Part shown: positions 1 through 64,000 of the stretch, in pieces | How the letters are laid out: every line of letters starts with the position of its first letter | Numbering within the stretch: position 1 is the first letter of the stretch | NCBI RefSeq assembly: GCF_029952525.1 | Contig: NZ_JASAOF010000002.1 | Span: forward strand, 248,001 to 312,000 | Source: Saccharopolyspora ipomoeae | GTDB lineage: Bacteria; Actinomycetota; Actinomycetes; Mycobacteriales; Pseudonocardiaceae | Direction: 5' to 3' | Length of the DNA: 64,000 bases | Translations under genes and position numbers: made by a program | Notes under the pieces: model-generated | The model's input: only the letters and a program-made list of their open reading frames with translations | The model's database searches: none | Told to the model about the DNA's origin: nothing

Positions 1-1155
1 GACTACCCGACCCACGGCGAGATCGGCGAACCCAGCGCCGAGGCCGTGCTCGCCGAGATCAACGGCTTCGACGCCGACGGCCGGCCGCTGTCGGCCTACC
101 CGCAGCTGCGCGCCGACGGCAGCACCTCCTGCGGCTGCTGGATCTACTGCGGCGTCACCGCCGACGGCGTGAACCAGTCCGCCCGCAGGAAACCCCGCGA
201 CCAGCAGAGCCGGGTGGCGCCCGAGTGGGGATGGGCGTGGCCGGCCAACCGCCGCATCCTCTACAACCGCGCCTCCGCCGACCCGGACGGCCACCCGTGG
301 AGCGAGCGCAAGGCCTACGTGTGGTGGGACGCCGAGCGCGGCGAGTGGACCGGCCACGACGTCCCCGACTTCGACCGCACCAAGCGCCCCGACCACCGGC
401 CCGCCGCCGACTCGGTCGGACCGGAGGGCATCGCCGGCACCGAGCCGTTCATCATGCAGAGCGACGGGCGCGGTTGGCTCTACGTGCCCGCCGGGCTGGT
501 CGACGGCCCGTTCCCCGCGCACTACGAACCGCAGGAATCCCCGGTCGCCAACCGCCTGCACCCGCACCAGCAGCGCAACCCCGCGCGCCAGATCCACTCC
601 CGCCCGGAGAACCGCTACCAGCCCAGCGGCACCGAACCCGGCAGCGACGTGTTCCCGCACGTGTTCACCACGTTCCGGCTCACCGAGCACCACACCGCGG
701 GCGGCATGAGCCGATGGCTGCGGCACCTCTCCGAGCTCGCCCCGGCGATGTTCCTGGAGGTCTCCCCGCAGCTGGCCGCCGAAGCGGGCCTGACCCACGG
801 CGACTGGGCCACCGTGATCACCGCCCGCAGCGCCATCGAGGGCCGCGTCCTGGTGACCGAGCGGCTCCGGCCGCTGCGCATCGGCGGGCGCGCCCTGCAC
901 CAGATCGGCGTCCCCTGGCACTGGGGACCCAACGGCCTGACCACCGGCGACGCCGCCAACGAGCTCATCGGCGTGGCGCTGGACCCCAACGTGCACATCA
1001 TGGAGACCAAGGCCGGGACCTGCGACATCCGGCCGGGCCGCCGTCCGCGTGATGCCGCGCTGCAGCGCCTGGTCGCCGAGTACCGCGACCGCGCGGGCAT
1101 CACCGAGCGCACCGGCACCGAGCACGCCGACGATCCCCGACTCGAAGGAGGCTGA
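1..1155 (+). CDS. Formate dehydrogenase major (molybdopterin) subunit, 3' part only
   Basis: The frame is open from the first base of the window, so the N-terminal part with the Fe-S cluster and the Sec/Cys active site is missing; 384 codons remain. The visible part holds the end of the catalytic domain and, from about residue 220 (HVFTTFRLTEHHTAGG), the C-terminal molybdopterin dinucleotide-binding domain, including LEVSPQLAAEAGLTHGDW and the late cofactor-contact stretch ETKAGTCDIR. The family oxidises formate to CO2 and passes electrons to a 4Fe-4S subunit. The next two genes encode exactly those partners, three bases downstream and then overlapping, which fixes this as an FDH-N/O type membrane complex rather than another molybdoenzyme. 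Confidence 0.93.
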   Translation, partial: DYPTHGEIGEPSAEAVLAEINGFDADGRPLSAYPQLRADGSTSCGCWIYCGVTADGVNQSARRKPRDQQSRVAPEWGWAWPANRRILYNRASADPDGHPWSERKAYVWWDAERGEWTGHDVPDFDRTKRPDHRPAADSVGPEGIAGTEPFIMQSDGRGWLYVPAGLVDGPFPAHYEPQESPVANRLHPHQQRNPARQIHSRPENRYQPSGTEPGSDVFPHVFTTFRLTEHHTAGGMSRWLRHLSELAPAMFLEVSPQLAAEAGLTHGDWATVITARSAIEGRVLVTERLRPLRIGGRALHQIGVPWHWGPNGLTTGDAANELIGVALDPNVHIMETKAGTCDIRPGRRPRDAALQRLVAEYRDRAGITERTGTEHADDPRLEGG

Positions 1156-1158
1156 CCG

Positions 1159-2022
1159 GTGAGCGCCCACCACCTGTCCGGACCGCTGGCCGACCCGGCC
1201 GCGGAGACCGGCTACCCGCCGCAACCCCGCGCCGGGTTCTTCACCGACACCAGCGTGTGCATCGGCTGCAAGGCCTGCGAGGTCGCCTGCAAGGAGTGGA
1301 ACCTGCTGCCCGAGGACGGCCTGGACCTGACCGCCACCTCCTTCGACAACACCGGCGCGCTCAGCGGCACCACGTGGCGCCACGTCGCCTTCGTCGAGCA
1401 GTCCGGCACCCCGGCCGAGCTGGGGATGCCGTCCTTCGGCGCGCCCGACGAGCAGCAGGTGCGCTGGCTGATGTCCTCCGACGTCTGCAAGCACTGCACC
1501 CACGCCGCGTGCCTCGACGTGTGCCCGACCGGTGCGCTGATCCGCACCGAGCACGGCACGGTGCTGGTGCAGGACGACGTGTGCAACGGCTGCGGCTACT
1601 GCGTCCCGGCCTGCCCCTACGGCGTCATCGACGTCCGGCCCGACACCGGGGGAGCGGCCAAGTGCACGCTGTGCCAGGACCGCCTGGGCGCCGGGCTGAT
1701 GCCGGCCTGCGCCACGGCCTGCCCGACCGAGTCGATACAGTACGGGCCCCTGGACGAGCTGCGGGAACGCGCCGCGCTGCGCGTCGAGGAGCTGCACGAG
1801 CGGGGCGTGACCAGCGCCCGCCTCTACGGCCACGAACCGACCGACGGCGTCGGGGGAGACGGCGCGTTCTTCCTGCTGCTCGATGACCCCGAGGTCTACG
1901 GCCTGCCGCCGGACCCGGTGGTGACCACCCGCGACCTGCCCTCGATGTGGCGGCACGCGGCGGCCGCCGCGATCACCGCCGCGGCCGTGATCGCCGGATC
2001 GTTCCTCGGGAGGAAGCGGTGA
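1159..2022 (+). CDS. Formate dehydrogenase beta subunit, four-cluster ferredoxin
   Basis: 287 residues with GTG start, three bases after the stop of the catalytic subunit. Four cysteine groups expected for four [4Fe-4S] clusters are visible: CIGCKACEVAC (about 34-44), CKHCTHAACLDVCP (about 111-124), CNGCGYCVPACP (about 141-152) and CTLCQDRLGAGLMPACATACP in two blocks (about 168-188). A C-terminal hydrophobic helix (AAAAAITAAAVIAGSFLG) anchors it to the membrane, as in FdnH-type subunits. It carries electrons from the molybdopterin subunit to the NrfD-like membrane subunit encoded next. An iron-sulfur subunit of another DMSO-reductase-family enzyme is the only alternative, and the neighbour argues against it. 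Confidence 0.94.
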   Translation: MSAHHLSGPLADPAAETGYPPQPRAGFFTDTSVCIGCKACEVACKEWNLLPEDGLDLTATSFDNTGALSGTTWRHVAFVEQSGTPAELGMPSFGAPDEQQVRWLMSSDVCKHCTHAACLDVCPTGALIRTEHGTVLVQDDVCNGCGYCVPACPYGVIDVRPDTGGAAKCTLCQDRLGAGLMPACATACPTESIQYGPLDELRERAALRVEELHERGVTSARLYGHEPTDGVGGDGAFFLLLDDPEVYGLPPDPVVTTRDLPSMWRHAAAAAITAAAVIAGSFLGRKR

Positions 2023-2909
2023 GGTCCTACTACGGGCGACCGGTGCTCAAGGAACCGGTCTGGAAGGTCCCCGACGTGCCCGCCTACCTCTACCTCGGCG
2101 GCATGGCCGGGGCGTCGTCGACGATGGCGCTGCTGGCCGGGCTCACCGGCCGCGAGCGGCTGGCCCGAGCGGGACGGCTCGCGGCGGCGGTGGGCGCCAC
2201 CACCAGCGTCGCGGCGCTGATGCACGACCTGCACCGGCCGATGCGGTTCCTGAACATGCTGCGGGTGTTCAAGCCGACCTCGCCGCTGAGCGTCGGCTCG
2301 TGGATCCTCGCCCCGTTCTCCGGCTTGGCCGGGGCCGCCGCGGCCGGTGACGTGACGGGGCTGCTGCCGGGGCCGAGTCGCGCGGCCGGGGTGGTGGCGG
2401 GCGCGATCGCCCCGGCGATGACGACCTACACCGCGGTCCTGCTGGCCGACACGGCCGTGCCCGGCTGGCACGAGGGCTACCGGGAGCTGCCGTTCGTCTT
2501 CGCCGGCAGCGCCCTGACCAGCGCCGGTGCCGTCGGGATGGTCGGCGCGCCCGCCGAGGCGAGACCCGCGCGGCGGATGGCGGTGGCCGGTGCGGTGCTG
2601 GAACTGGCCGCGAGCAGGCGCATGGAGTCGCGGATGGGGCTGGCCGCCGAGGCCTACCGCACGGGTCGCGCCGGTGGGGTGCTGCGCGCGGCTCGCGTGG
2701 CCACCGCGGCCGGTGCCGCGCTGGCGCTGTCGCGTCGCCGCCCGGCGGGCCTGACGGCCGGAGCCCTGCTCACGCTGGGCGCGATCGCGACCCGCTACGG
2801 GGTCTTCGAGGCCGGCCGGGTCACGGCCCGCGACCCCCGGTTCGTGGTGGAGCCGCAGCGGGAACGGGTGAGCGAACCAGGGACTTCGGGCCGTGGCGAA
2901 GTGCACTGA
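2019..2909 (+). CDS. NrfD-like membrane subunit of formate dehydrogenase
   Basis: 296 residues. The start is GTG at 2019, which overlaps the previous stop by four bases (GTGA) and has GGGAGGAAG just upstream; this indicates translational coupling. The protein has several hydrophobic segments and an N-terminal PVWKVPDVPAYLYLGGMAGASS stretch typical of NrfD/PsrC quinone-reactive subunits. It should take electrons from the Fe-S subunit and pass them to the menaquinone pool. The C-terminal tail after about residue 270 is polar and unrelated to a membrane segment. No further gene follows on this strand for 420 bases, so it probably ends the operon. Confidence 0.85.
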   Translation: MRSYYGRPVLKEPVWKVPDVPAYLYLGGMAGASSTMALLAGLTGRERLARAGRLAAAVGATTSVAALMHDLHRPMRFLNMLRVFKPTSPLSVGSWILAPFSGLAGAAAAGDVTGLLPGPSRAAGVVAGAIAPAMTTYTAVLLADTAVPGWHEGYRELPFVFAGSALTSAGAVGMVGAPAEARPARRMAVAGAVLELAASRRMESRMGLAAEAYRTGRAGGVLRAARVATAAGAALALSRRRPAGLTAGALLTLGAIATRYGVFEAGRVTARDPRFVVEPQRERVSEPGTSGRGEVH

Positions 2910-3214
2910 TCGAATCCGGATGTTGACGTTCGGTAGCCCCCCACAAGGGTGGCCAGTGGCCCAGGTCTCACGGGGCGTAGTTAGATTTCAGGTGAATAAC
3001 GCGTTTCTGATCAAGAAATGACCTGCGAAAACCTCGGCATCGTCGCGATCTTGATTACGTTTCTATGACGAGCGACACCCGCTCATGGTTTTGTTCACGC
3101 TTTTCAGCTACGTAGCGTTGCCCGGCGTCGGCGCCCCCGAGCCGACGGCAAGCCAGGAAGTCCGCAGCGCCGAACCCTGCCCGGCGGACCTTCCGAAACC
3201 CCGAGACGCATCGC
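2910..3214. other. Intergenic region before the Rpf leader
   Basis: No gene is supported here. The reverse-strand open frame that crosses it is a shadow of the Rpf gene. The stretch around 2980-3070 is AT-richer than the surroundings and is the likely promoter zone for the downstream leader RNA and rpf gene, but I see no clear -35/-10 pair. Confidence 0.5.
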
Positions 3215-3957
<743 letters not shown>

Positions 3958-3990
3958 CCCACCCGGTCCGCGGACCCGGGTGCGCATGAA

Positions 3991-4029
3991 CGAGGGACCC
4001 CGCCTGCCTCTCTCCGGCGGGGTCCCTCG
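3991..4029. terminator. Perfect 14-bp hairpin, bidirectional terminator
   Basis: CGAGGGACCCCGCC (3991-4004) pairs perfectly with GGCGGGGTCCCTCG (4016-4029) around an 11-base loop. It sits between the end of rpf on the + strand and the end of a small gene on the - strand, so it can stop transcription from both sides. There is no U-run, which is common in high-GC actinobacteria. Confidence 0.8.
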
Positions 4030-4065
4030 ACTGCGAATCCGACGCGGGTCGCTCGCGGACGGCGG

Positions 4066-4167
4066 TCACTTGAGCTTGCGGCGGCGCAGATCGGCGCGGA
4101 TGTCCCACGCGGTCCAGCTGATTCCGGCGAAGGCGAAGAAACCCAGCAACAGGACGAGTTCGGTCAC
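4066..4167 (-). CDS. 33-residue single-span membrane protein
   Basis: A short frame with GTG start at 4167 and AGGGAG seven bases upstream. The product begins MTELVLLLGFFAFAGISW: one hydrophobic segment at about residues 3-20, then WDIRADLRRRKLK, a basic tail that would stay in the cytoplasm. I do not recognise a family. The good ribosome site, the sensible membrane topology and the shared terminator with rpf (3991-4029) support it as a real gene. It is too short for usual gene callers. Confidence 0.5.
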   Translation of the reverse strand: MTELVLLLGFFAFAGISWTAWDIRADLRRRKLK

Positions 4168-4542
4168 TTCTCGGCTCCCTTCGGATCTTGACGGACACCG
4201 TCGGGATCAAATCCGAGCGTAATTGCACGTTCGTTGATCGCCGAGCGTATCGCCGCAATAGACCCCAACGGGTGAGCGCCGCGGTGTGGTCACTCCGCCG
4301 TTCGGCCCCAAAATTCCGCAGCTGCAAGAAAAGTGCGCAGGGTGCGAATCGCTTTCTGAACCCAACCACCGGTCACGCGATCACGCAGCGTCCCCGCGTG
4401 AAATCACCACGAGTGAAACCTCCTCGATAGCGGGACATCCCGGCATGTCGGCACGGCGAGCGCCCCCGGTGCCGCCGGACCATGGACGTGACCGCACTCA
4501 CCCGCGTTCCCCCGGCCCCGACCTTCGGAAAGGGGATCCCCG
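4168..4542. other. Intergenic region without a supported gene
   Basis: Open frames here (for example 4188-4430 on +) are rich in Arg/Pro/Ser and lack a ribosome site or recognisable domain. The AT-rich part at 4195-4260 probably carries the divergent promoters for the 33-residue gene on the - strand and for genes to the right. No repeat or hairpin stands out. Confidence 0.5.
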
Positions 4543-4713
4543 ATGTTCATCGCTGCTCAACTCGATGCCGCCACCGCCTCCGGCATCGACGGTTGGGTCG
4601 GCCCCGCCGCGATCACCGCCGGCCTCCTCCTGCTGATCGTCGCGCTGTTTCGGCGCAGCCGGGCCACACTGGCCAGGAAGCGAGGGGCGGCGCGCCCGAG
4701 TGCGGCCGATTAG
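4543..4713 (+). CDS. 56-residue single-span membrane protein
   Basis: ATG at 4543 preceded by GGAAAGGGG. The product MFIAAQLDAATASGIDGWVG continues into a hydrophobic helix (PAAITAGLLLLIVALF, about 21-36) and a strongly basic tail (RRSRATLARKRGAARPSAAD). It lies 69 bases before the murT start on the same strand and may be co-transcribed with it. No family recognised. The N-terminal segment is mildly amphipathic, so it could be a small accessory protein at the membrane, but no function can be assigned. Confidence 0.5.
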   Translation: MFIAAQLDAATASGIDGWVGPAAITAGLLLLIVALFRRSRATLARKRGAARPSAAD

Positions 4714-4782
4714 CGGTGTCGCGCAGCCCTGAGCCGACCCGGCGTGCCGCGTGCGACGGCCGCCCGAGGGGGGAGGGGACGC

Positions 4783-6237
4783 ATGACCGACACCACGCGG
4801 GAGACCGACGAGCCATCGGTCGACCAGACACCGGCCCAGCGCCAGACACCCGATCAGCACCGAACAGCGGATCAGCACCGAACACCGGGCCAACGGCGGT
4901 CACCCGAACAACCACCGAGCACCGGACGCCACCGGCCACCCGGACCCGACGAGCGGGGCGCTGACCAGCACTGGAAGGTCGTTCCCGCGACCGAGCGCGA
5001 GACCGAGCGACCGCGCGGCCGGGATCTGCGCACCAACCTGGCCATCAACATCGGCCGGATGGCCGCGTCGCTGTCGCAGCGCCTCGGTCTCGGATCCGGC
5101 GGGATGATCGGTGGCCGCGTGGCGCTGACGCTACAACCCGACCTGCTGCAGCGGCTGGCGGCCGGTCGGCGTGTCGTCATGGTCACCGGAACGAACGGCA
5201 AGACCACCACGACCCAGATGGTCGCCGAAGCGATGCGCGCCCAGGCCCCGGCGGTCAGCAACGCCACCGGCGCCAACATGCTCGACGGCCACGTCGCCGC
5301 CCTGCTGACCCGGCTCGACGCCCCGTTCGCCGCGCTGGAGGTCGACGAGCTGCACCTGGCGCAGGTCACCGAGCGCTTCGAACCGGCCGCGATGCTGCTG
5401 CTCAACCTCAGCCGCGACCAGCTCGATCGCGTCGGCGAGGTCCGCACCGTGGCCGCCAGCCTGCAGCGCGCCCTGGCCCAGGCCCCCGGCGCGCAGGTCA
5501 TCGCCAACCGCGACGACCCCAACATCGTCTTCGCCGCCTCCGACCACCCGAACGTCACCTGGGTCTCCGGTGGCGTGCGGTGGCGCGACGACGCCCTGAA
5601 CTGCCCGCGCTGCGGCTCCTTCATCGGCGACGTGGACCGCGACTGGCGCTGCCAGTGCGGGCTGGCCCGCCCGGCCGCCGACTGGACGGTCACCGACACC
5701 GGCGTCCTCGACGCCGAGGGCACCCACCACGAGCTCGCCCTGGCCCTGCCCGGGCACGTCAACCGCGTCAACGCCACCTTCGCGCTGGCCGCAGCCCTGG
5801 AACTCGGCGGCGAGGAGGCCGCCGCGCTGGCCCGCATCCGCCGCATCTCGCAGGCCGCCGGTCGCTACGACACCGTCCGCGTCGGCGGCCGCAAGGTCCG
5901 GCTGCTGCTGGCCAAGAACCCCGCCAGCTGGCTGGAGATGCTCGACCTGGTCTCCGGCAACGACGAACCGCTGGTGCTGGTGGTCAACAGCCGCGAGGCC
6001 GACGGCTACGACGTCTCCTGGTTGTGGGACGTCGACTTCGAGATGTTGCGCGGCCGTCCCGTCCAGGTAGCCGGGGACCGGGCCCTGGACCTGGCGGTCC
6101 GCCTGCGCTACGCCCAGGTGCCCGCCACCGTCGCCTCCACCGTCGAGGTCGCCCTCGGCGGCTCGCACGGCGGCGTCCCGGACGTGATCGCCAACTACAC
6201 CGCCTTCCGCGACGTGCTGACCAGGAGCCGCAGATGA
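4783..6237 (+). CDS. murT: Lipid II isoglutaminyl synthase, Mur ligase subunit MurT
   Basis: 484 residues from ATG at 4783, chosen over an upstream GTG (4744) because GGGAGGGG lies four bases before it. The first 65 residues are low-complexity with repeated QHRT(P/A)DQ units, probably disordered. The Mur ligase core follows: P-loop VTGTNGKTTTT (about 134-144), LNLSRDQLDRVGEV, and a zinc-ribbon insertion CPRCG...CQCG (about residues 273-297) that marks MurT. The HVNRVNATFALAAAL block and the DUF1727 C-terminal domain complete it. With GatD it amidates D-Glu of lipid II to D-iGln, using glutamine and ATP. It overlaps gatD by four bases. Confidence 0.95.
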   Translation: MTDTTRETDEPSVDQTPAQRQTPDQHRTADQHRTPGQRRSPEQPPSTGRHRPPGPDERGADQHWKVVPATERETERPRGRDLRTNLAINIGRMAASLSQRLGLGSGGMIGGRVALTLQPDLLQRLAAGRRVVMVTGTNGKTTTTQMVAEAMRAQAPAVSNATGANMLDGHVAALLTRLDAPFAALEVDELHLAQVTERFEPAAMLLLNLSRDQLDRVGEVRTVAASLQRALAQAPGAQVIANRDDPNIVFAASDHPNVTWVSGGVRWRDDALNCPRCGSFIGDVDRDWRCQCGLARPAADWTVTDTGVLDAEGTHHELALALPGHVNRVNATFALAAALELGGEEAAALARIRRISQAAGRYDTVRVGGRKVRLLLAKNPASWLEMLDLVSGNDEPLVLVVNSREADGYDVSWLWDVDFEMLRGRPVQVAGDRALDLAVRLRYAQVPATVASTVEVALGGSHGGVPDVIANYTAFRDVLTRSRR

Positions 6238-6959
6238 CCGGGGACCGAGTCCGCATCGCCCTCGTGCTGCCCGACCTGCTGGGCACCTACGGCGACCGCG
6301 GCAACGCGATCGTGCTGGCACAACGGCTGCGCTGGCGCGGCATCGGCAGTCGGCTCGTCACCGTCCTGTCCTCCGACGACGCCGTGCCGGAGGACTGCGA
6401 CCTCTACCTGATCGGCGGCGGCGAGGACGTGGCCCAGGTCGCCGCCGTCCGCTTCCTGCGCCGCGGCGCGGGACTGACCCGCGCCGTCGAGCACGGGGTG
6501 CCGGTGCTGGGCATCTGCGGCGGTCTGCAGGTGCTGGGCACCAGCTTCGTCACCGGCGACGGGCAGCGCCACGAGGGCCTCGGCCTGGTCGACGCCTCGA
6601 CCGAACCGGGACGCGGCCGCGCCATCGGCGAGGTCACCACCCAGTCCACGCTGGGCGGGGTCGGCATGCTCACCGGGTTCGAGAACCACCTCGGCCGCAC
6701 CACCCTCGGCCCCGGCTCGCACGCGCTGGGACGGGTCGTGCGCGGGACCGGCAACGGCGTCGAGGAAGCCGAAGGCGCGGTCTCCGGGCACGTGGTCTGC
6801 ACCTACATGCACGGCCCGGTCCTGGCCCGCAACCCCAAGCTCGCCGACCTGCTGCTGGAGTGGGCGATCGGCGAGCCCCTGGCTCCGCTGCCCGATCCGC
6901 CGGAGCTCAAGGCGCTGCGCACCGAGCGCACCCGCGTGCACGTGCGCAACCGCAAGTAG
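6234..6959 (+). CDS. gatD: Lipid II isoglutaminyl synthase, glutaminase subunit GatD
   Basis: 241 residues. The ATG at 6234 overlaps the murT stop (ATGA), indicating coupled translation of the two subunits. It is a class I glutamine amidotransferase: the nucleophile Cys95 lies in VPVLGICGGLQVLG, and the late catalytic His is in CTYMHGPVLARNPKLADLLL. The N-terminal LPDLLGTYGDRGNAIVLAQR is typical of the CobB/CobQ-like amidotransferase group to which GatD belongs. It releases ammonia from glutamine for MurT. The operon ends here, 16 bases from the convergent murJ stop. Confidence 0.95.
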   Translation: MTGDRVRIALVLPDLLGTYGDRGNAIVLAQRLRWRGIGSRLVTVLSSDDAVPEDCDLYLIGGGEDVAQVAAVRFLRRGAGLTRAVEHGVPVLGICGGLQVLGTSFVTGDGQRHEGLGLVDASTEPGRGRAIGEVTTQSTLGGVGMLTGFENHLGRTTLGPGSHALGRVVRGTGNGVEEAEGAVSGHVVCTYMHGPVLARNPKLADLLLEWAIGEPLAPLPDPPELKALRTERTRVHVRNRK

Positions 6960-6975
6960 TCGTCCCCGCGCGCGG

Positions 6976-8601
6976 TCAGCGGCGAGCGAGCCGGCCCAGC
7001 TTCCGCAGGGCCGGCTTCAACTCGGGCGCCCGCAGCAGCGCCAGCACGGCCACGGCCACCGCGGGCACGAGAACGCCGTGCAGCACCAGCGCCAGCCACG
7101 CGTCGAGCATCGGACCCAGCGAACCGGTCAGCGCCCGCACCCCGCCCACCACCGCCAGCGAGCACACCGCCCCGGCGGCCCCGGCCACCAGGGCCCGCAG
7201 GCATCCCACGACGGTCGCGCCCGTGCTCAGCGATCCGACGCGGGCGCGCAGCCACACCTGCCCGACCACCGCGCCCAGCAGGAAGCTCGCCGACATCGCC
7301 GCGGTCACCCCGAGCACCAGGTCCTCGGGCCGCACGGTGGCCAGCACCAGGTAGCACAGCGCGCTGCGCACCACGACCATGATCACGTTGATCCAGGTGG
7401 GCGTGCGCGCGTCGTGCATCGCGTAGAAGGCCCGCAGCTGCAGCATCGTGATGCCGAACGGCACGACCCCGGCCGCAGCCGCCGCCAGCGCCCACCCGAG
7501 TCGTCCGGCGGCGGCGACGTCGCTGGCGCCCAGCGAGAAGAACGCCACCGACAGCGGTCCTCCGGCCACCACCAGCAGCGCGCTGACCGGCATCAGCAGC
7601 ACCGCGGTCATCCGCGTGCCCCAGGCGACGTCGTCGACGAACTCCCGGGTGCGCCCGGCCGCGGCGGCATCGCTGATCCGCGGCATCAGCGCCGTCAGCA
7701 GCGACACCCCCAGCACGCCGTAGGGGACCTGGGACAGCAGCCACGCGTAGTTGAACGTGGCCACGCTGCCCGGCGTGCCCTGCGCGGTCACCCGCGTGAT
7801 CACCACCATGCCGGCCTGGCTGATCAGCGTGTAGAGCACCACCCACCCGGCGAGCCCGCCGAACTCGGTGAGCCTGCGGTCCCAGCCCCACCGCCACCGG
7901 TAGCGAAAACCGCTGCGGCGCAGCGAGATCACCATCACCAGCAGCTGCGTGGTGATGCCCGCGAGGGTGCCCAGCCCGAGGATCAGCAGCTTCGGCTCGC
8001 CGATGCGCACCGGGTCGGTGGAGATCTCCCCGGGCACCAGCGCGTAGACCACGACGGTGGCGATGACGACGAGGTTGTTGCACACCGGCGCCCACGCCGG
8101 CACGCCGAACACCCCGCGCACGTTGAGGATCGCCTGCAGCAGCGCCGACATCCCGTAGCAGACGATGCCCGGCAGCAGCAGGTAGGCGAAGGCGGTGGTC
8201 AGCTCCGCGTTGGCGCGGGTGTCGGCCCCCAGGTACAGGGCGGTGAGCAGCCCGGCGCAGGCGACCGCGACCGCGGTGGCCACCACCAGCAGCACCCCGC
8301 CCATGGTGATCATCCACTGCGCGTAGGACTCGCCCTGCCGGGGGCCCTCCTGCTGGGCGCGGACCAGCAGCGGCACCGCGATGCTGGTGAGCACGCCGCC
8401 GAGCAGCAGTTCGTTGACCACGGTCGGCAGGGTGTTGGCCACGGTGTAGGAGTCGTTGACCACGCCGAGCCCGAGCACCACGACCAGCAGCACCTTGGCG
8501 AGCAGGCCGCTGACCCGGCTGGTGGCGGTCGCGACCGCCATCGCCGCGCTCGCGCGGGCCAGCGAAGGTCGTCGGACGTCGGCGTCGGCCTGATCGACCA
8601 C
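6976..8601 (-). CDS. murJ: Lipid II flippase MurJ (MviN)
   Basis: 541 residues, GTG start at 8601 with GGGAGGG upstream. The protein begins ASAAMAVATATSRVSGLLAK and contains about 14 hydrophobic segments with the MATE/MOP-superfamily pattern NTLPTVVNELLLGGVL and NNLVVIATVVVYAL. MurJ flips lipid II from the inner to the outer leaflet of the cytoplasmic membrane. It lacks the large pseudokinase extension of the mycobacterial homologue and has a short basic tail (ALRKLGRLARR). It is convergent with murT-gatD, so three lipid II genes sit together. Confidence 0.88.
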   Translation of the reverse strand: MVDQADADVRRPSLARASAAMAVATATSRVSGLLAKVLLVVVLGLGVVNDSYTVANTLPTVVNELLLGGVLTSIAVPLLVRAQQEGPRQGESYAQWMITMGGVLLVVATAVAVACAGLLTALYLGADTRANAELTTAFAYLLLPGIVCYGMSALLQAILNVRGVFGVPAWAPVCNNLVVIATVVVYALVPGEISTDPVRIGEPKLLILGLGTLAGITTQLLVMVISLRRSGFRYRWRWGWDRRLTEFGGLAGWVVLYTLISQAGMVVITRVTAQGTPGSVATFNYAWLLSQVPYGVLGVSLLTALMPRISDAAAAGRTREFVDDVAWGTRMTAVLLMPVSALLVVAGGPLSVAFFSLGASDVAAAGRLGWALAAAAAGVVPFGITMLQLRAFYAMHDARTPTWINVIMVVVRSALCYLVLATVRPEDLVLGVTAAMSASFLLGAVVGQVWLRARVGSLSTGATVVGCLRALVAGAAGAVCSLAVVGGVRALTGSLGPMLDAWLALVLHGVLVPAVAVAVLALLRAPELKPALRKLGRLARR

Positions 8602-8715
8602 GTGGCCCTCCCATCAGCGCGTTCGATGTTGAAGGTGCCACGAAACACCCGCACTCGCCGGGCGGAGCGGTGCCGTGGCAGGCTGATCGGCGACGGCTGC
8701 GGAAGGGGCGCGCGG

Positions 8716-9192
8716 GTGATCGTGTTCGGTGTCGTGCTGCTGATCGCCGGGGCGGTGGTGGCCATCGCGTTCGGCGGCGACGCGGGTGGCTGGCTGCTGC
8801 CGGTGGGGTTGATGGCCGCGGGTCTGGGGATCGTGGTCGCGGGCGGGGTCGCTCGGCTGCGCCGCTCCCCGGTGCGAGCCGCCGTGCGCGCGCACCGCGC
8901 CGGGGCCGCGGGCTCACCGCTGGCGAGGCTGCGCGCGGTCCCGGCGATGCTCGGATCGACGGCCCGGGGCCGGAACCCGCAGCTGCCGCGCTACCAGCTG
9001 CTGCTCTGGCTGATCGCCGTGGTCTACCTGGTCTCGCCGATCGACTTCATCCCGGAATTCCTGCCGCTGCTGGGCATCGGCGACGACATCGGGGTCGGCA
9101 GCTGGCTGCTCACCAGCCTCTACGCCGAGTCCGGCAACTACCTGGCCCGCCAGGAGGAGCGGACCGGGATCGAGCCGGGGGAGGCTCAGTAG
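8716..9192 (+). CDS. DUF1232 (YkvA-type) membrane protein
   Basis: 158 residues from GTG at 8716, with GGAAGGGG seven bases upstream. Two N-terminal membrane segments (MIVFGVVLLIAGAVVAIAF and LLPVGLMAAGLGIVVAGGVA) are followed by a basic region and the DUF1232 signature: RYQLLLWLIAVVYLVSPID then FIPEFLPLLGIGDDIGV. The exact role of this family is unknown; members are small membrane proteins. Much longer open frames run upstream opposite murJ, but only this part has coding character. It is divergent from murJ, and its stop overlaps the convergent DoxX gene by seven bases. Confidence 0.8.
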   Translation: MIVFGVVLLIAGAVVAIAFGGDAGGWLLPVGLMAAGLGIVVAGGVARLRRSPVRAAVRAHRAGAAGSPLARLRAVPAMLGSTARGRNPQLPRYQLLLWLIAVVYLVSPIDFIPEFLPLLGIGDDIGVGSWLLTSLYAESGNYLARQEERTGIEPGEAQ

Positions 9193-9641
9193 GTCTCGCC
9201 CTGCTCGTAGTACTCGGTCGCGGCCTCTTCGCGGCGGCGGTTCCTGCGGCGGCCGAACAGCAGGTGGTCGATCGACCAGGTGCCCGCGTTGAAGCCCATC
9301 GCCAGCACGGCGGCACCGATCGCGAGCGGGAGCTCGAAGCCGTCGGGGGCGAACAGCCCGTGCGGCAGGTGCACGAACACGATCGCCCCGATCATGTCGA
9401 TGGCCACGGCCAGGCCCACCAGCGGCAGGGCGATGCCGAGGATCAGCAGGATTCCCCCGGCCAGCTCGACGATGGCGGCGTACCAGGCGGAGACCTCGGG
9501 GAACGGGATGCCCATCTTCCCGAAGTTCTGCGCGGTGTTCGGGATCCCCCAGGTCATGAGCTTCTGCCAGCCGTGGGCGATGAGGATGACGCCGACGCCG
9601 ATGCGGCCGATGAAGGTGAGCAGGCTCCGAAGCGCGGTCAT
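9186..9641 (-). CDS. DoxX family membrane protein
   Basis: 151 residues from ATG at 9641 (GGGAG upstream), preferred to a start 57 bases earlier. It begins MTALRSLLTFIGRIGVGVIL and contains the DoxX hallmarks LIAHGWQKLMTWG and AIVELAGGILLILGIALPL, with four membrane segments. DoxX proteins are small integral membrane proteins; in mycobacteria a DoxX partner works with superoxide dismutase and SseA in a redox complex, but no such partner is adjacent here. The C-terminus (RRRNRRREEAATEYYEQGETY) is charged and cytoplasmic. Convergent overlap with the DUF1232 gene. Confidence 0.88.
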   Translation of the reverse strand: MTALRSLLTFIGRIGVGVILIAHGWQKLMTWGIPNTAQNFGKMGIPFPEVSAWYAAIVELAGGILLILGIALPLVGLAVAIDMIGAIVFVHLPHGLFAPDGFELPLAIGAAVLAMGFNAGTWSIDHLLFGRRRNRRREEAATEYYEQGETY

Positions 9642-9734
9642 GGCAACTCCCGTCCTCAGCGGTGCGACCGATCCACCCAGTGTGGTGGAGATCCACACCC
9701 CCGCATCTCGGAGCGGGCGGCCACGAACGCGAAC

Positions 9735-9769
9735 GTGGGCCCCGGCGGAGTGGTTCCGCCGGGGCCCAC
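9735..9769. terminator. Perfect 15-bp hairpin terminator
   Basis: GTGGGCCCCGGCGGA pairs with TCCGCCGGGGCCCAC around a five-base loop, 15 bases after the acyl-CoA dehydrogenase stop on the - strand. It would end that transcript before it reads into the doxX promoter. Confidence 0.8.
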
Positions 9770-9783
9770 CTCGTCTCAGGACG

Positions 9784-10938
9784 TCACTTCAGGAGGTTGC
9801 GGGCCATGACCATGCGCTGGACCTGGTTGGTGCCCTCGTAGATCTGGGTGATCTTGGCGTCGCGCATCATGCGCTCGACCGGGAAGTCGCGGGTGTAGCC
9901 CGCGCCGCCGAAGAGCTGGACCGCGTCGGTGGTGACCTCCATGGCCACGTCGGAGGCGAAGCACTTGGCGGCGGCCGAGATGAAGCCGAGGTTCGGCTCA
10001 CCGCGCTCGGCGCGGGCCGCGGCCACGTAGACCATCTGGCGAGCCGACTCCACCTTCATCGCCATGTCGGCGAGCATGAACTGCACGCCCTGGAACTCGG
10101 AGATGGACTTGCCGAACTGCTTGCGCTCCTTGACGTAGGCCAGGGCCTGGTCCAGGGCGCCCTGGGCGATGCCCACGGCCTGCGCGCCGATGGTCGGGCG
10201 GGTGTGGTCGAGGGTCTTGAGCGCGGTCTTGAAGCCGGTGCCGGGCTCGCCGATGATCCGGTCGGCCGGGATCGTGGCGTCCTCGAAGTACAGCTCGACG
10301 GTGGGCGAGCCCTTGATGCCGAGCTTCTTCTCCTTCGGGCCGACGGTGAAGCCCGGGTCGTCGGCGTGCACCGCGAAGGCGCTGATGCCGTTGGCGCCCT
10401 TGTCGGGGTCGGTCACCGCCATGACCGTGTACCACTTGGACACCCCGCCGTTGGTGATCCAGCACTTGCTGCCGTTGAGCACCCAGTGGTCGCCGTCGAG
10501 GCGCGCGCGGGTCTTCATCGACGCGGCGTCGGAGCCGGCCTCGCGCTCGGACAGCGCGTAGGAGGCGGTGGTCTCACCGGAGGCGATCGCGGGCAGGACC
10601 TGCTTCTTGAGGTCCTCCGAGGCCGACAGGATGATCGGCATGGTGCCGAGCTTGTTCACCGCCGGGATCAGCGAGGAGGAGCCGCAGACGCGGGCGACCT
10701 CTTCGATGACGATGCAGGTGGCCACCGAGTCGGCGCCCTCGCCGCCGTACTCCTCGGGGATGTGCGTCGCGGCGAAACCGGCCTTGACCAAGGCGTCGAG
10801 CGCTTCCTTGGGGTAGCGCTCCTGCTCGTCGACCTCGGTCGCGTAGGGCGCGATCTCCTTCTCCGACAGGGCGCGCACCGCCTCGCGCAGCGCCTCGTGC
10901 TCCTCGCCGAGCTGGTAGGTGCCGAAGTTCGGGTCCAC
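9784..10938 (-). CDS. Acyl-CoA dehydrogenase
   Basis: 384 residues from GTG at 10938 (GGGAGGG upstream). The frame extends 96 bases further upstream, but that extension is Arg-rich and lacks a ribosome site. It shows the whole family pattern: N-terminal helical domain (EEHEALREAVRALSEKEIAPYA), FAD-binding YALSEREAGSDAASMKT and WITNGG, and the C-terminal helices with FGGAGYTRDFPVERMMRDAK and the catalytic Glu in IYEGTNQVQ. It oxidises acyl-CoA to trans-2-enoyl-CoA with FAD, passing electrons to ETF. It resembles short-chain/general acyl-CoA dehydrogenases. A TetR gene is divergent and probably regulates it. Confidence 0.93.
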   Translation of the reverse strand: MDPNFGTYQLGEEHEALREAVRALSEKEIAPYATEVDEQERYPKEALDALVKAGFAATHIPEEYGGEGADSVATCIVIEEVARVCGSSSLIPAVNKLGTMPIILSASEDLKKQVLPAIASGETTASYALSEREAGSDAASMKTRARLDGDHWVLNGSKCWITNGGVSKWYTVMAVTDPDKGANGISAFAVHADDPGFTVGPKEKKLGIKGSPTVELYFEDATIPADRIIGEPGTGFKTALKTLDHTRPTIGAQAVGIAQGALDQALAYVKERKQFGKSISEFQGVQFMLADMAMKVESARQMVYVAAARAERGEPNLGFISAAAKCFASDVAMEVTTDAVQLFGGAGYTRDFPVERMMRDAKITQIYEGTNQVQRMVMARNLLK

Positions 10939-11029
10939 CGGGTCCCTCCCTAGTCCCGTCGCGTGGCGGCGGGGTCCGTTGCATGCCGCTCGCGTTGCGC
11001 GGCGGACCTTCTCTGCGCGCCATCGTAAC

Positions 11030-11042
11030 GGCACTGAGTGCC
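11030..11042. promoter_or_regulatory. Operator-like palindrome GGCAC-N3-GTGCC between acyl-CoA dehydrogenase and tetR
   Basis: GGCACTGAGTGCC is a 13-base palindrome with one central base, located 32 bases before the tetR start and 92 bases before the dehydrogenase start. A second copy with the same arms lies directly after the tetR stop (11834-11846). The divergent arrangement makes it a candidate binding site for the TetR protein. Confidence 0.5.
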
Positions 11043-11073
11043 ACTAGCAATTCGGCGGTGCTATATTCCGGCC

Positions 11074-11826
11074 ATGTCCGAGGCAGTCGCTGCGGCACCC
11101 AAGTCCCGCACCGGGCGCACCCCGCACGGCCGCCGGAAGGTGCGCAGCGCGATCGCGGTCGCCGCTCTGGAGCTCTTCGCCGAGCAGGGCTTCGAGGCGA
11201 CCACCGTGGACCAGATCGCCGAGTCCGCCGGGGTCGGCAGGCGGACCTTCTTCCGGTACTTCCGGTCCAAGGAGGACGTCGTGTTCCCCGGGCACGACGA
11301 GCGCCTGGCCGAGGTCGTCGAACTCCTGGAATCCTCCGACGCCGCGGCCGACCCGCTGCTGGTGCTGGGGGAGGCGGCCGAGTTCGTGCTGGGGATGTAC
11401 CTGGAGGAACCCGAGGTCTCGCTCAAGCGCTCGGAGCTGACCAGGCAGGTCTCGTCGTTGCGCGACAAGGAGATCGCGAGCATCGACCGCTACCAGCGCG
11501 TCTTTGCGCGCTACCTGCGCGCGCGCTTCGCCGATCAGCCCGACGCCGAGCTGCACGCCGCGGTCGCGGCCGCGGCGGTGGTCGCCGCGCACAACCACGT
11601 GCTGCGCCAGTGGCTGCGCAGCGGGGGAGAGCTCGACGCCCGCGCGACGTTGCGGCACGCCACCGACCAGGTCGCCGAGGCGCTGGCGGGGCAGTGGCCG
11701 ACGGGGCAGGCGGATCGGTCCGAACAGGACGGTCAGGAGGTCGTGGTGGCGGCGGTGCGCACCTCGGCCTCGTCGGCGGTGGTCCTGAAGCAGATCCAGG
11801 AAGCGCTGCGCGACATCGAGCGCTGA
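11074..11826 (+). CDS. TetR family regulator
   Basis: 250 residues from ATG at 11074. The N-terminal helix-turn-helix is typical: KVRSAIAVAALELFAEQGFEATTVDQIAESAGVGRR in two overlapping blocks, then TFFRYFRSKEDVVFPG. The C-terminal ligand domain is Ala-rich and unlike the fatty-acid FadR type at sequence level, so the ligand is unknown. It is divergent from the acyl-CoA dehydrogenase, separated by 135 bases that contain a palindromic operator candidate, which suggests control of that gene. TATATT sits just before the start, so the transcript may have a very short leader. Confidence 0.88.
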   Translation: MSEAVAAAPKSRTGRTPHGRRKVRSAIAVAALELFAEQGFEATTVDQIAESAGVGRRTFFRYFRSKEDVVFPGHDERLAEVVELLESSDAAADPLLVLGEAAEFVLGMYLEEPEVSLKRSELTRQVSSLRDKEIASIDRYQRVFARYLRARFADQPDAELHAAVAAAAVVAAHNHVLRQWLRSGGELDARATLRHATDQVAEALAGQWPTGQADRSEQDGQEVVVAAVRTSASSAVVLKQIQEALRDIER

Positions 11827-11833
11827 ACCCCAC

Positions 11834-11846
11834 GGCACCCAGTGCC
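11834..11846. promoter_or_regulatory. Second GGCAC-N3-GTGCC palindrome, after tetR
   Basis: GGCACCCAGTGCC repeats the arms of the site at 11030-11042 exactly with a different three-base centre, eight bases after the tetR stop codon. It could be a second operator or chance; the exact arm match within 800 bases favours a functional relation. Confidence 0.35.
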
Positions 11847-11888
11847 GAAAACGATCTCCACCGGTCACGTGTTGATTACATCTATTCC

Positions 11889-11904
11889 TTCAGTGTGGAG
11901 TGAA
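11889..11904. promoter_or_regulatory. TTCAGTG-type palindrome, copy 1
   Basis: TTCAGTGTGGAGTGAA. The same motif recurs at 16844-16859 and 17255-17270, each time preceded by C/AC and followed by A(A). This copy lies between the 3' ends of tetR and the glycosyltransferase gene, so its target is unclear. Confidence 0.4.
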
Positions 11905-11920
11905 ATCAATTCCGTCATAT

Positions 11921-11960
11921 CCGGGTGGGGGAAGTTTTCATGAAAACTTCCCCCACCCGG
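11921..11960. repeat. 40-bp perfect palindrome, terminator-like; copy 1 of 2
   Basis: From 11921 to 11940 the sequence CCGGGTGGGGGAAGTTTTCA is followed by its exact reverse complement to 11960, with no unpaired base. It lies 20 bases after the glycosyltransferase stop (- strand) and 94 bases after tetR (+ strand). The same 28-base core occurs at 61167-61194. It is probably a bidirectional terminator, or a dispersed palindromic element used as one. Confidence 0.75.
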
Positions 11961-11980
11961 AGAACGGCTGAGGAGGCGGG

Positions 11981-13171
11981 TCAGCCCAGGAAGGCTTCGA
12001 GGGCGTCGGCGCCCGCGGGGGCACCACCGGAGGAGCGGACGAGCTCGCGCATCCGGTCGAGGTTGGCGCGGACCTCGACGTCCGCGGCGATGCGGTCGAC
12101 CGATTCCCGCAGCTCAGCGGCCGTGACGGAGTTGGAGTCGAGCTTGATGCCGAGGCCGAGTTCGGCCGCCCGCGCGGCGTTGGCGGCCTGCTCGGGCATC
12201 TGCGGGACGGTCACCAGCGGAACGCCGTGGTGCAGCGACTCCATCGTCGAGTTCATCCCGGCGTGGGAGACGAACGCCGACGCGTGCCGCAGCACCGCGG
12301 GCTGCGGGAAGGACCGGCGCACGTCGAAGTTCGCCGGGATCTCACCCAGCTCGTCCAGGTCGATGCGCGAGCCGACCGACATCGCGACCTGCCAGTCGCT
12401 GTCGGCGAAGGCCTCCAGGCACAGCCGGTAGAAGTCCGGGCGCTGGTTGAACGCCGTGCCCAGCGAGATGTACAGCAGCGGGCGCCGCGGGTCGGCGGGG
12501 GAGTAGGGCTCGTTGTCCCGGTCGCCGAGCTGCGGGCCGAGGAACCGGAAGCGGTCGTCGAAGGTCTCGTGCTCCAGCTGGAACTCGCGGGGCAGGAACA
12601 CCAGGTTCAGCTCGGCCGGGGTTCCACCCATGAACGGGGAGACCTCGACGCCGAACTCGTCGCCGAGCGCGCTCATCTCCTCGTGGAGGCGGTTCAGCGC
12701 TTCGGGCGGGGGACCGGCCACGCTGCCGGCGTGCTCGGCCATCACGGCGGTGCGCAGGTCGAACTTCTCGTTGCTGGCGAAGTTGGGCACCAGCGCGATG
12801 GCGGGGATGCCGAGCCGGTCGGCGAGCATCCGGCCGTAGGTGGTCATCACGTCGGAGCACACCGCGTCCGGCGGGTCGTCGGTGAAGCGCTCCAGCAGGA
12901 TCGGCATGCACTGGCGGACGTCGTCGATGAAGAACTCGACCATCGTGCGCATCCGCTCGGGGGTGAAGTGGTCGCCCGCCCCACCCAGGTTCGGGATCCG
13001 CGTCGGCAGCTCGACGACCTGCGCGCCGGTGGCGCGGACGGTCTCGGCGGAGTCCGCACCGACGGCGTAGGTGACCTGGTGGCCGCGGTCGAGCAGCTCG
13101 CCGACCAGCGCCAACGTCGGGTTGACGTGGCCGGAGGCGGGGACGCAGGTGAACAGGAAGTGCTTCTTCAT
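11981..13171 (-). CDS. Macrolide-type UDP-glycosyltransferase (MGT family)
   Basis: 396 residues from ATG at 13171 (GAGGAATC upstream). It is a GT-B fold enzyme: N-terminal HFLFTCVPASGHVNPTLALV, ALVPNFASNEKF, and the C-terminal sugar-nucleotide motif SHAGMNSTMESLHHGVPLV followed by EQAANAARAAELGLG. MGT enzymes glucosylate and inactivate macrolides and flavonoid-like compounds; others attach sugars in antibiotic biosynthesis. It is the last gene of a TetR - ABC ATPase - ABC permease - glycosyltransferase operon, a layout like self-resistance or drug-defence cassettes, so inactivation plus export of a small toxic molecule is the likely job. Confidence 0.88.
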   Translation of the reverse strand: MKKHFLFTCVPASGHVNPTLALVGELLDRGHQVTYAVGADSAETVRATGAQVVELPTRIPNLGGAGDHFTPERMRTMVEFFIDDVRQCMPILLERFTDDPPDAVCSDVMTTYGRMLADRLGIPAIALVPNFASNEKFDLRTAVMAEHAGSVAGPPPEALNRLHEEMSALGDEFGVEVSPFMGGTPAELNLVFLPREFQLEHETFDDRFRFLGPQLGDRDNEPYSPADPRRPLLYISLGTAFNQRPDFYRLCLEAFADSDWQVAMSVGSRIDLDELGEIPANFDVRRSFPQPAVLRHASAFVSHAGMNSTMESLHHGVPLVTVPQMPEQAANAARAAELGLGIKLDSNSVTAAELRESVDRIAADVEVRANLDRMRELVRSSGGAPAGADALEAFLG

Positions 13172-13185
13172 GATTCCTCGATGGA

Positions 13186-14025
13186 CTAGAGCGGGCGGCG
13201 GAAGCCGCGGACGGCCGCGGCGATCCCCAGGGCGCACAGCACGGCGCTGGTGCCCAGCGCGGCCAGCACTCCGGTGCCGGTGGGCAGGGCGAGCGAGAGA
13301 TCGCGGGAGGCGTTGACGGCGTAGGTCAGCGGGTTGATCCGGGCGACGAGGGCCAGCCAGGACGGCAGCGCCTGAATCGGCACGAACGCGCTGGAGGCGA
13401 ACATCAGCGGGAACATCGCCAGGAAGCCGACGCTCTGCATGACCTCCTCCTTGCGCAGCCAGGCACCGAGCGCGAGGAAGATCCACGACAGCGACCAGCT
13501 CACGAACAGCGCCAGTCCGAAGGCGCCGAGCGTGCCGCCGAGACCGCCGGCGGGGGAGAAGCCGAACACCAGCGAGGCCACCGTCAGCAGCACGATCAGC
13601 TGCACGGCGGTGCGCGCCAGGTCGGCCAGGCTGCGGGCGATGAGCACCGCGCTCATGCCGATCGGCAGCGCCCGGAAGCGGGCGATGACACCGTTCTTCA
13701 TGTCGCTGACCAGCCCGACGCCGGACTGCACGGCCGCGCCGATGCCGGTGGTGACCAGGATGGCCGGCATCAGGTAGTTGATGTAGCTGCCGCCCTGATC
13801 GGCGACGTTGCCCATCATGGCCTTGCCGAAGACCTGGCTGAACAGCACCAGCATGATCAGCGGCTGCAGCAGGCTGAAGACGACCACGCGCGGGTCCTTG
13901 ATCACCGCGCGCAGCGAGCGGCCGGTGAGCACCAGGACCTGGGTGGGGTAGGGGGCACCGCGCCATCGGCGCGCGGTGGGCGCGGAGCCGGGCGGGCTCG
14001 GCGGAGCGGGGGCGAAGGTGGTCAT
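13186..14025 (-). CDS. ABC-2 type (DrrB-like) transport permease
   Basis: 279 residues, ATG at 14025 with GAGGGGA upstream, ten bases after the ATPase stop. After a Pro-rich N-terminus, RSLRAVIKDPRVVVFSLLQP and the drug-exporter signature (YLMPAILVTTGIGAAVQSG, MKNGVIARFRALPIG) lead into six membrane segments. DrrB-like permeases pair with a DrrA-like ATPase to export drugs such as daunorubicin, macrolides or lipids. The ATPase is the gene before it and a glycosyltransferase the gene after it. Confidence 0.9.
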   Translation of the reverse strand: MTTFAPAPPSPPGSAPTARRWRGAPYPTQVLVLTGRSLRAVIKDPRVVVFSLLQPLIMLVLFSQVFGKAMMGNVADQGGSYINYLMPAILVTTGIGAAVQSGVGLVSDMKNGVIARFRALPIGMSAVLIARSLADLARTAVQLIVLLTVASLVFGFSPAGGLGGTLGAFGLALFVSWSLSWIFLALGAWLRKEEVMQSVGFLAMFPLMFASSAFVPIQALPSWLALVARINPLTYAVNASRDLSLALPTGTGVLAALGTSAVLCALGIAAAVRGFRRPL

Positions 14026-14035
14026 GAAGGTCCCC

Positions 14036-14974
14036 TCAGGCGGCGGTGGGAGCGTGGTGGGCCAGGGCCAGGTAGACGTCGTCCAGGGTCGGTTCGCCCA
14101 GGCCGAGGTCGCCGATGTCGATGCCGGAGTCGTCGAGCGCGCGGACCACGTCGGCGAGCTGGCGGGAGGCGCTGACCGGGATGGTCAGCCGCGCCTCGTC
14201 GTGCACCGGGTCGAACCCGGCGGTGCGCAGGGCGCGCAGCGCCTCGGTGGTGCGTCCCGGATCGGTCAGGGTGGCGTTGACGGTGCGCTGGCCGACCTGG
14301 GCCTTGAGCTGCTCGGCGGTGCCGGTGGCCACGACCTTGCCGGCGGACAGCACGGTGATGGAGTCGGCGAGGCGGTCTGCCTCGTCGAGGTACTGGGTGG
14401 TGAGCAGGACGGTGGTGCCGTCGGCGACGAGGTTCTCCACGATCTGCCAGAGGTTGAGCCTGCTGACGGGGTCGAGGCCGGTCGTGGGCTCGTCGAGGAA
14501 GATCACATCGGGGTGGCCGACGAGGCTGGCGGCGATGTCGAGCCTGCGCCGCATGCCGCCGGAGTAGGTGCGGGCCGGGCGGTGCGCGGCCTCGGTGAGG
14601 TCGAACGTGGTGAGGAGCTCGTCGGCGCGCTGCTTGGCCTCGCGGCGGGTCGCGCCGAGCAGGCGGGCGATGAGCACGAGGTTGTCGTAGCCGGAGAGCT
14701 GCTCGTCGACGGAGGCGAACTGGCCGGTCAGGCCGATCCGCGCGGTGACCTCGCGGCGCTGGGTGACGACGTCGAGCCCGGCGATGCGGGCGCTGCCGCT
14801 GGTGGGCGGCAGCAGCGTGCTCAGGACGTTGATCAGCGTGGTCTTGCCCGCGCCGTTGTGGCCGAGCAGCCCCAGCACGCTGCCCTGCGGCACGGAGATG
14901 CTGACGTCGTCGAGGGCGGTGACCTCGCCGAAGCGCTGGGTGATGTGGTGCGCTTCGATGATCGGATCGTTCAT
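14036..14974 (-). CDS. ABC transporter ATP-binding protein, DrrA-like
   Basis: 312 residues from ATG at 14974, overlapping the tetR stop by four bases, with GGGGAG upstream. Walker A LLGHNGAGKTTL (about 38-49), signature YSGGMRRRLDIAASLVG (about 141-157), Walker B VIFLDEPTTGLD and the H-loop region LLTTQYLDEADRLAD are all intact. The C-terminal extension (about 230-312) is the DrrA-type accessory domain that contacts the permease. It powers the permease encoded next. A longer frame upstream (to 15388) is an artefact that reads through tetR in another frame. Confidence 0.93.
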   Translation of the reverse strand: MNDPIIEAHHITQRFGEVTALDDVSISVPQGSVLGLLGHNGAGKTTLINVLSTLLPPTSGSARIAGLDVVTQRREVTARIGLTGQFASVDEQLSGYDNLVLIARLLGATRREAKQRADELLTTFDLTEAAHRPARTYSGGMRRRLDIAASLVGHPDVIFLDEPTTGLDPVSRLNLWQIVENLVADGTTVLLTTQYLDEADRLADSITVLSAGKVVATGTAEQLKAQVGQRTVNATLTDPGRTTEALRALRTAGFDPVHDEARLTIPVSASRQLADVVRALDDSGIDIGDLGLGEPTLDDVYLALAHHAPTAA

Positions 14975-15618
14975 CGGGACTCCCCGGGGTGGTCGGTGGT
15001 GGCCAGGGCGCCGTGCAGCAGGACGTCGACGCGCGCCCGGATCGCGGCGGAGTGGTCGACGTCGGCGGTGTCGAGGGCGGTGGCGGTGAACCGGATGCCC
15101 AGCACCAGCGACTGCAGGTAGTGCGCGAGGTCGTCGGTCGGGATGCGGAGCTCCCCGGGCTCGATGAGCGAGCCGAGGGCGTCGTTGAGGTCGCGGAGGA
15201 ACTGCTCGCGGACCTCGGGCAGGCCGGCGGGCTTGCGGTCGGGGCCGCCGCGCAGGTCGAACCCGGATGCGGCGAGGGTGTGGACCAACTCGCCGAAGCG
15301 GGTGAAGTGATCGAGGAACAACTCGCCGGCCCGGGTCAGCCGCTCGGCGACGTCGAGGTCGTGGGGGACCGCGCGCACCCGGGAGCACAGATCGTCGGGT
15401 CGCAGCGCTGCGGTCACGCAGGCCTGCAGGAGTTCGGTCTTGTCGCGGAAGGCCCGGAACACGGTGCCTTCGGCGATCTCGGCGGCCTGGGCGATCTGCT
15501 TGGTCGTGATGTGCGCGCCGTGCTCGCGCACCAGCGGCAGCACGGCCGCGACGATCGCCTCACGGCGCTGCTCGGGACTCATCGCGGAGGCCCGTCGGCG
15601 CGGTTGTTCGTCGGTCAC
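14971..15618 (-). CDS. TetR family regulator of the ABC/glycosyltransferase operon
   Basis: 215 residues from GTG at 15618; a GTG at 15645 inside the operator is the alternative. HTH: QRREAIVAAVLPLVREHGAH then TTKQIAQAAEIAEGTVFRAF. The ligand domain is of the kind often found with drug exporters. It is the first gene of the operon, with stop and the ATPase start overlapping, so it regulates itself and the exporter genes together. A 40-base inverted repeat (15632-15671) immediately upstream is the obvious operator. Confidence 0.9.
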   Translation of the reverse strand: MTDEQPRRRASAMSPEQRREAIVAAVLPLVREHGAHITTKQIAQAAEIAEGTVFRAFRDKTELLQACVTAALRPDDLCSRVRAVPHDLDVAERLTRAGELFLDHFTRFGELVHTLAASGFDLRGGPDRKPAGLPEVREQFLRDLNDALGSLIEPGELRIPTDDLAHYLQSLVLGIRFTATALDTADVDHSAAIRARVDVLLHGALATTDHPGESR

Positions 15619-15631
15619 CCCACCAAGATAG

Positions 15632-15671
15632 GAGTGAGTGCTCACTCATGTCAATGAGCGAGCACTCACTC
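15632..15671. promoter_or_regulatory. TetR operator: double palindrome
   Basis: GAGTGAGTGCTCACTCAT (15632-15649) and ATGAGCGAGCACTCACTC (15654-15671) are inverted repeats with one mismatch, separated by GTCA. Each arm is itself a near-palindrome of the TGAGTG-N2-CACTCA type used by many TetR regulators, so two dimers could bind side by side. It overlaps the start region of the operon, as expected for repression. Confidence 0.75.
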
Positions 15672-15712
15672 AGTCTCGACGTCGGGTCCGCTCTGCCCCG
15701 TCGGTGCTGGAG

Positions 15713-15786
15713 GGGGACGGTTCTTCCTCGAATCACCCGTGATCGAAGTCCGTTTTGTCCGGAGGGTTCGTGGAAAAACCGTCCCC
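15713..15786. terminator. Long stem-loop after the LLM oxidoreductase gene
   Basis: GGGGACGGTTCTTCC (15713-15727) pairs with GGAAAAACCGTCCCC (15772-15786) with one mismatch around a 44-base loop. It lies 31 bases after the LLM gene stop on the - strand and before the tetR operon promoter, so it probably separates the two transcripts. Confidence 0.6.
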
Positions 15787-15816
15787 TGGCGACGCCCGCG
15801 CCACCGAGTCCCGTGG

Positions 15817-16767
15817 TCAGTCCGCGGTGGTTGCGAGGTGGGGGAGGACCGGGGCGAAGGCTTCCATGAAGGGGCCGTGGACCGAGTAGTAGGTGAAGCC
15901 GTAGCGGGTCCGGTTGCGGTGGAGCTGGTCGGCAATCTGCTCGGGGGTGCCGATGAGCAGGAACGGGGTGTCGAGGATCTGCTCCAGCGTCATCGTGTCG
16001 CCGAAGCGGGGGAGGAGTTCGGTGGCGGCGGCGCGGCGGTCGTCGGTGGGGATGACGGCTTGGACGAGGACCTGCCACTCGACCTGATCAGCGCGGTCTC
16101 CCGCGGCCTGCCGGGTGAAGGCGACGCGTTCGTCGGCCTCCTCGGCTGTGCACAGGCGGAACGTGCCGGGCGGGTGGCCGGGGAGTTGGCGCACGCCGGC
16201 GACGCCGATGATGTCGGCGGTCTCGGCGGCGATGCGCAGGACGCGATCGCCGGTGCCGCCGATCAGCAGCGGGGGACCGGAACCGTCGAAGCCCGTGCGC
16301 TGCGCAGGTTTCAGGACCGGCACGTCGAACTCGGCGTTGTGCTCGCGCTGCTGCTCGAAGCCCTCCACGGAGAAGTGGCGGGTGAGCTCGGCGATGGTCG
16401 TGCGCAGGCGCTCCGCGCGCTCGCTGAACGGTTGCCAGGGCAGACCGGCCTCGTCGAACTCCCACTTCATGTGCCCTGCGCCCAGTCCCACCTCGAGGCG
16501 TCCCTCGGTGAGGAGGTCGGTGGTGGCGATGTCGCGGGCGAGCAGGGCGGGGTTCCAGAACGCGGTGTTGAGCACGAGGGTGCCCACCCGCAGTCGCTCG
16601 GTGGCCTGCGCGGCGGCGACCAGCACGGGGAAGGGCGAGGGGGCGCCGAGGTGGTCCGCGGCGAAGACGGTGTCGTAGCCGAGTGATTCGGCCCGGCGGC
16701 AGGTGTCGGTGAACTCGGCGAGGGAGCGGATTCCGAAGACGTTGTAGGAGAACCGGAAATCAGCCAT
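15817..16767 (-). CDS. F420-dependent LLM class oxidoreductase
   Basis: 316 residues from ATG at 16767; an in-frame ATG at 16830 would add 21 residues, and neither has a strong ribosome site. Luciferase-like monooxygenase fold: FRFSYNVFGIRSLAEFTD, SLGYDTVFAADHLGAPSPFP, RLRVGTLVLNTAFWNPALLA, and GRLEVGLGAGHMKWEFDEAG. The gene resembles the actinobacterial TIGR03621-type group, which uses reduced F420 rather than FMN; its substrate is unknown. It has its own promoter region with the palindrome TTCAGTGCCGAGTGAA about 80 bases upstream, shared with the neighbouring small peptide gene. Confidence 0.87.
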   Translation of the reverse strand: MADFRFSYNVFGIRSLAEFTDTCRRAESLGYDTVFAADHLGAPSPFPVLVAAAQATERLRVGTLVLNTAFWNPALLARDIATTDLLTEGRLEVGLGAGHMKWEFDEAGLPWQPFSERAERLRTTIAELTRHFSVEGFEQQREHNAEFDVPVLKPAQRTGFDGSGPPLLIGGTGDRVLRIAAETADIIGVAGVRQLPGHPPGTFRLCTAEEADERVAFTRQAAGDRADQVEWQVLVQAVIPTDDRRAAATELLPRFGDTMTLEQILDTPFLLIGTPEQIADQLHRNRTRYGFTYYSVHGPFMEAFAPVLPHLATTAD

Positions 16768-16843
16768 GTCCCGATGCTGCTCGCTCTCGCGGTCCGCCGG
16801 GGAGAGGTTCACCGCGGGCATAGACATCATCAGTCTTTGTTTC

Positions 16844-16859
16844 TTCAGTGCCGAGTGAA
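16844..16859. promoter_or_regulatory. TTCAGTG-type palindrome, copy 2, upstream of the LLM gene
   Basis: TTCAGTGCCGAGTGAA matches copy 1 in 13 of 16 positions. A second small palindrome, GAAACTAAGTTTC (16857-16869), overlaps its edge. Both sit where the LLM promoter must be, after the terminator of the upstream peptide gene. Confidence 0.5.
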
Positions 16860-16919
16860 ACTAAGTTTCGTTCCAGCACACGCGCCCACGAACGTCCACG
16901 AAGCACGGAGGAGAGCGGG

Positions 16920-16970
16920 GGCGCGCCGCCTGGTCCTGGGAGGTCGTGCTGCGACCTGCGGCGGCGCGCC
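16920..16970 (-). terminator. Branched hairpin after the small peptide gene
   Basis: GGCGCGCCGCC (16920-16930) pairs with GGCGGCGCGCC (16960-16970), and inside it AGGTCG pairs with CGACCT (16941-16957). It begins ten bases after the 45-residue peptide gene stop on the - strand and would isolate that gene from the LLM gene. Confidence 0.65.
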
Positions 16971-16980
16971 GGCTCGTGGG

Positions 16981-17118
16981 TCAGTCGTAGCCGCGGATGA
17001 CGTGGCTCTCGTCGTCTTCGGTCTCGACGGACTCCCAGCGGGACTGGACGGGAAGGTCCAGGTCCACGTCCGGGTCGAAGGAGTCCTGCGGGGCGACTCG
17101 ATGATCTGAGAGCGTCAT
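16981..17118 (-). CDS. 45-residue acidic peptide of unknown function
   Basis: ATG at 17118 with GAGGAG upstream; a longer upstream extension lacks support. The product runs MTLSDHRVAPQDSFDPDVD, then LDLPVQSRWESVETEDDE and ends SHVIRGYD. It is acidic, has no Cys, no signal peptide and no membrane helix. Its own terminator (16920-16970) and a promoter-proximal palindrome (17255-17270) make it a stand-alone gene. The FDPDVDLDLP stretch recalls leader segments of some actinobacterial ribosomal peptides, and the C-terminal tail could be a core, but no modifying enzyme other than the LLM oxidoreductase is adjacent. RiPP precursor is only a hypothesis. Confidence 0.6.
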   Translation of the reverse strand: MTLSDHRVAPQDSFDPDVDLDLPVQSRWESVETEDDESHVIRGYD

Positions 17119-17254
17119 GGCGGGGCTCCTCTCGGCAATGGATTTCACCGGCCGATCCTGCGCTCGCGCTGGACAGATCGCATGTGCGACGCGCCACACA
17201 CCGTTCGGAATCCCCCGGATGAGCAGGCTTCACCTAAGTATTAGCCTCTATAAC

Positions 17255-17270
17255 TTCAGTGGCAGCTGAA
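17255..17270. promoter_or_regulatory. TTCAGTG-type palindrome, copy 3, upstream of the small peptide gene
   Basis: TTCAGTGGCAGCTGAA has perfect five-base arms (TTCAG/CTGAA). It lies about 140 bases before the peptide start on the - strand, next to an AT-rich patch (TATTAGCCTCTATAA) that could hold the promoter. The D-aminoacylase gene ends 60 bases to the right. Confidence 0.5.
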
Positions 17271-17329
17271 AGGAATGCTCCGCAACGAACGCCACCACCC
17301 GAGGCCGAAAACCAGCCAACGAGAGAAGG

Positions 17330-18865
17330 TCAGATCTTCGGGGTGAGGCGTTGGCCTGCTCTGCGGCCGAGGAATCGGCCGTCTTCGACGACGGTGCGGC
17401 CTGCCAGGCAGACCCAGGTGACACCGGTCGGCGGCCGCATCGGGTCTTGGTAGTCGCCGACGTCGCGGACGGTCGCGGGGTCGAATGCGACGAGGTCAGC
17501 GACGTGGCCTGGGGCGATGATGCCGCGGTCGGGGATGCGGAAGGTGTCGGCGGTCAGCGAGGTCATGCGGCGGACGGCCTCGGGCAGGTCCAGGACCGCG
17601 CGGTCGCGGGTGTAGCGGGCGAGCACGCGGGGGAACGTTCCGGTCATGCGCGGGTGGGGTCGGCCGCCGTTGCCGGGTGGGAGGCCGTCGGAGCCGATCG
17701 TGGTGTGCGGGTCGCGCAGGGCCGCTTCCAGGTCGTCCTCGTGCATCGAGAAGTGGATCATCGCGACGCGGAGCTCCTCGGTGACCAGGACGTCGATGAG
17801 GGCCTGGACGGGGTCGGTGCTCTGGGCTTCGGCGATCTCGGCGAGGGTGCGGCCCTCGTGGCGGTGGCTGGGGGTGGTGGCGATGAGGATGCGGTTGAAG
17901 TGCGTCGAACCGCCCAGGGCGGCGGTGAGCTCGGCGTGGGCGTTGCGGGCGCTGAGCCTGGCCAGGGTGTGGTCGTCGCCGCCGCTGAGGTAGGTGGTGG
18001 GCAGCACGGAGGCCAGCGTGGTCGAGGAGGCGGTGTAGGGGTAGACGTCCTGGCGGACGTCGTGGCCGTCGGCGCGGGCGAGGTGGAGTCGGTCCAGGGC
18101 GTCCGGGACGGTGCCCCAGTTGCGGGGGTGGGTGGCCTTGAGGTGGGAGAGGTGGGTGCGTCCGGCGACGCGGCCGATGCGCAGGGCTTCATCGACGGCG
18201 TCGAGGAGGTGGTCGCCTTCGTCGCGCATGTGGGTGACGTAGAGGCCGGTGCCGCCGAGGACCTCGGCGAGGGCGGTGAGTTCGTCGGTGGTGGCGAACA
18301 GGGCGGGTGGGTAGATGAGCCCGCTGGAGAGGCCGAACGCGCCGGCGCTCATGGCTTCGTCCAGGAGGGCTTGCATGCGTCGCGCGGAGGGAGCTGCGGC
18401 GCTCATGCCGGTGGCGGCCACGCGGAGGGTTCCGTGTCCGACGAGCGGGCAGTGGTTGGTGACGTGGCCCGCGGTGTCGGTGGTGTGGAGGAGTTCGGCG
18501 AAGGTCTGCCAGGTCACCGGTAGGGGTGGGAAGAGTCGGCCGAGGTGGTGCCGGTGGTCGTCGGCGCGGGCGGGGGTGTGCGGGGCGAGGCTGAAGCCGC
18601 AGTTGCCGACGACTTCGGTGGTGACGCCTTGGAGGATCTTGGTGGTGTCGTGCTCGGTGAGCAGGGGTGCGTTGTCGGCGTGGGAGTGGGCGTCGATGAA
18701 GCCGGGGGCGAGGACGAGTCCGGGGAGGTCGCGGCGCGGGTGGCCGGTGAGGGTCCCGGGTGGTGCGACGGCGGTGATGCGGGTGTCGTCGATGAGGACG
18801 TCGGCGGGGCGGAGGGGTGTTCCGGTGCCGTCGGCGAGGTGGGCTCCGGTGAGCAGCTCGGTCAT
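17330..18865 (-). CDS. N-acyl-D-amino-acid deacylase / D-aminoacylase
   Basis: 511 residues from ATG at 18865 (AGGAAG upstream); an alternative start at 18895 lacks a site. Amidohydrolase fold with metal motif LAPGFIDAHSHAD, VVGNCGFSLAP (the zinc-binding Cys of D-aminoacylases), the H of YVTHMRDEGD, RTHLSHLKATHPRNW and the late Asp in TTIGSDGLPPGNGGRPHPRM. These enzymes hydrolyse N-acyl-D-amino acids to D-amino acids and a fatty or short acid, in the cytoplasm. It stands alone between two small-gene neighbourhoods; recycling of D-amino acids from wall material is possible but not shown. Confidence 0.9.
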   Translation of the reverse strand: MTELLTGAHLADGTGTPLRPADVLIDDTRITAVAPPGTLTGHPRRDLPGLVLAPGFIDAHSHADNAPLLTEHDTTKILQGVTTEVVGNCGFSLAPHTPARADDHRHHLGRLFPPLPVTWQTFAELLHTTDTAGHVTNHCPLVGHGTLRVAATGMSAAAPSARRMQALLDEAMSAGAFGLSSGLIYPPALFATTDELTALAEVLGGTGLYVTHMRDEGDHLLDAVDEALRIGRVAGRTHLSHLKATHPRNWGTVPDALDRLHLARADGHDVRQDVYPYTASSTTLASVLPTTYLSGGDDHTLARLSARNAHAELTAALGGSTHFNRILIATTPSHRHEGRTLAEIAEAQSTDPVQALIDVLVTEELRVAMIHFSMHEDDLEAALRDPHTTIGSDGLPPGNGGRPHPRMTGTFPRVLARYTRDRAVLDLPEAVRRMTSLTADTFRIPDRGIIAPGHVADLVAFDPATVRDVGDYQDPMRPPTGVTWVCLAGRTVVEDGRFLGRRAGQRLTPKI

Positions 18866-18960
18866 GGGTGCGTCTTCCTGGGAGCTCGATCTCATCGGGA
18901 AATGCTGCTGGTGGGTTGGGTGTTGGTGGGGTTGTCGATGTTGTGCGGAAGGGGTGCGTC

Positions 18961-20010
18961 GTGCACGGCGAGTTCAAGGTTGCGGGCGGCAAGTTGGTGG
19001 CGGCGGATGTGGAGGTCGCTGAGGGTCGGTTGTCGCGGGTGCGGATCAGCGGGGATTTCTTCTTGGAGCCGGACGAGGCGTTGGAGGCGATCAACGGGTC
19101 GTTGGTGGGTGCGCCGGTGTCGGCGGAGCCGGAGGAGTGGGCGCGTCGGATCCGGGGTGGGTTGCCGGAGGGTGCGCGGTTGGTGGGGTTCTCGGTGGAG
19201 GCGGTGGTGTCGGCGGTGCGTCGTGCGGTGACGCGGGCGTCGGGGTGGGCTGATCACGAGTGGGAGTTGGTGCGGGAGGGGCCGCGTTCTCCGTTGACGC
19301 ACATGGCGTTGGACGAGGTGCTGGCCGAGGAGGTGGGTCCGGGGCGTCGTGGTCCGACGTTGCGGTTCTGGGAGTGGTCCTCGCCTGCGGTGATCTTGGG
19401 TGGGTTCCAGTCGGTGCGCAACGAGGTGGATCTGGGGGCGGCCGGGCGGCACGGCATCGAGGTGGTGCGGCGGATCACCGGTGGTGGGGCGATGTTCGTG
19501 GAGCCGGGGAACACGGTGACGTATTCGCTGTACGCGCCGCCGTCGTTGGTGGCGGGGCTGTCGGTGGCGGAGTCGTATCCGTTCTTGGACGACTGGGTGT
19601 TGGGTGTGCTGGGGGATTTGGGGCTGAACGTCTGGTATCAGCCGTTGAACGACATCGCGTCGGAGGGCGGGAAGATCGGTGGTGCGGCGCAGAAGCGGAT
19701 GGGTTCGGGGGCGGTGTTGCATCACGTGACGATGTCGTACTCGATCGATGCCGCGAAGTTGGGTGAGGTGTTGCGGGTCGGGCGGGAAAAGTTGTCCGAC
19801 AAGGGGGTGGCGAGCGCGGCGAGGCGGGTGGATCCGCTGGCGCGGCAGACGGGTTTGGCTCGCGAGGTGGTGATCGATCGGTTGATCGCGGGGTTCCGGT
19901 CGCGGTTCGGGTTGGTCGACGGGCCGGTGAGCGCGGTGGAGGAGGCGCGGGCCGGTGAGTTGGTGGCGTCGAAGTTCGCGACGGAGGGGTGGTTGTGGCG
20001 GGTTCCGTGA
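18961..20010 (+). CDS. Lipoate-protein ligase with N-terminal accessory domain
   Basis: 349 residues from GTG at 18961, GGAAGGGG six bases upstream; the frame extends further but without a site. Residues 1-85 (GEFKVAGGKLVAADVEV, RLSRVRISGDFFLEPDEALE) look like the accessory domain that sits at the C-terminus of E. coli LplA. The catalytic BPL/LplA domain follows: LTHMALDEVLAE, FWEWSSPAVILGGFQ, VVRRITGGGAMFVEPG and the lipoyl-AMP lysine region NDIASEGGKIGGAAQKR. It attaches lipoate (or octanoate) to E2/GcvH lysines using ATP. The domain order is swapped relative to LplA. Codon third positions favour G and T more than most neighbours. Confidence 0.88.
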   Translation: MHGEFKVAGGKLVAADVEVAEGRLSRVRISGDFFLEPDEALEAINGSLVGAPVSAEPEEWARRIRGGLPEGARLVGFSVEAVVSAVRRAVTRASGWADHEWELVREGPRSPLTHMALDEVLAEEVGPGRRGPTLRFWEWSSPAVILGGFQSVRNEVDLGAAGRHGIEVVRRITGGGAMFVEPGNTVTYSLYAPPSLVAGLSVAESYPFLDDWVLGVLGDLGLNVWYQPLNDIASEGGKIGGAAQKRMGSGAVLHHVTMSYSIDAAKLGEVLRVGREKLSDKGVASAARRVDPLARQTGLAREVVIDRLIAGFRSRFGLVDGPVSAVEEARAGELVASKFATEGWLWRVP

Positions 20011-20034
20011 TCGGTGTGGCTGTGCCCGTGGTGG

Positions 20035-20256
20035 TCAGGTGATGACGTTGGGGAGGCCGGGGGTGCTGCGTTTGCGGCGGAGCCAGATCTTGCGGCTGCC
20101 GTCGGAGTAGAGCAGGACGCGGGAGAGTTCCCAGCCGGAGTACTCGGCGTGGATGCTGAGCTGGGTGGCGGCGTTGATGCGGGTGATGCCGGGTGGCAGG
20201 CGCAGTGGCCGGTATTCCCAGTCGGGGTCGGTGTCGAGTCCTTCAGCGGTTGTCAC
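20035..20256 (-). CDS. DUF5703 family small protein
   Basis: 73 residues from GTG at 20256, overlapping the stop of the lipoprotein gene by four bases (GTGA), so the two are translationally coupled. The sequence DPDWEYRPLRLPPGITRINA then LSIHAEYSGWELSRVLLYSDG and RKIWLRRKR is the DUF5703 pattern of short actinobacterial proteins with unknown function. No signal or membrane segment. A much longer frame on this strand (to 21186) is a shadow of the lipoprotein gene. Confidence 0.8.
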   Translation of the reverse strand: MTTAEGLDTDPDWEYRPLRLPPGITRINAATQLSIHAEYSGWELSRVLLYSDGSRKIWLRRKRSTPGLPNVIT

Positions 20257-21233
20257 GGCTTCACCACCTGGTATCCGGCGCCGTTGGCGGAGGCGATGTA
20301 GAGGGTGTGGGTGTGGGGGTCGAGGGTGACCGAGTTGGGTTGGGTGATGGTGGGGATGCGGTGGGTTTCGCGGGGTTCGCCGCCTGCGATGTCGTAGCCG
20401 ACGAGTTCGTTGGTGGCGGTGAGGGTGATCCAGGCGGTGTCGGTGGTGGGGTCGTAGGCGAGGCCGTAGGGGGCGCCGGGGACGGGGTAGCGCTGTTTGA
20501 GGACGAGGGGGTTGGTGCTGAAGGCGAGGAGGGATTGGCCGCGGGTGTCGATGGTGAGCAGGCGGCCGTAGCGGTCGGTGGTGGCGTTGGTGGCGCCTTG
20601 TCCGGCTCGGAGTCCTGCGCCCTTCTCGCCGGTGTCGGGGTTGATGGGGGTGATGGCGGTGGTGAGGGTGTCGAGGAGGTGGAGCTGGCCGGACTGGGTG
20701 AGGAGTTGGGCGGGGCCTTCGAACTTCTCGGTGGTGGTGCCGGGTGTGCCGTCGGTGAGGATGGTGACGGTGGCGGTGTCGCGGAGGGCGACGGCGGTGC
20801 GGTGGGGGTCGAGGTCGAGGGCGTCGACGGGTGCGCCGGGCACGGGGGTGGGGTGTGCGGTGGTGGTGCGCAGGTCGATGCGGGTGATCTGGTCGGCGTC
20901 GGGGAGTGCGGCGAGGACCTGGCCGGCTTGGGCGCGGAGGCGGGCGGGTGCGGCGGGCAGGTCGAGGGTGCGTTGGGCGCCGGTGGTGGTGTCGATGAGG
21001 TGGAGCCTGGTGCCTGCGGCGAGCACGAGGGTGCGGGTGTCGGGGTCGTAGGCGGTGTGCTGGGTGGGTGGTGCGGGGTGCACGGTGCCTGCGGGTGGGG
21101 TGCTCGCGGGGGGTGCTGTGGCGGGTGTGGCGGCGGTGAGGTTGTCGGTGACCTGGAGGGGGTCGGTGTTGTCGTCCATGCCGCACCCGGTGAGCAGGGT
21201 GAGGGTGAGGCAGGTGATGACCAGACGACGCAA
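20253..21233 (-). CDS. Lipoprotein with beta-propeller-like repeats
   Basis: 326 residues from TTG at 21233, chosen because AGGAGGG lies eight bases upstream and the N-terminus then becomes a compact lipoprotein signal: LRRLVITCLTLTLLTGCG, with Cys17 in the lipobox LTGC. After a Pro/Thr linker, repeats such as AYDPDTRTLVLAAGTRLHLI, ALDLDPHRTAVALRDTATV and VTLDPHTHTLYIASANG resemble seven-bladed YncE/SMP-30-type propellers. It should sit outside the membrane, held by lipid. Partner of the coupled DUF5703 protein; the function of the pair is unknown. Confidence 0.8.
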   Translation of the reverse strand: MRRLVITCLTLTLLTGCGMDDNTDPLQVTDNLTAATPATAPPASTPPAGTVHPAPPTQHTAYDPDTRTLVLAAGTRLHLIDTTTGAQRTLDLPAAPARLRAQAGQVLAALPDADQITRIDLRTTTAHPTPVPGAPVDALDLDPHRTAVALRDTATVTILTDGTPGTTTEKFEGPAQLLTQSGQLHLLDTLTTAITPINPDTGEKGAGLRAGQGATNATTDRYGRLLTIDTRGQSLLAFSTNPLVLKQRYPVPGAPYGLAYDPTTDTAWITLTATNELVGYDIAGGEPRETHRIPTITQPNSVTLDPHTHTLYIASANGAGYQVVKP

Positions 21234-21386
21234 GCGAGGCCCTCCTGTGGTTGACCTGCGGTGTTTCCGCTGGGTGGTGGGTGTGTCCTCCAATATCCCT
21301 GATCGGGTTAGGGGTGGTGGTGTGGGGGTGGATCCTTCAGCGTGGCATTTCGCGCGGGTGGCGGGAAGTGCTGCTGGTTTTCGGGG

Positions 21387-22358
21387 TTATTGGGTTTCGG
21401 GGTAGCCGTGCTGGGGTGCGCTGATGTCGTCGAGGGCGGCGCGGATGGCTGGGGGGAGGGTGAGTTCTTCGGAGCCGAGTGCGGTTTTGAGTTGGGCGGT
21501 GGTGCGGGCGCCGAGGACGGGGGCGGTGACGCCGGGGCGGTCGCGGACCCAGGCGAGGGCGACTTGGGCGGGGGTGGTGGTGAGTCCTTCGGCGGCGGTG
21601 AGCAGTGCTTGGACGATGCGGGCGGCGCGTTCGGTGCGGTGGTGTTCGACGTAGCCGGAGAGGTGGGTGGTGGCGCCGCGGGAGTCGGGTGGGGTGGTGT
21701 TGCGGTATTTGCCGGTGAGGACGCCGCGGCCGAGGGGTGCCCAGGCGAGGATGCCGAGTCCGTGGTGTGCGGCGGCGGGGATGACTTCGCGTTCGATGCC
21801 TCGTTCGAGCAGGGAGTACTCGGTTTGGGTGGAGATGAGGGGTGTGCGGGTGGGGTGGTGGTGCTGGTGCGCGGCGGCGGTGGCGGTTTGCCAGCCGGTG
21901 TAGTTGGCGATGCCGGTGTAGCGGACGCGGCCGGTGGTGACGGCGGTGTCGAGGGCGGCGAGGGTTTCGTCGAGGGGGACGTGGGGGTCCCAGTTCTGGA
22001 GTTGCCAGAGGTCGATGTGGTCGGTGCCCAGGCGGCGGAGTGAGTCGTCGAGGGCGGCGAGGAGGGCGCCGCGGGAGGCGCCGCCGCCGAAGGGGCCGGG
22101 TTTGCGGCGGGCGGCGGCTTTGGTGGCGAGGATGATCTCGTCGCGGGGGATGTGGTGGGTGAGCAGGTGGCCGAGGAGTTCTTCGGCGTGGCCGCGTTGG
22201 TAGACGTCGGCGGTGTCGATGAGGGTGCCGCCTGCGTCGTGGAAGGTGGTCAGCTGGTCGGCTGCTTCGTCGGCGTCGACGTCGAGGCCCCAGGTCATGG
22301 TGCCGAGGGCGAGTCGGGAGACGCGCAGGCCGCTGTTGCCGAGTTGTCGCTGTTCCAC
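21387..22358 (-). CDS. Aldo/keto reductase
   Basis: 323 residues from GTG at 22358. TIM-barrel AKR pattern: EQRQLGNSGLRVSRLALGTM, LIDTADVYQRGHAEELLG (catalytic Asp and Tyr), IILATKAAAR (catalytic Lys), DHIDLWQLQNWDP, TEYSLLERGIEREVIPAA, LAWAPLGRGVLTGKY and the NADPH-contact GARTTAQLKTALG. The usual catalytic His after the fourth strand is Asn here, a variation seen in some AKR groups. It reduces aldehydes or ketones with NADPH; substrate unknown. It stands alone and no strong ribosome site is visible, so the start is not certain. Confidence 0.88.
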   Translation of the reverse strand: MEQRQLGNSGLRVSRLALGTMTWGLDVDADEAADQLTTFHDAGGTLIDTADVYQRGHAEELLGHLLTHHIPRDEIILATKAAARRKPGPFGGGASRGALLAALDDSLRRLGTDHIDLWQLQNWDPHVPLDETLAALDTAVTTGRVRYTGIANYTGWQTATAAAHQHHHPTRTPLISTQTEYSLLERGIEREVIPAAAHHGLGILAWAPLGRGVLTGKYRNTTPPDSRGATTHLSGYVEHHRTERAARIVQALLTAAEGLTTTPAQVALAWVRDRPGVTAPVLGARTTAQLKTALGSEELTLPPAIRAALDDISAPQHGYPETQ

Positions 22359-22620
22359 GGTGTTGGAGGGTAGGGGGTGTGGTGGGTGTGGCTGGTGATG
22401 TGGTGTCGGCGGGTCCGGTGTGGCGTGGTGTGGATCACACCGTGGCGGTATGTCGGCCTCGTGTGCGCGGTGCGTGATCGTGTGGCGGCTGACCTGCCCT
22501 GATGGGGTGATCAAGGGTGGCGGAGGTTGACAGGGGGCGATGCTGCAAGATTCGAGGACCGGGCCGGAAGTTCCGTAAGAGGGCCCGGGTTCCCCCTGTC
22601 GATCGTGTGGAGTGGGTTTC

Positions 22621-23451
22621 GTGTCGTGGTTGCAGGCCATGGTTCTGGCCGTGGTCCAGGGACTCACCGAGTTCCTGCCGATTTCCTCGTCCGGGCATCT
22701 GTCGATCGTGTCGAAGTTGTTCTTCGGCGATGACGCGGGTGCCTCGTTCACCGCGGTGACGCAGATCGGTACCGAACTGGCGGTGGTGATCTACTTCATC
22801 GGCGACATCGTCCGGTTGATCGCCGTGTGGTTCCGCGGTCTGTTCAACGCCGAGGTGCGTTCCACCCAGGACTACAAGCTGGCCTGGTACGTGATCGTGG
22901 GCAGCCTGCCGATCGGACTCCTGGGCTTCTTCTTCCAGGACTACATCCGCTCGACGCTGCGCAGCCTCTGGATCACCGGCGCCACGCTGGTGATCTTCGG
23001 TGTGCTGATGGGGCTGGCCGAGCGGTACGGCAAGCAGCTGCGCGAGCAGGCTCGGCTGCGGCTGAGCGACGGTGTGCTGATGGGTTTCGCGCAGGCGATG
23101 GCGCTGATCCCGGGTGTGTCCCGTTCCGGCGGGACGATCACCGCGGGTCTGGCGCTGGGCCTGACGCGGGCGACGGCGGTGCGGTTCTCGTTCCTGCTGG
23201 CGATCCCGGCGGTGTTCGCCGCCGGGTTGTCGGAGATCCCGCACGTGTTCGAGCCCAGCCCGTACGGGCTGCAGCCGTCGGCGGCGCAGATGATCGTGGC
23301 CACCATCGTGGCCGGCGTGATCGGCTACGCGGTGATCGCGTGGCTGCTGCGGTTCGTGGAGCGCCACAGCGTCTACCTGTTCGTCTGGTACCGGATCGTG
23401 CTGGGCGGGCTGGTGTTCGCGCTGCTGGGCTTCGGCGTCATCCAGCCGTGA
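22621..23451 (+). CDS. uppP: Undecaprenyl-diphosphate phosphatase UppP (BacA)
   Basis: 276 residues from GTG at 22621 with GGAG eight bases upstream; this gives the usual family length. The two conserved motifs are intact: [15 protein letters not shown] near the N-terminus and [14 protein letters not shown] in the second half, with the catalytic Glu, Ser, His and Arg. Eight hydrophobic segments. It dephosphorylates undecaprenyl diphosphate to recycle the carrier lipid for peptidoglycan and also gives bacitracin tolerance. A textbook terminator follows. Confidence 0.95.
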
Positions 23452-23499
23452 GGCGGTGGATCGCCCGGCCGCGAGGCGTTTTGATCGCGAGGTGAACAT

Positions 23500-23542
23500 A
23501 AAAACGTCGGGGCGGTCCTGTCGGGACCGCCCCGACGTTTTT
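23500..23542 (+). terminator. Rho-independent terminator after uppP
   Basis: AAAAACGTCGGGGCGGTCC pairs over its full 19 bases with GGACCGCCCCGACGTTTTT around a five-base loop (TGTCG), giving a U-run on either strand. It is the most classical terminator in the window. Confidence 0.92.
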
Positions 23543-23600
23543 GCGCCGTGCCGGGCCCCTCGCGCCCGTTCGGTGGTCGCGGCGCCTACCCTCGGCGGAC

Positions 23601-24281
23601 GTGGCGACTCTCATCCTCGTTCGGCATGCGCGTTCCTCGGCCAACGGTTCCGGTGTTCTGGCCGGGCGCGCTCCCGGTGTCGGTCTCGACGAGACCGGTC
23701 GCGGCCAGGCCGCGACACTGCCCTCCCGCCTGGAAGGCGTGCCGCTGAAGCGGGTGGTGGTCTCGCCGCTGCAGCGCTGCCAGGAGACGGTGGCCGGGCT
23801 GGCTGCCGGGCGCGAGCTGGAGCCGGTGGTCGAGCAGCGGCTCTCCGAGGTCGACTACGGCGACTGGACCGGCCAGAAGATCAAGGACCTCACCGGTGAG
23901 GAGCTGTGGAAGGTCGTGCAGCAGCACCCCTCAGCCGCGGTGTTCCCCGGTGGTGAGGGGCTGGCCGAGGTGCAGGCGCGCGCGGTGGCCGCGGTGCGCG
24001 AGCACGACCGCCAGGTCGCCGACAACGAGGTGTGGTTGCTGTGCAGCCACGGGGACGTGATCAAGTCGGTGCTGGCCGACGCGCTGGGGCTGCACCTGGA
24101 TTCCTTCCAGCGCATCGTCGTCGACCCCTGTTCGGTGAGCGTGGTCCGCTACACCGAGACCCGGCCTTTCGTGCTCAAGGTCAACGACACCGGCAGCGAC
24201 GTCTCCGGTCTGCTGCCGCCCGCCGAGCCCGAGCAGTCGAGCTCGGATGCGGTGGTGGGCGGCAGCACCGGCAAGGCCTGA
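23601..24281 (+). CDS. Histidine phosphatase family protein (phosphoglycerate mutase-like)
   Basis: 226 residues from GTG at 23601. It begins VATLILVRHARSSANGSG with the phospho-accepting His in the RHA motif (RHG in most members) and has the second His in LCSHGDVIKSVLADALG. It fits the MSMEG_4193-type putative phosphomutase group of actinobacteria, whose substrate is unknown. The last 35 residues are polar and rich in Ser and Glu. It is encoded on the same strand as uppP, after the terminator, and is convergent with the following gene. Confidence 0.88.
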   Translation: MATLILVRHARSSANGSGVLAGRAPGVGLDETGRGQAATLPSRLEGVPLKRVVVSPLQRCQETVAGLAAGRELEPVVEQRLSEVDYGDWTGQKIKDLTGEELWKVVQQHPSAAVFPGGEGLAEVQARAVAAVREHDRQVADNEVWLLCSHGDVIKSVLADALGLHLDSFQRIVVDPCSVSVVRYTETRPFVLKVNDTGSDVSGLLPPAEPEQSSSDAVVGGSTGKA

Positions 24282-24323
24282 TCGCCGCAACCCGGACACA
24301 GCGGTCTGTCGGGACACGGGCGT

Positions 24324-24932
24324 CTAGTCGAGGATCTCCACGACGTGGCAGCGGCGTCCGGCGGGCAGGTGTCGCCGGTGGCCGCTGGTGAAGCCCACGG
24401 TGATGCGCTCGGTGTCGTCGCGGGTGATGGTCTCGACGATGCCGACCGGTCCGATCGCGCCGTGCAGGCGCACCGGGGTGCCCGGGCGCAGACGTCGGGC
24501 GGGCACGCGCCGCAGGTTGGTGGCCCGCGAGGCCGGGCGCAGGCGGCGGATCCACAGCCACCACCCGGCCAGGCCCAGCACCGCGAGCACCAGCGGCAGC
24601 CACGTCCACACCCACGTCAGGGCCAGGCCCGCGGCCAAGCCGCTCAGCGCGGCCCACAGGCCCGAGGAGATCGCCAGGGGACCGATCTGCAGCCAGCCGG
24701 TGGTGCGGATCGTGCCGTCGGCCAGGGTGCCTCGTGGCGGGGTGGGTGGGGCTTCGTCGGGGAAGTCGAGGTCTTCGCCGACACCGCGGCGCTGGGAGTG
24801 CTCCGGGGTGATCTTGACGAGGGTCTCGTGTCCGTGCAGGGCCTCGTCGCGGATCGGCGTGAGCTCGCCGCGCACGAGGGTTTCGCGGTCGGCCAGCGGG
24901 ATGTCGTGGCGCTGGTGCTCGGGGTTCACCAT
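24324..24932 (-). CDS. Membrane protein with C-terminal beta-barrel-like domain
   Basis: 202 residues from ATG at 24932, with GGAGGT seven bases upstream, overlapping the stop of the preceding gene by seven bases. A polar N-terminal part (about 1-75) is followed by two membrane helices (PLAISSGLWAALSGLAAG and TWLPLVLAVLGLAGWWLW) and a C-terminal segment RPGTPVRLHGAIGPVGIVET to RRCHVVEILD that looks like a small beta-barrel (NfeD/OB-like). I do not recognise a named family. It is coupled to the exported Thr/Pro-rich protein before it, so both probably act at the envelope. Confidence 0.7.
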   Translation of the reverse strand: MVNPEHQRHDIPLADRETLVRGELTPIRDEALHGHETLVKITPEHSQRRGVGEDLDFPDEAPPTPPRGTLADGTIRTTGWLQIGPLAISSGLWAALSGLAAGLALTWVWTWLPLVLAVLGLAGWWLWIRRLRPASRATNLRRVPARRLRPGTPVRLHGAIGPVGIVETITRDDTERITVGFTSGHRRHLPAGRRCHVVEILD

Positions 24933-25414
24933 TCCTGCCACCTCCAGGCTCCGTCGGTGTAGTCGCAGACGTAGCGGTCGCCGTCCTCGCCGCGCGCCAC
25001 GTCGCCGGGTTCGTCGCACGGCTGGCCGGCGGCGACCTCGGGCGGGCGTTGCGCGCCGGGGTGGCTGGTCGTGGTCGGTGACGTCGTGGTTTCCGGCGGC
25101 GGAGGGGGTGGCGGCGTGGTGGACGTGCTCGTGCGGGTGCTGGTGCGCGTGGTCGTGGTGGTCGAGGTCGGTGACGGGCTGGTGGTGGGTTCGGCCGCGG
25201 TGGTCTCCGGCGGTGGGGGCGGGGGTGTGGTCGTCGGGGCGAGGTGGACGACCTGCGGTGCCGGTGGGCCCGCCTGGGGCTGGTCGGGGGTGGCGGGCAG
25301 GTTGGCGACCACACCCGCTCCGGTGGCCGTGATCAGGGCAAGGGCGGGCAGCAGTCGGACCGCCAGGGGGCTTTTCCACCACAAGCGGAGCGGGGCCGGG
25401 GGTTGGGCGGGCAC
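24926..25414 (-). CDS. Membrane-anchored Thr/Pro-rich protein
   Basis: 162 residues if started at GTG 25414 (AAGGAGA upstream, somewhat distant); a GTG at 25450 would add 12 residues. One N-terminal membrane helix (LLPALALITATGAGVVANL), then a long extracellular linker made of TTT, PPPPP and TSTRTST runs (about 45-115), and a C-terminal globular part with two Cys (QPCDEPGDV... DRYVCDYTDGAWRWQEW). The linker is typical of wall-spanning proteins; the Cys pair may form a disulfide outside the cell. Function unknown. It is the first gene of a two-gene unit. Confidence 0.72.
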   Translation of the reverse strand: MPAQPPAPLRLWWKSPLAVRLLPALALITATGAGVVANLPATPDQPQAGPPAPQVVHLAPTTTPPPPPPETTAAEPTTSPSPTSTTTTTRTSTRTSTSTTPPPPPPPETTTSPTTTSHPGAQRPPEVAAGQPCDEPGDVARGEDGDRYVCDYTDGAWRWQEW

Positions 25415-25590
25415 GTCTCGGGGGTCTCCTTCAAGCGGGGTCCCGCGCACCCTAGCCGAAATCTGTGAAACACGTCTCCGATCTTGGACGCGAAAACCGT
25501 TGCCATGACGCAGAAGACACCTACCGGCACGTACCGTGACCCTCCACTGTGGTGTGTGGGGTGTCGGTGGCGGGGTGCATCATCGACACC

Positions 25591-26316
25591 ATGGTGATCG
25601 AACTGCGCGATCGGGGCGAGATCGAGGCGCTGGCCAGGACCGGATCGGTGGTCGCCGCCGTGCTGCGGGCGGTCGGTGCGCACGCCACTCCCGGTACGAG
25701 CTTGGGGGAACTGGACGAGATCGCCCGCGACGCCGCCGACCGGTACGGCGCGCGGCCGGTTCAGGGGCGGGTGATCACCACCTCGCTCAACGACGAGATC
25801 ACCGGCGGTGTCGCCGACGCTCGCGTCCTGGCCGACGGCGACCTGCTCAGCGTCGCCGCGACGCTGGACAAGCAGGGCTGGTTCGCCCGCGCGGCCACCA
25901 CCGTGCCGGTGGGCACGGTCGAGGAGGACGACCGGCTGCTGCTCGCCGCCACCCGCCAAGCCCTGGCCGACGGCATCGCCGCCGCCAAGCCCGGAGCGCG
26001 CCTGGGCGATGTCTCCCGCGCGATCGGCCTCGTCGCCCGCAGCAACGGCTACGGCATCCCACCCCTGGGCGGTCACGGCCTGGGCCGTCAACCCCGCCAA
26101 GAGCCCGCCGTCGCCAACGACGGCCACCCCGGCCAGGGGCTCCCGCTGCGCCCGGGTCTGGTGTTCAGCCTCGAACCGATCTTCACCGCAGGCGGTCTCG
26201 ACCACCTCAACACCGACCACCACCCCCTCCTGCGCACCACCGACGAATCCCGAGCGGCCCACACCGGCCACACCCTGGCCATCACCCACACCGGCCCCCG
26301 CGTCCTCACCGCGTGA
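25591..26316 (+). CDS. M24 (methionine aminopeptidase) fold protein lacking most metal ligands
   Basis: 241 residues from ATG at 25591. The whole pitta-bread fold aligns to MetAP I: LRDRGEIEALARTGSVVAAV, ADGDLLSVAATLDKQGWFAR, GGHGLGRQPRQEPAV, GLVFSLEPIFTAGG and HTLAITHTGPRVLT. Set against E. coli MAP, the ligands His171 (GGHGLG) and Glu204 (SLEP) remain, but Asp97 becomes Ala, Asp108 becomes Arg, Glu235 becomes Gly, and the substrate-contact His79 becomes Gly. A normal two-metal aminopeptidase mechanism is not possible. It could be a binding protein or a metal-free enzyme like creatinase. Adjacent genes give no clear hint. Confidence 0.82.
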   Translation: MVIELRDRGEIEALARTGSVVAAVLRAVGAHATPGTSLGELDEIARDAADRYGARPVQGRVITTSLNDEITGGVADARVLADGDLLSVAATLDKQGWFARAATTVPVGTVEEDDRLLLAATRQALADGIAAAKPGARLGDVSRAIGLVARSNGYGIPPLGGHGLGRQPRQEPAVANDGHPGQGLPLRPGLVFSLEPIFTAGGLDHLNTDHHPLLRTTDESRAAHTGHTLAITHTGPRVLTA

Positions 26317-26384
26317 CGGCAGCGGCGGGCGGGTGCCGGTGAGCGGCTCGATGAGCTGTCCCCGCCGAACCCGCCCCGACCGCG

Positions 26385-27305
26385 CTAGTCGACGGTGAGG
26401 ACGACTTTGCCGAGGTTGGTTCCGGACTCGAGGGTTTCGTGAGCCCGGGCTGCTTCGGTCAGGGGGATCTGGTCGTGGACGCGGGTGCGCAGACGTCCTT
26501 GGCGGTGCTGGTCCCAGAGTTCGTCGCGCCAGTAGGCGTGCAGGGACGGTTTCGGGGGTGCGCCCATGCGGAAGCCGGTGGCCGAGGCGCCGCGCAGCAC
26601 CAGCTCGCGCGAGGAGATCGGGCCGGGTTGGCCTGCGAAGGTCACCAGCCTGCCTCCGGGGCCCAGGGCGCGGACGGTGCGGCTCAGCAGGTCGCCGCCG
26701 ACGGCGTCGAGGACCACCTCCACCGGATCGCCCCAGTCGTGGTCGGCGTAGTCGACGACGCGCTCGGCGCCGAGGTTGGTGAGGTGGGCGCGTTTGTCGG
26801 CGGCGTTGCTGACCGCGGCGACCACGCGGGCGCCGCACCCGCGGGCGATCTGGACGGCCATGGTGCCCACCGCGCCGGCCGCGGCGGTGATCAGGACCGT
26901 TTCGCCGTGGCCGAGCATGCCCGTCGCGCAGGCCTGGCGGGCGATGAGACCGCTGCGCACCAGTGCGATCGCGGTGGTGGCGTCGGCGTGGTCGGGGATG
27001 GGGGACGCCAGGGGTTCGGCGAGCAGGGCCAGTTCGGCGTAGGCGTGCTCGAAGCACAGTCCGGTGACTCGCTGGCCCAGGCGGAAACCGCGCACACCCG
27101 GCCCGAGGGCGTGGACGGTGCCGGCGATTTCTCCGGCCAGCGGGGCGGGTTCGGGTCCTTCGCGGACCCGGCGCACCGTGGGCAGGGTGACGCCGATGGC
27201 TTCGCAGGCCACCAGCAGCTGGCCCGGTCCGGGTTCGGGGACGGGGGCGTTCTCGACGAACAGGACCTCGGGTCCGCCGTGGACGACGTGGTTGACGCGG
27301 CGCAT
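26385..27305 (-). CDS. Zinc-independent alcohol dehydrogenase / quinone oxidoreductase (MDR)
   Basis: 306 residues, ATG at 27305 with GGAGG upstream. MDR fold: GPEVLFVENAPVPEPGPGQL, PLAGEIAGTVHALGPGVRGF, and Rossmann motif ITAAAGAVGTMAVQIARGCG then ERVVDYADHDW. No catalytic zinc Cys/His set, so it belongs to the QOR group that reduces quinones or enones with NADPH. The bases AGTAGGAGCACC and CGTTGG...CCAACG lie between it and the divergent MarR gene, a common layout for an electrophile-responsive reductase. Confidence 0.9.
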   Translation of the reverse strand: MRRVNHVVHGGPEVLFVENAPVPEPGPGQLLVACEAIGVTLPTVRRVREGPEPAPLAGEIAGTVHALGPGVRGFRLGQRVTGLCFEHAYAELALLAEPLASPIPDHADATTAIALVRSGLIARQACATGMLGHGETVLITAAAGAVGTMAVQIARGCGARVVAAVSNAADKRAHLTNLGAERVVDYADHDWGDPVEVVLDAVGGDLLSRTVRALGPGGRLVTFAGQPGPISSRELVLRGASATGFRMGAPPKPSLHAYWRDELWDQHRQGRLRTRVHDQIPLTEAARAHETLESGTNLGKVVLTVD

Positions 27306-27363
27306 GACGCTGCCTCCTCCAATTCGATGGGTTCACCAACGAAGTGGAGAGTAGGAGCACCAC

Positions 27364-27380
27364 CGTTGGGTGGTCCAACG
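27364..27380. promoter_or_regulatory. MarR-type operator candidate
   Basis: CGTTGG-GTGGT-CCAACG, perfect six-base arms, lies 22 bases before the marR start and 59 bases before the divergent reductase start. A related half-site (CCAACGAAG) occurs at 27336-27344. Size and position suit a MarR dimer controlling both genes. Confidence 0.6.
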
Positions 27381-27401
27381 ATTTTTCGCTAGGGTGCCCG
27401 C

Positions 27402-27857
27402 GTGACCGACCGCGCCCTGCAGCACATCCAGTCCCTGCCCAGCTGGCTGACCGGACGCGTCGCCGCCCGCGGCCGCGAACTCCTCGCCCACGCCCTGGCA
27501 GGCGAAGGACTGCGGCTGAGCCACTACGCCGTGCTCGCGGCCGTCGCCGAGCACGGCCCCACCGCCCAGGCCGAGCTGGTGCGGCGCCTGGAGATCGACC
27601 GCAAGGACGTCGTCGGCCTGCTCAACGACCTCCAAGCCCGCCACCTCGTGCAACGCAGACCCGACCCGGCCGACGGCCGCAAGAACGCCGTGTCGGTCAC
27701 CGACGAGGGCAGGGCCACCCTGCAGCGCTGCGCCGCGCTGGCCGAGCAGGCCAACCAGCAGCTGCTGGCACCCCTGAGCGCCACCGAGCGCGAACTGCTC
27801 ATCACCCTGCTGGCCCGCCTGCAGCGCGCCGACCAACCGGGTGATCAGTGCCAGTAG
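27402..27857 (+). CDS. MarR family regulator
   Basis: 151 residues from GTG at 27402. Winged helix: LRLSHYAVLAAVAEHGPTAQ, ELVRRLEIDRKDVVGLLNDL, and the wing RRPDPADGRKNAVSVTDEGR with the conserved Asp-Gly-Arg. It is divergent from the quinone reductase gene and likely represses it through the palindrome at 27364-27380. Its stop overlaps the convergent MtnA-like gene by 13 bases. Confidence 0.9.
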   Translation: MTDRALQHIQSLPSWLTGRVAARGRELLAHALAGEGLRLSHYAVLAAVAEHGPTAQAELVRRLEIDRKDVVGLLNDLQARHLVQRRPDPADGRKNAVSVTDEGRATLQRCAALAEQANQQLLAPLSATERELLITLLARLQRADQPGDQCQ

Positions 27858-28849
27858 GTGTGCAGCCGCTCGGGCGTGAACGCGCCCTTGTCGGTGACCA
27901 CGGTGCTCACCAGGTGCGGATCGGTGACGTCGAAGGCCGGGTAGAGGCCGGTGACCTTGTCGCTGGCGCTGCGCCGCCCCAGCGTGTGCAGGACCTCGTC
28001 GCCGTCGCGGAACTCGATCGGCACCTGCGCCCCCGTCGCGGTCTCCGGATCCGGGCCGTGGCACAGCGCGTGGAAGGGCACGTCGAAGGCGCGCGCGGCC
28101 ACCGCCAGGCCCAACGTGCCCACCTTGTTGATCACCGAGCCGTCCATGCTGACCCGGTCCGAGGCCGTCACCAGCGCGTCCACCCGGCCCTCGCGCATCA
28201 GCGACGCGGGCATGCCGTCGGTGACCAGCGTGACCGGCACCCCCATCTCGGCCAGGGACTCGGCGGTCAACCGCGCGCCCTGCAGGTAGGGGCGGGTCTC
28301 GGTGCACACGAACTCCGGACACCCACCCCGCTCCAGCAGCGCCTCCACCAACCCCAGCAGGTACAGATCGCCCCAGCAGTGGGTCAGCACCCGGGCACCC
28401 TCGCCGAGCAGCTGCGCGCCCGCCCGGCCCATCCGCCGGCACCGCTCCCGGTAATCGGCGTCCCCGGCACGAGCGCCCTCCACGGCCGCCGCGGCGACGT
28501 CCTCGCGCCCGGCCACGGCATCCAGCACGAACGCCGCGGCCTTGCGCGGCTGATCATTGGTCGGACGGGTCGCGATCAACCGGCTCGCCGCGGCCGACAC
28601 CCGCTCCCGCGCCACCTCAGGCGCACACCCCCGCGCGTCGCGCGCGGCCAGCGCCAACCCCCACAGCACCGCGAAGTACGGGCCCGAGGACTGGGTCACC
28701 ATCTCCTCGATCGCCCGCGCCACCTCCTCCACGGTGCGGGCGTGCACCCACCGGCGCTCGAACGGGAACACCCGCCGATCCAGGATGTGCACGCCGTCGT
28801 CATCGAAGCGGACGCTGTCGGCGAGAACGGGGGTGACTGGAGACGACAT
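27845..28849 (-). CDS. MtnA / eIF-2B alpha-like sugar-phosphate isomerase
   Basis: 334 residues from ATG at 28849 (AAGGA six bases upstream); an ATG at 28861 is also in frame. It has the eIF2B/MtnA fold with the two catalytic features of the isomerases: Cys in ARVLTHCWGDLYLLG and Asp in ASDRVSMDGSVINKVGTLGLAV. MtnA converts methylthioribose-1-phosphate to methylthioribulose-1-phosphate in methionine salvage; relatives act on ribose-1,5-bisphosphate. No other salvage gene is adjacent and the NAGALAT motif of classical MtnA is replaced by WGDLYLL, so the substrate is open. Confidence 0.82.
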   Translation of the reverse strand: MSSPVTPVLADSVRFDDDGVHILDRRVFPFERRWVHARTVEEVARAIEEMVTQSSGPYFAVLWGLALAARDARGCAPEVARERVSAAASRLIATRPTNDQPRKAAAFVLDAVAGREDVAAAAVEGARAGDADYRERCRRMGRAGAQLLGEGARVLTHCWGDLYLLGLVEALLERGGCPEFVCTETRPYLQGARLTAESLAEMGVPVTLVTDGMPASLMREGRVDALVTASDRVSMDGSVINKVGTLGLAVAARAFDVPFHALCHGPDPETATGAQVPIEFRDGDEVLHTLGRRSASDKVTGLYPAFDVTDPHLVSTVVTDKGAFTPERLHTYWH

Positions 28850-29051
28850 CGCATCCTTCATCGAGCGAGAACCGGCACGGGCACCGGTGAGCCTAACCAG
28901 CCCGCCTCGCACGCCCCGGCCCCCACCAACTCGTTTGCTAAGCTCACGACACCGCGTTGATCGCCGCACACGCAGGCTTGATCACCCGAGGCCCCGCGAC
29001 ACCCGCGCCCCTCACCCGGCACCACCCGGCGCAGCCAGAAGGACACCGCAG

Positions 29052-29858
29052 TTGACCCACCCCCGCCCCGCCGACACCGGCCCCGTGCTGCGCGCCACCG
29101 ACGTCGACGTCGTGCGCGAGGGCACCCACCTGCTCCGCTCGGTGTCGATCGACGTCCACCCCGGCCAGCACTGGGCCCTGCTCGGCGCCAACGGCGCGGG
29201 CAAATCCACCCTGCTCAACCTGCTGGGCGCCCACGGCCACCCCACCCGAGGCAGCGTGGAGGTCCTCGGACACCGCCTCGGCGCCGTGGACATGCGCGCG
29301 CTGCGCAGCCTCGTCGGCCACATCAACCCCCGCCACCCGCTCCGAAGCCCCCTGACCGTGCGCCAAGTCGTGCTCACCGGGCTGACCAACACCACCGAAC
29401 CCGTCCCGCGCTGGCAACCCACCGACGACGAAACCACCCGCGCCGAACGGCTCATCAGCGTCCTGGGCATCGCCGAACGCGACCAGGCCCGCTGGGACAC
29501 CCTGTCCCAAGGCGAACGCGGCCGAGTCCTCATCGCCCGCGCCCTGATGCCCCAACCGCGGCTGCTGCTGCTCGACGAACCCGCCACCGGCCTCGACCTG
29601 GCCGCCCGCGAACAACTCCTCACCAGCCTCGACCAGCTCCGCCACGACCACCCCGACCTGGCCACCGTGCTGGTCACCCACCACCTCGAAGAACTGCCCA
29701 CCGGCACCACCCACGCCCTGCTGCTGCGCGAAGGCACCACCCTGGCCCGAGGACCCGTCGATCAGGTGCTCACCAGCGACCACGTCAGCAAGTGCTTCAA
29801 CCACCCCGTGCACCTGGCTCGCGACCACGGCCGCTGGCACGTCCGCGCCCGAACCTGA
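29052..29858 (+). CDS. ABC transporter ATP-binding protein (stand-alone)
   Basis: 268 residues from TTG at 29052 with GAAGGA seven bases upstream. Walker A LLGANGAGKSTLL, signature LSQGERGRVLIARAL, Walker B LLLLDEPATGLDLAA and H-loop VLVTHHLEELP are complete. The sequence resembles the YlmA/ModF-like group of single ATPases and metal-importer ATPases. No permease or binding protein is adjacent, so the partner and cargo are unknown. It is divergent from the MtnA-like gene and ends in a strong hairpin. Confidence 0.88.
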   Translation: MTHPRPADTGPVLRATDVDVVREGTHLLRSVSIDVHPGQHWALLGANGAGKSTLLNLLGAHGHPTRGSVEVLGHRLGAVDMRALRSLVGHINPRHPLRSPLTVRQVVLTGLTNTTEPVPRWQPTDDETTRAERLISVLGIAERDQARWDTLSQGERGRVLIARALMPQPRLLLLDEPATGLDLAAREQLLTSLDQLRHDHPDLATVLVTHHLEELPTGTTHALLLREGTTLARGPVDQVLTSDHVSKCFNHPVHLARDHGRWHVRART

Positions 29859-29880
29859 AAAGCCCTGCGCACGAAAAGGA

Positions 29881-29935
29881 CGGTGGTCCTGGCACGGGCG
29901 CAGGATGCAGGTCTGCGCCCGTGCCAGGACCACCG
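29881..29935. terminator. Perfect 23-bp hairpin terminator
   Basis: CGGTGGTCCTGGCACGGGCG plus CAG (29881-29903) pairs perfectly with 29913-29935 around a nine-base loop. It lies 22 bases after the ABC ATPase stop and 23 bases after the Pro/Gln-rich gene stop on the other strand, serving both. Confidence 0.88.
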
Positions 29936-29958
29936 CCGGACCCGGGTGGAGAAGAGCT

Positions 29959-30819
29959 CTAGCGGCGCTTCTTCGGCGGGTCCTTGCGCAGCAGGTCCGG
30001 TCCGATGATCCGGCGCACCACGCGCCGCATCAAACCGCGCTTGCGCGGAGCCGCCGCCGGCTTGCCGCCCACCGCGGGCTGCGGACCCGTCAACGCCGCA
30101 GGTGAAGCCGCCGACACCTCGGGGTTGAGGCGCTTGGCGAACTCCGGCTGCTCATCGCGGATCGCGGGAATGTAGGGCTGGGTGACCTCGACGTGCTCGG
30201 GCACCGGCGGCGGAGCCAACGGCAGGCCCGCCATCTCCGGGCCACCACCCATCGGCGGCTGCGGCGGCATCCCGGGCTGCGACATCGACGGCTGCGACAT
30301 CGGGGGCTGGGGGGACGGGGGGATCGAGGGCATCGACGCCGGCTCGTCGGCGTAGAAGGCCTGGAAGGCCGTGTCACCGGCGATCGCGTCCTGACCCGCC
30401 TCGGGGGAGCGGGACGGGTAGCCACCGGGATCGAGGGCCTCGGCGAAGGTCGTGCCCTGCGACATCGCCGTGCTCGGACGGGGCGGCAACGACCCCTGCG
30501 ACGGCTGATCGAACTGCGGGGCGTCGAACGGGGCCTGGTCGAAAGGGGCTCGGTCGAACTGCTGCTGCGGGGCAGCGGTGCGGAACTCGCCCGCCTGCGG
30601 CGCGGCGGGAACCTCGTCCACCGGGCTCACCTGCCCCACGGGGTTCACGGACTCCGCGGGAGCGACCTGGCCTGCGGTGTTGACCTGGTCCGTGGGGTCC
30701 ACGGGCAGCTGGCCCATGATGCGTGTCGTCGGGGATCCCGGGTCCGGTTGCTGCTGTTGCGCTTCCGAGGGGACCACGGGCTGGAACCACGGTCGAGCAA
30801 GATCGTCTTGAATAGTCAT
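29959..30819 (-). CDS. Pro/Gln-rich disordered protein with basic C-terminal helix
   Basis: 286 residues, ATG at 30819. Residues about 1-235 are low-complexity: PTDQVNTAGQVAPAESVNPV, three FDQ/FDxxPFD repeats, and MSQPSMSQPGMPPQPPM runs. The last 50 residues are strongly basic (KRGLMRRVVRRIIGPDLLRK then DPPKKRR) and could form an amphipathic helix that binds membrane or nucleic acid. No enzyme domain, signal or membrane span. It may be an intracellular scaffold, but I recognise no family. An inverted repeat lies 73 bases upstream. Confidence 0.72.
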   Translation of the reverse strand: MTIQDDLARPWFQPVVPSEAQQQQPDPGSPTTRIMGQLPVDPTDQVNTAGQVAPAESVNPVGQVSPVDEVPAAPQAGEFRTAAPQQQFDRAPFDQAPFDAPQFDQPSQGSLPPRPSTAMSQGTTFAEALDPGGYPSRSPEAGQDAIAGDTAFQAFYADEPASMPSIPPSPQPPMSQPSMSQPGMPPQPPMGGGPEMAGLPLAPPPVPEHVEVTQPYIPAIRDEQPEFAKRLNPEVSAASPAALTGPQPAVGGKPAAAPRKRGLMRRVVRRIIGPDLLRKDPPKKRR

Positions 30820-30891
30820 CCGTATCGACTCTGCGTCAGCAAACGGCCAATGTCACCGGATCGGGGACTTCCCTTCCGGCGGAGCAGACCC

Positions 30892-30910
30892 TACCGGTCA
30901 CGGACCGGTA
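30892..30910. promoter_or_regulatory. TACCGGT-N5-ACCGGTA inverted repeat
   Basis: Perfect seven-base arms around CACGG, 73 bases before the start of the Pro/Gln-rich gene and 34 bases after the mug stop (both - strand). It may be an operator for the first or a weak terminator for the second; the short stem favours an operator. Confidence 0.4.
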
Positions 30911-30943
30911 AAGGACACCCCCGTGTTCCCTAACCCACGGCCC

Positions 30944-31516
30944 TCATCCGCACCGGCACTCGTCATCGGCCATGACCGCTTGCCTGAGCTGCCCGAACTC
31001 CGCCGCCAGCGTCGCCGCCGACCAATGCGCGTTCAGGCCACTGGGATTGGGCAACACCCACACCCCGGCCTCACCGATCGTCCGATCTTGCCTACCGAAC
31101 GTGGCGCGCTTGGCTCCGAACGCCGCCCGGTAGGCGGTGATGCCCACGACCGCCACCCACTGCGGCCGGTACCGCGCGACCTTCTGCGCCAGCACCTCGG
31201 CCCCGGCCGCGAGTTCGTCGTCGGAGAGATCGGCGGCCTTCGCGCTCGCCCGCGAGACCAGGTTCGTGATGCCCAAACCCAGCCCCAGCAGCTCCGATTG
31301 CTCCGAGGGGGCCAGCTCGCGCGGGGTGAAACCGCTGGCGTGCAGCACCGGCCAGAACCGGTTGCCCGGACGCGCGAAGTGAAAACCCGTGGCACCCGAC
31401 CACAAACCCGGGTTGATCCCGCAGAACAGCACCGTCAGATCCGGCGCCAGCACATCCCCGATCGTGGCCCCGCTGGCGGCTTCCAGTTCCTGCGCACTCG
31501 GCCGGTCACCCGACAA
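30944..31516 (-). CDS. mug: G/U mismatch-specific DNA glycosylase (Mug)
   Basis: 190 residues from TTG at 31516, which has GGAGGTAGG upstream; the frame allows earlier GTG starts. Uracil-DNA glycosylase superfamily, Mug branch: active-site TVLFCGINPGLWSGATGFHF, middle HASGFTPRELAPSEQSELL, GITNLVSRASAKAADLS and the late motif WVLPNPSGLNAHWSAATLA. It removes uracil or thymine mispaired with guanine. Stand-alone gene upstream of a long Pro/Gln-rich gene, downstream of argG on the same strand with 160 bases between. Confidence 0.9.
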   Translation of the reverse strand: MSGDRPSAQELEAASGATIGDVLAPDLTVLFCGINPGLWSGATGFHFARPGNRFWPVLHASGFTPRELAPSEQSELLGLGLGITNLVSRASAKAADLSDDELAAGAEVLAQKVARYRPQWVAVVGITAYRAAFGAKRATFGRQDRTIGEAGVWVLPNPSGLNAHWSAATLAAEFGQLRQAVMADDECRCG

Positions 31517-31677
31517 CTGACCTACCTCCCCGTCCCCGGTTGTTCCACGGACCCTAACCACACCACCCGCGGGCCCCGAAGGCAGCGCCCCCGCACGCGC
31601 CACCACCGGGCGCCAATGCGATCATGGCCGCCCGCGCGGTGCGACCCGCGCGAACGGCCATGACGTGAAAACCCAGG

Positions 31678-33124
<1,447 letters not shown>

Positions 33125-33508
33125 ATCCACCCGGGTGGCCCATCGGTGTGAAACCTCACCCCACCCCGGCCCACCAGCCCTTCGACCGCGCGAGCACGGG
33201 CCGGGGCACCCCAACGTCGGCATCGCTGGGGTTCGCCTCGACACTTCGGCCGGAGGGGAGCTCGTGGACGTGGCGGCTTCGAGCCGAAGCCGGTGGTACA
33301 CGCCTGGAACCGCAGCACACCGGTTCGATCTCGACGATCACCGCGAGCGGGCCGCCCGCGAGCGCATGGGGCCCGGCTGGCGCGACACCGTCCTGCCCCG
33401 CCCGGCCGAACTCGCACCCGGCATCGGGTGAGGTCGTGGTGGGCGAGCTCACCGGGTTCCGAGCTGACCCGTGCGGTGGGGTTGGGCAGAATCGGTGGTG
33501 ACGAGGAT
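33125..33508. other. Intergenic region between argG and the guanidine riboswitch
   Basis: Open frames exist on both strands (for example 33105-33431 +) but none has a ribosome site or recognised domain, and their composition is shadow-like. The region must contain the promoter for the riboswitch-gdx transcript; I cannot place it. It may contain a decayed gene. Confidence 0.4.
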
Positions 33509-33549
33509 CCGGACGAGGCGCACCGTACCTGGACATGCAAAGACGGTGC
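33509..33549 (+). ncRNA. Guanidine-III riboswitch (ykkC-III)
   Basis: 41 bases: CCGGACGAGGCGCACCGTACC, then TGGACATGCAA, then AGACGGTGC. Both conserved blocks of the ykkC-III consensus (CCGGACGAGG, CCGTACC and AGACGG) are present with correct spacing. The helix GCACCGT/ACGGTGC keeps pairing where the usual sequence has GCGCCGT/ACGGCGC, a compensatory change. The class binds guanidinium and turns on the gene downstream; here that is gdx, 24 bases later. GGAGGA of the gdx ribosome site lies in the following GCGC-flanked segment. Confidence 0.95.
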
Positions 33550-33572
33550 AGGCGCGGAGGAGCGCGCACGTC

Positions 33573-33887
33573 ATGGCATGGATCGTCCTGATCATCTCCG
33601 GCATGTTCGAAGCCGTCTGGGCCGTGGCCCTGAGCAAGTCCGAAGGCTTCACCCGGCTAGTCCCCTCACTGGTGTTCCTCGCCGGTCTGACCGTCAGCAT
33701 GGGCGGACTGGCCCTGGCGATGCGCACCCTTCCCGCCGGGACCTCGTACGCGGTGTGGGTGGCCATCGGTGCCGTGCTCACGATCGGCTACTCGATGGCG
33801 ACCGGCGACGAATCGATCTCCCCGGTCAAGATCGCCCTGCTGTTGGGGTTGATCACCTGCGTCGTCGGCCTCAAACTCGCCCACTGA
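33573..33887 (+). CDS. gdx: Guanidinium exporter Gdx (SMR family, SugE)
   Basis: 104 residues from ATG at 33573 with GGAGGA upstream. Four membrane helices and the membrane-embedded Glu13 in MAWIVLIISGMFEAVWAVAL. The SugE/Gdx subtype is shown by WAVALSKSEGFTRL and LPAGTSYAVWVAIGAV rather than EmrE-type sequence. It exports guanidinium in exchange for protons as an antiparallel dimer. The guanidine-III riboswitch directly upstream confirms the substrate. The 3' end overlaps the convergent gene by 17 bases. Confidence 0.96.
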   Translation: MAWIVLIISGMFEAVWAVALSKSEGFTRLVPSLVFLAGLTVSMGGLALAMRTLPAGTSYAVWVAIGAVLTIGYSMATGDESISPVKIALLLGLITCVVGLKLAH

Positions 33888-34521
33888 GCCGGTCCCGGGG
33901 CGTGCCGTCCCAGCGCCAGCGGGTCAGCCGCGCACGCCCCGGGGTTTCGGCGCGGCCGGTGCACCACAGCAACGCCGGCCACGGCTCGGCGTCGGTGGGA
34001 GCGTCGGGGAAGAGCCGGTCGAGCACCTTCGCGCACGGCTCCGCCGGCGGCTCCCAATCAAGGCCCAGACCGTCGGTGACGTCGTGGGTGTGCACGAGCG
34101 TTTCCACCACGCCCATCGCCGCGAAACCTTCCGCGTCGGAGACACCGAAGACGTGGTAGGAGCGCAGGTCAGGGCGGGTGGTGCGCACCATCGCCACCAG
34201 CAAGGCGGCCGTGGCCTCCAGGGTCAGCAACAAGCCGTCCGGGCCGGTGTCGGGATCGGCGTGCACCGCGTTGAACGGGCCACCGTCGCGGCGCGGCCGC
34301 CAGAGGAACGGCATCTCGCGGTCCTGCGGCGGGTTCGCGGGGCCCAATTGCACGGCGTAGGAGAACAGGTCGTCGCTGAGGTGCTCGACGGTCTCCCACC
34401 GATCCCACTCCAACGAACCGGCCTTCTCCCGCCACGCCTCGGCAGGCACCTGCCGCAACACAGCCAGCGACAACCGCACCGAGCCGGCCAGGTCCTCGGC
34501 GCTCACCTCGATTCGAGACAT
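33871..34521 (-). CDS. DinB/maleylpyruvate isomerase-fold protein
   Basis: 216 residues, ATG at 34521. The four-helix DinB-like fold is visible as SAEDLAGSVRLSLAVLRQVP, WDRWETVEHLSDDLFSYAVQ and a third helix with VVETLVHTHDVTDGLGLDW, giving His residues at the usual metal positions (EHLSDD, VHTHDV). Members of the mycothiol-dependent maleylpyruvate isomerase family use a metal to activate mycothiol. Substrate unknown. It overlaps gdx convergently by 17 bases, without evident functional link. Confidence 0.75.
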   Translation of the reverse strand: MSRIEVSAEDLAGSVRLSLAVLRQVPAEAWREKAGSLEWDRWETVEHLSDDLFSYAVQLGPANPPQDREMPFLWRPRRDGGPFNAVHADPDTGPDGLLLTLEATAALLVAMVRTTRPDLRSYHVFGVSDAEGFAAMGVVETLVHTHDVTDGLGLDWEPPAEPCAKVLDRLFPDAPTDAEPWPALLWCTGRAETPGRARLTRWRWDGTPRDRLSGRV

Positions 34522-34692
34522 CCCCGGACCCTAGCGCCACCACCTGCGCCGCACCCGCGAATTCTCGCGGCCGTCGTTCTGCCGCAAGGAGTTCTACGGC
34601 CTCGGCGACCTGCCTCTAGCGCAGGTGGAGCGGATCACGGCAGTCGAGAAATTCCGTTGGCCCGGGTTCAGGCCGGCTGCTAGTGATGGGCC

Positions 34693-35487
34693 GTGACTTC
34701 GCTGGCAGCGCTCATCAGAGCTGACACGTACCCGCGTTCGGCCACCTACGACCCGCAGTGGATGGTCGACAACTGCATGGGGCCCAACCCCCTGTGGCTG
34801 CTGGAAGACCTCGTTCGGGACTGCCCCCTCGAACCGGGGATGAAGGTCCTCGACCTCGGGTGCGGACCGGGTATGACCTCGATCTTCCTGGCGCGCGAGT
34901 ACGACGTCGAGGTGTGGGCATCGGAGTTGTGGGTCCCGCCCGAGGACAACGCTGCGCGATTCGACCGGGCGGATGTCGCGGATCGGGTCCACGCGGTGCG
35001 CGCCGAGGCCCATGATCTGCCCTTCGATCCGGAACAGTTCGACGCGATCCTGTCCGTGGGCACCTACCACTACTTCGGCACTGACGACCTCTACGTCGGC
35101 TACATCAGCAAGTTCCTCAAACCGGGTGGGTGGCTGTCGATCGCCGTGCCGTCCCTGCACCGCGAGTTGCGCGAGCTCGGCGGCGTTCCCGCGCACCTGC
35201 GGTCCGGCGCGGGCTGGGAGGTGCTGCCGTTTCACACACCGGAGTGGTGGCGCTTCCAGTGGGAGCAGACCGGCCTGATCGAGGTCACCGCGAGCCGAGC
35301 GCAACCGGAGGGTTGGCTCGATTGGAAACTGTGGTGCGAGGTCTGCGCCGAACACAGCCCCGACGAGCTCGTCAGGAGCGGTTCTCGCGCCACGATCCCC
35401 ATGCTCGACGCCGACCGCGGTCAGCTGCTGACCTTCGCGCAGGTCACCGGACGCCGAACGCAGGCCCCGAGCAGCGGGAGGCAGTGA
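34693..35487 (+). CDS. SAM-dependent methyltransferase
   Basis: 264 residues, GTG at 34693. Class I methyltransferase: motif I MKVLDLGCGPGMTSIFLARE, acidic motif II VWASELWVPP, LPFDPEQFDAILSVGTYHYFG (motif IV) and FLKPGGWLSIAVPSLHREL. The YPRSATYDPQWMVDNCMGPN N-terminus is typical of a widespread group of small-molecule methyltransferases with unknown substrate. No cofactor or pathway neighbours help. It stands alone on this strand. Confidence 0.88.
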   Translation: MTSLAALIRADTYPRSATYDPQWMVDNCMGPNPLWLLEDLVRDCPLEPGMKVLDLGCGPGMTSIFLAREYDVEVWASELWVPPEDNAARFDRADVADRVHAVRAEAHDLPFDPEQFDAILSVGTYHYFGTDDLYVGYISKFLKPGGWLSIAVPSLHRELRELGGVPAHLRSGAGWEVLPFHTPEWWRFQWEQTGLIEVTASRAQPEGWLDWKLWCEVCAEHSPDELVRSGSRATIPMLDADRGQLLTFAQVTGRRTQAPSSGRQ

Positions 35488-35562
35488 AGAGGACCTCCCC
35501 TGGGCAGGTCCGGACGCCGCCATTCCGGTGAAGCGTCGCGGAAGTAGCCACCGCCGGCTCCT

Positions 35563-35973
35563 GTGGTGCCGTCGACGACCAGGACGTGGCTGTCCGAGGT
35601 GGTGGAGATCGACGGCGGCTACGGCCAGTGGCGACGTGGCGACGCGACCTTCGACGGGCAGGTACACCCGCACAGCGTCATCGGCTCCACCTGTTCGAAA
35701 TCCGATGACGGCCACGAGCTGTTCGCCCTCGACCGGCGATTTCAGCGTTTTCAGGCCACGCTGGGCATCGCTGACGGTGCGCCCGCCGGCACCGTGACCC
35801 GATTCGTCGTGGAGCTCGACGGTCGAGAGCTCGCCAGTCGGGAACTGCGGCCAGGGGAAGTGGGCCTGCTCGACGTGCCCGTGGCCGATGGTGAGCGGCT
35901 GCTGCTGCAGGTGGACAACATCGATTCTGAGTGCAGCGCCTCAGCGGTCTGGGGCGAAGCGGTTCTTCGCTGA
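35563..35973 (+). CDS. NPCBM-like beta-sandwich protein, possibly a truncated gene
   Basis: 136 residues if started at GTG 35563, with no ribosome site visible. The sequence WLSEVVEIDGGYGQWRRGDA, HPHSVIGSTCSKSDDG, FQRFQATLGIADGAPAGTV and LLQVDNIDSECSASAVWGEAVL fits the NPCBM (novel putative carbohydrate-binding module) fold, usually attached to glycosidases or kinases. No partner domain is in frame. It may be a free-standing binding module or the 3' remnant of a larger gene; an unconvincing start favours a remnant. Confidence 0.5.
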   Translation: MVPSTTRTWLSEVVEIDGGYGQWRRGDATFDGQVHPHSVIGSTCSKSDDGHELFALDRRFQRFQATLGIADGAPAGTVTRFVVELDGRELASRELRPGEVGLLDVPVADGERLLLQVDNIDSECSASAVWGEAVLR

Positions 35974-36155
35974 ACACCGCCCACCGCGATCCTCAGCTCC
36001 AGTTCATCACCCCCGAGGGTGTGGTGTGTCCGCGCTCGTGGTGAAGGCGCCGGGCAGATTCCGCTCCAGTTCCACCCGCCCACCAACTAATTACGTCACT
36101 AACGTTATGGAACCAACGAAACGGAACTCTGACGAGGGAAAACGGACAGAAGGGA

Positions 36156-36183
36156 GGCGCGCATAATCGCGCTTATGTGCGGT
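36156..36183 (+). other. dif-like recombination site before the recombinase gene
   Basis: Structure 11-6-11: GGCGCGCATAA, TCGCGC, TTATGTGCGGT. The left arm equals the XerC arm of E. coli dif (GGTGCGCATAA) in ten of eleven bases, and the right arm begins TTATGT as XerD arms do. The arms are inverted repeats of each other (GCGCATAA/TTATGTGC, one mismatch). The site ends 11 bases before the start codon of a tyrosine recombinase, so it may be its core site, its operator, or both. Confidence 0.6.
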
Positions 36184-36194
36184 AAGATGGGATC

Positions 36195-37223
36195 ATGGAG
36201 ATTCAGGCGGCGGGTGGCGGCAGCTCGGTGGGCACGCGGGCGCAAACGGAACTGCTGGCCGCGACCACCCGCACCGGCCACACCCTCACCGCGCTGATCG
36301 CCTCCTGGCTGGGCTCGTTCACCGACTCCGCCGACACCCGCAGCGCCTACACCCGGGACCTGCGCGAGTACCTGGACTGGTGCACCCGCCGCGACCTCGA
36401 CCCGCTGACCGTGCGGCTGCCGGAGGTGCAGATGTACGCCGCTGAGCTGGCCGCCACCGCCAACCCGCGCACGGGCAGGCCCCCGGCGGCCTCCACCAGG
36501 GCGCGCAAGATCGCCGCGGTCTCCAGCTTCTACACCCACCTGGTGCGCGCCGGAGCCATCGACGCCAACCCGGCCCGTGATGCCGCTCGGCCCCGCTACG
36601 ACCGCCGGCACTCGCCGACCACCAGCGTTTCGGCCGAGCAGGCCTCGGTGATGCTGGCCGAAAGCCGCTCCTACCGGCATCGGACGCTGGGGCCGCAGGC
36701 CGCCGCGCTGGTGATGGCGCTGCTGATCGACCTGGGCGTGCGGGTCTCCGAGCTCTGCCACGCCGATCTGGCCGATCTCGGGCAGCGCGAGGGGATGCGG
36801 GTGCTCACGGTGCGGATGAAGGGCGGCAAGGTGCGCACCCGGCCCATCCCGCACGGCCTGCACGGGGTGCTCGACGCCTACCTGCAGCAGCGGCCCGAGG
36901 CCGACACCGATGCGCTGGTGATCACCCGGGACGGGCGGCGGGTCAACCGTCACCAGATCTACCGGCTCGTGCAGGCCCTGGCGGCCCAGGCCGGGGTGCC
37001 GATGCCGCAGCGCATCACCCCGCACTCGATGCGCCACACCTTCAACACCATCGCCCGCCAGCACGGCGCGGCCCTGGAGGACCGCCGCGACGCGCTCGGG
37101 CACTCCTCGGCGGCCATCACCCAGCTCTACGACCACGTGGCGCTGTCGCTGACCCGCGATCCGGCGCATCTGGTGGCCGAAGCGACCCGATCCCAACCGG
37201 ATTCATCCGAGCAATCCCCCTAA
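36195..37223 (+). CDS. Tyrosine recombinase / Xer-like integrase
   Basis: 342 residues, ATG at 36195. N-terminal SAM-like core-binding domain (about 33-135: AYTRDLREYLDWCTRRDLD, ARKIAAVSSFYTHLV) and catalytic domain with all residues: Arg183 (GVRVSEL), Lys212 (KGGKVR), His277 and Arg280 (HSMRHTF), His303 (LGHSS) and Tyr312 (QLYDHV). Compact like XerC/XerD, but the 28-residue N-terminal extension and lack of their usual neighbours suggest a third, independent recombinase. A dif-like site ends 11 bases before its start codon. No excisionase or phage gene is adjacent. Confidence 0.92.
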   Translation: MEIQAAGGGSSVGTRAQTELLAATTRTGHTLTALIASWLGSFTDSADTRSAYTRDLREYLDWCTRRDLDPLTVRLPEVQMYAAELAATANPRTGRPPAASTRARKIAAVSSFYTHLVRAGAIDANPARDAARPRYDRRHSPTTSVSAEQASVMLAESRSYRHRTLGPQAAALVMALLIDLGVRVSELCHADLADLGQREGMRVLTVRMKGGKVRTRPIPHGLHGVLDAYLQQRPEADTDALVITRDGRRVNRHQIYRLVQALAAQAGVPMPQRITPHSMRHTFNTIARQHGAALEDRRDALGHSSAAITQLYDHVALSLTRDPAHLVAEATRSQPDSSEQSP

Positions 37224-37298
37224 TCCGTTCGGTCACGGTGACGAAAGGATCTTGGGGTTTCCGCGATGAATTTCGCGCACCCGGGTAGTCCCTAGTGC

Positions 37299-37697
37299 AT
37301 GACCACACATACGCCCGCATCCACGACCGTCACCAACATCGGCGTCACCATGTTCACCGTCGCCGACCAGGACGCCGCCCTGGAGTTCTACACCGGCAAG
37401 CTCGGCTGGGAGGTTCGCGGCGACACCCGCTTCGGACCCGACGGCGAGTACCGCTGGCTGGAGGTCGCCCCGCCCGGGTCCACCTCGCGCCTGGCGCTGA
37501 ACCCGCCGATGGGCGGCGGGCAACCCGGCGGCTGCGGCATCGGCGTCGAGACCGCCGACGTGCACGGCGAATACGCTCGACTGCGCGCCCTCGGCGGGGT
37601 CCAGATCGACTCCGAACCCGAATCCAGCCCCGGAGCACCGCTGCTGTTCATGATCAGCGACCCCGACGGCAACCACATCGCCATCGTCGAAGTCTGA
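37299..37697 (+). CDS. VOC family (glyoxalase-like) protein
   Basis: 132 residues, ATG at 37299. Two beta-alpha-beta-beta-beta units: VTNIGVTMFTVADQDAALEF through FGPDGEYRWLEVAPPGSTSR and the second ending ISDPDGNHIAIVEV. VOC proteins bind metals and act as glyoxalases, dioxygenases or drug-binding resistance proteins; the metal ligands cannot be assigned with certainty. It is encoded back to back with the ECF sigma gene (stops adjacent at 37697/37698). Confidence 0.87.
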   Translation: MTTHTPASTTVTNIGVTMFTVADQDAALEFYTGKLGWEVRGDTRFGPDGEYRWLEVAPPGSTSRLALNPPMGGGQPGGCGIGVETADVHGEYARLRALGGVQIDSEPESSPGAPLLFMISDPDGNHIAIVEV

Positions 37698-38837
37698 TCA
37701 CGCCCCGGAATTGAGCCGGGCCGCCTGACGCAGGAGGTGGTCGCGTTCGGCGACACTGCTCGCCGAACGCGCCGCCTCGGCGTACAACCGCGCCGCCACC
37801 TCCCGGTCACCCGCGTGCTCGTGCAGGTAGGCACGCGTGGCGGTGTGGCGCGGCACCGACGGGTCGCAGTCGGCCAGTGCCGCCAAGCCCGCGTGCGGGC
37901 CGTCGGCCTCGCCGACGGCCACCGCCCGGTTCAGCCGCACCACCGGCGAACCGGTGAGCGCCAGCAGTTCGTCGTACCACTCCACGATCTGCGGCCAGTC
38001 GGTCTCGGCGGCGGTGGGCGCGTCGGCGTGCAGGGCGGCGATGGCCGCCTGCGCCTGGTACTCGCCCAACCGGTCCGCCGCCAGGGCTCGCTGCAGGAGG
38101 GCGACGCCGTCGCTGATCAGGCGGGTGTCCCAGCGGGTGCGGTCCTGCTCGGCCAGCGGTACCAGGCGCCCGTCCGGGTCGGTGCGCGCCGGGCGGCGGG
38201 CGTGGTGCAGCAGCATCAGCGCCAGCAGCCCCCGCACCTCGGGGTCGTCGGTGATGGCGGCCAGTTGACGGGTCAGGCGGATCGCTTCGGCCGCCAGGTC
38301 CACATCCCCCGAGTAGCCCTCGTTGAACACCAGGTACAGCACCCGCAGCACGGTGCCCACCTCGCCGTGGTGGGTGAAGCGGGCACCGGCGACGGTGCGC
38401 TTGGCGCGGCTGATGCGCTGGGCCATGGTGGATTCGGGAACGAGGTAGGCCTCGGCGATCTGGCGGGTGGTCAGGCCGCCGACCGCGCGCAGCGTCAGCG
38501 CCACCGCCGAGCTCGTGCTCAGGCTCGGGTGGGCGCACAGGAAGTACAGCTCGAGCGTGTCGTCGGCGTCCGGGACGGTCCCGGGTTCGGGTTCGGTCTG
38601 AACGCGGGTTTCCCGGTGGCGTCGTGCCGTCTCGCTGCGCGTCGAGTCGAGGAACTTGCGCCAGGCGGTGGTGACCAGCCAGCCCTTCGGGTCGCGGGGC
38701 GGGTCCTGCGGCCAGGTCCGCACCGCTTCCAGCAGGGCTTCCTGCACGGCGTCCTCCGCCGCGGCGAAGTCGGCTCCGCGACGGCGCAGGACGCCGATGA
38801 CGGCTGGGCTCCACGCCCGCACCGCGGTCTCGTCCAC
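37698..38837 (-). CDS. ECF RNA polymerase sigma factor with long C-terminal domain (ECF42 type)
   Basis: 379 residues from GTG at 38837. Sigma-2 region AVIGVLRRRGADFAAAEDAV and PKGWLVTTAWRKFLDSTRSE; sigma-4 region LRAVGGLTTRQIAEAYLVPE then STMAQRISRAKRTV. About 200 extra residues (VLRVLYLVFNEGYSGDVDLA, IAALHADAPTAAETDWPQIV, LNRAVAVGEADGPHAGLAAL) form the TPR-like domain of group ECF42. This group has no classical anti-sigma factor and is genomically linked to DGPF/YCII proteins; exactly such a gene precedes it by five bases. Confidence 0.92.
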   Translation of the reverse strand: MDETAVRAWSPAVIGVLRRRGADFAAAEDAVQEALLEAVRTWPQDPPRDPKGWLVTTAWRKFLDSTRSETARRHRETRVQTEPEPGTVPDADDTLELYFLCAHPSLSTSSAVALTLRAVGGLTTRQIAEAYLVPESTMAQRISRAKRTVAGARFTHHGEVGTVLRVLYLVFNEGYSGDVDLAAEAIRLTRQLAAITDDPEVRGLLALMLLHHARRPARTDPDGRLVPLAEQDRTRWDTRLISDGVALLQRALAADRLGEYQAQAAIAALHADAPTAAETDWPQIVEWYDELLALTGSPVVRLNRAVAVGEADGPHAGLAALADCDPSVPRHTATRAYLHEHAGDREVAARLYAEAARSASSVAERDHLLRQAARLNSGA

Positions 38838-38842
38838 CGGTG

Positions 38843-39256
38843 TTACTCGGTGATGGTGGGCGGGGCGGTCAGGAACGGGCGCAGCTCCAGCCATTCGTGG
38901 ATGGGTTCGCCGCCCGCGCCGGGTGCCGCCGACAGTTCCCCGGCCAGCTCCACAGCGCGGTCGTAGTCCTCGACGTCGATGACCATCCACCCGGCGATGA
39001 GGTCCTTGGTCTCGGCGAACGGGCCGTCGGTGACCGGGGGCTTGCCGGGCCCGTCGTGGCGCACCCACGTGCCCTCCGGGGCCAGGGCCTGGCCGTCGAC
39101 GAACTCACCGGTGGTCTTGAGGCGGTCGGCGAAGTCGTTCATGTAGCGCATGTGCGCGTCGACCTCCTCGGGCTTCCACCGGTCCATCGGCACGTCGTTG
39201 ACCGCCTCCGGAGCGCCCCGGTAGTGCTTGAGCAGCAGATACTTGGCCATGATCAT
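38843..39256 (-). CDS. YCII-related (DGPF) protein linked to ECF sigma factor
   Basis: 137 residues from ATG at 39256 with GAAGGAGA upstream. It begins MIMAKYLLLKHYRGAPEAVN and carries the DGPF motif in PPVTDGPFAETKDLIAGWMV. YCII proteins have a dimeric ferredoxin-like fold with conserved His/Asp. In ECF42 units they are thought to take part in the signal pathway and are often among the sigma targets. It is the first gene of the pair, with the sigma gene five bases downstream. Confidence 0.92.
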   Translation of the reverse strand: MIMAKYLLLKHYRGAPEAVNDVPMDRWKPEEVDAHMRYMNDFADRLKTTGEFVDGQALAPEGTWVRHDGPGKPPVTDGPFAETKDLIAGWMVIDVEDYDRAVELAGELSAAPGAGGEPIHEWLELRPFLTAPPTITE

Positions 39257-39460
39257 CGTCTCCTTCGGAGCTCGTGCGGTCATTGTGACCGCCTTTCACC
39301 CCGGGGACGGCGCCGAAACGCGATTCTCGACATCGCACCCGAGTTTTCTCCGAGATTTTTCCGGCCCGGGGATCCGGTGTTGTGTCACCGGTGTCACCGA
39401 CATCGCCCGCGGGGTGGGGTGAGGCTGGTGCCTGCACTCGCGAAGGGGAAGGAGACGACC

Positions 39461-39904
39461 ATGTCCGCGACCGTTCACCCCGCTCATCCGATGCAGGTGG
39501 GCCTCTCGCGTGCCCTGACCGGTGCTGTGGCCGGGCTCGGCGGCGGGATCGTCTTCGGCGTCCTCATGGCCGCGACGGGGATGTTGCCGATGATCGCGAT
39601 GCTGGTCGGGGCCGGCGGCGCCGGTGTCGGCGTCGTGGTGCACCTGGCGATCTCGGTGATCCTCGGTGCCGGCTTCGGCCTGATCGCGCCGTCGACCCGG
39701 TTCTGGCCGCTGCTGGCGGCCGGTGTCGCCTACGGCGTGCTCTGGTGGGTGCTGGGTGGTTTGCTGCTCATGCCCGCCGCGCTGGGCATGCCCGTGCTGC
39801 AGCTCGGGGCCACCGCGATGCAGAGCCTGATGGGGCATCTGATCTACGGCATCGTGACCGCGGCCGTGCTGTTCGCGCTGCGGCGGCGCACCGCCCACGC
39901 GTGA
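39461..39904 (+). CDS. Four-helix membrane protein of unknown function
   Basis: 147 residues from ATG at 39461, GGAAGGAG upstream. After VHPAHPMQVGLSRALTGAVAG come four hydrophobic segments with many Gly (GIVFGVLMAATGMLPMIAML, VVVHLAISVILGAGFGLIAP, FWPLLAAGVAYGVLWWVLGG, SLMGHLIYGIVTAAVLFAL). It may belong to a DUF6789-like group, but I am not certain. It lies 71 bases before a Crp-family gene on the same strand and divergent from the ECF/YCII pair, so it may be a target of one of them. Confidence 0.72.
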   Translation: MSATVHPAHPMQVGLSRALTGAVAGLGGGIVFGVLMAATGMLPMIAMLVGAGGAGVGVVVHLAISVILGAGFGLIAPSTRFWPLLAAGVAYGVLWWVLGGLLLMPAALGMPVLQLGATAMQSLMGHLIYGIVTAAVLFALRRRTAHA

Positions 39905-39975
39905 CCGAAGGCCTCGACGCACCGCCCTGCTGAGGCCGATGGTGGGGACGGGGCACCACCATCCGGGGAGGGCCT

Positions 39976-40680
39976 GTGCAGGAGGAGCCGTACTGCCTGT
40001 CCGAAGTCGACCTCTTCCGCGACCTGTCGCGGCGGGAGATGGTCGACCTGGGCGCACGCGCCCCGCTGCGCACCGTCGCGGCGGGCGAGATCCTGCACAG
40101 CCCGCAGCGGTCGGTCGGCACCCTGTTCATCATCAAGCGCGGCCGGGTGCGCCTGTACCGGATCGGCTCGTCGGGACAGGCGGTCACCACGGCGCTGCTC
40201 GGTCCGGGCACCGTCTTCGGCGAGGTCCCGCTGATCGGGATCCGGATGGGCGGCAACTGGGCTGAGGCGCTGGAGTCCTGCGTGCTGTGCGTGATGAGCC
40301 CGCAGGACGTGCGGCGGCTGCTGCTGGCCGATCCGAGGATCGCCGAGCGCATCACCGAGCGGATGCAACAGCGCATCACCGAGCTGGAGCGCAGGCTGAC
40401 CGATCTCGCCTCCAAAACCCTCGCCGAACGCCTCGCCGGCACCCTGTGGAGCCTGACCGCGGGGGCCTCGCGGGGCGCGGTGCCGGAACCGGTCCGGTTG
40501 ACCCACCACCAGCTCGCGGGTCTGGTCAGCGCCACCCGCGAACGCACCACCACCGCCCTGGGTGAGCTGGCCGAGCGAGGATTGATCCGGCTGCACCGCG
40601 GGAAGATCACAGTCACCGATCGGGACCGGCTGCTGAGCTACGCCGACGGGGGCGGGCGGACGGCCCGCGGCTCGGCGTGA
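39976..40680 (+). CDS. Crp/Fnr family regulator
   Basis: 234 residues from GTG at 39976 with GGGGAGG four bases upstream. Cyclic-nucleotide-like domain: GEILHSPQRSVGTLFIIKRG, VTTALLGPGTVFGEVPLIG; long dimer helix RIAERITERMQQRITELERR; and a winged helix LTHHQLAGLVSATRERTTTA. The phosphate-binding cassette lacks the usual Arg-Ser/Thr pair, so cAMP binding is doubtful. N-terminal Cys7 is not part of an Fnr cluster. Ligand unknown. Confidence 0.9.
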   Translation: MQEEPYCLSEVDLFRDLSRREMVDLGARAPLRTVAAGEILHSPQRSVGTLFIIKRGRVRLYRIGSSGQAVTTALLGPGTVFGEVPLIGIRMGGNWAEALESCVLCVMSPQDVRRLLLADPRIAERITERMQQRITELERRLTDLASKTLAERLAGTLWSLTAGASRGAVPEPVRLTHHQLAGLVSATRERTTTALGELAERGLIRLHRGKITVTDRDRLLSYADGGGRTARGSA

Positions 40681-40685
40681 GTCGC

Positions 40686-41555
40686 TCAGCGGCGGGTGAG
40701 GATCGTGGTGGTGTTGGCGGCGACGATGGCGGCGATGCAGGCCCACTGCGCGGCGTCGAGGTGCTCGTCGAGGATGAGCAGGCCGGTGGTGGCGGCCAGG
40801 ACCGGGTTGAGGCTGGCGACGATCGCGAACAGCGGGGCGGTGACGCGGCGCAGGGCCAGGGCGTCGCACAGGAACGGCACCGCTGAGGACAGCACGCCCG
40901 CGGTGATCGCGAAGCCCAGTGCCGGGCCGGTCGGCGGGTGGGTGAGCAGGACGGCGATGCCGATCGGGACGAACACCAGCCCGGACAGGCCGCAGGCGGT
41001 GGCGGTGCCCTGCGCGCCGGGCAGGCTGCGGCCCAGGGCGCGGTTGAGCAGGATGTAGCCCGCCCAGCACGCCGCGGCCAGCAGCGCCAGCCCCATGCCG
41101 AGGTAGTCGCTGGTGGGCTCAGGGCGCATCAGCACCGCGACACCGGTGGCGGCCAGCAGCGCGCAGGCCAGGTCGATGCGGCGGCGCGAGCCGGCCAGCG
41201 CCACGGCGAGGGGGCCGAGGAATTCGAGGGTGACGGCCAGGCCGAGTCCGATGCGGTCCACAGCGCTGTAGAGGGCGAGGTTGATGACGGCGAACACCCC
41301 GGCCAGCGCGAGGACCAGGCGCCACTGGGCGCGGGTGAACTCCCGCCAGCGCGGGCGGGTCGTGGCCAGCAGCACGAGGGCGGCGATCCACTGGCGCACC
41401 GCCACGACTCCGGCCGGGGTGATGGTGTCGAAGGCCAGCGATCCGATCGCCGCCCCGGTCTGGTTGGACAGGGCGCTGCCCGACATCAGCGCCACCCCGG
41501 CGCCCCGCGAGGCGGGGTCGGCGGCCGGGGGTGCGGGGAGCTGCGTGCTGGTCAT
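40686..41555 (-). CDS. EamA family transporter (RhtA-like)
   Basis: 289 residues from ATG at 41555. Ten hydrophobic segments forming two EamA repeats: SNQTGAAIGSLAFDTITPAG, LYSAVDRIGLGLAVTLEFLG PLAVAL and the second ending LNPVLAATTGLLILDEHLDA. The TPLFAIVASLNPVLAA segment is typical of RhtA threonine/homoserine exporters. Divergent from a LysR gene 69 bases away, a classical layout for amino-acid exporters regulated by the substrate. Confidence 0.88.
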   Translation of the reverse strand: MTSTQLPAPPAADPASRGAGVALMSGSALSNQTGAAIGSLAFDTITPAGVVAVRQWIAALVLLATTRPRWREFTRAQWRLVLALAGVFAVINLALYSAVDRIGLGLAVTLEFLGPLAVALAGSRRRIDLACALLAATGVAVLMRPEPTSDYLGMGLALLAAACWAGYILLNRALGRSLPGAQGTATACGLSGLVFVPIGIAVLLTHPPTGPALGFAITAGVLSSAVPFLCDALALRRVTAPLFAIVASLNPVLAATTGLLILDEHLDAAQWACIAAIVAANTTTILTRR

Positions 41556-41624
41556 GGCGGTGAGCCTGCCGCCGCGGGCTCGTTGCGCAAAATGCATCCG
41601 CCACGCCGCCGATACGCTTGAGGT

Positions 41625-42476
41625 ATGGATGTGGAGGTGCGGCAGCTGAGATGCCTGGTCGCGATCGTGGAGGCGGGCAGCTTCACCGACGCCGCCGTCG
41701 AACTCGGCCTGTCCCAAGCGCAGGTCTCGCGCACCCTGGCGGGGTTGGAGAACGCCCTGGGGGTGCGGTTGCTGCGGCGCACCAGCCGCCAGATCGCCCC
41801 GACCGCCGCCGGTGCGCGCGTGCTGACCCGCGCCCGCCGGGTGCTGGCCGAGACCGATGAGCTCGTGCGTGAGGCCACCAGCGAGCAGGCGGGGGTGCGG
41901 GTGGGGCACGCGTGGTCGGCGTTGGGCCGGCACACCGTGGACTTCCAGCGCCGGTGGGCGCGCGACTTCCCGGACGTGCGGTTGCAGCTGGTGCGCACCA
42001 ACTCCGCCACCGCCGGGCTGGCCGAAGGTGCCTGCGACGTGGCGGTGGTGCGTTCCGAACCCGACCGCAAGCGCTTCTCCGACGTCGTGGTGGGCTTGGA
42101 ACGCCGCTACTGCGCGATGGCGACCGACGACGAGTGGGCGCGGCGGCGGTTCGTGCGGCTGCACGACCTGGCCGAGCGCACGGTGCTCCTCGACCGCCGC
42201 GCGGGCTCGACCACCCCGCAGCTGTGGCCGCCGGAGCACCAGCCGGAGTTCGAGCAGACCTCCGACGTCGACGACTGGCTCACCGCCGTCTCCAGCGGGC
42301 GCGTCGTCGGCATCACCTCCGAAGCCACCCTCACCCAGTACCGGCGCAGCGGCGTGGTGTTCCGGCGGGTGCGCGACGCCCCGCCCATCCCGGTGCGCGT
42401 GCTGTGGTGGCGCGACGAACGCCACCCCCACACCGGCAAGGTCGTCGATCTGCTCACCGACCTCTACCGCCGATGA
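41625..42476 (+). CDS. LysR family regulator
   Basis: 283 residues, ATG at 41625. N-terminal winged helix MDVEVRQLRCLVAIVEAGSF then TDAAVELGLSQAQVSRTLAG and LLRRTSRQIAPTAAGARVL. The C-terminal substrate domain is complete (GLAEGACDVAVVRSEPDRKR, AVSSGRVVGITSEATLTQYR). Divergent from the EamA exporter, so it probably controls that gene in response to its cargo. A 68-base hairpin follows the gene. Confidence 0.92.
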   Translation: MDVEVRQLRCLVAIVEAGSFTDAAVELGLSQAQVSRTLAGLENALGVRLLRRTSRQIAPTAAGARVLTRARRVLAETDELVREATSEQAGVRVGHAWSALGRHTVDFQRRWARDFPDVRLQLVRTNSATAGLAEGACDVAVVRSEPDRKRFSDVVVGLERRYCAMATDDEWARRRFVRLHDLAERTVLLDRRAGSTTPQLWPPEHQPEFEQTSDVDDWLTAVSSGRVVGITSEATLTQYRRSGVVFRRVRDAPPIPVRVLWWRDERHPHTGKVVDLLTDLYRR

Positions 42477-42535
42477 CCCCCAGCCGTCGCAGACCGGGAG
42501 TCACGACACCTCCGGCCCCCGTTCTCACCTGACCT

Positions 42536-42603
42536 GTCGAAAACCGCGACATTCGTCGCGCGAAAACCGGGGTTTTCGACACGCGAATGTCGCGGTTTTC
42601 GAC
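42536..42603. terminator. 68-base stem-loop with 20-bp perfect outer arms
   Basis: GTCGAAAACCGCGACATTCG (42536-42555) pairs exactly with 42584-42603; inside, CGAAAACC pairs with GGTTTTCG (42561-42577), so almost the whole element folds. It lies between the LysR gene and a convergent gene. The AAAACC/GGTTTT blocks and length look like a dispersed palindromic element that also acts as a terminator. Confidence 0.7.
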
Positions 42604-42701
42604 GTGGGAAGGAGACCCGAATGGTTCGGGCGCCGGGCATGGGAAGGGCGTGGGAGTTTTCGTTGTGCTCGGTGTGGTGAATGCGGTGGTAGGTGCCGGG
42701 T

Positions 42702-43058
42702 TCATCCGCCTGGGACACGTGGTCGCGTGCCGTGACGGTTCTTTCCCGCGGAATCGGTGCGGTTGTTCGGGTCGATCAGGGTGACGTTGTTCGAGGCCCA
42801 CGCGTGGGCGGTTCTGAGGAAATACCTGTCGTTTCCCCATTCGACGGGGTGGGCCGGGATCGCGGCCAGCCAGGTGTGGCGATCGTGCTGCGGATCGACG
42901 CCGGGAAGGTCGGTGATCTCGAACGGGGGTCGCTTGAGGACGAAGAAGGAATGCCCCTCGCACACGTAGCCGCGTTTGACCGCGATGCGGGATTCGCCCT
43001 GAACCCACCGGAAGGTGACTCCGAAGTTGTAGTAGCGGGAAATGGGTTTACCGGCCAT
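42702..43058 (-). CDS. Conserved-looking hypothetical protein, 118 residues
   Basis: ATG at 43058 chosen because the sequence becomes protein-like there (MAGKPISRYYNFGVTFRWVQ); the frame continues upstream into a shadow of the next gene. Balanced composition (YVCEGHSFFVLKRPPFEITD, WLAAIPAHPVEWGNDRYFLR) with many aromatic residues and no signal or membrane helix. I do not recognise a family. It ends 98 bases from the long hairpin and is less GC-rich (codon third positions) than its neighbours, which may indicate transfer. Confidence 0.6.
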   Translation of the reverse strand: MAGKPISRYYNFGVTFRWVQGESRIAVKRGYVCEGHSFFVLKRPPFEITDLPGVDPQHDRHTWLAAIPAHPVEWGNDRYFLRTAHAWASNNVTLIDPNNRTDSAGKNRHGTRPRVPGG

Positions 43059-43242
43059 GTTCGGGACCGTAGAGCGATCACCCCGATCCGTCCCGCACTC
43101 GCCACCGCTCTCGCGCCGAAATTCGGCGAACGGCGCGAGCCCGGCCGTTCGCCGAACGAACTGCGGCGATTCTCCTCCGGCGTGTCCCGGCGGCGATGAA
43201 TCGACGAGCGGAACGCCCACGGTGACCAAGCAGGCTCGATGA

Positions 43243-43902
43243 TCACGGCACCAGCAGCAGCACCACGCTGCCGTGCAGGTACAGCACCGGGAACGCGGTG
43301 GCCACCGCAGCGGTGAACAGGACCGCCTGCGCGCACGCGCCGACACCGCGCAGCTTCCGCACCGCGCCCGCGCCCAGCAGGAGCACGCCGCCGACGGCTT
43401 GGCCCCACCAGTAGCGGGGGTCGGTGGAGGCGGCCAGGACGGTGAGCCCGTACCCGGCTTCACCCAGCAGCACCCCGCACGGGGCTGAGAGCCCCAGTGC
43501 GGCACGGGTTCCCGGCCGTCGCCGCCACCACTGCGCGCCCAGGCCCAGCAGCGGCCCGGCCAGCACCGCCGCAGCACCCCAGAACACCAGCAGCCCGGTC
43601 GAGGACGGGTAGCCGCGGGCGAGGTCGGTGGCCACGTATCCGGCGAGCATGCCCACCAGGCCCGTACACCCGCAGAGCGCGCCGGTGAGCGCCGTGGGCG
43701 CGGGCAGGGCCAGCAGGAACGCCAGCAGGGTCCAGGATCCGCTGGAGTTGGCCAGCGGTGCCCACCCGGCGGGCAGCCTGCCTTGGGCCAGGGCGGTGGC
43801 GGCCCCGGCGCACAACCCCAGTGCGATCGCGATCGCCAGGGCCGGTGCGGTGCCGCGTCGGCGGTGGCTGCGGGTGGGCACGTCGGGGACGACCGGGGTC
43901 AT
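43243..43902 (-). CDS. DUF6518-like multi-span membrane protein
   Basis: 219 residues, ATG at 43902. Six or seven hydrophobic segments with Gly-rich turns (APALAIAIALGLCAGAATAL, WTLLAFLLALPAPTALTGAL, GLLVFWGAAAVLAGPLLGLG, VLFTAAVATAFPVLYLHGSV). The pattern, including CGVLLGEAGYGLTVL and GAVRKLRG, fits the DUF6518 group of actinobacterial membrane proteins of unknown role. Stand-alone gene; the PIG-L gene is divergent. Confidence 0.75.
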   Translation of the reverse strand: MTPVVPDVPTRSHRRRGTAPALAIAIALGLCAGAATALAQGRLPAGWAPLANSSGSWTLLAFLLALPAPTALTGALCGCTGLVGMLAGYVATDLARGYPSSTGLLVFWGAAAVLAGPLLGLGAQWWRRRPGTRAALGLSAPCGVLLGEAGYGLTVLAASTDPRYWWGQAVGGVLLLGAGAVRKLRGVGACAQAVLFTAAVATAFPVLYLHGSVVLLLVP

Positions 43903-44163
43903 GTCGTGTGAGTCTCGCAGCCGCCGCGGGCTGCGCGAGACCGATTCGGCCGAACCCGGGCACCACTGGATGGCGGAGCGTCGCCCCCCGGGGCACGACG
44001 AGCAGCCTCACGAGTTTCGTCCGGATCCAACCGGTTTCGGAGGCGTGGATCGACGTGTTCGCGACAGCGCGGCTGCGGGAACAAGCCACCAGCGGGCACC
44101 GGCAGGAGGTGGCGGCTTAGGATCCGGCGCGCTGGTCGCAGCCGATGACGAGGTGGTCCTGGC

Positions 44164-44928
44164 ATGAGGGTTCCGAGCCTGCTCGGTGTGTTCGCCCATC
44201 CCGATGACGAGTCGTTGTCGGCCGGAGGTGTGCTGGCGCGCCACGCCGAAGCCGGGGCGCGCACCGGCGTGGTGACCGCGACCTGGGTCGAGGACACCAC
44301 GCGTGCCGCCGAACTCGGCGAGGCACTGCGGGTGCTGGGTGCGGGCAAACCGCGCCTGCTCGGCTACGCCGACGCGCGCGTGCCCGAATCCGCCCCGGGG
44401 TGCGCCCGGTTGCTGGACGCGCCGCTGGAGGAGGCGGTGGCCCGCCTGGTGGGGCAGCTGCGGGAGTTCCGGCCGGAGGTGGTCATCACCCACGACGCCT
44501 GCGGCGGCATCTCCGGGCACCCCGACCACGTGCAGACCCACCGGATCACGATGCTGGCCGTGCACGCCGCCGCCCTCGAACAGCTCTACCCCGAGACCGG
44601 GGAGCCGTGGTCTCCGGAGGCGTTGTACTCGGTGACGCACCCGCGTTCGGCGCTGGCACCGATCCGCGATCTGGTCGGGGAGCGCAAAGCGGTGCACGCG
44701 GTGCCCGATGAGCAGGTGAGCGTCTCGGTGGACATCGCCGCGTGGTTGGGGGTCAAGACCGCGGCGGTGCTGGCGCATCGCAGCGAGGTGCAGCGCGGCG
44801 CGCTGCCCGCCCAGCTCGGCGGTCTGGACCCGGAGGCGCGCCGGGCGCTGTTCGGCACCGAGCACTTCCTGCGCCACCCCCTCGGGCACCTGCCGGCGGG
44901 TGCGGATGAGCCGATCGCGCGCGGCTAG
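44164..44928 (+). CDS. PIG-L family deacetylase
   Basis: 254 residues, ATG at 44164. Zinc motif [19 protein letters not shown] at the N-terminus and the third ligand in [18 protein letters not shown]. The family removes acetyl groups from N-acetylglucosamine-type sugars; MshB (mycothiol) and Mca are relatives, and others act in antibiotic pathways. The sequence is not close enough to MshB for a firm call. The stop shares a CTAG with the convergent pentapeptide gene. Confidence 0.9.
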
Positions 44929-45713
44929 CCGGATTCCCAGTGCCGCGGGTGTTGCAGGCCGGGCAGGCGGGTGGAGGTGTCGCCGCGGGCGGCGGCGATC
45001 TGCGGGCGGGTCACGAACAGCGCCCCGGTCAGGTCGGCTCCGCGCAGGTCGGTGTCGCGCAGATCCGCGCCCAACAGGTCCGCTCGCCGGAGATCGGCGT
45101 CGCGGAGGTCGGCGGCGATGAGCAGCGCACCGCGCAGGTGGGCTCCGCGCAGATCCGCCCGGCTCAGGCGGCGCCCCATCAGGTCGGCGCCGCGATGCTC
45201 CGGCCCGGGGCGGGAGCGCACGAGGGTGCTGGCGCGGGCCAGCAGGTCCCCGGTGCGGGCGCGTTCGGCGTCGAGGTCCAGGGCCAGCAGGCTCGCGGCG
45301 TCCTGCTCGGTCAGGCTGGTGAGCTCGGTGTGGCGGGTGCGCAGATCTGCGTGCAGGGGCGCGGTTTCGGGGCGGTCGAGGGCGTCGGTGAGGTAGTGCA
45401 GCAGTTCGTGCAGCCCGCGCATCACCGGGAACGCCGCGAACATCGGTTCCCGGGACCGCGGTTCCTGCCGCCACGAGACCCCGCCGAAGGTGTGCTGCGA
45501 GAGGTGCTGGCCGGCGCCGAAGCAGTCGAACACCGTGCACCCCGCGTAGCCTTCGTCGCGCAGGCGTTCGTGGATGCCGCAGGAGAAGTCCGCCAGCAAG
45601 TTCCCGCAGGCGGTCCCGGCGGGTTTGTCGACGGCGAAATCGGCGGAGGCCGTGAACGGCAGCGCCGCGCAGCACAACCCGAAGCACCGCGAGCACTCGG
45701 CATGCAATTCCAC
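44925..45713 (-). CDS. Cys-rich pentapeptide repeat protein
   Basis: 262 residues from GTG at 45713 with GAGGGGA about ten bases upstream. The N-terminal third has many Cys and His ([47 protein letters not shown]), suggesting a metal centre. The C-terminal part (about 175-235) is a right-handed beta-helix of A(D/N)LxG repeats: [20 protein letters not shown] then [19 protein letters not shown]. Pentapeptide proteins of the Qnr type mimic DNA; here the role is unknown. It matches a widespread actinobacterial group with this N-terminal domain. Confidence 0.85.
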
Positions 45714-45778
45714 ACCCGGGATTGTCCCCTCACCTGCGGTGATCAGACCCGGCGGGGCCGTTGGTACGGTCACTGATC

Positions 45779-46927
45779 GTGAGTGAGCAGCCGCAGCGGG
45801 CCGAGGACAACACCGAGGGGATCTGCCGGTTCCCCGGATGCGACCGGGAGGTGGAACGACCCTCCGGGCCCGGGCGCCCGCCCGAGTACTGCGATCTGCC
45901 CGAGCACACCCGCTGGCGGGCGTGGAAGCAGCGCCAGCGCCTCCAAGCGGTGGCCGAGCAGGCCCCGGCCGCCGCGCCGCAGGGCTCCAGCGAGTTCGAC
46001 TCGGCGCGGATGCGCGCCGAGGAACTGCTGCGCCAGTACCGGTTGCTGTCCGAGCAGCTGGGCCGCAACCTGCGCGCCGGGCTGGAAGAACTGGCCACAC
46101 TGGCCGATCCGTCGGCCGCCGAGGCCCAGATCCAGGCCGCCCAGGCCGAGGCCGCGCACCGCATCGCCCAGGCCGAGCAGGCTCTGGCCACCGCCCAGCA
46201 GCAGCGGCGCGAGGCCGAGCAGGCCCGCCAGTCCGCCGAGGAGGCCGCGGAAGACGCCGTGGCCACCGCCGAGAACGCCACCCGCGAGGCCGACACCGCC
46301 CGCGCCCAAGCAGACCAGGCCCGCGAGGACGCCACCCGGGCTCGGCGGGAGGCCGAGCAGGAGGTGGAATCAGCCCGCAACGAGGCCGAGGTCGCCGCCG
46401 CCGCGGCCCGCCGGGAAGCCGACGGGCTGGTCGCCCGGGCCCGCGAGGACGCCGACGAGCAGATCGCCGCCGCCCACGGCGACCTGGAAAAAGCGCGCGC
46501 CGAGGCGGCCGCGCAGGTCCAGGCCGCCCAGCAGCAGGCGCGCCGCGAGGTCGCCGAGGCCGACTCGCGCCGTTCGGAGGCCGCTGAGCGCGCAGCCCGC
46601 GCTGAGGCCTCCGCCGAGACCGCGCGCGATCAGCTCACCGAACTGCGCCAGGCCGCGCAGGACTCCCGAGCCGAGATCGAGCGCCAGCGCGCCGAACTCG
46701 CCCAGCTGCGCGAGCAGCAGGCCGCAGAGCTCCAGCGGGTGCGGGAGGAGGCGGCCGAGCGCCTGGCGGCCGAACGCCGAGCGGGCGCCGACCGGCTGGC
46801 CGCCGCGCAGCAGGCCGCGGAGCAGGACCGGTCCCGCGCTGAGCGCGCCGAAGCGCAGATCGACGCGCTCACCGAACAACTGCGCACCCGAACCGGTTCC
46901 GAGTCCACCCGCGACAACGACGCCTAG
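45779..46927 (+). CDS. Long coiled-coil protein with N-terminal zinc-finger-like motif
   Basis: 382 residues from GTG at 45779; an earlier GTG is possible. N-terminus [13 protein letters not shown] then [20 protein letters not shown] forms a C-x4-C/C-x5-H motif. Residues about 70-380 are an almost continuous coiled coil rich in A, E, Q and R ([20 protein letters not shown] and similar). Such KfrA/SMC-like proteins are common near mobile or segregation genes in actinobacteria; none is adjacent. Ala/Glu heptads make a DNA- or cell-structure role plausible, unproven. Its stop shares CTAG with the convergent acetyltransferase gene. Confidence 0.8.
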
Positions 46928-47469
46928 TCGGGGCGGGTGAGCCGCCAGACGACTTCGACGCCGGCCTTGGCCGGGGTGTGGGCGAAGCGCGGTGGGTGGT
47001 ACTGGTCGACGCAGGTGAACCCGAGGCGCTCGGGGATGGCGCGGCTGGCGGTGTTGGCCGCGTCGTGCCAGATCTCCACCCGGCTGATGCCCGGCAGCGC
47101 GAACGCCTGCTCGGTCAGGGCTCCGGCGGCGGTGGTGACCAGGCCCCGCCCGGTGTGGTCGGGGTGCAACCAGTAGCCGATCTCCAGGCCGCCGTCGCCG
47201 ATGCGTCCTTCCAGCGAGATCGCGCCTGCGACCACCTGATCGCGGGTGATGAGGTAGGTGAAGGCCGTGCCGGCCTGCCAGTGGCCGGTGGCCTCGTCGA
47301 TGAAGGCCTCGGCGGCGCTGAGCGGGTAGTCGCCCGCGGCCCACGGCATCCAGGGCCGCAGGTGGTGCAGGGATTCGGTGACGGCGCGGTGCAGCGCGGC
47401 GGTGTCGGCCTGTCCCGGGCGGTGCAGCACCGCCCGGGACAGTGCGATGCGTTCGGCGGGGCGGCTCAT
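46924..47469 (-). CDS. GNAT acetyltransferase (RimJ/RimL-like)
   Basis: 181 residues from ATG at 47469. RimJ/RimL pattern: ALHRAVTESLHHLRPWMPWA near the N-terminus, EIGYWLHPDHTGRGLVTTAA (acetyl-CoA binding with the QRGxG-like HTGRG) and IEIWHDAANTASRAIPERLGF as IWHDAANTASRAIPERLGF. It acetylates the N-terminus of ribosomal proteins or small amines; substrate unknown. Overlaps the coiled-coil gene by four bases. Confidence 0.88.
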   Translation of the reverse strand: MSRPAERIALSRAVLHRPGQADTAALHRAVTESLHHLRPWMPWAAGDYPLSAAEAFIDEATGHWQAGTAFTYLITRDQVVAGAISLEGRIGDGGLEIGYWLHPDHTGRGLVTTAAGALTEQAFALPGISRVEIWHDAANTASRAIPERLGFTCVDQYHPPRFAHTPAKAGVEVVWRLTRPD

Positions 47470-47532
47470 GCACCGATGCTGGCGGGCCGCCCGGGACGCG
47501 GCAACAGGATTTTTCCGGCCCTGCACGAGCGA

Positions 47533-47563
47533 AAGCCGGGGGCGATGATCACGCCCCCGGCTT
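47533..47563. terminator. Hairpin terminator after mdh
   Basis: AAGCCGGGGGCG pairs with CGCCCCCGGCTT around seven bases, 20 bases after the mdh stop on the - strand. Confidence 0.8.
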
Positions 47564-47582
47564 CGAGCTCACGATCGCCAGG

Positions 47583-48620
<1,038 letters not shown>

Positions 48621-48729
48621 CTATCCCCAGCGCCGCCGGGCTGTGGGACACCGGTCGCGGATCACAGCCGCGGCGCGGCGGGACCGATTCAGCACGGGTA
48701 ATGCGCACCACAACTGGGGTGCCCCGGGG

Positions 48730-49509
48730 TCAGCGCATGCGGCGCCCGCCACCGGCGTAGAGGGTTTGGCCGGTGAGCCAGCGGGCTTGGTGGGAGGCCA
48801 GGAACGCGGCGATGTCGGCGATGTCGTCGGGGTGCCCGAGGCGGCCCAGGGGACTGGTCTCGGCCAGGCGGGCGGCGTCGTCGCGGTGCAGCCACCCGGT
48901 GCGCACCGCGCCGCAGGCGATGATGTTGACGGTGATGCCGGTGGGCCCGAACTCCTGGGCGGCCGAGCGCGACAGCGATTCCAGGGCGTGGGCGGCCGCG
49001 GCGCGCGAGACCTGCCCGGGCGCGCCGTCGGAGACGTCGGTGCTGAGGGTGATGATGCGCCCCCACTCGCCGCGCCGTGCCCGGTGGCGGCGGTGGTGTT
49101 CGGCGATGAGCAGCGCCGGTGCGCGGGTGCCGCGCTCGTGGTGGGCGTCGATGCCGGTGGCGGTGAGCTCCTCGGCGCCGCGGGCGCGGGTGAAGGTGTC
49201 GAGCCGGGAGGGGGCGGTGTTGAGCACGAGGATCTCCACCGGCCCCAACCGTGCCTCGGCGGTGTCGTAGACCTGCTGGGGCGCGTGCGGGTCGGTGAGG
49301 TCCACGGCCAGGGCTTCGGCGGTGTGGCCGTCGGCGCGCAGCGCGGGGGTGAGGTGGTCGTCGGCGCCGGGTTCGGTGATCAGCAGCGGCCGCACCTGCT
49401 GGCGGGCCAGGGCGCGGGCGATGGCCGCGGAGATGCCCAGGGCGGTGTCGCATCCGGTGATGACGGCGACGCGGTCGCGCAGTCGCGGATCGATCATGCC
49501 GTTGATCAT
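48730..49509 (-). CDS. SDR-fold protein with non-canonical active site
   Basis: 259 residues, ATG at 49509 (ATG at 49497 also possible). Rossmann fold with VAVITGCDTALGISAAIARA in place of TGxxxGIG, VEILVLNTAPSR in place of NNAG, IITLSTDVSDGAPGQVSRAA where a normal SDR has YAASK: the catalytic Tyr is Arg and the Lys is Ala. The later VNIIACGAVRTGWLHR and SPLGRLGHPDDIADIAAFLA and GQTLYAGGG are ordinary. It can bind a nucleotide but is unlikely to reduce a ketone. Divergent from a MarR gene, with a tandem repeat in between. Confidence 0.85.
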   Translation of the reverse strand: MINGMIDPRLRDRVAVITGCDTALGISAAIARALARQQVRPLLITEPGADDHLTPALRADGHTAEALAVDLTDPHAPQQVYDTAEARLGPVEILVLNTAPSRLDTFTRARGAEELTATGIDAHHERGTRAPALLIAEHHRRHRARRGEWGRIITLSTDVSDGAPGQVSRAAAAHALESLSRSAAQEFGPTGITVNIIACGAVRTGWLHRDDAARLAETSPLGRLGHPDDIADIAAFLASHQARWLTGQTLYAGGGRRMR

Positions 49510-49518
49510 GCCGTGCCC

Positions 49519-49583
49519 GGTTCGCGGGCCGGGTTCGCGGGCCGGGTTCGCGGGCCGGGTTCGCGGGTGGGGTTCGCGGGTGG
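49519..49583. repeat. Five tandem 13-base repeats
   Basis: Three exact copies of GGTTCGCGGGCCG (49519-49557) followed by two of GGTTCGCGGGTGG (49558-49583). It lies in the 113-base gap between the divergent SDR and MarR genes, so copy number could change promoter spacing. Confidence 0.9.
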
Positions 49584-49622
49584 GGGCACTCGGCTGGCGC
49601 GATGGCTCTAGGCTCTGCGGTC

Positions 49623-50144
49623 ATGGCGCACGGTGAGGACGGGGTCGACCGCATCCAGGCGGCCTGGCAGCGGGAACGCCCGGGCATGCCGGTTGCCTCG
49701 ATCGGGATCATCACCCGGATCTGGCGCATCGCGAAACTCCTCGAGGACGAACGCCGCCGCACCGACGCGCGCATCGGCCTGGACGCCGCCACCCGCGACC
49801 TGCTCTCCACGCTGCGCCGCGCCGGACCCCCGTACCGGTTGGGCGCCGGGGAGATCGCCCGCCAGTCGCTGGTCAGCGCCGGCGCGATCTCCCAGCGGGT
49901 GGCTCGCGCCGAGCAGCGGGGCCTGGTGCGCCGCCTGCGCGGCGGCACCGACGGACGCAGCGTGCAGGTCGAGCTCACCGAGACCGGGCACCACCTCATC
50001 GAGGACCGGGTCGACGACCTGCTGCGCCACGAGGAAACCCTCCTGGAATCCCTCGATCCCGGCCAGCGCGAGCAGCTCACCGAGCTGCTGCGGGTGCTGC
50101 TGGGCGACCTCACCGACCGCTTCGGCGCCGAAGACCGCCCCTGA
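49623..50144 (+). CDS. MarR family regulator
   Basis: 173 residues from ATG at 49623. Winged helix: LDAATRDLLSTLRRAGPPYR, EIARQSLVSAGAISQRVARA, and the wing RRLRGGTDGRSVQVELTETG. C-terminal dimer helix with EETLLESLDPGQREQLTEL. Divergent from the SDR-like gene, with the 13-base repeats in the shared promoter region; it may regulate that gene. Confidence 0.88.
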   Translation: MAHGEDGVDRIQAAWQRERPGMPVASIGIITRIWRIAKLLEDERRRTDARIGLDAATRDLLSTLRRAGPPYRLGAGEIARQSLVSAGAISQRVARAEQRGLVRRLRGGTDGRSVQVELTETGHHLIEDRVDDLLRHEETLLESLDPGQREQLTELLRVLLGDLTDRFGAEDRP

Positions 50145-50209
50145 CGACCCGGCCCTGGAACCGCAAAAACCGCTTGTGCGAGGGGATTTGCGGGTGTAGA
50201 GGTCGGTGA

Positions 50210-50950
50210 ATGCTGCACGAGAGCGGAACCGGTGAGGTCGTGGACCTGCACGGCGCGACCGCGACCGCGCGCTGCGTGCCGCTGGCCGGTGCGCCGCGCA
50301 TGGCGCGGCTGATCGCCGCCGACGGCCAGGACGTGTGGGGGTTGCTGCGGGCGCGGCTGCCCGGTTGGAACGTGGTCACCGACCTCGCCGACGGGCAGCG
50401 GCTGATCCGCGCGGGGGCGAGGCTGCGCCGCCACGCCCACACGATGCACCGCGACCTGCGCACCGACCCACCACCCGCCGAGTGGGGGAGTCTGCGGCCG
50501 CCGGAGCCGTTGCGGATCGGCCCGTGCGATCGGGCGGCCGAGGCGCTGGTGCCGGCCTGGCGGGAGGCCTACCCGCCCGGGCATCCCGATCACGTCGCCG
50601 CCGACGATGACGCGGTGCGCGCGGGTCTGCTGCAGCCGTTGCTGTCGGGCCGGGTGCTGGGCCCGCTGCTGGGCCGCAGCGCCCTGGTCACCGACGCGGC
50701 GGGCGCGGTGGTGGCCGGGCTGATCGTCAACGACCGCGCCGGTGAGGCGTGGGTCAGCGACGTCTTCCGCCGCCGCGCACCCGACTACGCCGGTCTGGGC
50801 GGGTTGCTGCTGCGGCGCGCGCTGGCGGGGTTGGCGGGCGAGTACGAGCGGGCGGGGCTGGCGGTGACGGTGGGCAACCCGGCCCAGCGGCTCTACCGAA
50901 GGTTGGGGTTCGCGCTGACCGAGACCACGATGACCTTCACCATCACCTGA
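50210..50950 (+). CDS. GNAT family acetyltransferase
   Basis: 246 residues, ATG at 50210. An N-terminal half (about 1-95) includes HGATATARCVPLAGAPRMAR and may be an incomplete second GNAT domain. The C-terminal half has the acetyl-CoA loop YAGLGGLLLRRALAGLAGEY and the terminal strand TVGNPAQRLYRRLGFALTET. Substrate unknown. It ends 24 bases before the trpS leader region, but the leader promoter indicates separate transcription. Confidence 0.8.
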   Translation: MLHESGTGEVVDLHGATATARCVPLAGAPRMARLIAADGQDVWGLLRARLPGWNVVTDLADGQRLIRAGARLRRHAHTMHRDLRTDPPPAEWGSLRPPEPLRIGPCDRAAEALVPAWREAYPPGHPDHVAADDDAVRAGLLQPLLSGRVLGPLLGRSALVTDAAGAVVAGLIVNDRAGEAWVSDVFRRRAPDYAGLGGLLLRRALAGLAGEYERAGLAVTVGNPAQRLYRRLGFALTETTMTFTIT

Positions 50951-50974
50951 CCCCGGGTGAGGGGCGGGGCGGTT

Positions 50975-51028
50975 ATGCTGGGAGTCGTGATCCGCAGCAG
51001 TCGTCTTTCCTGGTGGCGCTCCAGCTAA
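50975..51028 (+). CDS. trpS leader peptide with tandem Trp codons
   Basis: ATG at 50975 gives MLGVVIRSSRLSWWRSS; a GTG at 50987 would give MIRSSRLSWWRSS and could be the first base of the message, because TATGCT (50974-50979) lies seven bases before it like a -10 box. The two adjacent TGG codons (51011-51016) sit just before the leader stop. This is the sensor of a ribosome-mediated attenuator controlling trpS. Confidence 0.85.
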   Translation: MLGVVIRSSRLSWWRSS

Positions 51029-51098
51029 GGAGCGGCCACCCGCACTGCGGTACTTCCTCAACCACCCCGGGGCCGTTCGACCGACGGCCCTGTTGTTG
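51012..51098 (+). promoter_or_regulatory. Trp attenuator of trpS
   Basis: Region 1 GTGGCGCTCC (51014-51023, overlapping the Trp codons) pairs with region 2 GGAGCGGCCAC (51029-51039) with one bulge. Region 3 GGGGCCGT (51069-51076) can pair with region 4 ACGGCCCT (51084-51091) to form a terminator followed by GTTGTTGT. CGGCC in region 2 can instead pair with GGCCG in region 3, the antiterminator. A ribosome stalled on the Trp codons would block pairing 1-2 and allow read-through when charged tRNA-Trp is scarce. Confidence 0.75.
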
Positions 51099-51159
51099 TG
51101 GTGCGCCTCGTCGCAGGCGCGGGTCCCGGTCGGCGGCCAGACCCCGAAAGGACCCCACG

Positions 51160-52212
51160 ATGACCAGCACTGTCGAGGTGTCCCCGGCCGCGCGCCGCAG
51201 CGCCGAGCTGGAGGACGAGATCACCGCCGATCCCTCCCGGTTCCGGATCCTCACCGGCGACCGCCCGACGGGGCCGCTGCACCTGGGCCACTACTTCGGC
51301 ACCCTGCACAACCGGGTGCGGCTGCAGCGCCGGGGCGTGGAGCTGGGACTGGTGATCGCCGATTACCAGGTCCTCACCGACCGCGACGTCGCCGACGACC
51401 TCGAAACCCACGTGCTGGGCCTGGTCGCCGACTACCTGGCCGCCGGGATCGACCCGGACGAGGCGATGATCTTCACCCACAGCGCGGTGACCGCCCTCAA
51501 CCAGCTGATGCTGCCGTTCCTGAGCCTGGTCACGGTCCCGGAGCTGCAGCGCAACCCCACCGTCAAGGAGGAGATCGGCCACTCCCGCCAGGCCGGGGTG
51601 TCGGGCCTGATGTTCACCTATCCCGCGCACCAGGCCGCCGACATCCTGTTCTGCAAGGCCAACCTGGTGCCGGTGGGCGCCGATCAGCTGCCGCACCTGG
51701 AGGTGACCCGCCTGATCGCGCGGCGCTTCAACGACCGCCACGGGCCGGTGTTCGGCGAACCGGAGGCGCTGCTGAGCTCGGCGCCGCTGCTGCTGGGCAC
51801 CGACGGCACGAAGATGAGCAAGTCCCGCGGCAACGCGATCACGCTGGGCACCACCGCCGAGGAGACCGCCCGGTTGATCCGGGGCGCCAAGACCGACGCG
51901 CACCGCCACATCACCTACGAACCCGGCACCCGCCCGGAGGTGGCCAGTCTGGTGCTGCTGGCCGCGCTGTGCGAGGACCGGGATCCGGGTGAGGTCGCCG
52001 CCGAGGTCGGTTCGGGTGGTGCGGCGGCGCTCAAGGCACGGGTGACCGAGGCCGTCAACGGTGCGTTCGCGCCGTTGCGGGCGCGGCGGGCGGAGCTGGC
52101 CGCCGACCCGGGGTATTTGCGGTCGGTGCTGCGCGCGGGCAACGCCCGCGCCACCGAGCTGGCCGAGGCCACCTTGGCGCAGGTGCGTGAGGTGATGGGC
52201 ACCCGCTACTGA
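51160..52212 (+). CDS. trpS: Tryptophanyl-tRNA synthetase, auxiliary attenuated type
   Basis: 350 residues from ATG at 51160 with GAAAGGA upstream. Class I motifs: TGDRPTGPLHLGHYFGTLHN (HIGH is HLGH) and GTDGTKMSKSRGNAITLG (KMSKS); tryptophan pocket DYQVLTDRD and SGLMFTYPAHQAADILFCKA then VPVGADQLPHLEVTR. A leader peptide with two Trp codons and a terminator control it. Known case: in Streptomyces an auxiliary TrpRS, resistant to indolmycin, is controlled in this way. This gene therefore may be a resistant second copy rather than the housekeeping enzyme. Confidence 0.95.
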   Translation: MTSTVEVSPAARRSAELEDEITADPSRFRILTGDRPTGPLHLGHYFGTLHNRVRLQRRGVELGLVIADYQVLTDRDVADDLETHVLGLVADYLAAGIDPDEAMIFTHSAVTALNQLMLPFLSLVTVPELQRNPTVKEEIGHSRQAGVSGLMFTYPAHQAADILFCKANLVPVGADQLPHLEVTRLIARRFNDRHGPVFGEPEALLSSAPLLLGTDGTKMSKSRGNAITLGTTAEETARLIRGAKTDAHRHITYEPGTRPEVASLVLLAALCEDRDPGEVAAEVGSGGAAALKARVTEAVNGAFAPLRARRAELAADPGYLRSVLRAGNARATELAEATLAQVREVMGTRY

Positions 52213-52775
52213 GCGAGGTAGGTGCGGGCCAGGCCGGTGAGGTGGATCCGGCCGGCGCTGGTGGTGACCAGGCCGAGTTCGCGCAGCCGCCACAGGTCGG
52301 TCTTGGTGCGGGCCACCGGGCGGTTCTGGGCGGTGGCGAGCTCGGCCGGGGTGGGCGCCGGGTGGTCGTGGAGGTGTTCGAGCAGCGCCCGGGTCCAGGG
52401 CCCGCGCGGGGTGCCCGCGTCCAGCCGTGCCAGATCGGTCTGGATCTGGTGGCGCCGGGTCTCGGTGAGCTCGACGGTCTCCGGGGCGGGTGTGGACGAG
52501 CCGAGGTGGGTCAGGCTCAGGCGCCAGGTGCGGCCGGTGTGCCGGGCCAGGGACGTGCGCAGGCCCTGGGCGGAGCGGAATCCGGCGCGGGCGGCGTCGG
52601 TGTCGGTGAGCGCGTCGGGGTCGACCTCGGTGAGCTCGGTGATCTCGATGTCGCCCGCGCTGGTGGTCACGCGGGTGCCGGGGCGGGCGTGCGGGCTGGC
52701 CCAGCGGAAGTAGGTCTCGGTGATGTGCCCGTCGGCGACGCCGCGCGCGATCCTGTCGCTCAACACGACGTCCAC
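52206..52775 (-). CDS. ASCH domain protein with winged-helix tail
   Basis: 189 residues, start at 52775 (GTG). N-terminal ASCH (ASC-1 homology) segment: VLSDRIARGVADGHITETYF, RPGTRVTTSAGDIEITELTE, RTWRLSLTHLG. ASCH domains have an RNA-binding PUA-like fold. The C-terminal part (about 125-189) is a winged helix: RALLEHLHDHPAPTPAELAT then LWRLRELGLVTTSAGRIHLT. The combination suggests nucleic-acid binding and regulation. It overlaps trpS convergently by seven bases. Confidence 0.72.
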   Translation of the reverse strand: MDVVLSDRIARGVADGHITETYFRWASPHARPGTRVTTSAGDIEITELTEVDPDALTDTDAARAGFRSAQGLRTSLARHTGRTWRLSLTHLGSSTPAPETVELTETRRHQIQTDLARLDAGTPRGPWTRALLEHLHDHPAPTPAELATAQNRPVARTKTDLWRLRELGLVTTSAGRIHLTGLARTYLAQ

Positions 52776-52873
52776 GATAGTGGCGCACCCGCAAGCCCCC
52801 GTGCGGGTGCGTGTTGATCACGAAACGAGTTCGTCAACTACCGCAGGTGCACCGGATGGGGGACGATCGGCGC

Positions 52874-53596
52874 ATGCTGCAGGTTTGCCTGAACGGCGCC
52901 CGGTCACCGCGTGAGCACTTCCACCTGCCGGTGCGGCCGGAGGAGCTGGCCAAGGCCGCCGCCGATGCGGTGGCCGCCGGCGCCACCGACGTGCACCTGC
53001 ATCCCAAGAGCGCCGACGGCACCGACACCCTCGACCCGCACGCCGTGGCCGCGGCGCTGCGCGCGGTGCGGGCCGCCGCGCCGGGGGTGGGCGTGGGGGT
53101 GACCACCGGGGCGTGGACGGCGCCGGACACCGACACGCGGGTGCGCTCGATCAAGGCGTGGACGCTGCTGCCCGATCACGCCTCGGTCAACTGGCACGAG
53201 CCCGGTGCCGACGCGGTGGCCGCGGCACTGCTGGAGCGCGGGGTGGGGGTGGAGGCCGGGATCTTCTCCGGCACCGACGCCGATCACCACTTCACGCTCT
53301 CCCCGCACCGCAACCGGGTGCTGCGGGTGCTGGCCGAGGTCACCGACCCGACCGCCGGTGGTGCGGCGGCCACCGCCGAGGCGTTGCTGGCGCGGTTGCA
53401 CCCGGCCTCGGCACCGATCCTGCTGCACGGTGAGGCGGCCGGAGCGTGGCCGGTGCTGCGGGTGGCGGCCCGGCGCGGGTTCTCCACCCGCATCGGTCTG
53501 GAGGACACCCTCGTGCTGCCCGACGGGCAGATCGCCACCGACAACGCCGAACTCGTGGCCGCCGCCGTGCAGCTGCTGGTGGCGGAGGCGCGCTGA
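52874..53596 (+). CDS. BKACE family (DUF849) beta-keto acid cleavage enzyme
   Basis: 240 residues from ATG at 52874. TIM barrel with the zinc motif TDVHLHPKSADGTDTLDP and the conserved GLEDTLVLPDGQIATDNAEL near the end. The N-terminus MLQVCLNGARSPREHFHLPV is typical. BKACE enzymes transfer or cleave beta-keto acids using acetyl-CoA (Kce in lysine fermentation is one). This member is shorter than Kce (about 270-300 residues), substrate unknown. Same strand as, but apart from, the ArsR operon. Confidence 0.85.
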   Translation: MLQVCLNGARSPREHFHLPVRPEELAKAAADAVAAGATDVHLHPKSADGTDTLDPHAVAAALRAVRAAAPGVGVGVTTGAWTAPDTDTRVRSIKAWTLLPDHASVNWHEPGADAVAAALLERGVGVEAGIFSGTDADHHFTLSPHRNRVLRVLAEVTDPTAGGAAATAEALLARLHPASAPILLHGEAAGAWPVLRVAARRGFSTRIGLEDTLVLPDGQIATDNAELVAAAVQLLVAEAR

Positions 53597-53620
53597 CTCG
53601 ACACCATATTCCTGTCGGTC

Positions 53621-53626
53621 TATATT
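53621..53626 (+). promoter_or_regulatory. -10 box of a leaderless arsR transcript
   Basis: TATATT ends seven bases before the GTG start codon of arsR, so transcription would begin at or within a base or two of the start codon. CATATTC (53605-53611) and TATATTC (53621-53627) form a short direct repeat that may be the ArsR site. Confidence 0.6.
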
Positions 53627-53632
53627 CGTGAT

Positions 53633-53947
53633 GTGGCAACTACGTTTGAGGTGCTGGCCGAACCGCGCCGTCGCGACATCCTCGACCTGCTGCGCACCGG
53701 GGAACGCGCCGTCGGTGACCTCGTCGAGGCGCTCCCGCTGAGCCAGCCCACGGTCTCCAAGCACCTCAAGGTGCTGCGCGAAGCCGGTCTGGTGGAGGTC
53801 CGCCAGGACGCCCAGCGCCGCTGGTACCGGCTCCGCCCCGAGCCCCTCGCCGAGATCGAGCAGTGGCTGCGGCCCTACCGGCGGATGTGGGAGCAGCACC
53901 TCGACGCCCTGGAGCACCACCTCGACCAGACGAGGGAGCAGACATGA
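53633..53947 (+). CDS. ArsR family regulator
   Basis: 104 residues, GTG at 53633. Winged helix: TTFEVLAEPRRRDILDLLRT, EALPLSQPTVSKHLKVLREA and wing VRQDAQRRWYRLRPEPLAEI. It belongs to the group without metal-binding Cys that pairs with AHSA1 proteins. It overlaps the SRPBCC gene by four bases. A leaderless promoter precedes it, and it probably represses its own operon. Confidence 0.94.
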   Translation: MATTFEVLAEPRRRDILDLLRTGERAVGDLVEALPLSQPTVSKHLKVLREAGLVEVRQDAQRRWYRLRPEPLAEIEQWLRPYRRMWEQHLDALEHHLDQTREQT

Positions 53948-54903
53948 ACCCGCACCTGTCGATGATCAACGGACACCCGGTGCTGCGCCTGCAGCGCGTG
54001 CTGGCCCACCCGCCGGAGAAGGTGTGGACGGCGGTGACCGACCCCGACGGACTCGCGGCGTGGTTCCCGGCACGGGTGAGCTTCGACCGCCTCGCCCCGG
54101 GCGCGGCGATGCGCTTCACCTTCGAAGGCCCCGATGCACCCGACAGCGGCGCACCCGAGACCGGCGAGATCCTCGAGGTCGACGAACCGAAGGTCTTCGC
54201 GTTCCGCTGGGACAGCGACGTCATCCGCTGCGAACTCCTCCCGCACGAGCAGGGCTGCCTGCTGGTGTTCAGCCACACCCTCCGCGGGCCGGACAGCGAC
54301 CGCCCCTCCGCCGCCCGCCACGGCGCCGGCTGGCTGCTCTGCCTCGACGCCCTGCAAGCCGGACTCGACGGCACCACCGCCGAATTCGACATGACCGCCT
54401 GGTTCACCCACGCCGAGAACCTCATCGACCTCTTCGACCTCGCCACCGGCCACGCCGAGCCCACCGAGCACGGCTGGCAGCTGCGCTTCGAACGCGACCT
54501 CGTCCAACCCCCGGGCGAGGTGTGGCAGCTGCTCACCGGCGGCGAACCACCCGAACCCGGCGGGACGGCGCCGCTCCCGGCCACCCACGGCTACGGCCAC
54601 GCCGGGCCCGTCACCGAATCCACGCCGCCCGAAACCCTGGCCTACAGCTGGGAAAACGGGGGAGAGGTGCGCTTCGCGCTGCGCGAGCAGCACCCGATCG
54701 GCACCCGCCTGGTGCTCACCCACACCATCACCGACCCCGACCAGCGGGCGATCCTGCTGGCCGCCTGGCACACCCACCTGGAGCTGCTCTTCGCCGCCCT
54801 GCACGGCGACGTCCGCTGCCCGTGGCCCGCCGAACGCACCGAGCGGCTGCGCGTGCGCTACACCGAAGAGCTCGCCGAAGACGGGCCGTCCGGCGCACGA
54901 TGA
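53944..54903 (+). CDS. Double SRPBCC (AHSA1-like) protein
   Basis: 319 residues from ATG at 53944, overlapping arsR (ATGA). Two START-like domains in tandem: the first NGHPVLRLQRVLAHPPEKVW to GTTAEFDMTAWFTHAENLID, the second WQLRFERDLVQPPGEVWQLL to AAWHTHLELLFAALHGDVRC. Each has the AHSA1 pattern of a deep hydrophobic pocket. Ligand unknown. ArsR - AHSA1 pairs are a common autoregulated unit in actinobacteria, and the fused second domain is the unusual part. Confidence 0.88.
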   Translation: MNPHLSMINGHPVLRLQRVLAHPPEKVWTAVTDPDGLAAWFPARVSFDRLAPGAAMRFTFEGPDAPDSGAPETGEILEVDEPKVFAFRWDSDVIRCELLPHEQGCLLVFSHTLRGPDSDRPSAARHGAGWLLCLDALQAGLDGTTAEFDMTAWFTHAENLIDLFDLATGHAEPTEHGWQLRFERDLVQPPGEVWQLLTGGEPPEPGGTAPLPATHGYGHAGPVTESTPPETLAYSWENGGEVRFALREQHPIGTRLVLTHTITDPDQRAILLAAWHTHLELLFAALHGDVRCPWPAERTERLRVRYTEELAEDGPSGAR

Positions 54904-54967
54904 TCGGCCACTTAGGATGGTCCTCGTCCGACATCGCCCCGCGAGCACCATCAGGAGAGCGACGCAC

Positions 54968-55291
54968 ATGATCTTCATCACGGCGAAGTTCCGCGTGAAG
55001 CCCGAATCCGCCGAGCAGTGGCCGCAGATCGCCGCCGCGTTCACCAACGCCACCCGCAACGAGCCCGGCTGCCTGTGGTTCGACTGGTCGCGCAGCCTGG
55101 AAGACCCCCACGAGTACGTGCTGGTGGAGGCCTTCCGGGACGGAGAGGCCGGCGCCGCCCACGTCAACAGCGAGCACTTCAAGCACGCCCAGCAGACCCT
55201 GCCGCCGCACCTGGCCGAAACCCCGCGGGTCATCAACACCTCCCTCGACCAGGACGACTGGTCGCTGCTCGGCGAGATGTCCGTCGACTGA
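54968..55291 (+). CDS. Antibiotic biosynthesis monooxygenase (ABM) domain protein
   Basis: 107 residues, ATG at 54968 with AGGAGAG upstream. ABM dimeric alpha-beta barrel: MIFITAKFRVKPESAEQWPQ, NEPGCLWFDWSRSLEDPHEY, VLVEAFRDGEAGAAHVNSEH, FKHAQQTLPPHLAETPRVIN. Members include ActVA-Orf6-like quinone-forming monooxygenases and YgiN. It lies 64 bases after the SRPBCC gene and is followed by a strong terminator, so it may be part of that operon. Confidence 0.9.
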   Translation: MIFITAKFRVKPESAEQWPQIAAAFTNATRNEPGCLWFDWSRSLEDPHEYVLVEAFRDGEAGAAHVNSEHFKHAQQTLPPHLAETPRVINTSLDQDDWSLLGEMSVD

Positions 55292-55309
55292 CACGCCACC
55301 AGCGCGAAA

Positions 55310-55340
55310 AAGGGGGCTCCGGGAATCCCGGAGCCCCCTT
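55310..55340. terminator. Hairpin terminator between ABM and DoxX-like genes
   Basis: AAGGGGGCTCCGGGA pairs with TCCCGGAGCCCCCTT, stem 14-15 bp with a minimal loop, preceded by AAAAA and followed by CTT. It sits between the convergent ABM and DoxX-like genes and serves both. Confidence 0.85.
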
Positions 55341-55344
55341 CGCA

Positions 55345-55695
55345 TCAGGCCGTCAGGGTGAACCACAGCGACCCGGCGGCCAGGGCCAGAAACACCCCGG
55401 GCGCGGCGATCGTGGACCACGTCCCCGCCCGCACGTGCACCACCACCGCACCGACGAAGAACAGCACCAACCCGGCCGCCGCCCACGCCCCGATCACCGG
55501 AACTCCCAGCACCGCGCCCAGCAACCCGACCGCCCCGGCCGCTTTGAGCCCACCGAGCACCGGCAACCACTCCCGCGCCACCCCGTTGGCCTCGGCGTTG
55601 CCCACCACGTACCGGCCGCCGGCGAAGTCCACCACCGCGCTGACCGCGTTGAGCACCGCGGTCACCACGATCACGATCACCGACACGAGCACCAT
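55345..55695 (-). CDS. DoxX-like membrane protein
   Basis: 116 residues from ATG at 55695. Four hydrophobic segments: MVLVSVIVIVVTAVLNAVSA, VLGGLKAAGAVGLLGAVLG, IGAWAAAGLVLFFVGAVVVH and IAAPGVFLALAAGSLWFTLT. REWLPVLGGLKAAGAVGLLG is the DoxX-like family core. Role unknown; such genes are often coupled to regulators or oxidoreductases, and here it stands alone and convergent with the ABM gene. Confidence 0.8.
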   Translation of the reverse strand: MVLVSVIVIVVTAVLNAVSAVVDFAGGRYVVGNAEANGVAREWLPVLGGLKAAGAVGLLGAVLGVPVIGAWAAAGLVLFFVGAVVVHVRAGTWSTIAAPGVFLALAAGSLWFTLTA

Positions 55696-55819
55696 CACAC
55701 CCGACCCCCTTCTTCCCGGCCTCACCCCGATGACGCCCGCGAGCGCGCGAATGTGACCGCCGTCCACACCGTTGGGGACCAAGTCGACAAAACGATCCCC
55801 GCTCTCCTCGAAGGTGCTG

Positions 55820-55901
55820 GGCAGTGGACAGTTTTAGCCATAATCGTCCGGACATAACGGACATTGATCATGGGTGGTGATGACTAAAACTGCCCACTGC
55901 C
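55820..55901. repeat. 18-bp inverted repeat with 46-base loop
   Basis: GGCAGTGGACAGTTTTAG (55820-55837) and CTAAAACTGCCCACTGCC (55884-55901) match in 17 of 18 bases. The loop contains TCCGGACATAACGGA. It lies between the hydroxylase stop and the DoxX-like start, both on the - strand; it could be the hydroxylase terminator or a small mobile repeat. Confidence 0.6.
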
Positions 55902-55972
55902 TCGACGCGCCCCGACCATCAGCGCCGCGGATGACGGGCGGGAGTCGGCGGCGGCGATGGGTGAGCGGTAGG

Positions 55973-56827
55973 TCAGTCGGTGGGGGACCAGCCGGGCGGG
56001 CCGAACAGGTAGCCGAGCTTGTCGCGCCAGCGCGGGGTGGTGCGGACCTGGCGCAGGATGTCGGCGAAGGCGCCGTACTGCAGGGTCACGACGTTGTAGG
56101 TCTCCACGGGGTGGGTGAGCCCGTAGGTGGGGCGGTGCAGTTCGGGCTGGAAGGTGCCGAACACGCGGTCCCAGATGATGAGGATGCCGCCGTAGTTCTT
56201 GTCGAGGTACTCGGGGTCGGAGCCGTGGTGCACGCGGTGGTGCGAAGGCGTGTTGAACACGAACTCGATCGGCCGCGGCAGCTTCGAGATGGCCTCGGTG
56301 TGGACGAAGAACTGGTAGACGAGGTTGATCGAGAACGCGATGTAGAGCGCCCAGGGGGCGAAGCCCAGCAGCGGCAGGGGCAGCCAGAAGAAGAACTCGA
56401 ACCACGGGTTCCACTTCTGCCGCAGCGCGGTGCCGAAGTTCATGTACTCGCTGGAGTGGTGGGCCTGGTGGGCGGCCCAGCCGATGTTGACCCGGTGCAC
56501 GAACCGGTGGTTGAGGTAGTACGCCAGGTCGAGCCCGACGATGAGCAGCAGCCAGAACCACCACGTGTCGGTGGGCAGGTGCCACGGCGCCAGGTGGGTG
56601 TAGAGCGCGTTGTAGACGAAGAACGTGGCGACCTTGAACACCGACAGGAACACCAGCGATCCCGCGCCCATGGTCAGGCTGGTGCGGGTGTCCTTGAAGG
56701 CGTATCCGGTGGCGTTGTCGTCGTGGTCGAGCCACTTCAGGGCGGCGAGCTCGATGGCGATGCTCAGCACGAAGAACGGGATCGCGTAGGTGACGGGGTT
56801 CTTCATCGGATCCAGCAGGTCGGTCAT
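55973..56827 (-). CDS. Fatty acid hydroxylase / sterol desaturase family protein
   Basis: 284 residues from ATG at 56827. Membrane di-iron enzyme with the three His clusters: YYLNHRFVHRVNIGW, AAHQAHHSSEYMNFG and NTPSHHRVHHGSDPEYLD. Hydrophobic segments surround them (AIPFFVLSIAIELAALKW, LVFLSVFKVATFFVYNAL). It hydroxylates or desaturates lipids using O2. Divergent from a TetR gene with a palindrome between, so it is probably regulated by that protein. Neighbouring KstD-like and hydrolase genes suggest lipid or steroid metabolism. Confidence 0.9.
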   Translation of the reverse strand: MTDLLDPMKNPVTYAIPFFVLSIAIELAALKWLDHDDNATGYAFKDTRTSLTMGAGSLVFLSVFKVATFFVYNALYTHLAPWHLPTDTWWFWLLLIVGLDLAYYLNHRFVHRVNIGWAAHQAHHSSEYMNFGTALRQKWNPWFEFFFWLPLPLLGFAPWALYIAFSINLVYQFFVHTEAISKLPRPIEFVFNTPSHHRVHHGSDPEYLDKNYGGILIIWDRVFGTFQPELHRPTYGLTHPVETYNVVTLQYGAFADILRQVRTTPRWRDKLGYLFGPPGWSPTD

Positions 56828-56859
56828 CGAAAAGTCCCTCCCCGGCGAATTGACCTTTC

Positions 56860-56870
56860 GGTAAGTTACC
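56860..56870. promoter_or_regulatory. GGTAAGTTACC palindrome between hydroxylase and tetR
   Basis: Perfect 11-base palindrome (GGTAA-G-TTACC) 33 bases from the hydroxylase start and 32 bases from the tetR start, so nearly centred. A weaker ACCCACTTGGGT lies at 56879-56890. Candidate TetR operator. Confidence 0.55.
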
Positions 56871-56901
56871 AGCGGGTCACCCACTTGGGTAGACTCCCGG
56901 A

Positions 56902-57528
56902 GTGGCCAAAGCAGGAACCAAGGGCGTCGCCCGAGCACAACGCGAACGCCAGATCCTCGACATCGCCGGACGCACCTTCGCCGAACACGGCTACGCCGGC
57001 ACCTCACTGACGACCATCGCCACCGACGCCGGCATCTCCAAACCCCTCATCTACAACTACTTCGGCTCCAAACAAGGCCTCTTCTCCGCCTGCCTCACCC
57101 GCGCCGGAGAAACCATCGCCGGCGTCATCGAGCACACCGCCGACCTCGGCCACGTCGGACCCGAACAAGCCATCCTCAGCCTCGACCGCATCTTCACCGC
57201 CCTGCACGGCCAAACCTGGATGTGGCGCATCCTGCGCGACCCCACCATGCCCACCGAACTCACCGGCCAACGCACCCACTACGAACACCGCATGCACACC
57301 GTCGGCGCCCAAGGCGTCGCCGACATGCTCCGCAAAGCCGACAACCACGACCCCCTCGACGCCTCCGCCCTCACCGCCGCCTGGATCAACGTCTTCGACG
57401 CCCTGGTCACCTGGTGGACCGACCACCCCACCCAAACCCCCACCGCCATGACCCACCGCGCCGCACGGCTGTTCACCACCGTCTTCGGCCCCCTCGACCT
57501 CGACGAACTCCCCCTCAACAACCGCTGA
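56902..57528 (+). CDS. TetR family regulator
   Basis: 208 residues, GTG at 56902. HTH: RERQILDIAGRTFAEHGYAG then TSLTTIATDAGISKPLIYNY and FGSKQGLFSACL. Ligand domain with TAAWINVFDALVTWWTDHPT. Divergent from the lipid hydroxylase, 74 bases apart, with a central palindrome; it likely controls the hydroxylase. Ligand unknown, perhaps a lipid. Confidence 0.9.
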   Translation: MAKAGTKGVARAQRERQILDIAGRTFAEHGYAGTSLTTIATDAGISKPLIYNYFGSKQGLFSACLTRAGETIAGVIEHTADLGHVGPEQAILSLDRIFTALHGQTWMWRILRDPTMPTELTGQRTHYEHRMHTVGAQGVADMLRKADNHDPLDASALTAAWINVFDALVTWWTDHPTQTPTAMTHRAARLFTTVFGPLDLDELPLNNR

Positions 57529-57704
57529 CAACCCCACAGAACCACGACAACAGCAAGCAGCCCCAGGACGACGGCACCAGGCAGGCAGCCGCCTCCTGCC
57601 GCACTGAATCCAGGCCTCCCCAACCCAGCCCCGGCACACCGGCGACCACAGCCACGCCCTACCCGCCGTCGCCACCCGGCACTACAACAAGGGGGAGCGG
57701 CCGG

Positions 57705-58160
57705 TCACGCACCCACCCAACCGGCCACCCCCAAATCCCGCGAGAGCTCCGCCACCTGCTCGCTCGACAGCACCACCGTCACCGCACGACCGCTGACCAG
57801 CGTGAACGTCAACGCACCCTCGTCGACCTCCACCGAACCGGCCACCGGCTCCCGCACCCACGACCCCGCCGAACTCTCGCGCTCACCCTCGAACAACGGC
57901 AAGTTCGCCGCCATCTCCACCACGCACCACGCAGCCGTCCAAAACGCCTCCCGATCCCGGAAGTCCGTCCGGCTGCACGTCAACTCCCGACCCAACCCCG
58001 ACGAACCCACCCGCGCCTTGACCCGGCCCACGCCCGCGGCCGACTCCCAGATCGCGAACACCGTCACGTTGTTGGCCAACCGCTTGCGATAGGTCTCCCG
58101 CCCCTGCGAACGGGCCAACTCCCAACCCTCCACCATCTCGGGCCAAGCGTCGTCCACCAC
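57705..58160 (-). CDS. Hypothetical protein, 151 residues
   Basis: GTG at 58160 chosen because GAGGAG lies five bases upstream; GTG at 58166 and 58157 are also in frame. The product (VDDAWPEMVEGWELARSQGR, RLANNVTVFAIWESAAGVGR, EAFWTAAWCVVEMAANLPLF, ALTFTLVSGRAVTVVLSSEQ) has a mixed alpha/beta composition, no signal and no membrane helix. I do not recognise a family. It stands alone. Confidence 0.6.
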   Translation of the reverse strand: MVDDAWPEMVEGWELARSQGRETYRKRLANNVTVFAIWESAAGVGRVKARVGSSGLGRELTCSRTDFRDREAFWTAAWCVVEMAANLPLFEGERESSAGSWVREPVAGSVEVDEGALTFTLVSGRAVTVVLSSEQVAELSRDLGVAGWVGA

Positions 58161-58359
58161 GACCACTCCTCTCGAACCGGCGCACTCACCGCTCCGACGC
58201 ACCACACCCCAGACCCGGTTCCCCACCCGAACAACCCACTCACACAGGCAACCCCGCACCCCAGCAGAACGGCCAACCGTCATCCGACCCGACCACTCCG
58301 GGTCACCACCAGGGTTCGCCCCGACGCGCGCACCAGGCCCCACCCGCGACGCTGTCGAA

Positions 58360-59487
58360 ATGCGACCAACACTGCTCACCGCACTGGCTCTCAGCGCCGC
58401 CCTCGCGCTCTCCGGCACCACCGCGAACGCCGCACCGCCCCAGCTCGCACTGCCCGAACCCACCGGACCACTGCCGATCGGCACATCACAACTGCACCTG
58501 GTCGACCACCAGCGCCTCGACCCGTGGGCACCCGACCAACCACGCGAACTCATGACCACCCTCTGGTACCCCGCAGCCCCCACCGACGGGCCATCGGCCC
58601 AATACGTCACCCCGGCCGAATCCCGCGAAATCCTCCACCACCTCCAAGACCTCCCCCCAGTACCCGACGACGTCCTCAGCACGACCCGAACCCACGCACG
58701 CACCGACGCACCACCGATCTCGGCCACGCTCCCGCTCGTCCTGCTCTCACCCGGCTTCTCCCACCCCCGCGCCGCCCTCACCGGCCTGGCCGAAGACCTC
58801 GCCAGCCGCGGCTACGCCGTCGCGCTCATCGGCCACAACCACGAATCCCACGCCACCGAGTTCCCCGACGGCCGCCTCACCACCTGCCTGGCCTGCCAAG
58901 CCCAGGACTACGCGAAGGTGGTGCGCACCCGGGGCGACGACGTCGCGTTCCTCCTGGACGAACTACCCCGCAAAACCCCGTTGCGCCCGAACGGCATCGC
59001 GATGGTCGGCCACTCCATCGGCGGCGCCAGCGCCGCGCAAACCCTGAGCACCGACCCGCGCGTCACCGCCGGAATCAACCTCGACGGCACCTTCTTCCCA
59101 GCGCTCGGCCACGACCTCGCCAAGCCCTTCCTGCTCCTCGGCACACCCGAACACCGCCCCGGAGGCACCGACGAATCCTGGGACACCAGCTGGCCCCACT
59201 TGACCGACTGGCGACGCTGGCTGACCGTCTCGGGCACGAGCCACTCCTCGTTCACCGACTTCTCGATCCTCTCCGAGCAGTTCGGCGTCGGACTTCCCGA
59301 CGAGCCGCTCGACGGCCACCGCACAGCCGAGATCACCCGCGACTACGTCGCGGCGTTCCTCGACGAGCACCTGCGCGGCATCCCGCAACCACTGCTGGAC
59401 GGCCCCACGGCCGGCTACCCCGAGGTCATCTTCGAGAACCCCGCCACCCGCGACGACTCCGGGCAAGCATCCCGAGGCCGTCCCTGA
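58360..59487 (+). CDS. Secreted alpha/beta hydrolase (PAF-acetylhydrolase/cutinase-like)
   Basis: 375 residues, ATG at 58360. Signal peptide about 1-25 (TALALSAALALSGTTANAAP). Alpha/beta hydrolase core: TTLWYPAAPTDGPSAQYVTP, LVLLSPGFSHPRAALTGLAE, nucleophile elbow GIAMVGHSIGGASAAQTLS, Asp in NLDGTFFPALG and His in SGTSHSSFTDF. The oxyanion and lid features fit PAF-acetylhydrolase-like esterases. It probably hydrolyses ester bonds of lipids or polyesters outside the cell. The KstD-like gene follows in the same direction. Confidence 0.87.
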   Translation: MRPTLLTALALSAALALSGTTANAAPPQLALPEPTGPLPIGTSQLHLVDHQRLDPWAPDQPRELMTTLWYPAAPTDGPSAQYVTPAESREILHHLQDLPPVPDDVLSTTRTHARTDAPPISATLPLVLLSPGFSHPRAALTGLAEDLASRGYAVALIGHNHESHATEFPDGRLTTCLACQAQDYAKVVRTRGDDVAFLLDELPRKTPLRPNGIAMVGHSIGGASAAQTLSTDPRVTAGINLDGTFFPALGHDLAKPFLLLGTPEHRPGGTDESWDTSWPHLTDWRRWLTVSGTSHSSFTDFSILSEQFGVGLPDEPLDGHRTAEITRDYVAAFLDEHLRGIPQPLLDGPTAGYPEVIFENPATRDDSGQASRGRP

Positions 59488-59531
59488 CGAAGCCAGGGGA
59501 GCGGCGCCAGCAAACCCCTCGCCACGCAAAA

Positions 59532-59545
59532 TGAAACATGTTCTA
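59532..59545. promoter_or_regulatory. KstR-type operator upstream of the kstD-like gene
   Basis: TGAAACATGTTCTA matches TNNAACNNGTTNNA at all eight fixed positions. It lies ten bases before the preferred start codon (59555). In Mycobacterium and Rhodococcus this is the KstR binding sequence of cholesterol-catabolism genes. The core AACATGTT is also palindromic. Confidence 0.7.
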
Positions 59546-59554
59546 CTTGGGTGC

Positions 59555-61111
59555 ATGGCCAACACCCCGGACCACGAATGCGACGTCCTCGTCATCGGAT
59601 CCGGCGGCGGCGCACTCACCGGCGCCTACACCGCCGCCCGCGAAGGCCTCTCGGTCATCGTCGCCGAAGCCTCCACCCACTTCGGCGGCACCACCGCCTA
59701 CTCCGGCGGCGGCATGTGGTTCCCCTGCAACGCCGCACTCACCCGCGAAGGCCACCACGACACCCTCGACGCCGCCCGCACCTACTTCCGCGCCGTCGTC
59801 GGAAAACGCACACCCACCGCACTCCAAGACGCCTTCCTCGAAGGCGGCGCACCCCTCATCGACTACCTCGAAGCCGACACCGACTTCAAATTCATGGCCT
59901 TCCCCTGGCCCGACTACTTCGGCTCCGCACCCCAAGCCCACGCCACCGGCCGCCACATCATGGCCAAACCCCTCAAAGCCGAAAAACTCGGAACGCTGCG
60001 CGACACCCTCCGCCCACCCCTGGGCACCGAACGCGCCGACGAACCCCTCCCGGACGGACTCTTCGGCGGCCAAGCACTCCTCGCGCGCCTGCTCCTCGCC
60101 CTGTCCAAGCAACCCCGCGCCGACCTGCGCCGCAACGCCGTCTGCGACGAACTCCTGCTCACCGACGGCGCTGTCACCGGAGCAGTGATCACCCACGACG
60201 GCACCCGCCAGCACGTCCGCGCCCACCGCGGAGTCCTCATCGCCGCAGGCGGATTCGAGCACAACCAGCAGATGCGCGACCAGCACGGAGTCCCCGGAAC
60301 CACCCGCGACGCCATGGGCCCGCCCAGCAACCAGGGCCTGGCCACCTTGGCCGGCATCACCGCCGGAGCCGACACCGACCTCATGAACGAGGCCTGGTGG
60401 TCACCCGGCATCACCCACCCGGACGGCACCTCGACCTTCTCCCTCTGGTTCACCGGCGGCATCTTCGTCGACGACCAGGGCGAGCGCTTCGTCAACGAGT
60501 CCGCCGCCTACGACCGCATCGGCCGCCGCATCCTCAGCCGCCTCGCCGACGAGGCGATGACCCTGCCGTACTGGATGATCTACGACGACAGGGCAGGGGA
60601 GAGGCCACCCGTGCAGTCCACCAGCGTCCCCATGGGCAACACCCAGGACTACGTCGACGCCGGCCTCTGGCACACCGCCGACACCCTCGACGAACTCGCC
60701 ACCAAGATCGGCGTCCCCGCCGAGAACCTGGCCCGCACCGTCGCCCGCTTCAACACCTTCGCCGAATCCGGCACCGACGAGGACTACGCCCGCGGCGACG
60801 AGCCCTTCGACCGCGCCTTCACCGGCGGAGCCTCACCACTGGTTCCCATCACCAAGGGCCCCTTCCACGCAGCCGCCTTCGGCATCTCCGACCTCGGCAC
60901 CAAGGGCGGCCTGCGCACCGACCCGCGAGCCCGAGTCCTCAACACCGAAGGCGACGTAATCCCCGGCCTCTACGCCGCGGGCAACTCCATGGCCGCCGTC
61001 TCCGGCACCACCTACCCAGGAGGCGGCAACCCCATCGGCGCCTGCATGGTCTTCAGCCACCTCGCAGCCCTCGACATGGCCCGACGCAGGGGAGAGGCGC
61101 AAGCATCCTGA
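59555..61111 (+). CDS. kstD: 3-ketosteroid delta-1-dehydrogenase (KstD-like) FAD enzyme
   Basis: 518 residues from ATG at 59555; an ATG at 59531 lies inside the operator. FAD-binding VLVIGSGGGALTGAYTAARE and C-terminal GLYAAGNSMAAVSGTTYPGG with GNPIGACMVFSHLAALDMAR, the succinate dehydrogenase/fumarate reductase-like pattern used by KstD. Aromatic active-site candidates include Tyr in TTYPGGG. KstD inserts a double bond in ring A of 3-ketosteroids. The KstR-type site upstream supports a steroid substrate, although 3-ketosteroid-4-ene or other FAD dehydrogenases remain possible. Confidence 0.85.
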   Translation: MANTPDHECDVLVIGSGGGALTGAYTAAREGLSVIVAEASTHFGGTTAYSGGGMWFPCNAALTREGHHDTLDAARTYFRAVVGKRTPTALQDAFLEGGAPLIDYLEADTDFKFMAFPWPDYFGSAPQAHATGRHIMAKPLKAEKLGTLRDTLRPPLGTERADEPLPDGLFGGQALLARLLLALSKQPRADLRRNAVCDELLLTDGAVTGAVITHDGTRQHVRAHRGVLIAAGGFEHNQQMRDQHGVPGTTRDAMGPPSNQGLATLAGITAGADTDLMNEAWWSPGITHPDGTSTFSLWFTGGIFVDDQGERFVNESAAYDRIGRRILSRLADEAMTLPYWMIYDDRAGERPPVQSTSVPMGNTQDYVDAGLWHTADTLDELATKIGVPAENLARTVARFNTFAESGTDEDYARGDEPFDRAFTGGASPLVPITKGPFHAAAFGISDLGTKGGLRTDPRARVLNTEGDVIPGLYAAGNSMAAVSGTTYPGGGNPIGACMVFSHLAALDMARRRGEAQAS

Positions 61112-61161
61112 CAGAGACCGTGAGCGATCTCGGTCCAGACCTTCGTGGTCTCGTCGTGGTC

Positions 61162-61199
61162 GGGTTGGGGGAAGTTTTCATGAAAACTTCCCCCAACCC
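61162..61199. repeat. 38-bp perfect palindrome, terminator-like; copy 2 of 2
   Basis: 61162-61180 (GGGTTGGGGGAAGTTTTCA) followed by its exact reverse complement to 61199. The 28-base core is identical to that at 11927-11954; the outer bases differ in compensating pairs (TG/CA against TT/AA). It lies 51 bases after the kstD-like stop and probably terminates it. Confidence 0.75.
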
Positions 61200-61350
61200 A
61201 TCAGAAGCCGCAGCAGCACGCCCAGGCCGAGTACGACGAACGCGCGGCCGTAGGGCGACTACGTCGCCTCGTTGTCGCCTCGTTCGCCCATCTCGCTCGG
61301 TCCGGCTTCGGAGGTCGGGGAAGCGGGTTGCTGGGTCTCCCGAACACTTC

Positions 61351-61378
61351 ACTTAACATAATGTGCATTATCGGCCTT
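61351..61378 (-). other. dif site for XerC/XerD chromosome dimer resolution
   Basis: On the - strand: AAGGCCGATAA, TGCACA, TTATGTTAAGT. The XerD arm matches E. coli dif (TTATGTTAAAT) in ten of eleven bases and the XerC arm keeps the GATAA/CATAA end. The 11-6-11 structure and the partial palindrome ATAATG-TG-CATTAT around the centre are typical. It lies in a gene-poor region. dif is normally single and near the replication terminus. Confidence 0.85.
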
Positions 61379-61950
61379 ACGGGGTGATGGGCCGATGAGG
61401 CTGAGAGGGGCGGCTGGGTGGCGCTTTTCGGTCTTTTTGGTGACCGGGGCGTCGCATGGTGCGGGCTCGTTCTCGTGTGCGGGCCGCCGGGTGGCGTTGG
61501 GTGCTGGGATGCGTGGTGCGGCGTTGCGGTGATGCGTCGGGCTGGTTGAGCGTGCGCGTCGTGATGTGCGGCGTGCTGTCTTCGCGGCTCCTGCGAACGT
61601 GCCTGTTGGGTGCGACTCAGACTTCTCGGCGGCGTGGTGGCCGGTGATCCCCCTGTCTCGGTCGAACCCTTATCGACCACTACTTACGTCACAGTGACGT
61701 ATTGGGGTTGGTCTGGCTGGACCTCGAAACAGTGGTCCGCGCAGGGCATTTGCACGTTGATGATCACGGAGCCTGATGAGTGCGGCTGATCGGAGTCGGC
61801 CGGCGCTTTCTGCATGGGCGCGTCGGAAGACAAGCGAGACCTCAGCGCGACTCGATGACGGGCCCTGAAGGTGGCCTGCGAGTCGGTTGAAGGACGCCTC
61901 GATCCCCCGGGGTAAGATCGGGCCGGTCGTCGGGCCATCACCCTGATTGA

Positions 61951-61970
61951 TGGATAACGTAGATTATCCA
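61951..61970. repeat. TGGATAA-N6-TTATCCA inverted repeat, dif-like geometry
   Basis: Perfect seven-base arms around CGTAGA. Extending to 11 bases gives TTGATGGATAA and TTATCCACGAA, which still match each other in nine of eleven bases. The ATAA-N6-TTAT core is the one found in dif and in the site before the recombinase gene. Confidence 0.5.
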
Positions 61971-62259
61971 CGAAATTACAAGATCAACTTACAGATCTGG
62001 TTGTGGCCCAGCGCGTTCCAGCGATCCGGCCGGACCACCCCACTGCCGTCATGAGGGCTCCGCGACTCCCGCGAGCCCTTCCCGCTCTCCGTCCCGGTCC
62101 AAGCTCCCACGCGCCGCTCCCCTCCGCTGAGACCCGACCCCGACAGCAGGTCGAACGCGGGTTCGATTCCTGCGGGTTCGCGGGCGGGCCTAAAGGCACT
62201 CCCCTCCTCCTGCGGGCGGTGGATGCTGGAGGTATCACTCCTTCTTCGGGGAGGTCGTC

Positions 62260-62460
62260 ATGAACGGCCAGGAAGCTCTGCGGGAGCTGATCGAGCGCCT
62301 GGAGGCGCGGGCACGTCAGTCGCTGTGCACCAACGACGAGCAGAACCGCCGGTTCATCCGCACCGGGCTGCACGCGGCAGCCGATGAGGCGCGGATGCTC
62401 ATGCGGGAGCTGGACGAGGAGAACCTGCACCCCCGCTGGAACGGTCTGCCGATGCGGTGA
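62260..62460 (+). CDS. Small helical protein, 66 residues
   Basis: ATG at 62260 with GGGGAGG eight bases upstream. The product MNGQEALRELIERLEARARQ then NRRFIRTGLHAAADEARMLM is almost entirely helical, with a single Cys and no signal or membrane helix. No family recognised. It is divergent in direction from the dif region and convergent with the DUF6221 gene; such short genes are typical of accessory regions. Confidence 0.6.
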   Translation: MNGQEALRELIERLEARARQSLCTNDEQNRRFIRTGLHAAADEARMLMRELDEENLHPRWNGLPMR

Positions 62461-62469
62461 ACCGCCGGG

Positions 62470-62781
62470 TCAGGGACGCCAGCGGTGGGCGTAGCCGGGT
62501 CGGTCGGCGTAGGGCAGGCCGAGTAACGCCAGGGTGAGGCATCCTCGTTCGTCCTCGGGCGGGTAACTGGTGCCGAGGACGTCGCAGGGGCCTTCGCCGG
62601 TGCCGCAGCGCTCGTGCTGGGCGAGCAGGCGGGTTTTGAGCTCGCATTCGCGGAATCCGCGCAGGGGTCCGATGAGGCAGCGGTGGGTGGCGTTGCCGGT
62701 CTCCTCGTCTTGGCGGGCTTGGCTGTGCAGTTCGAGGTCGACGTCGACCTGGCGGCGCAGGAATTGGGTGAAGCGGCTCAT
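62470..62781 (-). CDS. DUF6221 family protein
   Basis: 103 residues, ATG at 62781. It begins MSRFTQFLRRQVDVDLELHS and has the family features FRECELKTRLLAQHERCGTG in the middle and LTLALLGLPYADRPGYAHRW at the end (LAxPYADxPxYxxxW). DUF6221 proteins are short, found mostly in actinobacteria and often in plasmid or integrated-element contexts; function unknown. Two Cys pairs may bind metal. Confidence 0.85.
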   Translation of the reverse strand: MSRFTQFLRRQVDVDLELHSQARQDEETGNATHRCLIGPLRGFRECELKTRLLAQHERCGTGEGPCDVLGTSYPPEDERGCLTLALLGLPYADRPGYAHRWRP

Positions 62782-63008
62782 GGGTCTCCCCCGTGCGTCC
62801 CTCGGTGATCGCGGTCCACTGCGGTGACGCGCGGGGCGGCCGGTGATGACGTGTTGCCGCGCGATTGTCTGTTGGTTACTTGTTGGCGAACTGGTGGCGG
62901 CTTGTCGCCAGGAATTCCCGTTGCCGTGATCGGCTGCGTAGCGTGTCGAATCCCCAGGGCGCGGGCCCTGTTTCGTGATCGCTGACCGGTTTTCAGGGAG
63001 TGGAAGTC

Positions 63009-64000
63009 ATGGTGCAACGGGAAGTGCGGGTCGCTCGGCGTGCGGTGCTGGCCGGTGGGCTGGCGGTGTCGGCGGTGGGTTTCGCCGGGTTGCCGGCGAG
63101 CGCGGCGGCTCCGCGGGTGGGAGGCCGTGCGGCGGCTCCGTCGATCTCCTCGACGTCGGATTGGGACGCCCGGGACGCCTCGGGTGAGATCGAGGTGCTG
63201 GACTCGAAGCCGACGAAGATCATCGTGCATCACACGGCGACGCCCAACAGCGATGACACGTCGCAGTCGCACGCCTTCGAGTTATCGAGGCAGATCCAGG
63301 ACTACCACATGGACACCAACGGCTGGTCGGACACGGGCCAGAACTTCACCAACTCGCGCGGTGGCCACTTGATGGAGGGCCGGCACAAGAGCTTGGCGGC
63401 GCTGCAGGGCGGGTCTCAGCACGTCAAGGGCGCGCACGCCGGTGAGCAGAACTCGGTGTCGTTGGGGATCGAGAACGAGGGCACCTACACCGAGGCGTCG
63501 GTTCCGGGGTCGTTGTGGGAGTCGTTGGTGTCGTTGTGCTCGTACATGGTGTCGCAGTACGGGATCGAGCCGGGTGAGATCTACGGGCATCGGGATTACA
63601 TGTCGACGGCGTGCCCGGGTGATGTGCTCTACGCGCGGTTGCCGGAGTTGCGGGAGTCGGTGGGTGCGGCGTTGGGGCTGGCGGTGGTGCAGCCGGTGAC
63701 GTGGCCGTTGCTGCGTCCGGGTGCGCAGGGTCCGAGCGTGTCGGCGTTGCAGATGTTGTTGGGTGCTCGGGGTGCGGTGGTACCGGTGGACGGGGTGTTC
63801 GGGGAGTCGACGCAGCGGGCGTCCGCGGGTGTGGTGGCGGAGCGGGCCGGGTCGGGTCCGTCGTGCTTCGGGTCGCGGGTGGCTGAGCCGGGGTTGTTCG
63901 GTGGGTTGGCGTGGGAGTCGGTGACGCCGGTGCTGGGTGCGGGTGCCCGGGGTGAGGCGGTGCGGGCGGTGCAGGTGCTGTTGACGTCGCGGGGTCGGTA
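63009..64000 (+). CDS. Secreted N-acetylmuramoyl-L-alanine amidase with peptidoglycan-binding repeats, 3' end outside window
   Basis: Open from ATG at 63009 (GGGAG/GGAAG upstream) to the last base, 330 codons. Twin-arginine signal RRAVLAGGLAVSAVGF with cleavage near ASAAA. Type-2 amidase domain (about 65-215): zinc His in IIVHHTATPN, substrate region GGHLMEGRHKSLAALQGG, HVKGAHAGEQNSVSLGIENE and final GHRDYMSTACPGD. Two peptidoglycan-binding repeats start at about 237 (LLRPGAQGPSVSALQMLLGA) and 310 (VLGAGARGEAVRAVQVLLTS). It cleaves the bond between muramic acid and stem peptide. Confidence 0.92.
   Translation, partial: MVQREVRVARRAVLAGGLAVSAVGFAGLPASAAAPRVGGRAAAPSISSTSDWDARDASGEIEVLDSKPTKIIVHHTATPNSDDTSQSHAFELSRQIQDYHMDTNGWSDTGQNFTNSRGGHLMEGRHKSLAALQGGSQHVKGAHAGEQNSVSLGIENEGTYTEASVPGSLWESLVSLCSYMVSQYGIEPGEIYGHRDYMSTACPGDVLYARLPELRESVGAALGLAVVQPVTWPLLRPGAQGPSVSALQMLLGARGAVVPVDGVFGESTQRASAGVVAERAGSGPSCFGSRVAEPGLFGGLAWESVTPVLGAGARGEAVRAVQVLLTSRGR

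Follow-up and report, generated by a model that had tools for sequence, protein, structure and literature searches.

What does a dif-like site do when it stands directly ahead of the gene for a solitary tyrosine recombinase? The question arises in the window, i.e., the whole stretch of 64,000 nucleotides from Saccharopolyspora ipomoeae that was analysed. Here a 28-bp core (36156..36183, + strand; an arm of 11, a centre of 6 and a second arm of 11) reads GGCGCGCATAA-TCGCGC-TTATGTGCGGT, and an intact reading frame for a 342-residue recombinase (36195..37223, + strand) begins with ATG at 36195, 11 bases past the core end. This arrangement had been pointed out in a first-pass annotation of the same DNA, and both the sequence and the ORF list agree with it; pattern scans and alignment delimit the core, while the ORF, its domains and its orthologues define the gene as the probable dedicated partner of the site. 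As also stated there, no phage, excisionase or plasmid gene is found among the adjoining ORFs, judged by eye and, for some neighbours, by family searches. The left arm is identical at 10 of 11 positions to what we take to be the XerC arm of Escherichia coli dif, which is unimportant since the window genome's own dif has different arms. A scan allowing up to three mismatches shows the core to be unique in the 6.63-Mb genome (47 contigs).

Self-regulation of the recombinase, a single-recombinase Xer-like system, and the edge of an element had been put forward as readings of the locus. The second is well supported by the co-distribution of gene and site, the conserved and near-identical arms, the varying centre, the location at the terminus, the spacing of a flanking box and the copies of the arms on plasmids. 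Based on these genome comparisons, recombinase and site are probably the two parts of an Xer/dif-like system at the replication terminus that has one dedicated recombinase and exists apart from a retained XerC/XerD/dif system.

Recombinase and site as a pair

The Pfam domains of the protein, Phage_integrase and SAM-like, are those of a two-domain tyrosine recombinase, and R183, K209, H277, R280, H303 and Y312, which we take to be the catalytic six recognised earlier, are invariant in 23/23 orthologues. Against the NCBIfam equivalog models it scores 133.8 bits for XerD (cut-off 329.6) and 131.8 bits for XerC (cut-off 335.15), and thus falls below both, as it does for the XerS model (66.6 bits, cut-off 267). 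The top-scoring PDB chain is XerD 1a0p, and the XerH chain 5jjv gives 29.1 bits, a value that refers to that chain alone and not to a family model. In a midpoint-rooted tree, where the tree tool flagged long branches among the relatives, the recombinase group is placed apart from XerC, XerD and a further recombinase, rec3 (99/97). Nine comparisons of the gene give dN/dS values of 0.15–0.39, and support purifying selection acting on it.

Homologues at E ≤ 1e-30 are present in 51 of 390 Pseudonocardiaceae genomes, and a clear orthologue group with 72–100% identity in 23. The holders are 17 of the 22 Saccharopolyspora genomes and six genomes from four other genera, among them Halopolyspora, Halosaccharopolyspora and Actinoalloteichus. 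When the 390 genomes were scanned with the site pattern CGCRCATAA-N6-TTATGYGCGGT, the matches without mismatch fell in exactly these 23; of the other 367 genomes, one (G178) has a single match with two mismatches and 366 have no match. The pattern was derived from copies adjacent to the promoter of the gene, and it predicted the copies in G359, G361, G203, G204, G084, G004 and G005. No second chromosomal copy was found at the exact arm pattern in any of the 23 genomes, and with one exact-pattern site per chromosome, no recombination product or rearrangement between sites was found either. Gene and site are both missing from five of the 22 Saccharopolyspora genomes. In two of these (G345 and G355), the gene order from dif to a DNA-glycosylase gene is kept while gene and site are gone, and neither a remnant nor a precise empty site was found there. 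Taken together, the comparisons support a dedicated pair of recombinase and site on which purifying selection acts.

The core lies directly ahead of the gene in 16 of the 23 genomes. In 15 of these it is identical except for two outer left-arm bases, with G211 diverged; since the flanks drift in the meantime, the agreement of the core is more than chance. Comparison of the two arms with each other gives 10 matching positions of 11 for the consensus (ACCGCGCATAA and TTATGTGCGGT) and 8 of 11 for the copy in the window, which has GG at the outer end; in the scanned genomes, the two arms of dif match at 4–6 of 11. Across lineages the arms are constant, and the centre takes the forms TCGCGC, TCGAGC, TCAGGC, GTACGC, GTGCGC, GGACGC and TCCCGC, the first being that of both Actinoalloteichus genomes and of 15 among the 16 copies next to the promoter.

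Displaced sites, promoter and accessory box

In the other seven orthologue genomes the core is located elsewhere, at 1.9 kb from the gene in G359, 2.1 kb in G203, 3.2 kb in G204, 16 kb in G361, 20 kb in G004 and 26 kb in G084, and on a separate contig in G005. Homologues with no site upstream had been named in the first-pass annotation as an observation that would refute its reading. Such homologues do exist, in these seven genomes, but a genome-wide pattern scan located the site elsewhere in all of them; the supposed absence of the site is thereby overturned, and the reading is changed rather than abandoned.

The displaced copies bear directly on the proposal that the palindrome serves as nothing more than a transcriptional operator, at which the recombinase or another regulator represses the gene. 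A TANNNT motif begins at the last base of the core in 16/16 promoter-adjacent genomes, which in the window is TAAGAT (36183..36188, + strand), judged by its conservation to be the probable −10 hexamer of a leaderless promoter, and an ATG or GTG is found 11 bases past the core in 15 of the 16 (the exception is G362). A protein bound to the 28-bp palindrome would be expected to block RNA polymerase at this position, which agrees with an operator. At the seven displaced sites, however, TANNNT is absent in 7/7, while the site and its flanking box survive off the gene; moreover, the same arms occur on plasmids that lack the gene, and constant arms around a variable centre are what sites of strand exchange show. 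With seven of 23 genomes having the site away from the gene's promoter, the site must be more than an operator, and we regard an operator as its sole role, largely refuted by these copies, as unlikely. A contribution from autoregulation is nevertheless plausible, and indeed likely, in the 16 promoter-adjacent genomes: in most Saccharopolyspora the site abuts the promoter, and bound recombinase would probably repress its own gene. The earlier idea of self-regulation retains its value to this extent, but it can only describe part of the role since site and flanking box persist off the promoter in seven genomes.

As for the surroundings of the displaced sites, gene and site in S. rosea (G361) are separated by eleven genes predicted with a simple GC3-based caller, none of which matches a window gene, and the site still adjoins the DNA-glycosylase gene that it also adjoins in G353 and G351. 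In the window, this syntenic neighbour beyond the far side of the site is a G/U mismatch-specific DNA glycosylase gene (30944..31606, − strand), assigned by synteny and a family search. When the 5-kb neighbourhoods of six of the seven displaced sites were compared by blastn, the core region was matched over 26–76 bp in 10 of 15 pairs; four pairs gave no match, core included, and one pair gave only a 24-bp match off the core. The other stretches in common were a 392-bp gene piece (G359/G004), a 293-bp stretch (G359/G203) and a few short, weak ones.

The flanking element, which we refer to as the accessory box, reads AACGTTATGGAACCAACGAAAC in the window (36101..36122, + strand) and ends 33 bp before the core. 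It was recognised by its conservation beside the core, the seven displaced sites included, and has a consensus close to AACGTTACNAACCAAACGAAAC, to the left of the core. The spacing between box and core is 32–33 bp in 20 of the 23 genomes, as would be expected for a cer-type site with an accessory sequence on one side at a fixed distance. In two genomes the spacing is 11 bp, which brings the box about two helical turns nearer at 10.5 bp per turn, and in G211 the box is doubtful: it lies 43 bp from the core with a score of 14 of 21, which two places in the window attain by chance. Scored on the sequences on which it was defined, and hence in a partly circular manner, the best box beside the site reaches 15–21 of 21 at 22 sites, compared with 9–12 in the 300 bp ahead of each of the seven displaced genes and at most 14 in the rest of the window (site region hidden, one strand scanned); this circularity weighs less on the spacing and on the occurrence of the box at displaced sites. 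Where site and gene are apart, as in seven genomes, the box accompanies the site rather than the gene.

A reaction scheme can be proposed from these features. Each of the nearly identical 11-bp arms would be bound by one recombinase protomer, and a pair of sites occupied in this way, for example in the fused-dimer state of sister chromosomes or in a plasmid multimer, would synapse. Strand exchange would take place in the 6-bp centre, which need only match its partner, with dimer resolution as the predicted outcome. A host protein bound to the box, at a fixed distance, would probably control synapsis, similar to the accessory sequences at plasmid cer. In single-recombinase Xer systems, dimer resolution in vivo is usually controlled by FtsK.

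The replication terminus

With dif used as the terminus marker, the site is located near the terminus. The canonical actinobacterial dif of the window (61351..61378, − strand) lies 25 kb from the site, and was identified with a pattern scan that finds one copy in 21 of the 22 Saccharopolyspora genomes; the dif of the remaining genome (G356) was recovered with a relaxed pattern. The distance between site and dif is 11–63 kb in 20/20 genomes that have both on one contig (thus excluding G356, G363 and G005), and the order is dif, recombinase, site in all 20, with the gene pointing to dif, although these positions largely represent one inherited arrangement and not 20 independent observations. A malate dehydrogenase gene (47583..48569, − strand; synteny and family search) serves as a syntenic marker between recombinase and dif. 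A possible partial exception to the single inherited arrangement is Actinoalloteichus, where the malate dehydrogenase match is absent, rec3 is only ~50% identical to that of the window genome, and the gene–site pair lies at most 36 kb from dif. The Actinoalloteichus recombinase is 70–76% identical to those of the Saccharopolyspora/Halopolyspora-type genomes compared, and nests in their tree; the gene beside the site is a feature common to Actinoalloteichus and S. rectivirgula. This suggests that the Actinoalloteichus pair may have been acquired by transfer.

The pair does not stand in for XerC and XerD, since XerD-type and XerC-type proteins, as well as dif, are present in 22/22 Saccharopolyspora genomes. 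The XerD-type protein is over the model cut-off in 20 of these, and within a bit of it in the other two; a second protein, with 254–278 bits on the XerD model, is taken as XerC. The five genomes that lack the pair still have both proteins. In the window genome, XerD scores 340.4 on the XerD model, which is over the cut-off, and the XerC candidate has its best score on the XerC model (301.6, under the cut-off of 335.15). The site might instead be a second dif for ordinary XerC/XerD, with the neighbouring recombinase unrelated to it, and the 11-6-11 layout, the ATAA...TTATG core in common with dif and the location at the terminus are as such a site would have them. Its distribution is not: XerD- and XerC-type proteins are present in every genome of the genus, yet the site occurs only in the 17 with the recombinase, and the arms match each other better than do those of dif, both in the consensus and in the window. 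A second XerC/XerD site is rejected on the distribution, and we consider it very improbable.

A third Xer-like palindrome, TTGATGGATAA-CGTAGA-TTATCCACGAA (61947..61974, no strand assigned), was located by pattern scans 0.6 kb from dif, and is linked to rec3. Its general form is close to GATGGATAA-N6-TTATCCATC, and with up to two mismatches 91 of the 390 genomes of the family have it, 87 of them in one copy and four in two. The rec3 recombinase is present in 215 of the 390; by a hand tally, all 91 palindrome genomes have rec3, and 0/175 genomes without rec3 have the palindrome. At four loci in other genera (G064, G019, G217 and G068) the palindrome lies 0.28–0.64 kb from dif, and the rec3 match starts ~55–355 bp past it; in the window genome rec3 is on another contig, and the palindrome is still at dif. 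A short stretch near dif (window 62150–62190) resembles the 3' half of a tRNA by eye, and ARAGORN finds no tRNA in the window.

Plasmid copies and known systems

The arms recur on plasmids. A 14.7-kb contig of G360 (G360:C8), with identical 94-bp overlapping ends and a ParA-type protein, has the site ACCGCGCATAA-TCCCGG-TTATGTGCGGT with all 22 arm bases, and neither of two recombinase searches gave a match on it. On the circular plasmid NZ_CP134056 (18 kb), an identical set of 22 arm bases surrounds the centre ACCCGG; this plasmid has no annotated recombinase and no match to the window recombinase. An 85.5-kb plasmid of S. pogona has a near version of the site. The chromosomes of G360 and S. 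pogona (G351) have the recombinase, and a site with a centre other than that of the plasmid. Plasmids thus apparently borrow the chromosomal system: with the same arms and another centre, they would be served in trans by the enzyme of the chromosome and would not integrate. Neither of the two small plasmids (G360:C8 and NZ_CP134056) has the chromosomal box next to its site, and on S. pogona plasmid 2 the resemblance is limited to AT-rich repeats of a loosely similar kind. The two small plasmids have a left flank of ~32 bp in common (L116 9650–9709 and L156 15069–15128) that is unlike the chromosomal box, and is perhaps a plasmid-type accessory sequence.

Larger plasmids carry relatives of the recombinase, at 52% in S. 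pogona and 43% in Micromonospora, each preceded by a small gene and, ahead of that, an ATAA-N6-TTAT site, and the S. pogona plasmid with the 52% relative has phage-like genes (RecT and a lambda-type exonuclease). This arrangement, in which small plasmids lack a recombinase and larger ones have a relative of their own, is similar to a small-plasmid/large-plasmid division that has been described for Xer (PMC5357621, in part). Among seven distant homologue loci, an ATAA-N6-TTAT site is nearby in four (G375, G374 and the S. pogona and Micromonospora plasmids), and none is found within ~8 kb in three (G217, G214 and G068); a general pairing with a site across the wider recombinase family is therefore not upheld. 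In genus g23 (G213–G218 and G220), homologues of ~33% lie 64–113 kb from dif in genomes of 10–13 Mb, on the same contig in 7/7; they point away from dif, have no nearby site in the two scanned, and are not counted as support. A scan of IMG/VR gave two contigs, neither of which changes the reading. In one of them (L178 11719–12577), a site of its own, CCCGCACATAA-CTGCAA-TTATGTGCGCC, lies ~0.4 kb from the gene of a distant tyrosine recombinase (31%), and the other has no detectable recombinase. A similar palindrome, CCGCGCATAA-TTCCGG-TTATGCGCGG, is found on two Streptomyces plasmids (L180 and L181, 3999–4026), with no annotated recombinase within 4 kb.

The relatives on the S. pogona and Micromonospora plasmids, each with its own site, would also fit an old integrative element or plasmid near the terminus, in which the recombinase was the integrase and the site is an attachment remnant that is not maintained. 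The hint of transfer in Actinoalloteichus, where the pair nests in the tree of the others despite a rec3 of such low identity, points the same way. Such a remnant is, however, difficult to reconcile with purifying selection and with a site that is kept even apart from the gene. In the genomes compared, the chromosomal backbone is kept on both sides, and the absence of a second exact-pattern chromosomal copy leaves the site unpaired. On these grounds the element edge proposed in the first-pass annotation is rejected, and we regard an unmaintained old element as quite unlikely for the present state of the pair, whereas it may well be its origin.

Returning to a dedicated single-recombinase system, we tentatively extend it to a broader proposal, which may or may not hold: three parallel Xer-type systems would lie within ~26 kb of one another at the terminus, namely XerCD/dif, the rec3 palindrome and the present pair, the last as a chromosomal cer-like system with its own accessory complex that serves plasmids in trans. 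If so, dimer resolution or terminus unlinking in Pseudonocardiaceae would be divided among several dedicated recombinases. From the plasmids, whose arms are identical and whose centres differ, one would predict a rule for the sharing of an enzyme between replicons without fusion, and the gene–site pair is a possible new orthogonal tool for site-specific recombination in actinomycetes.

Among the matches listed from the open-licence PMC literature, no second Xer/dif system and no dif study of Saccharopolyspora is described, as far as titles and the first lines of abstracts tell. The available passages of PMC3025954 have no mention of Saccharopolyspora, those of PMC4210621 have one sentence on dif, and a term search of PMC2731167 returned nothing. 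The 11-6-11 layout, the ATAA...TTATG core and the match to XerD 1a0p relate the pair to XerC/XerD/dif, from which it differs by scores of ~130 bits, where the cut-offs are near 330, and by its separate branch in the tree. ColE1 cer and related plasmid sites are acted upon by XerCD with ArgR and PepA (PMC5357621, in part). The present system has in common with cer a core with an accessory flank, and small recombinase-less plasmids that would rely on the chromosomal enzyme; unlike cer, it has another recombinase and a putative other protein at the box, and the compound site is on the chromosome itself.

The closest parallels are found among systems with one recombinase. In streptococci and lactococci, XerS acts alone on difSL, a site immediately beside its gene, and replaces XerCD (PMC5357621, in part). 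The single recombinase and the dif-like site adjoining the gene are features of the present pair as well, but XerC- and XerD-types and dif are also present here, and the centre is 6 bp compared with 11 bp in difSL. XerH/difH of Helicobacter and Campylobacter is likewise a single-recombinase system that replaces XerCD, with imperfect inverted arms and a site near the gene (PMC5357621, in part). These features recur in the present pair, which is an addition to XerCD and not an alternative to it, and the sequence relation to XerH is weak. XerL/dif of Legionellales was described where no other dif/xer had been found, and a plasmid link has been reported (PMC9765430, in part); single recombinase, dif site near the terminus and plasmid link are thus similar, whereas XerL stands alone and the present pair accompanies XerCD/dif. 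XerS, XerH and XerL, the single-recombinase systems that we found described, replace XerCD, and an extra system that is maintained independently beside XerCD/dif raises the question of why a circular chromosome retains two or three recombination systems at its terminus. By its low scores for the XerS model and the XerH chain, the pair does not belong to either family; since it accompanies XerCD where they replace it, it would be a variant of the single-recombinase Xer systems, new in accompanying rather than replacing XerCD.
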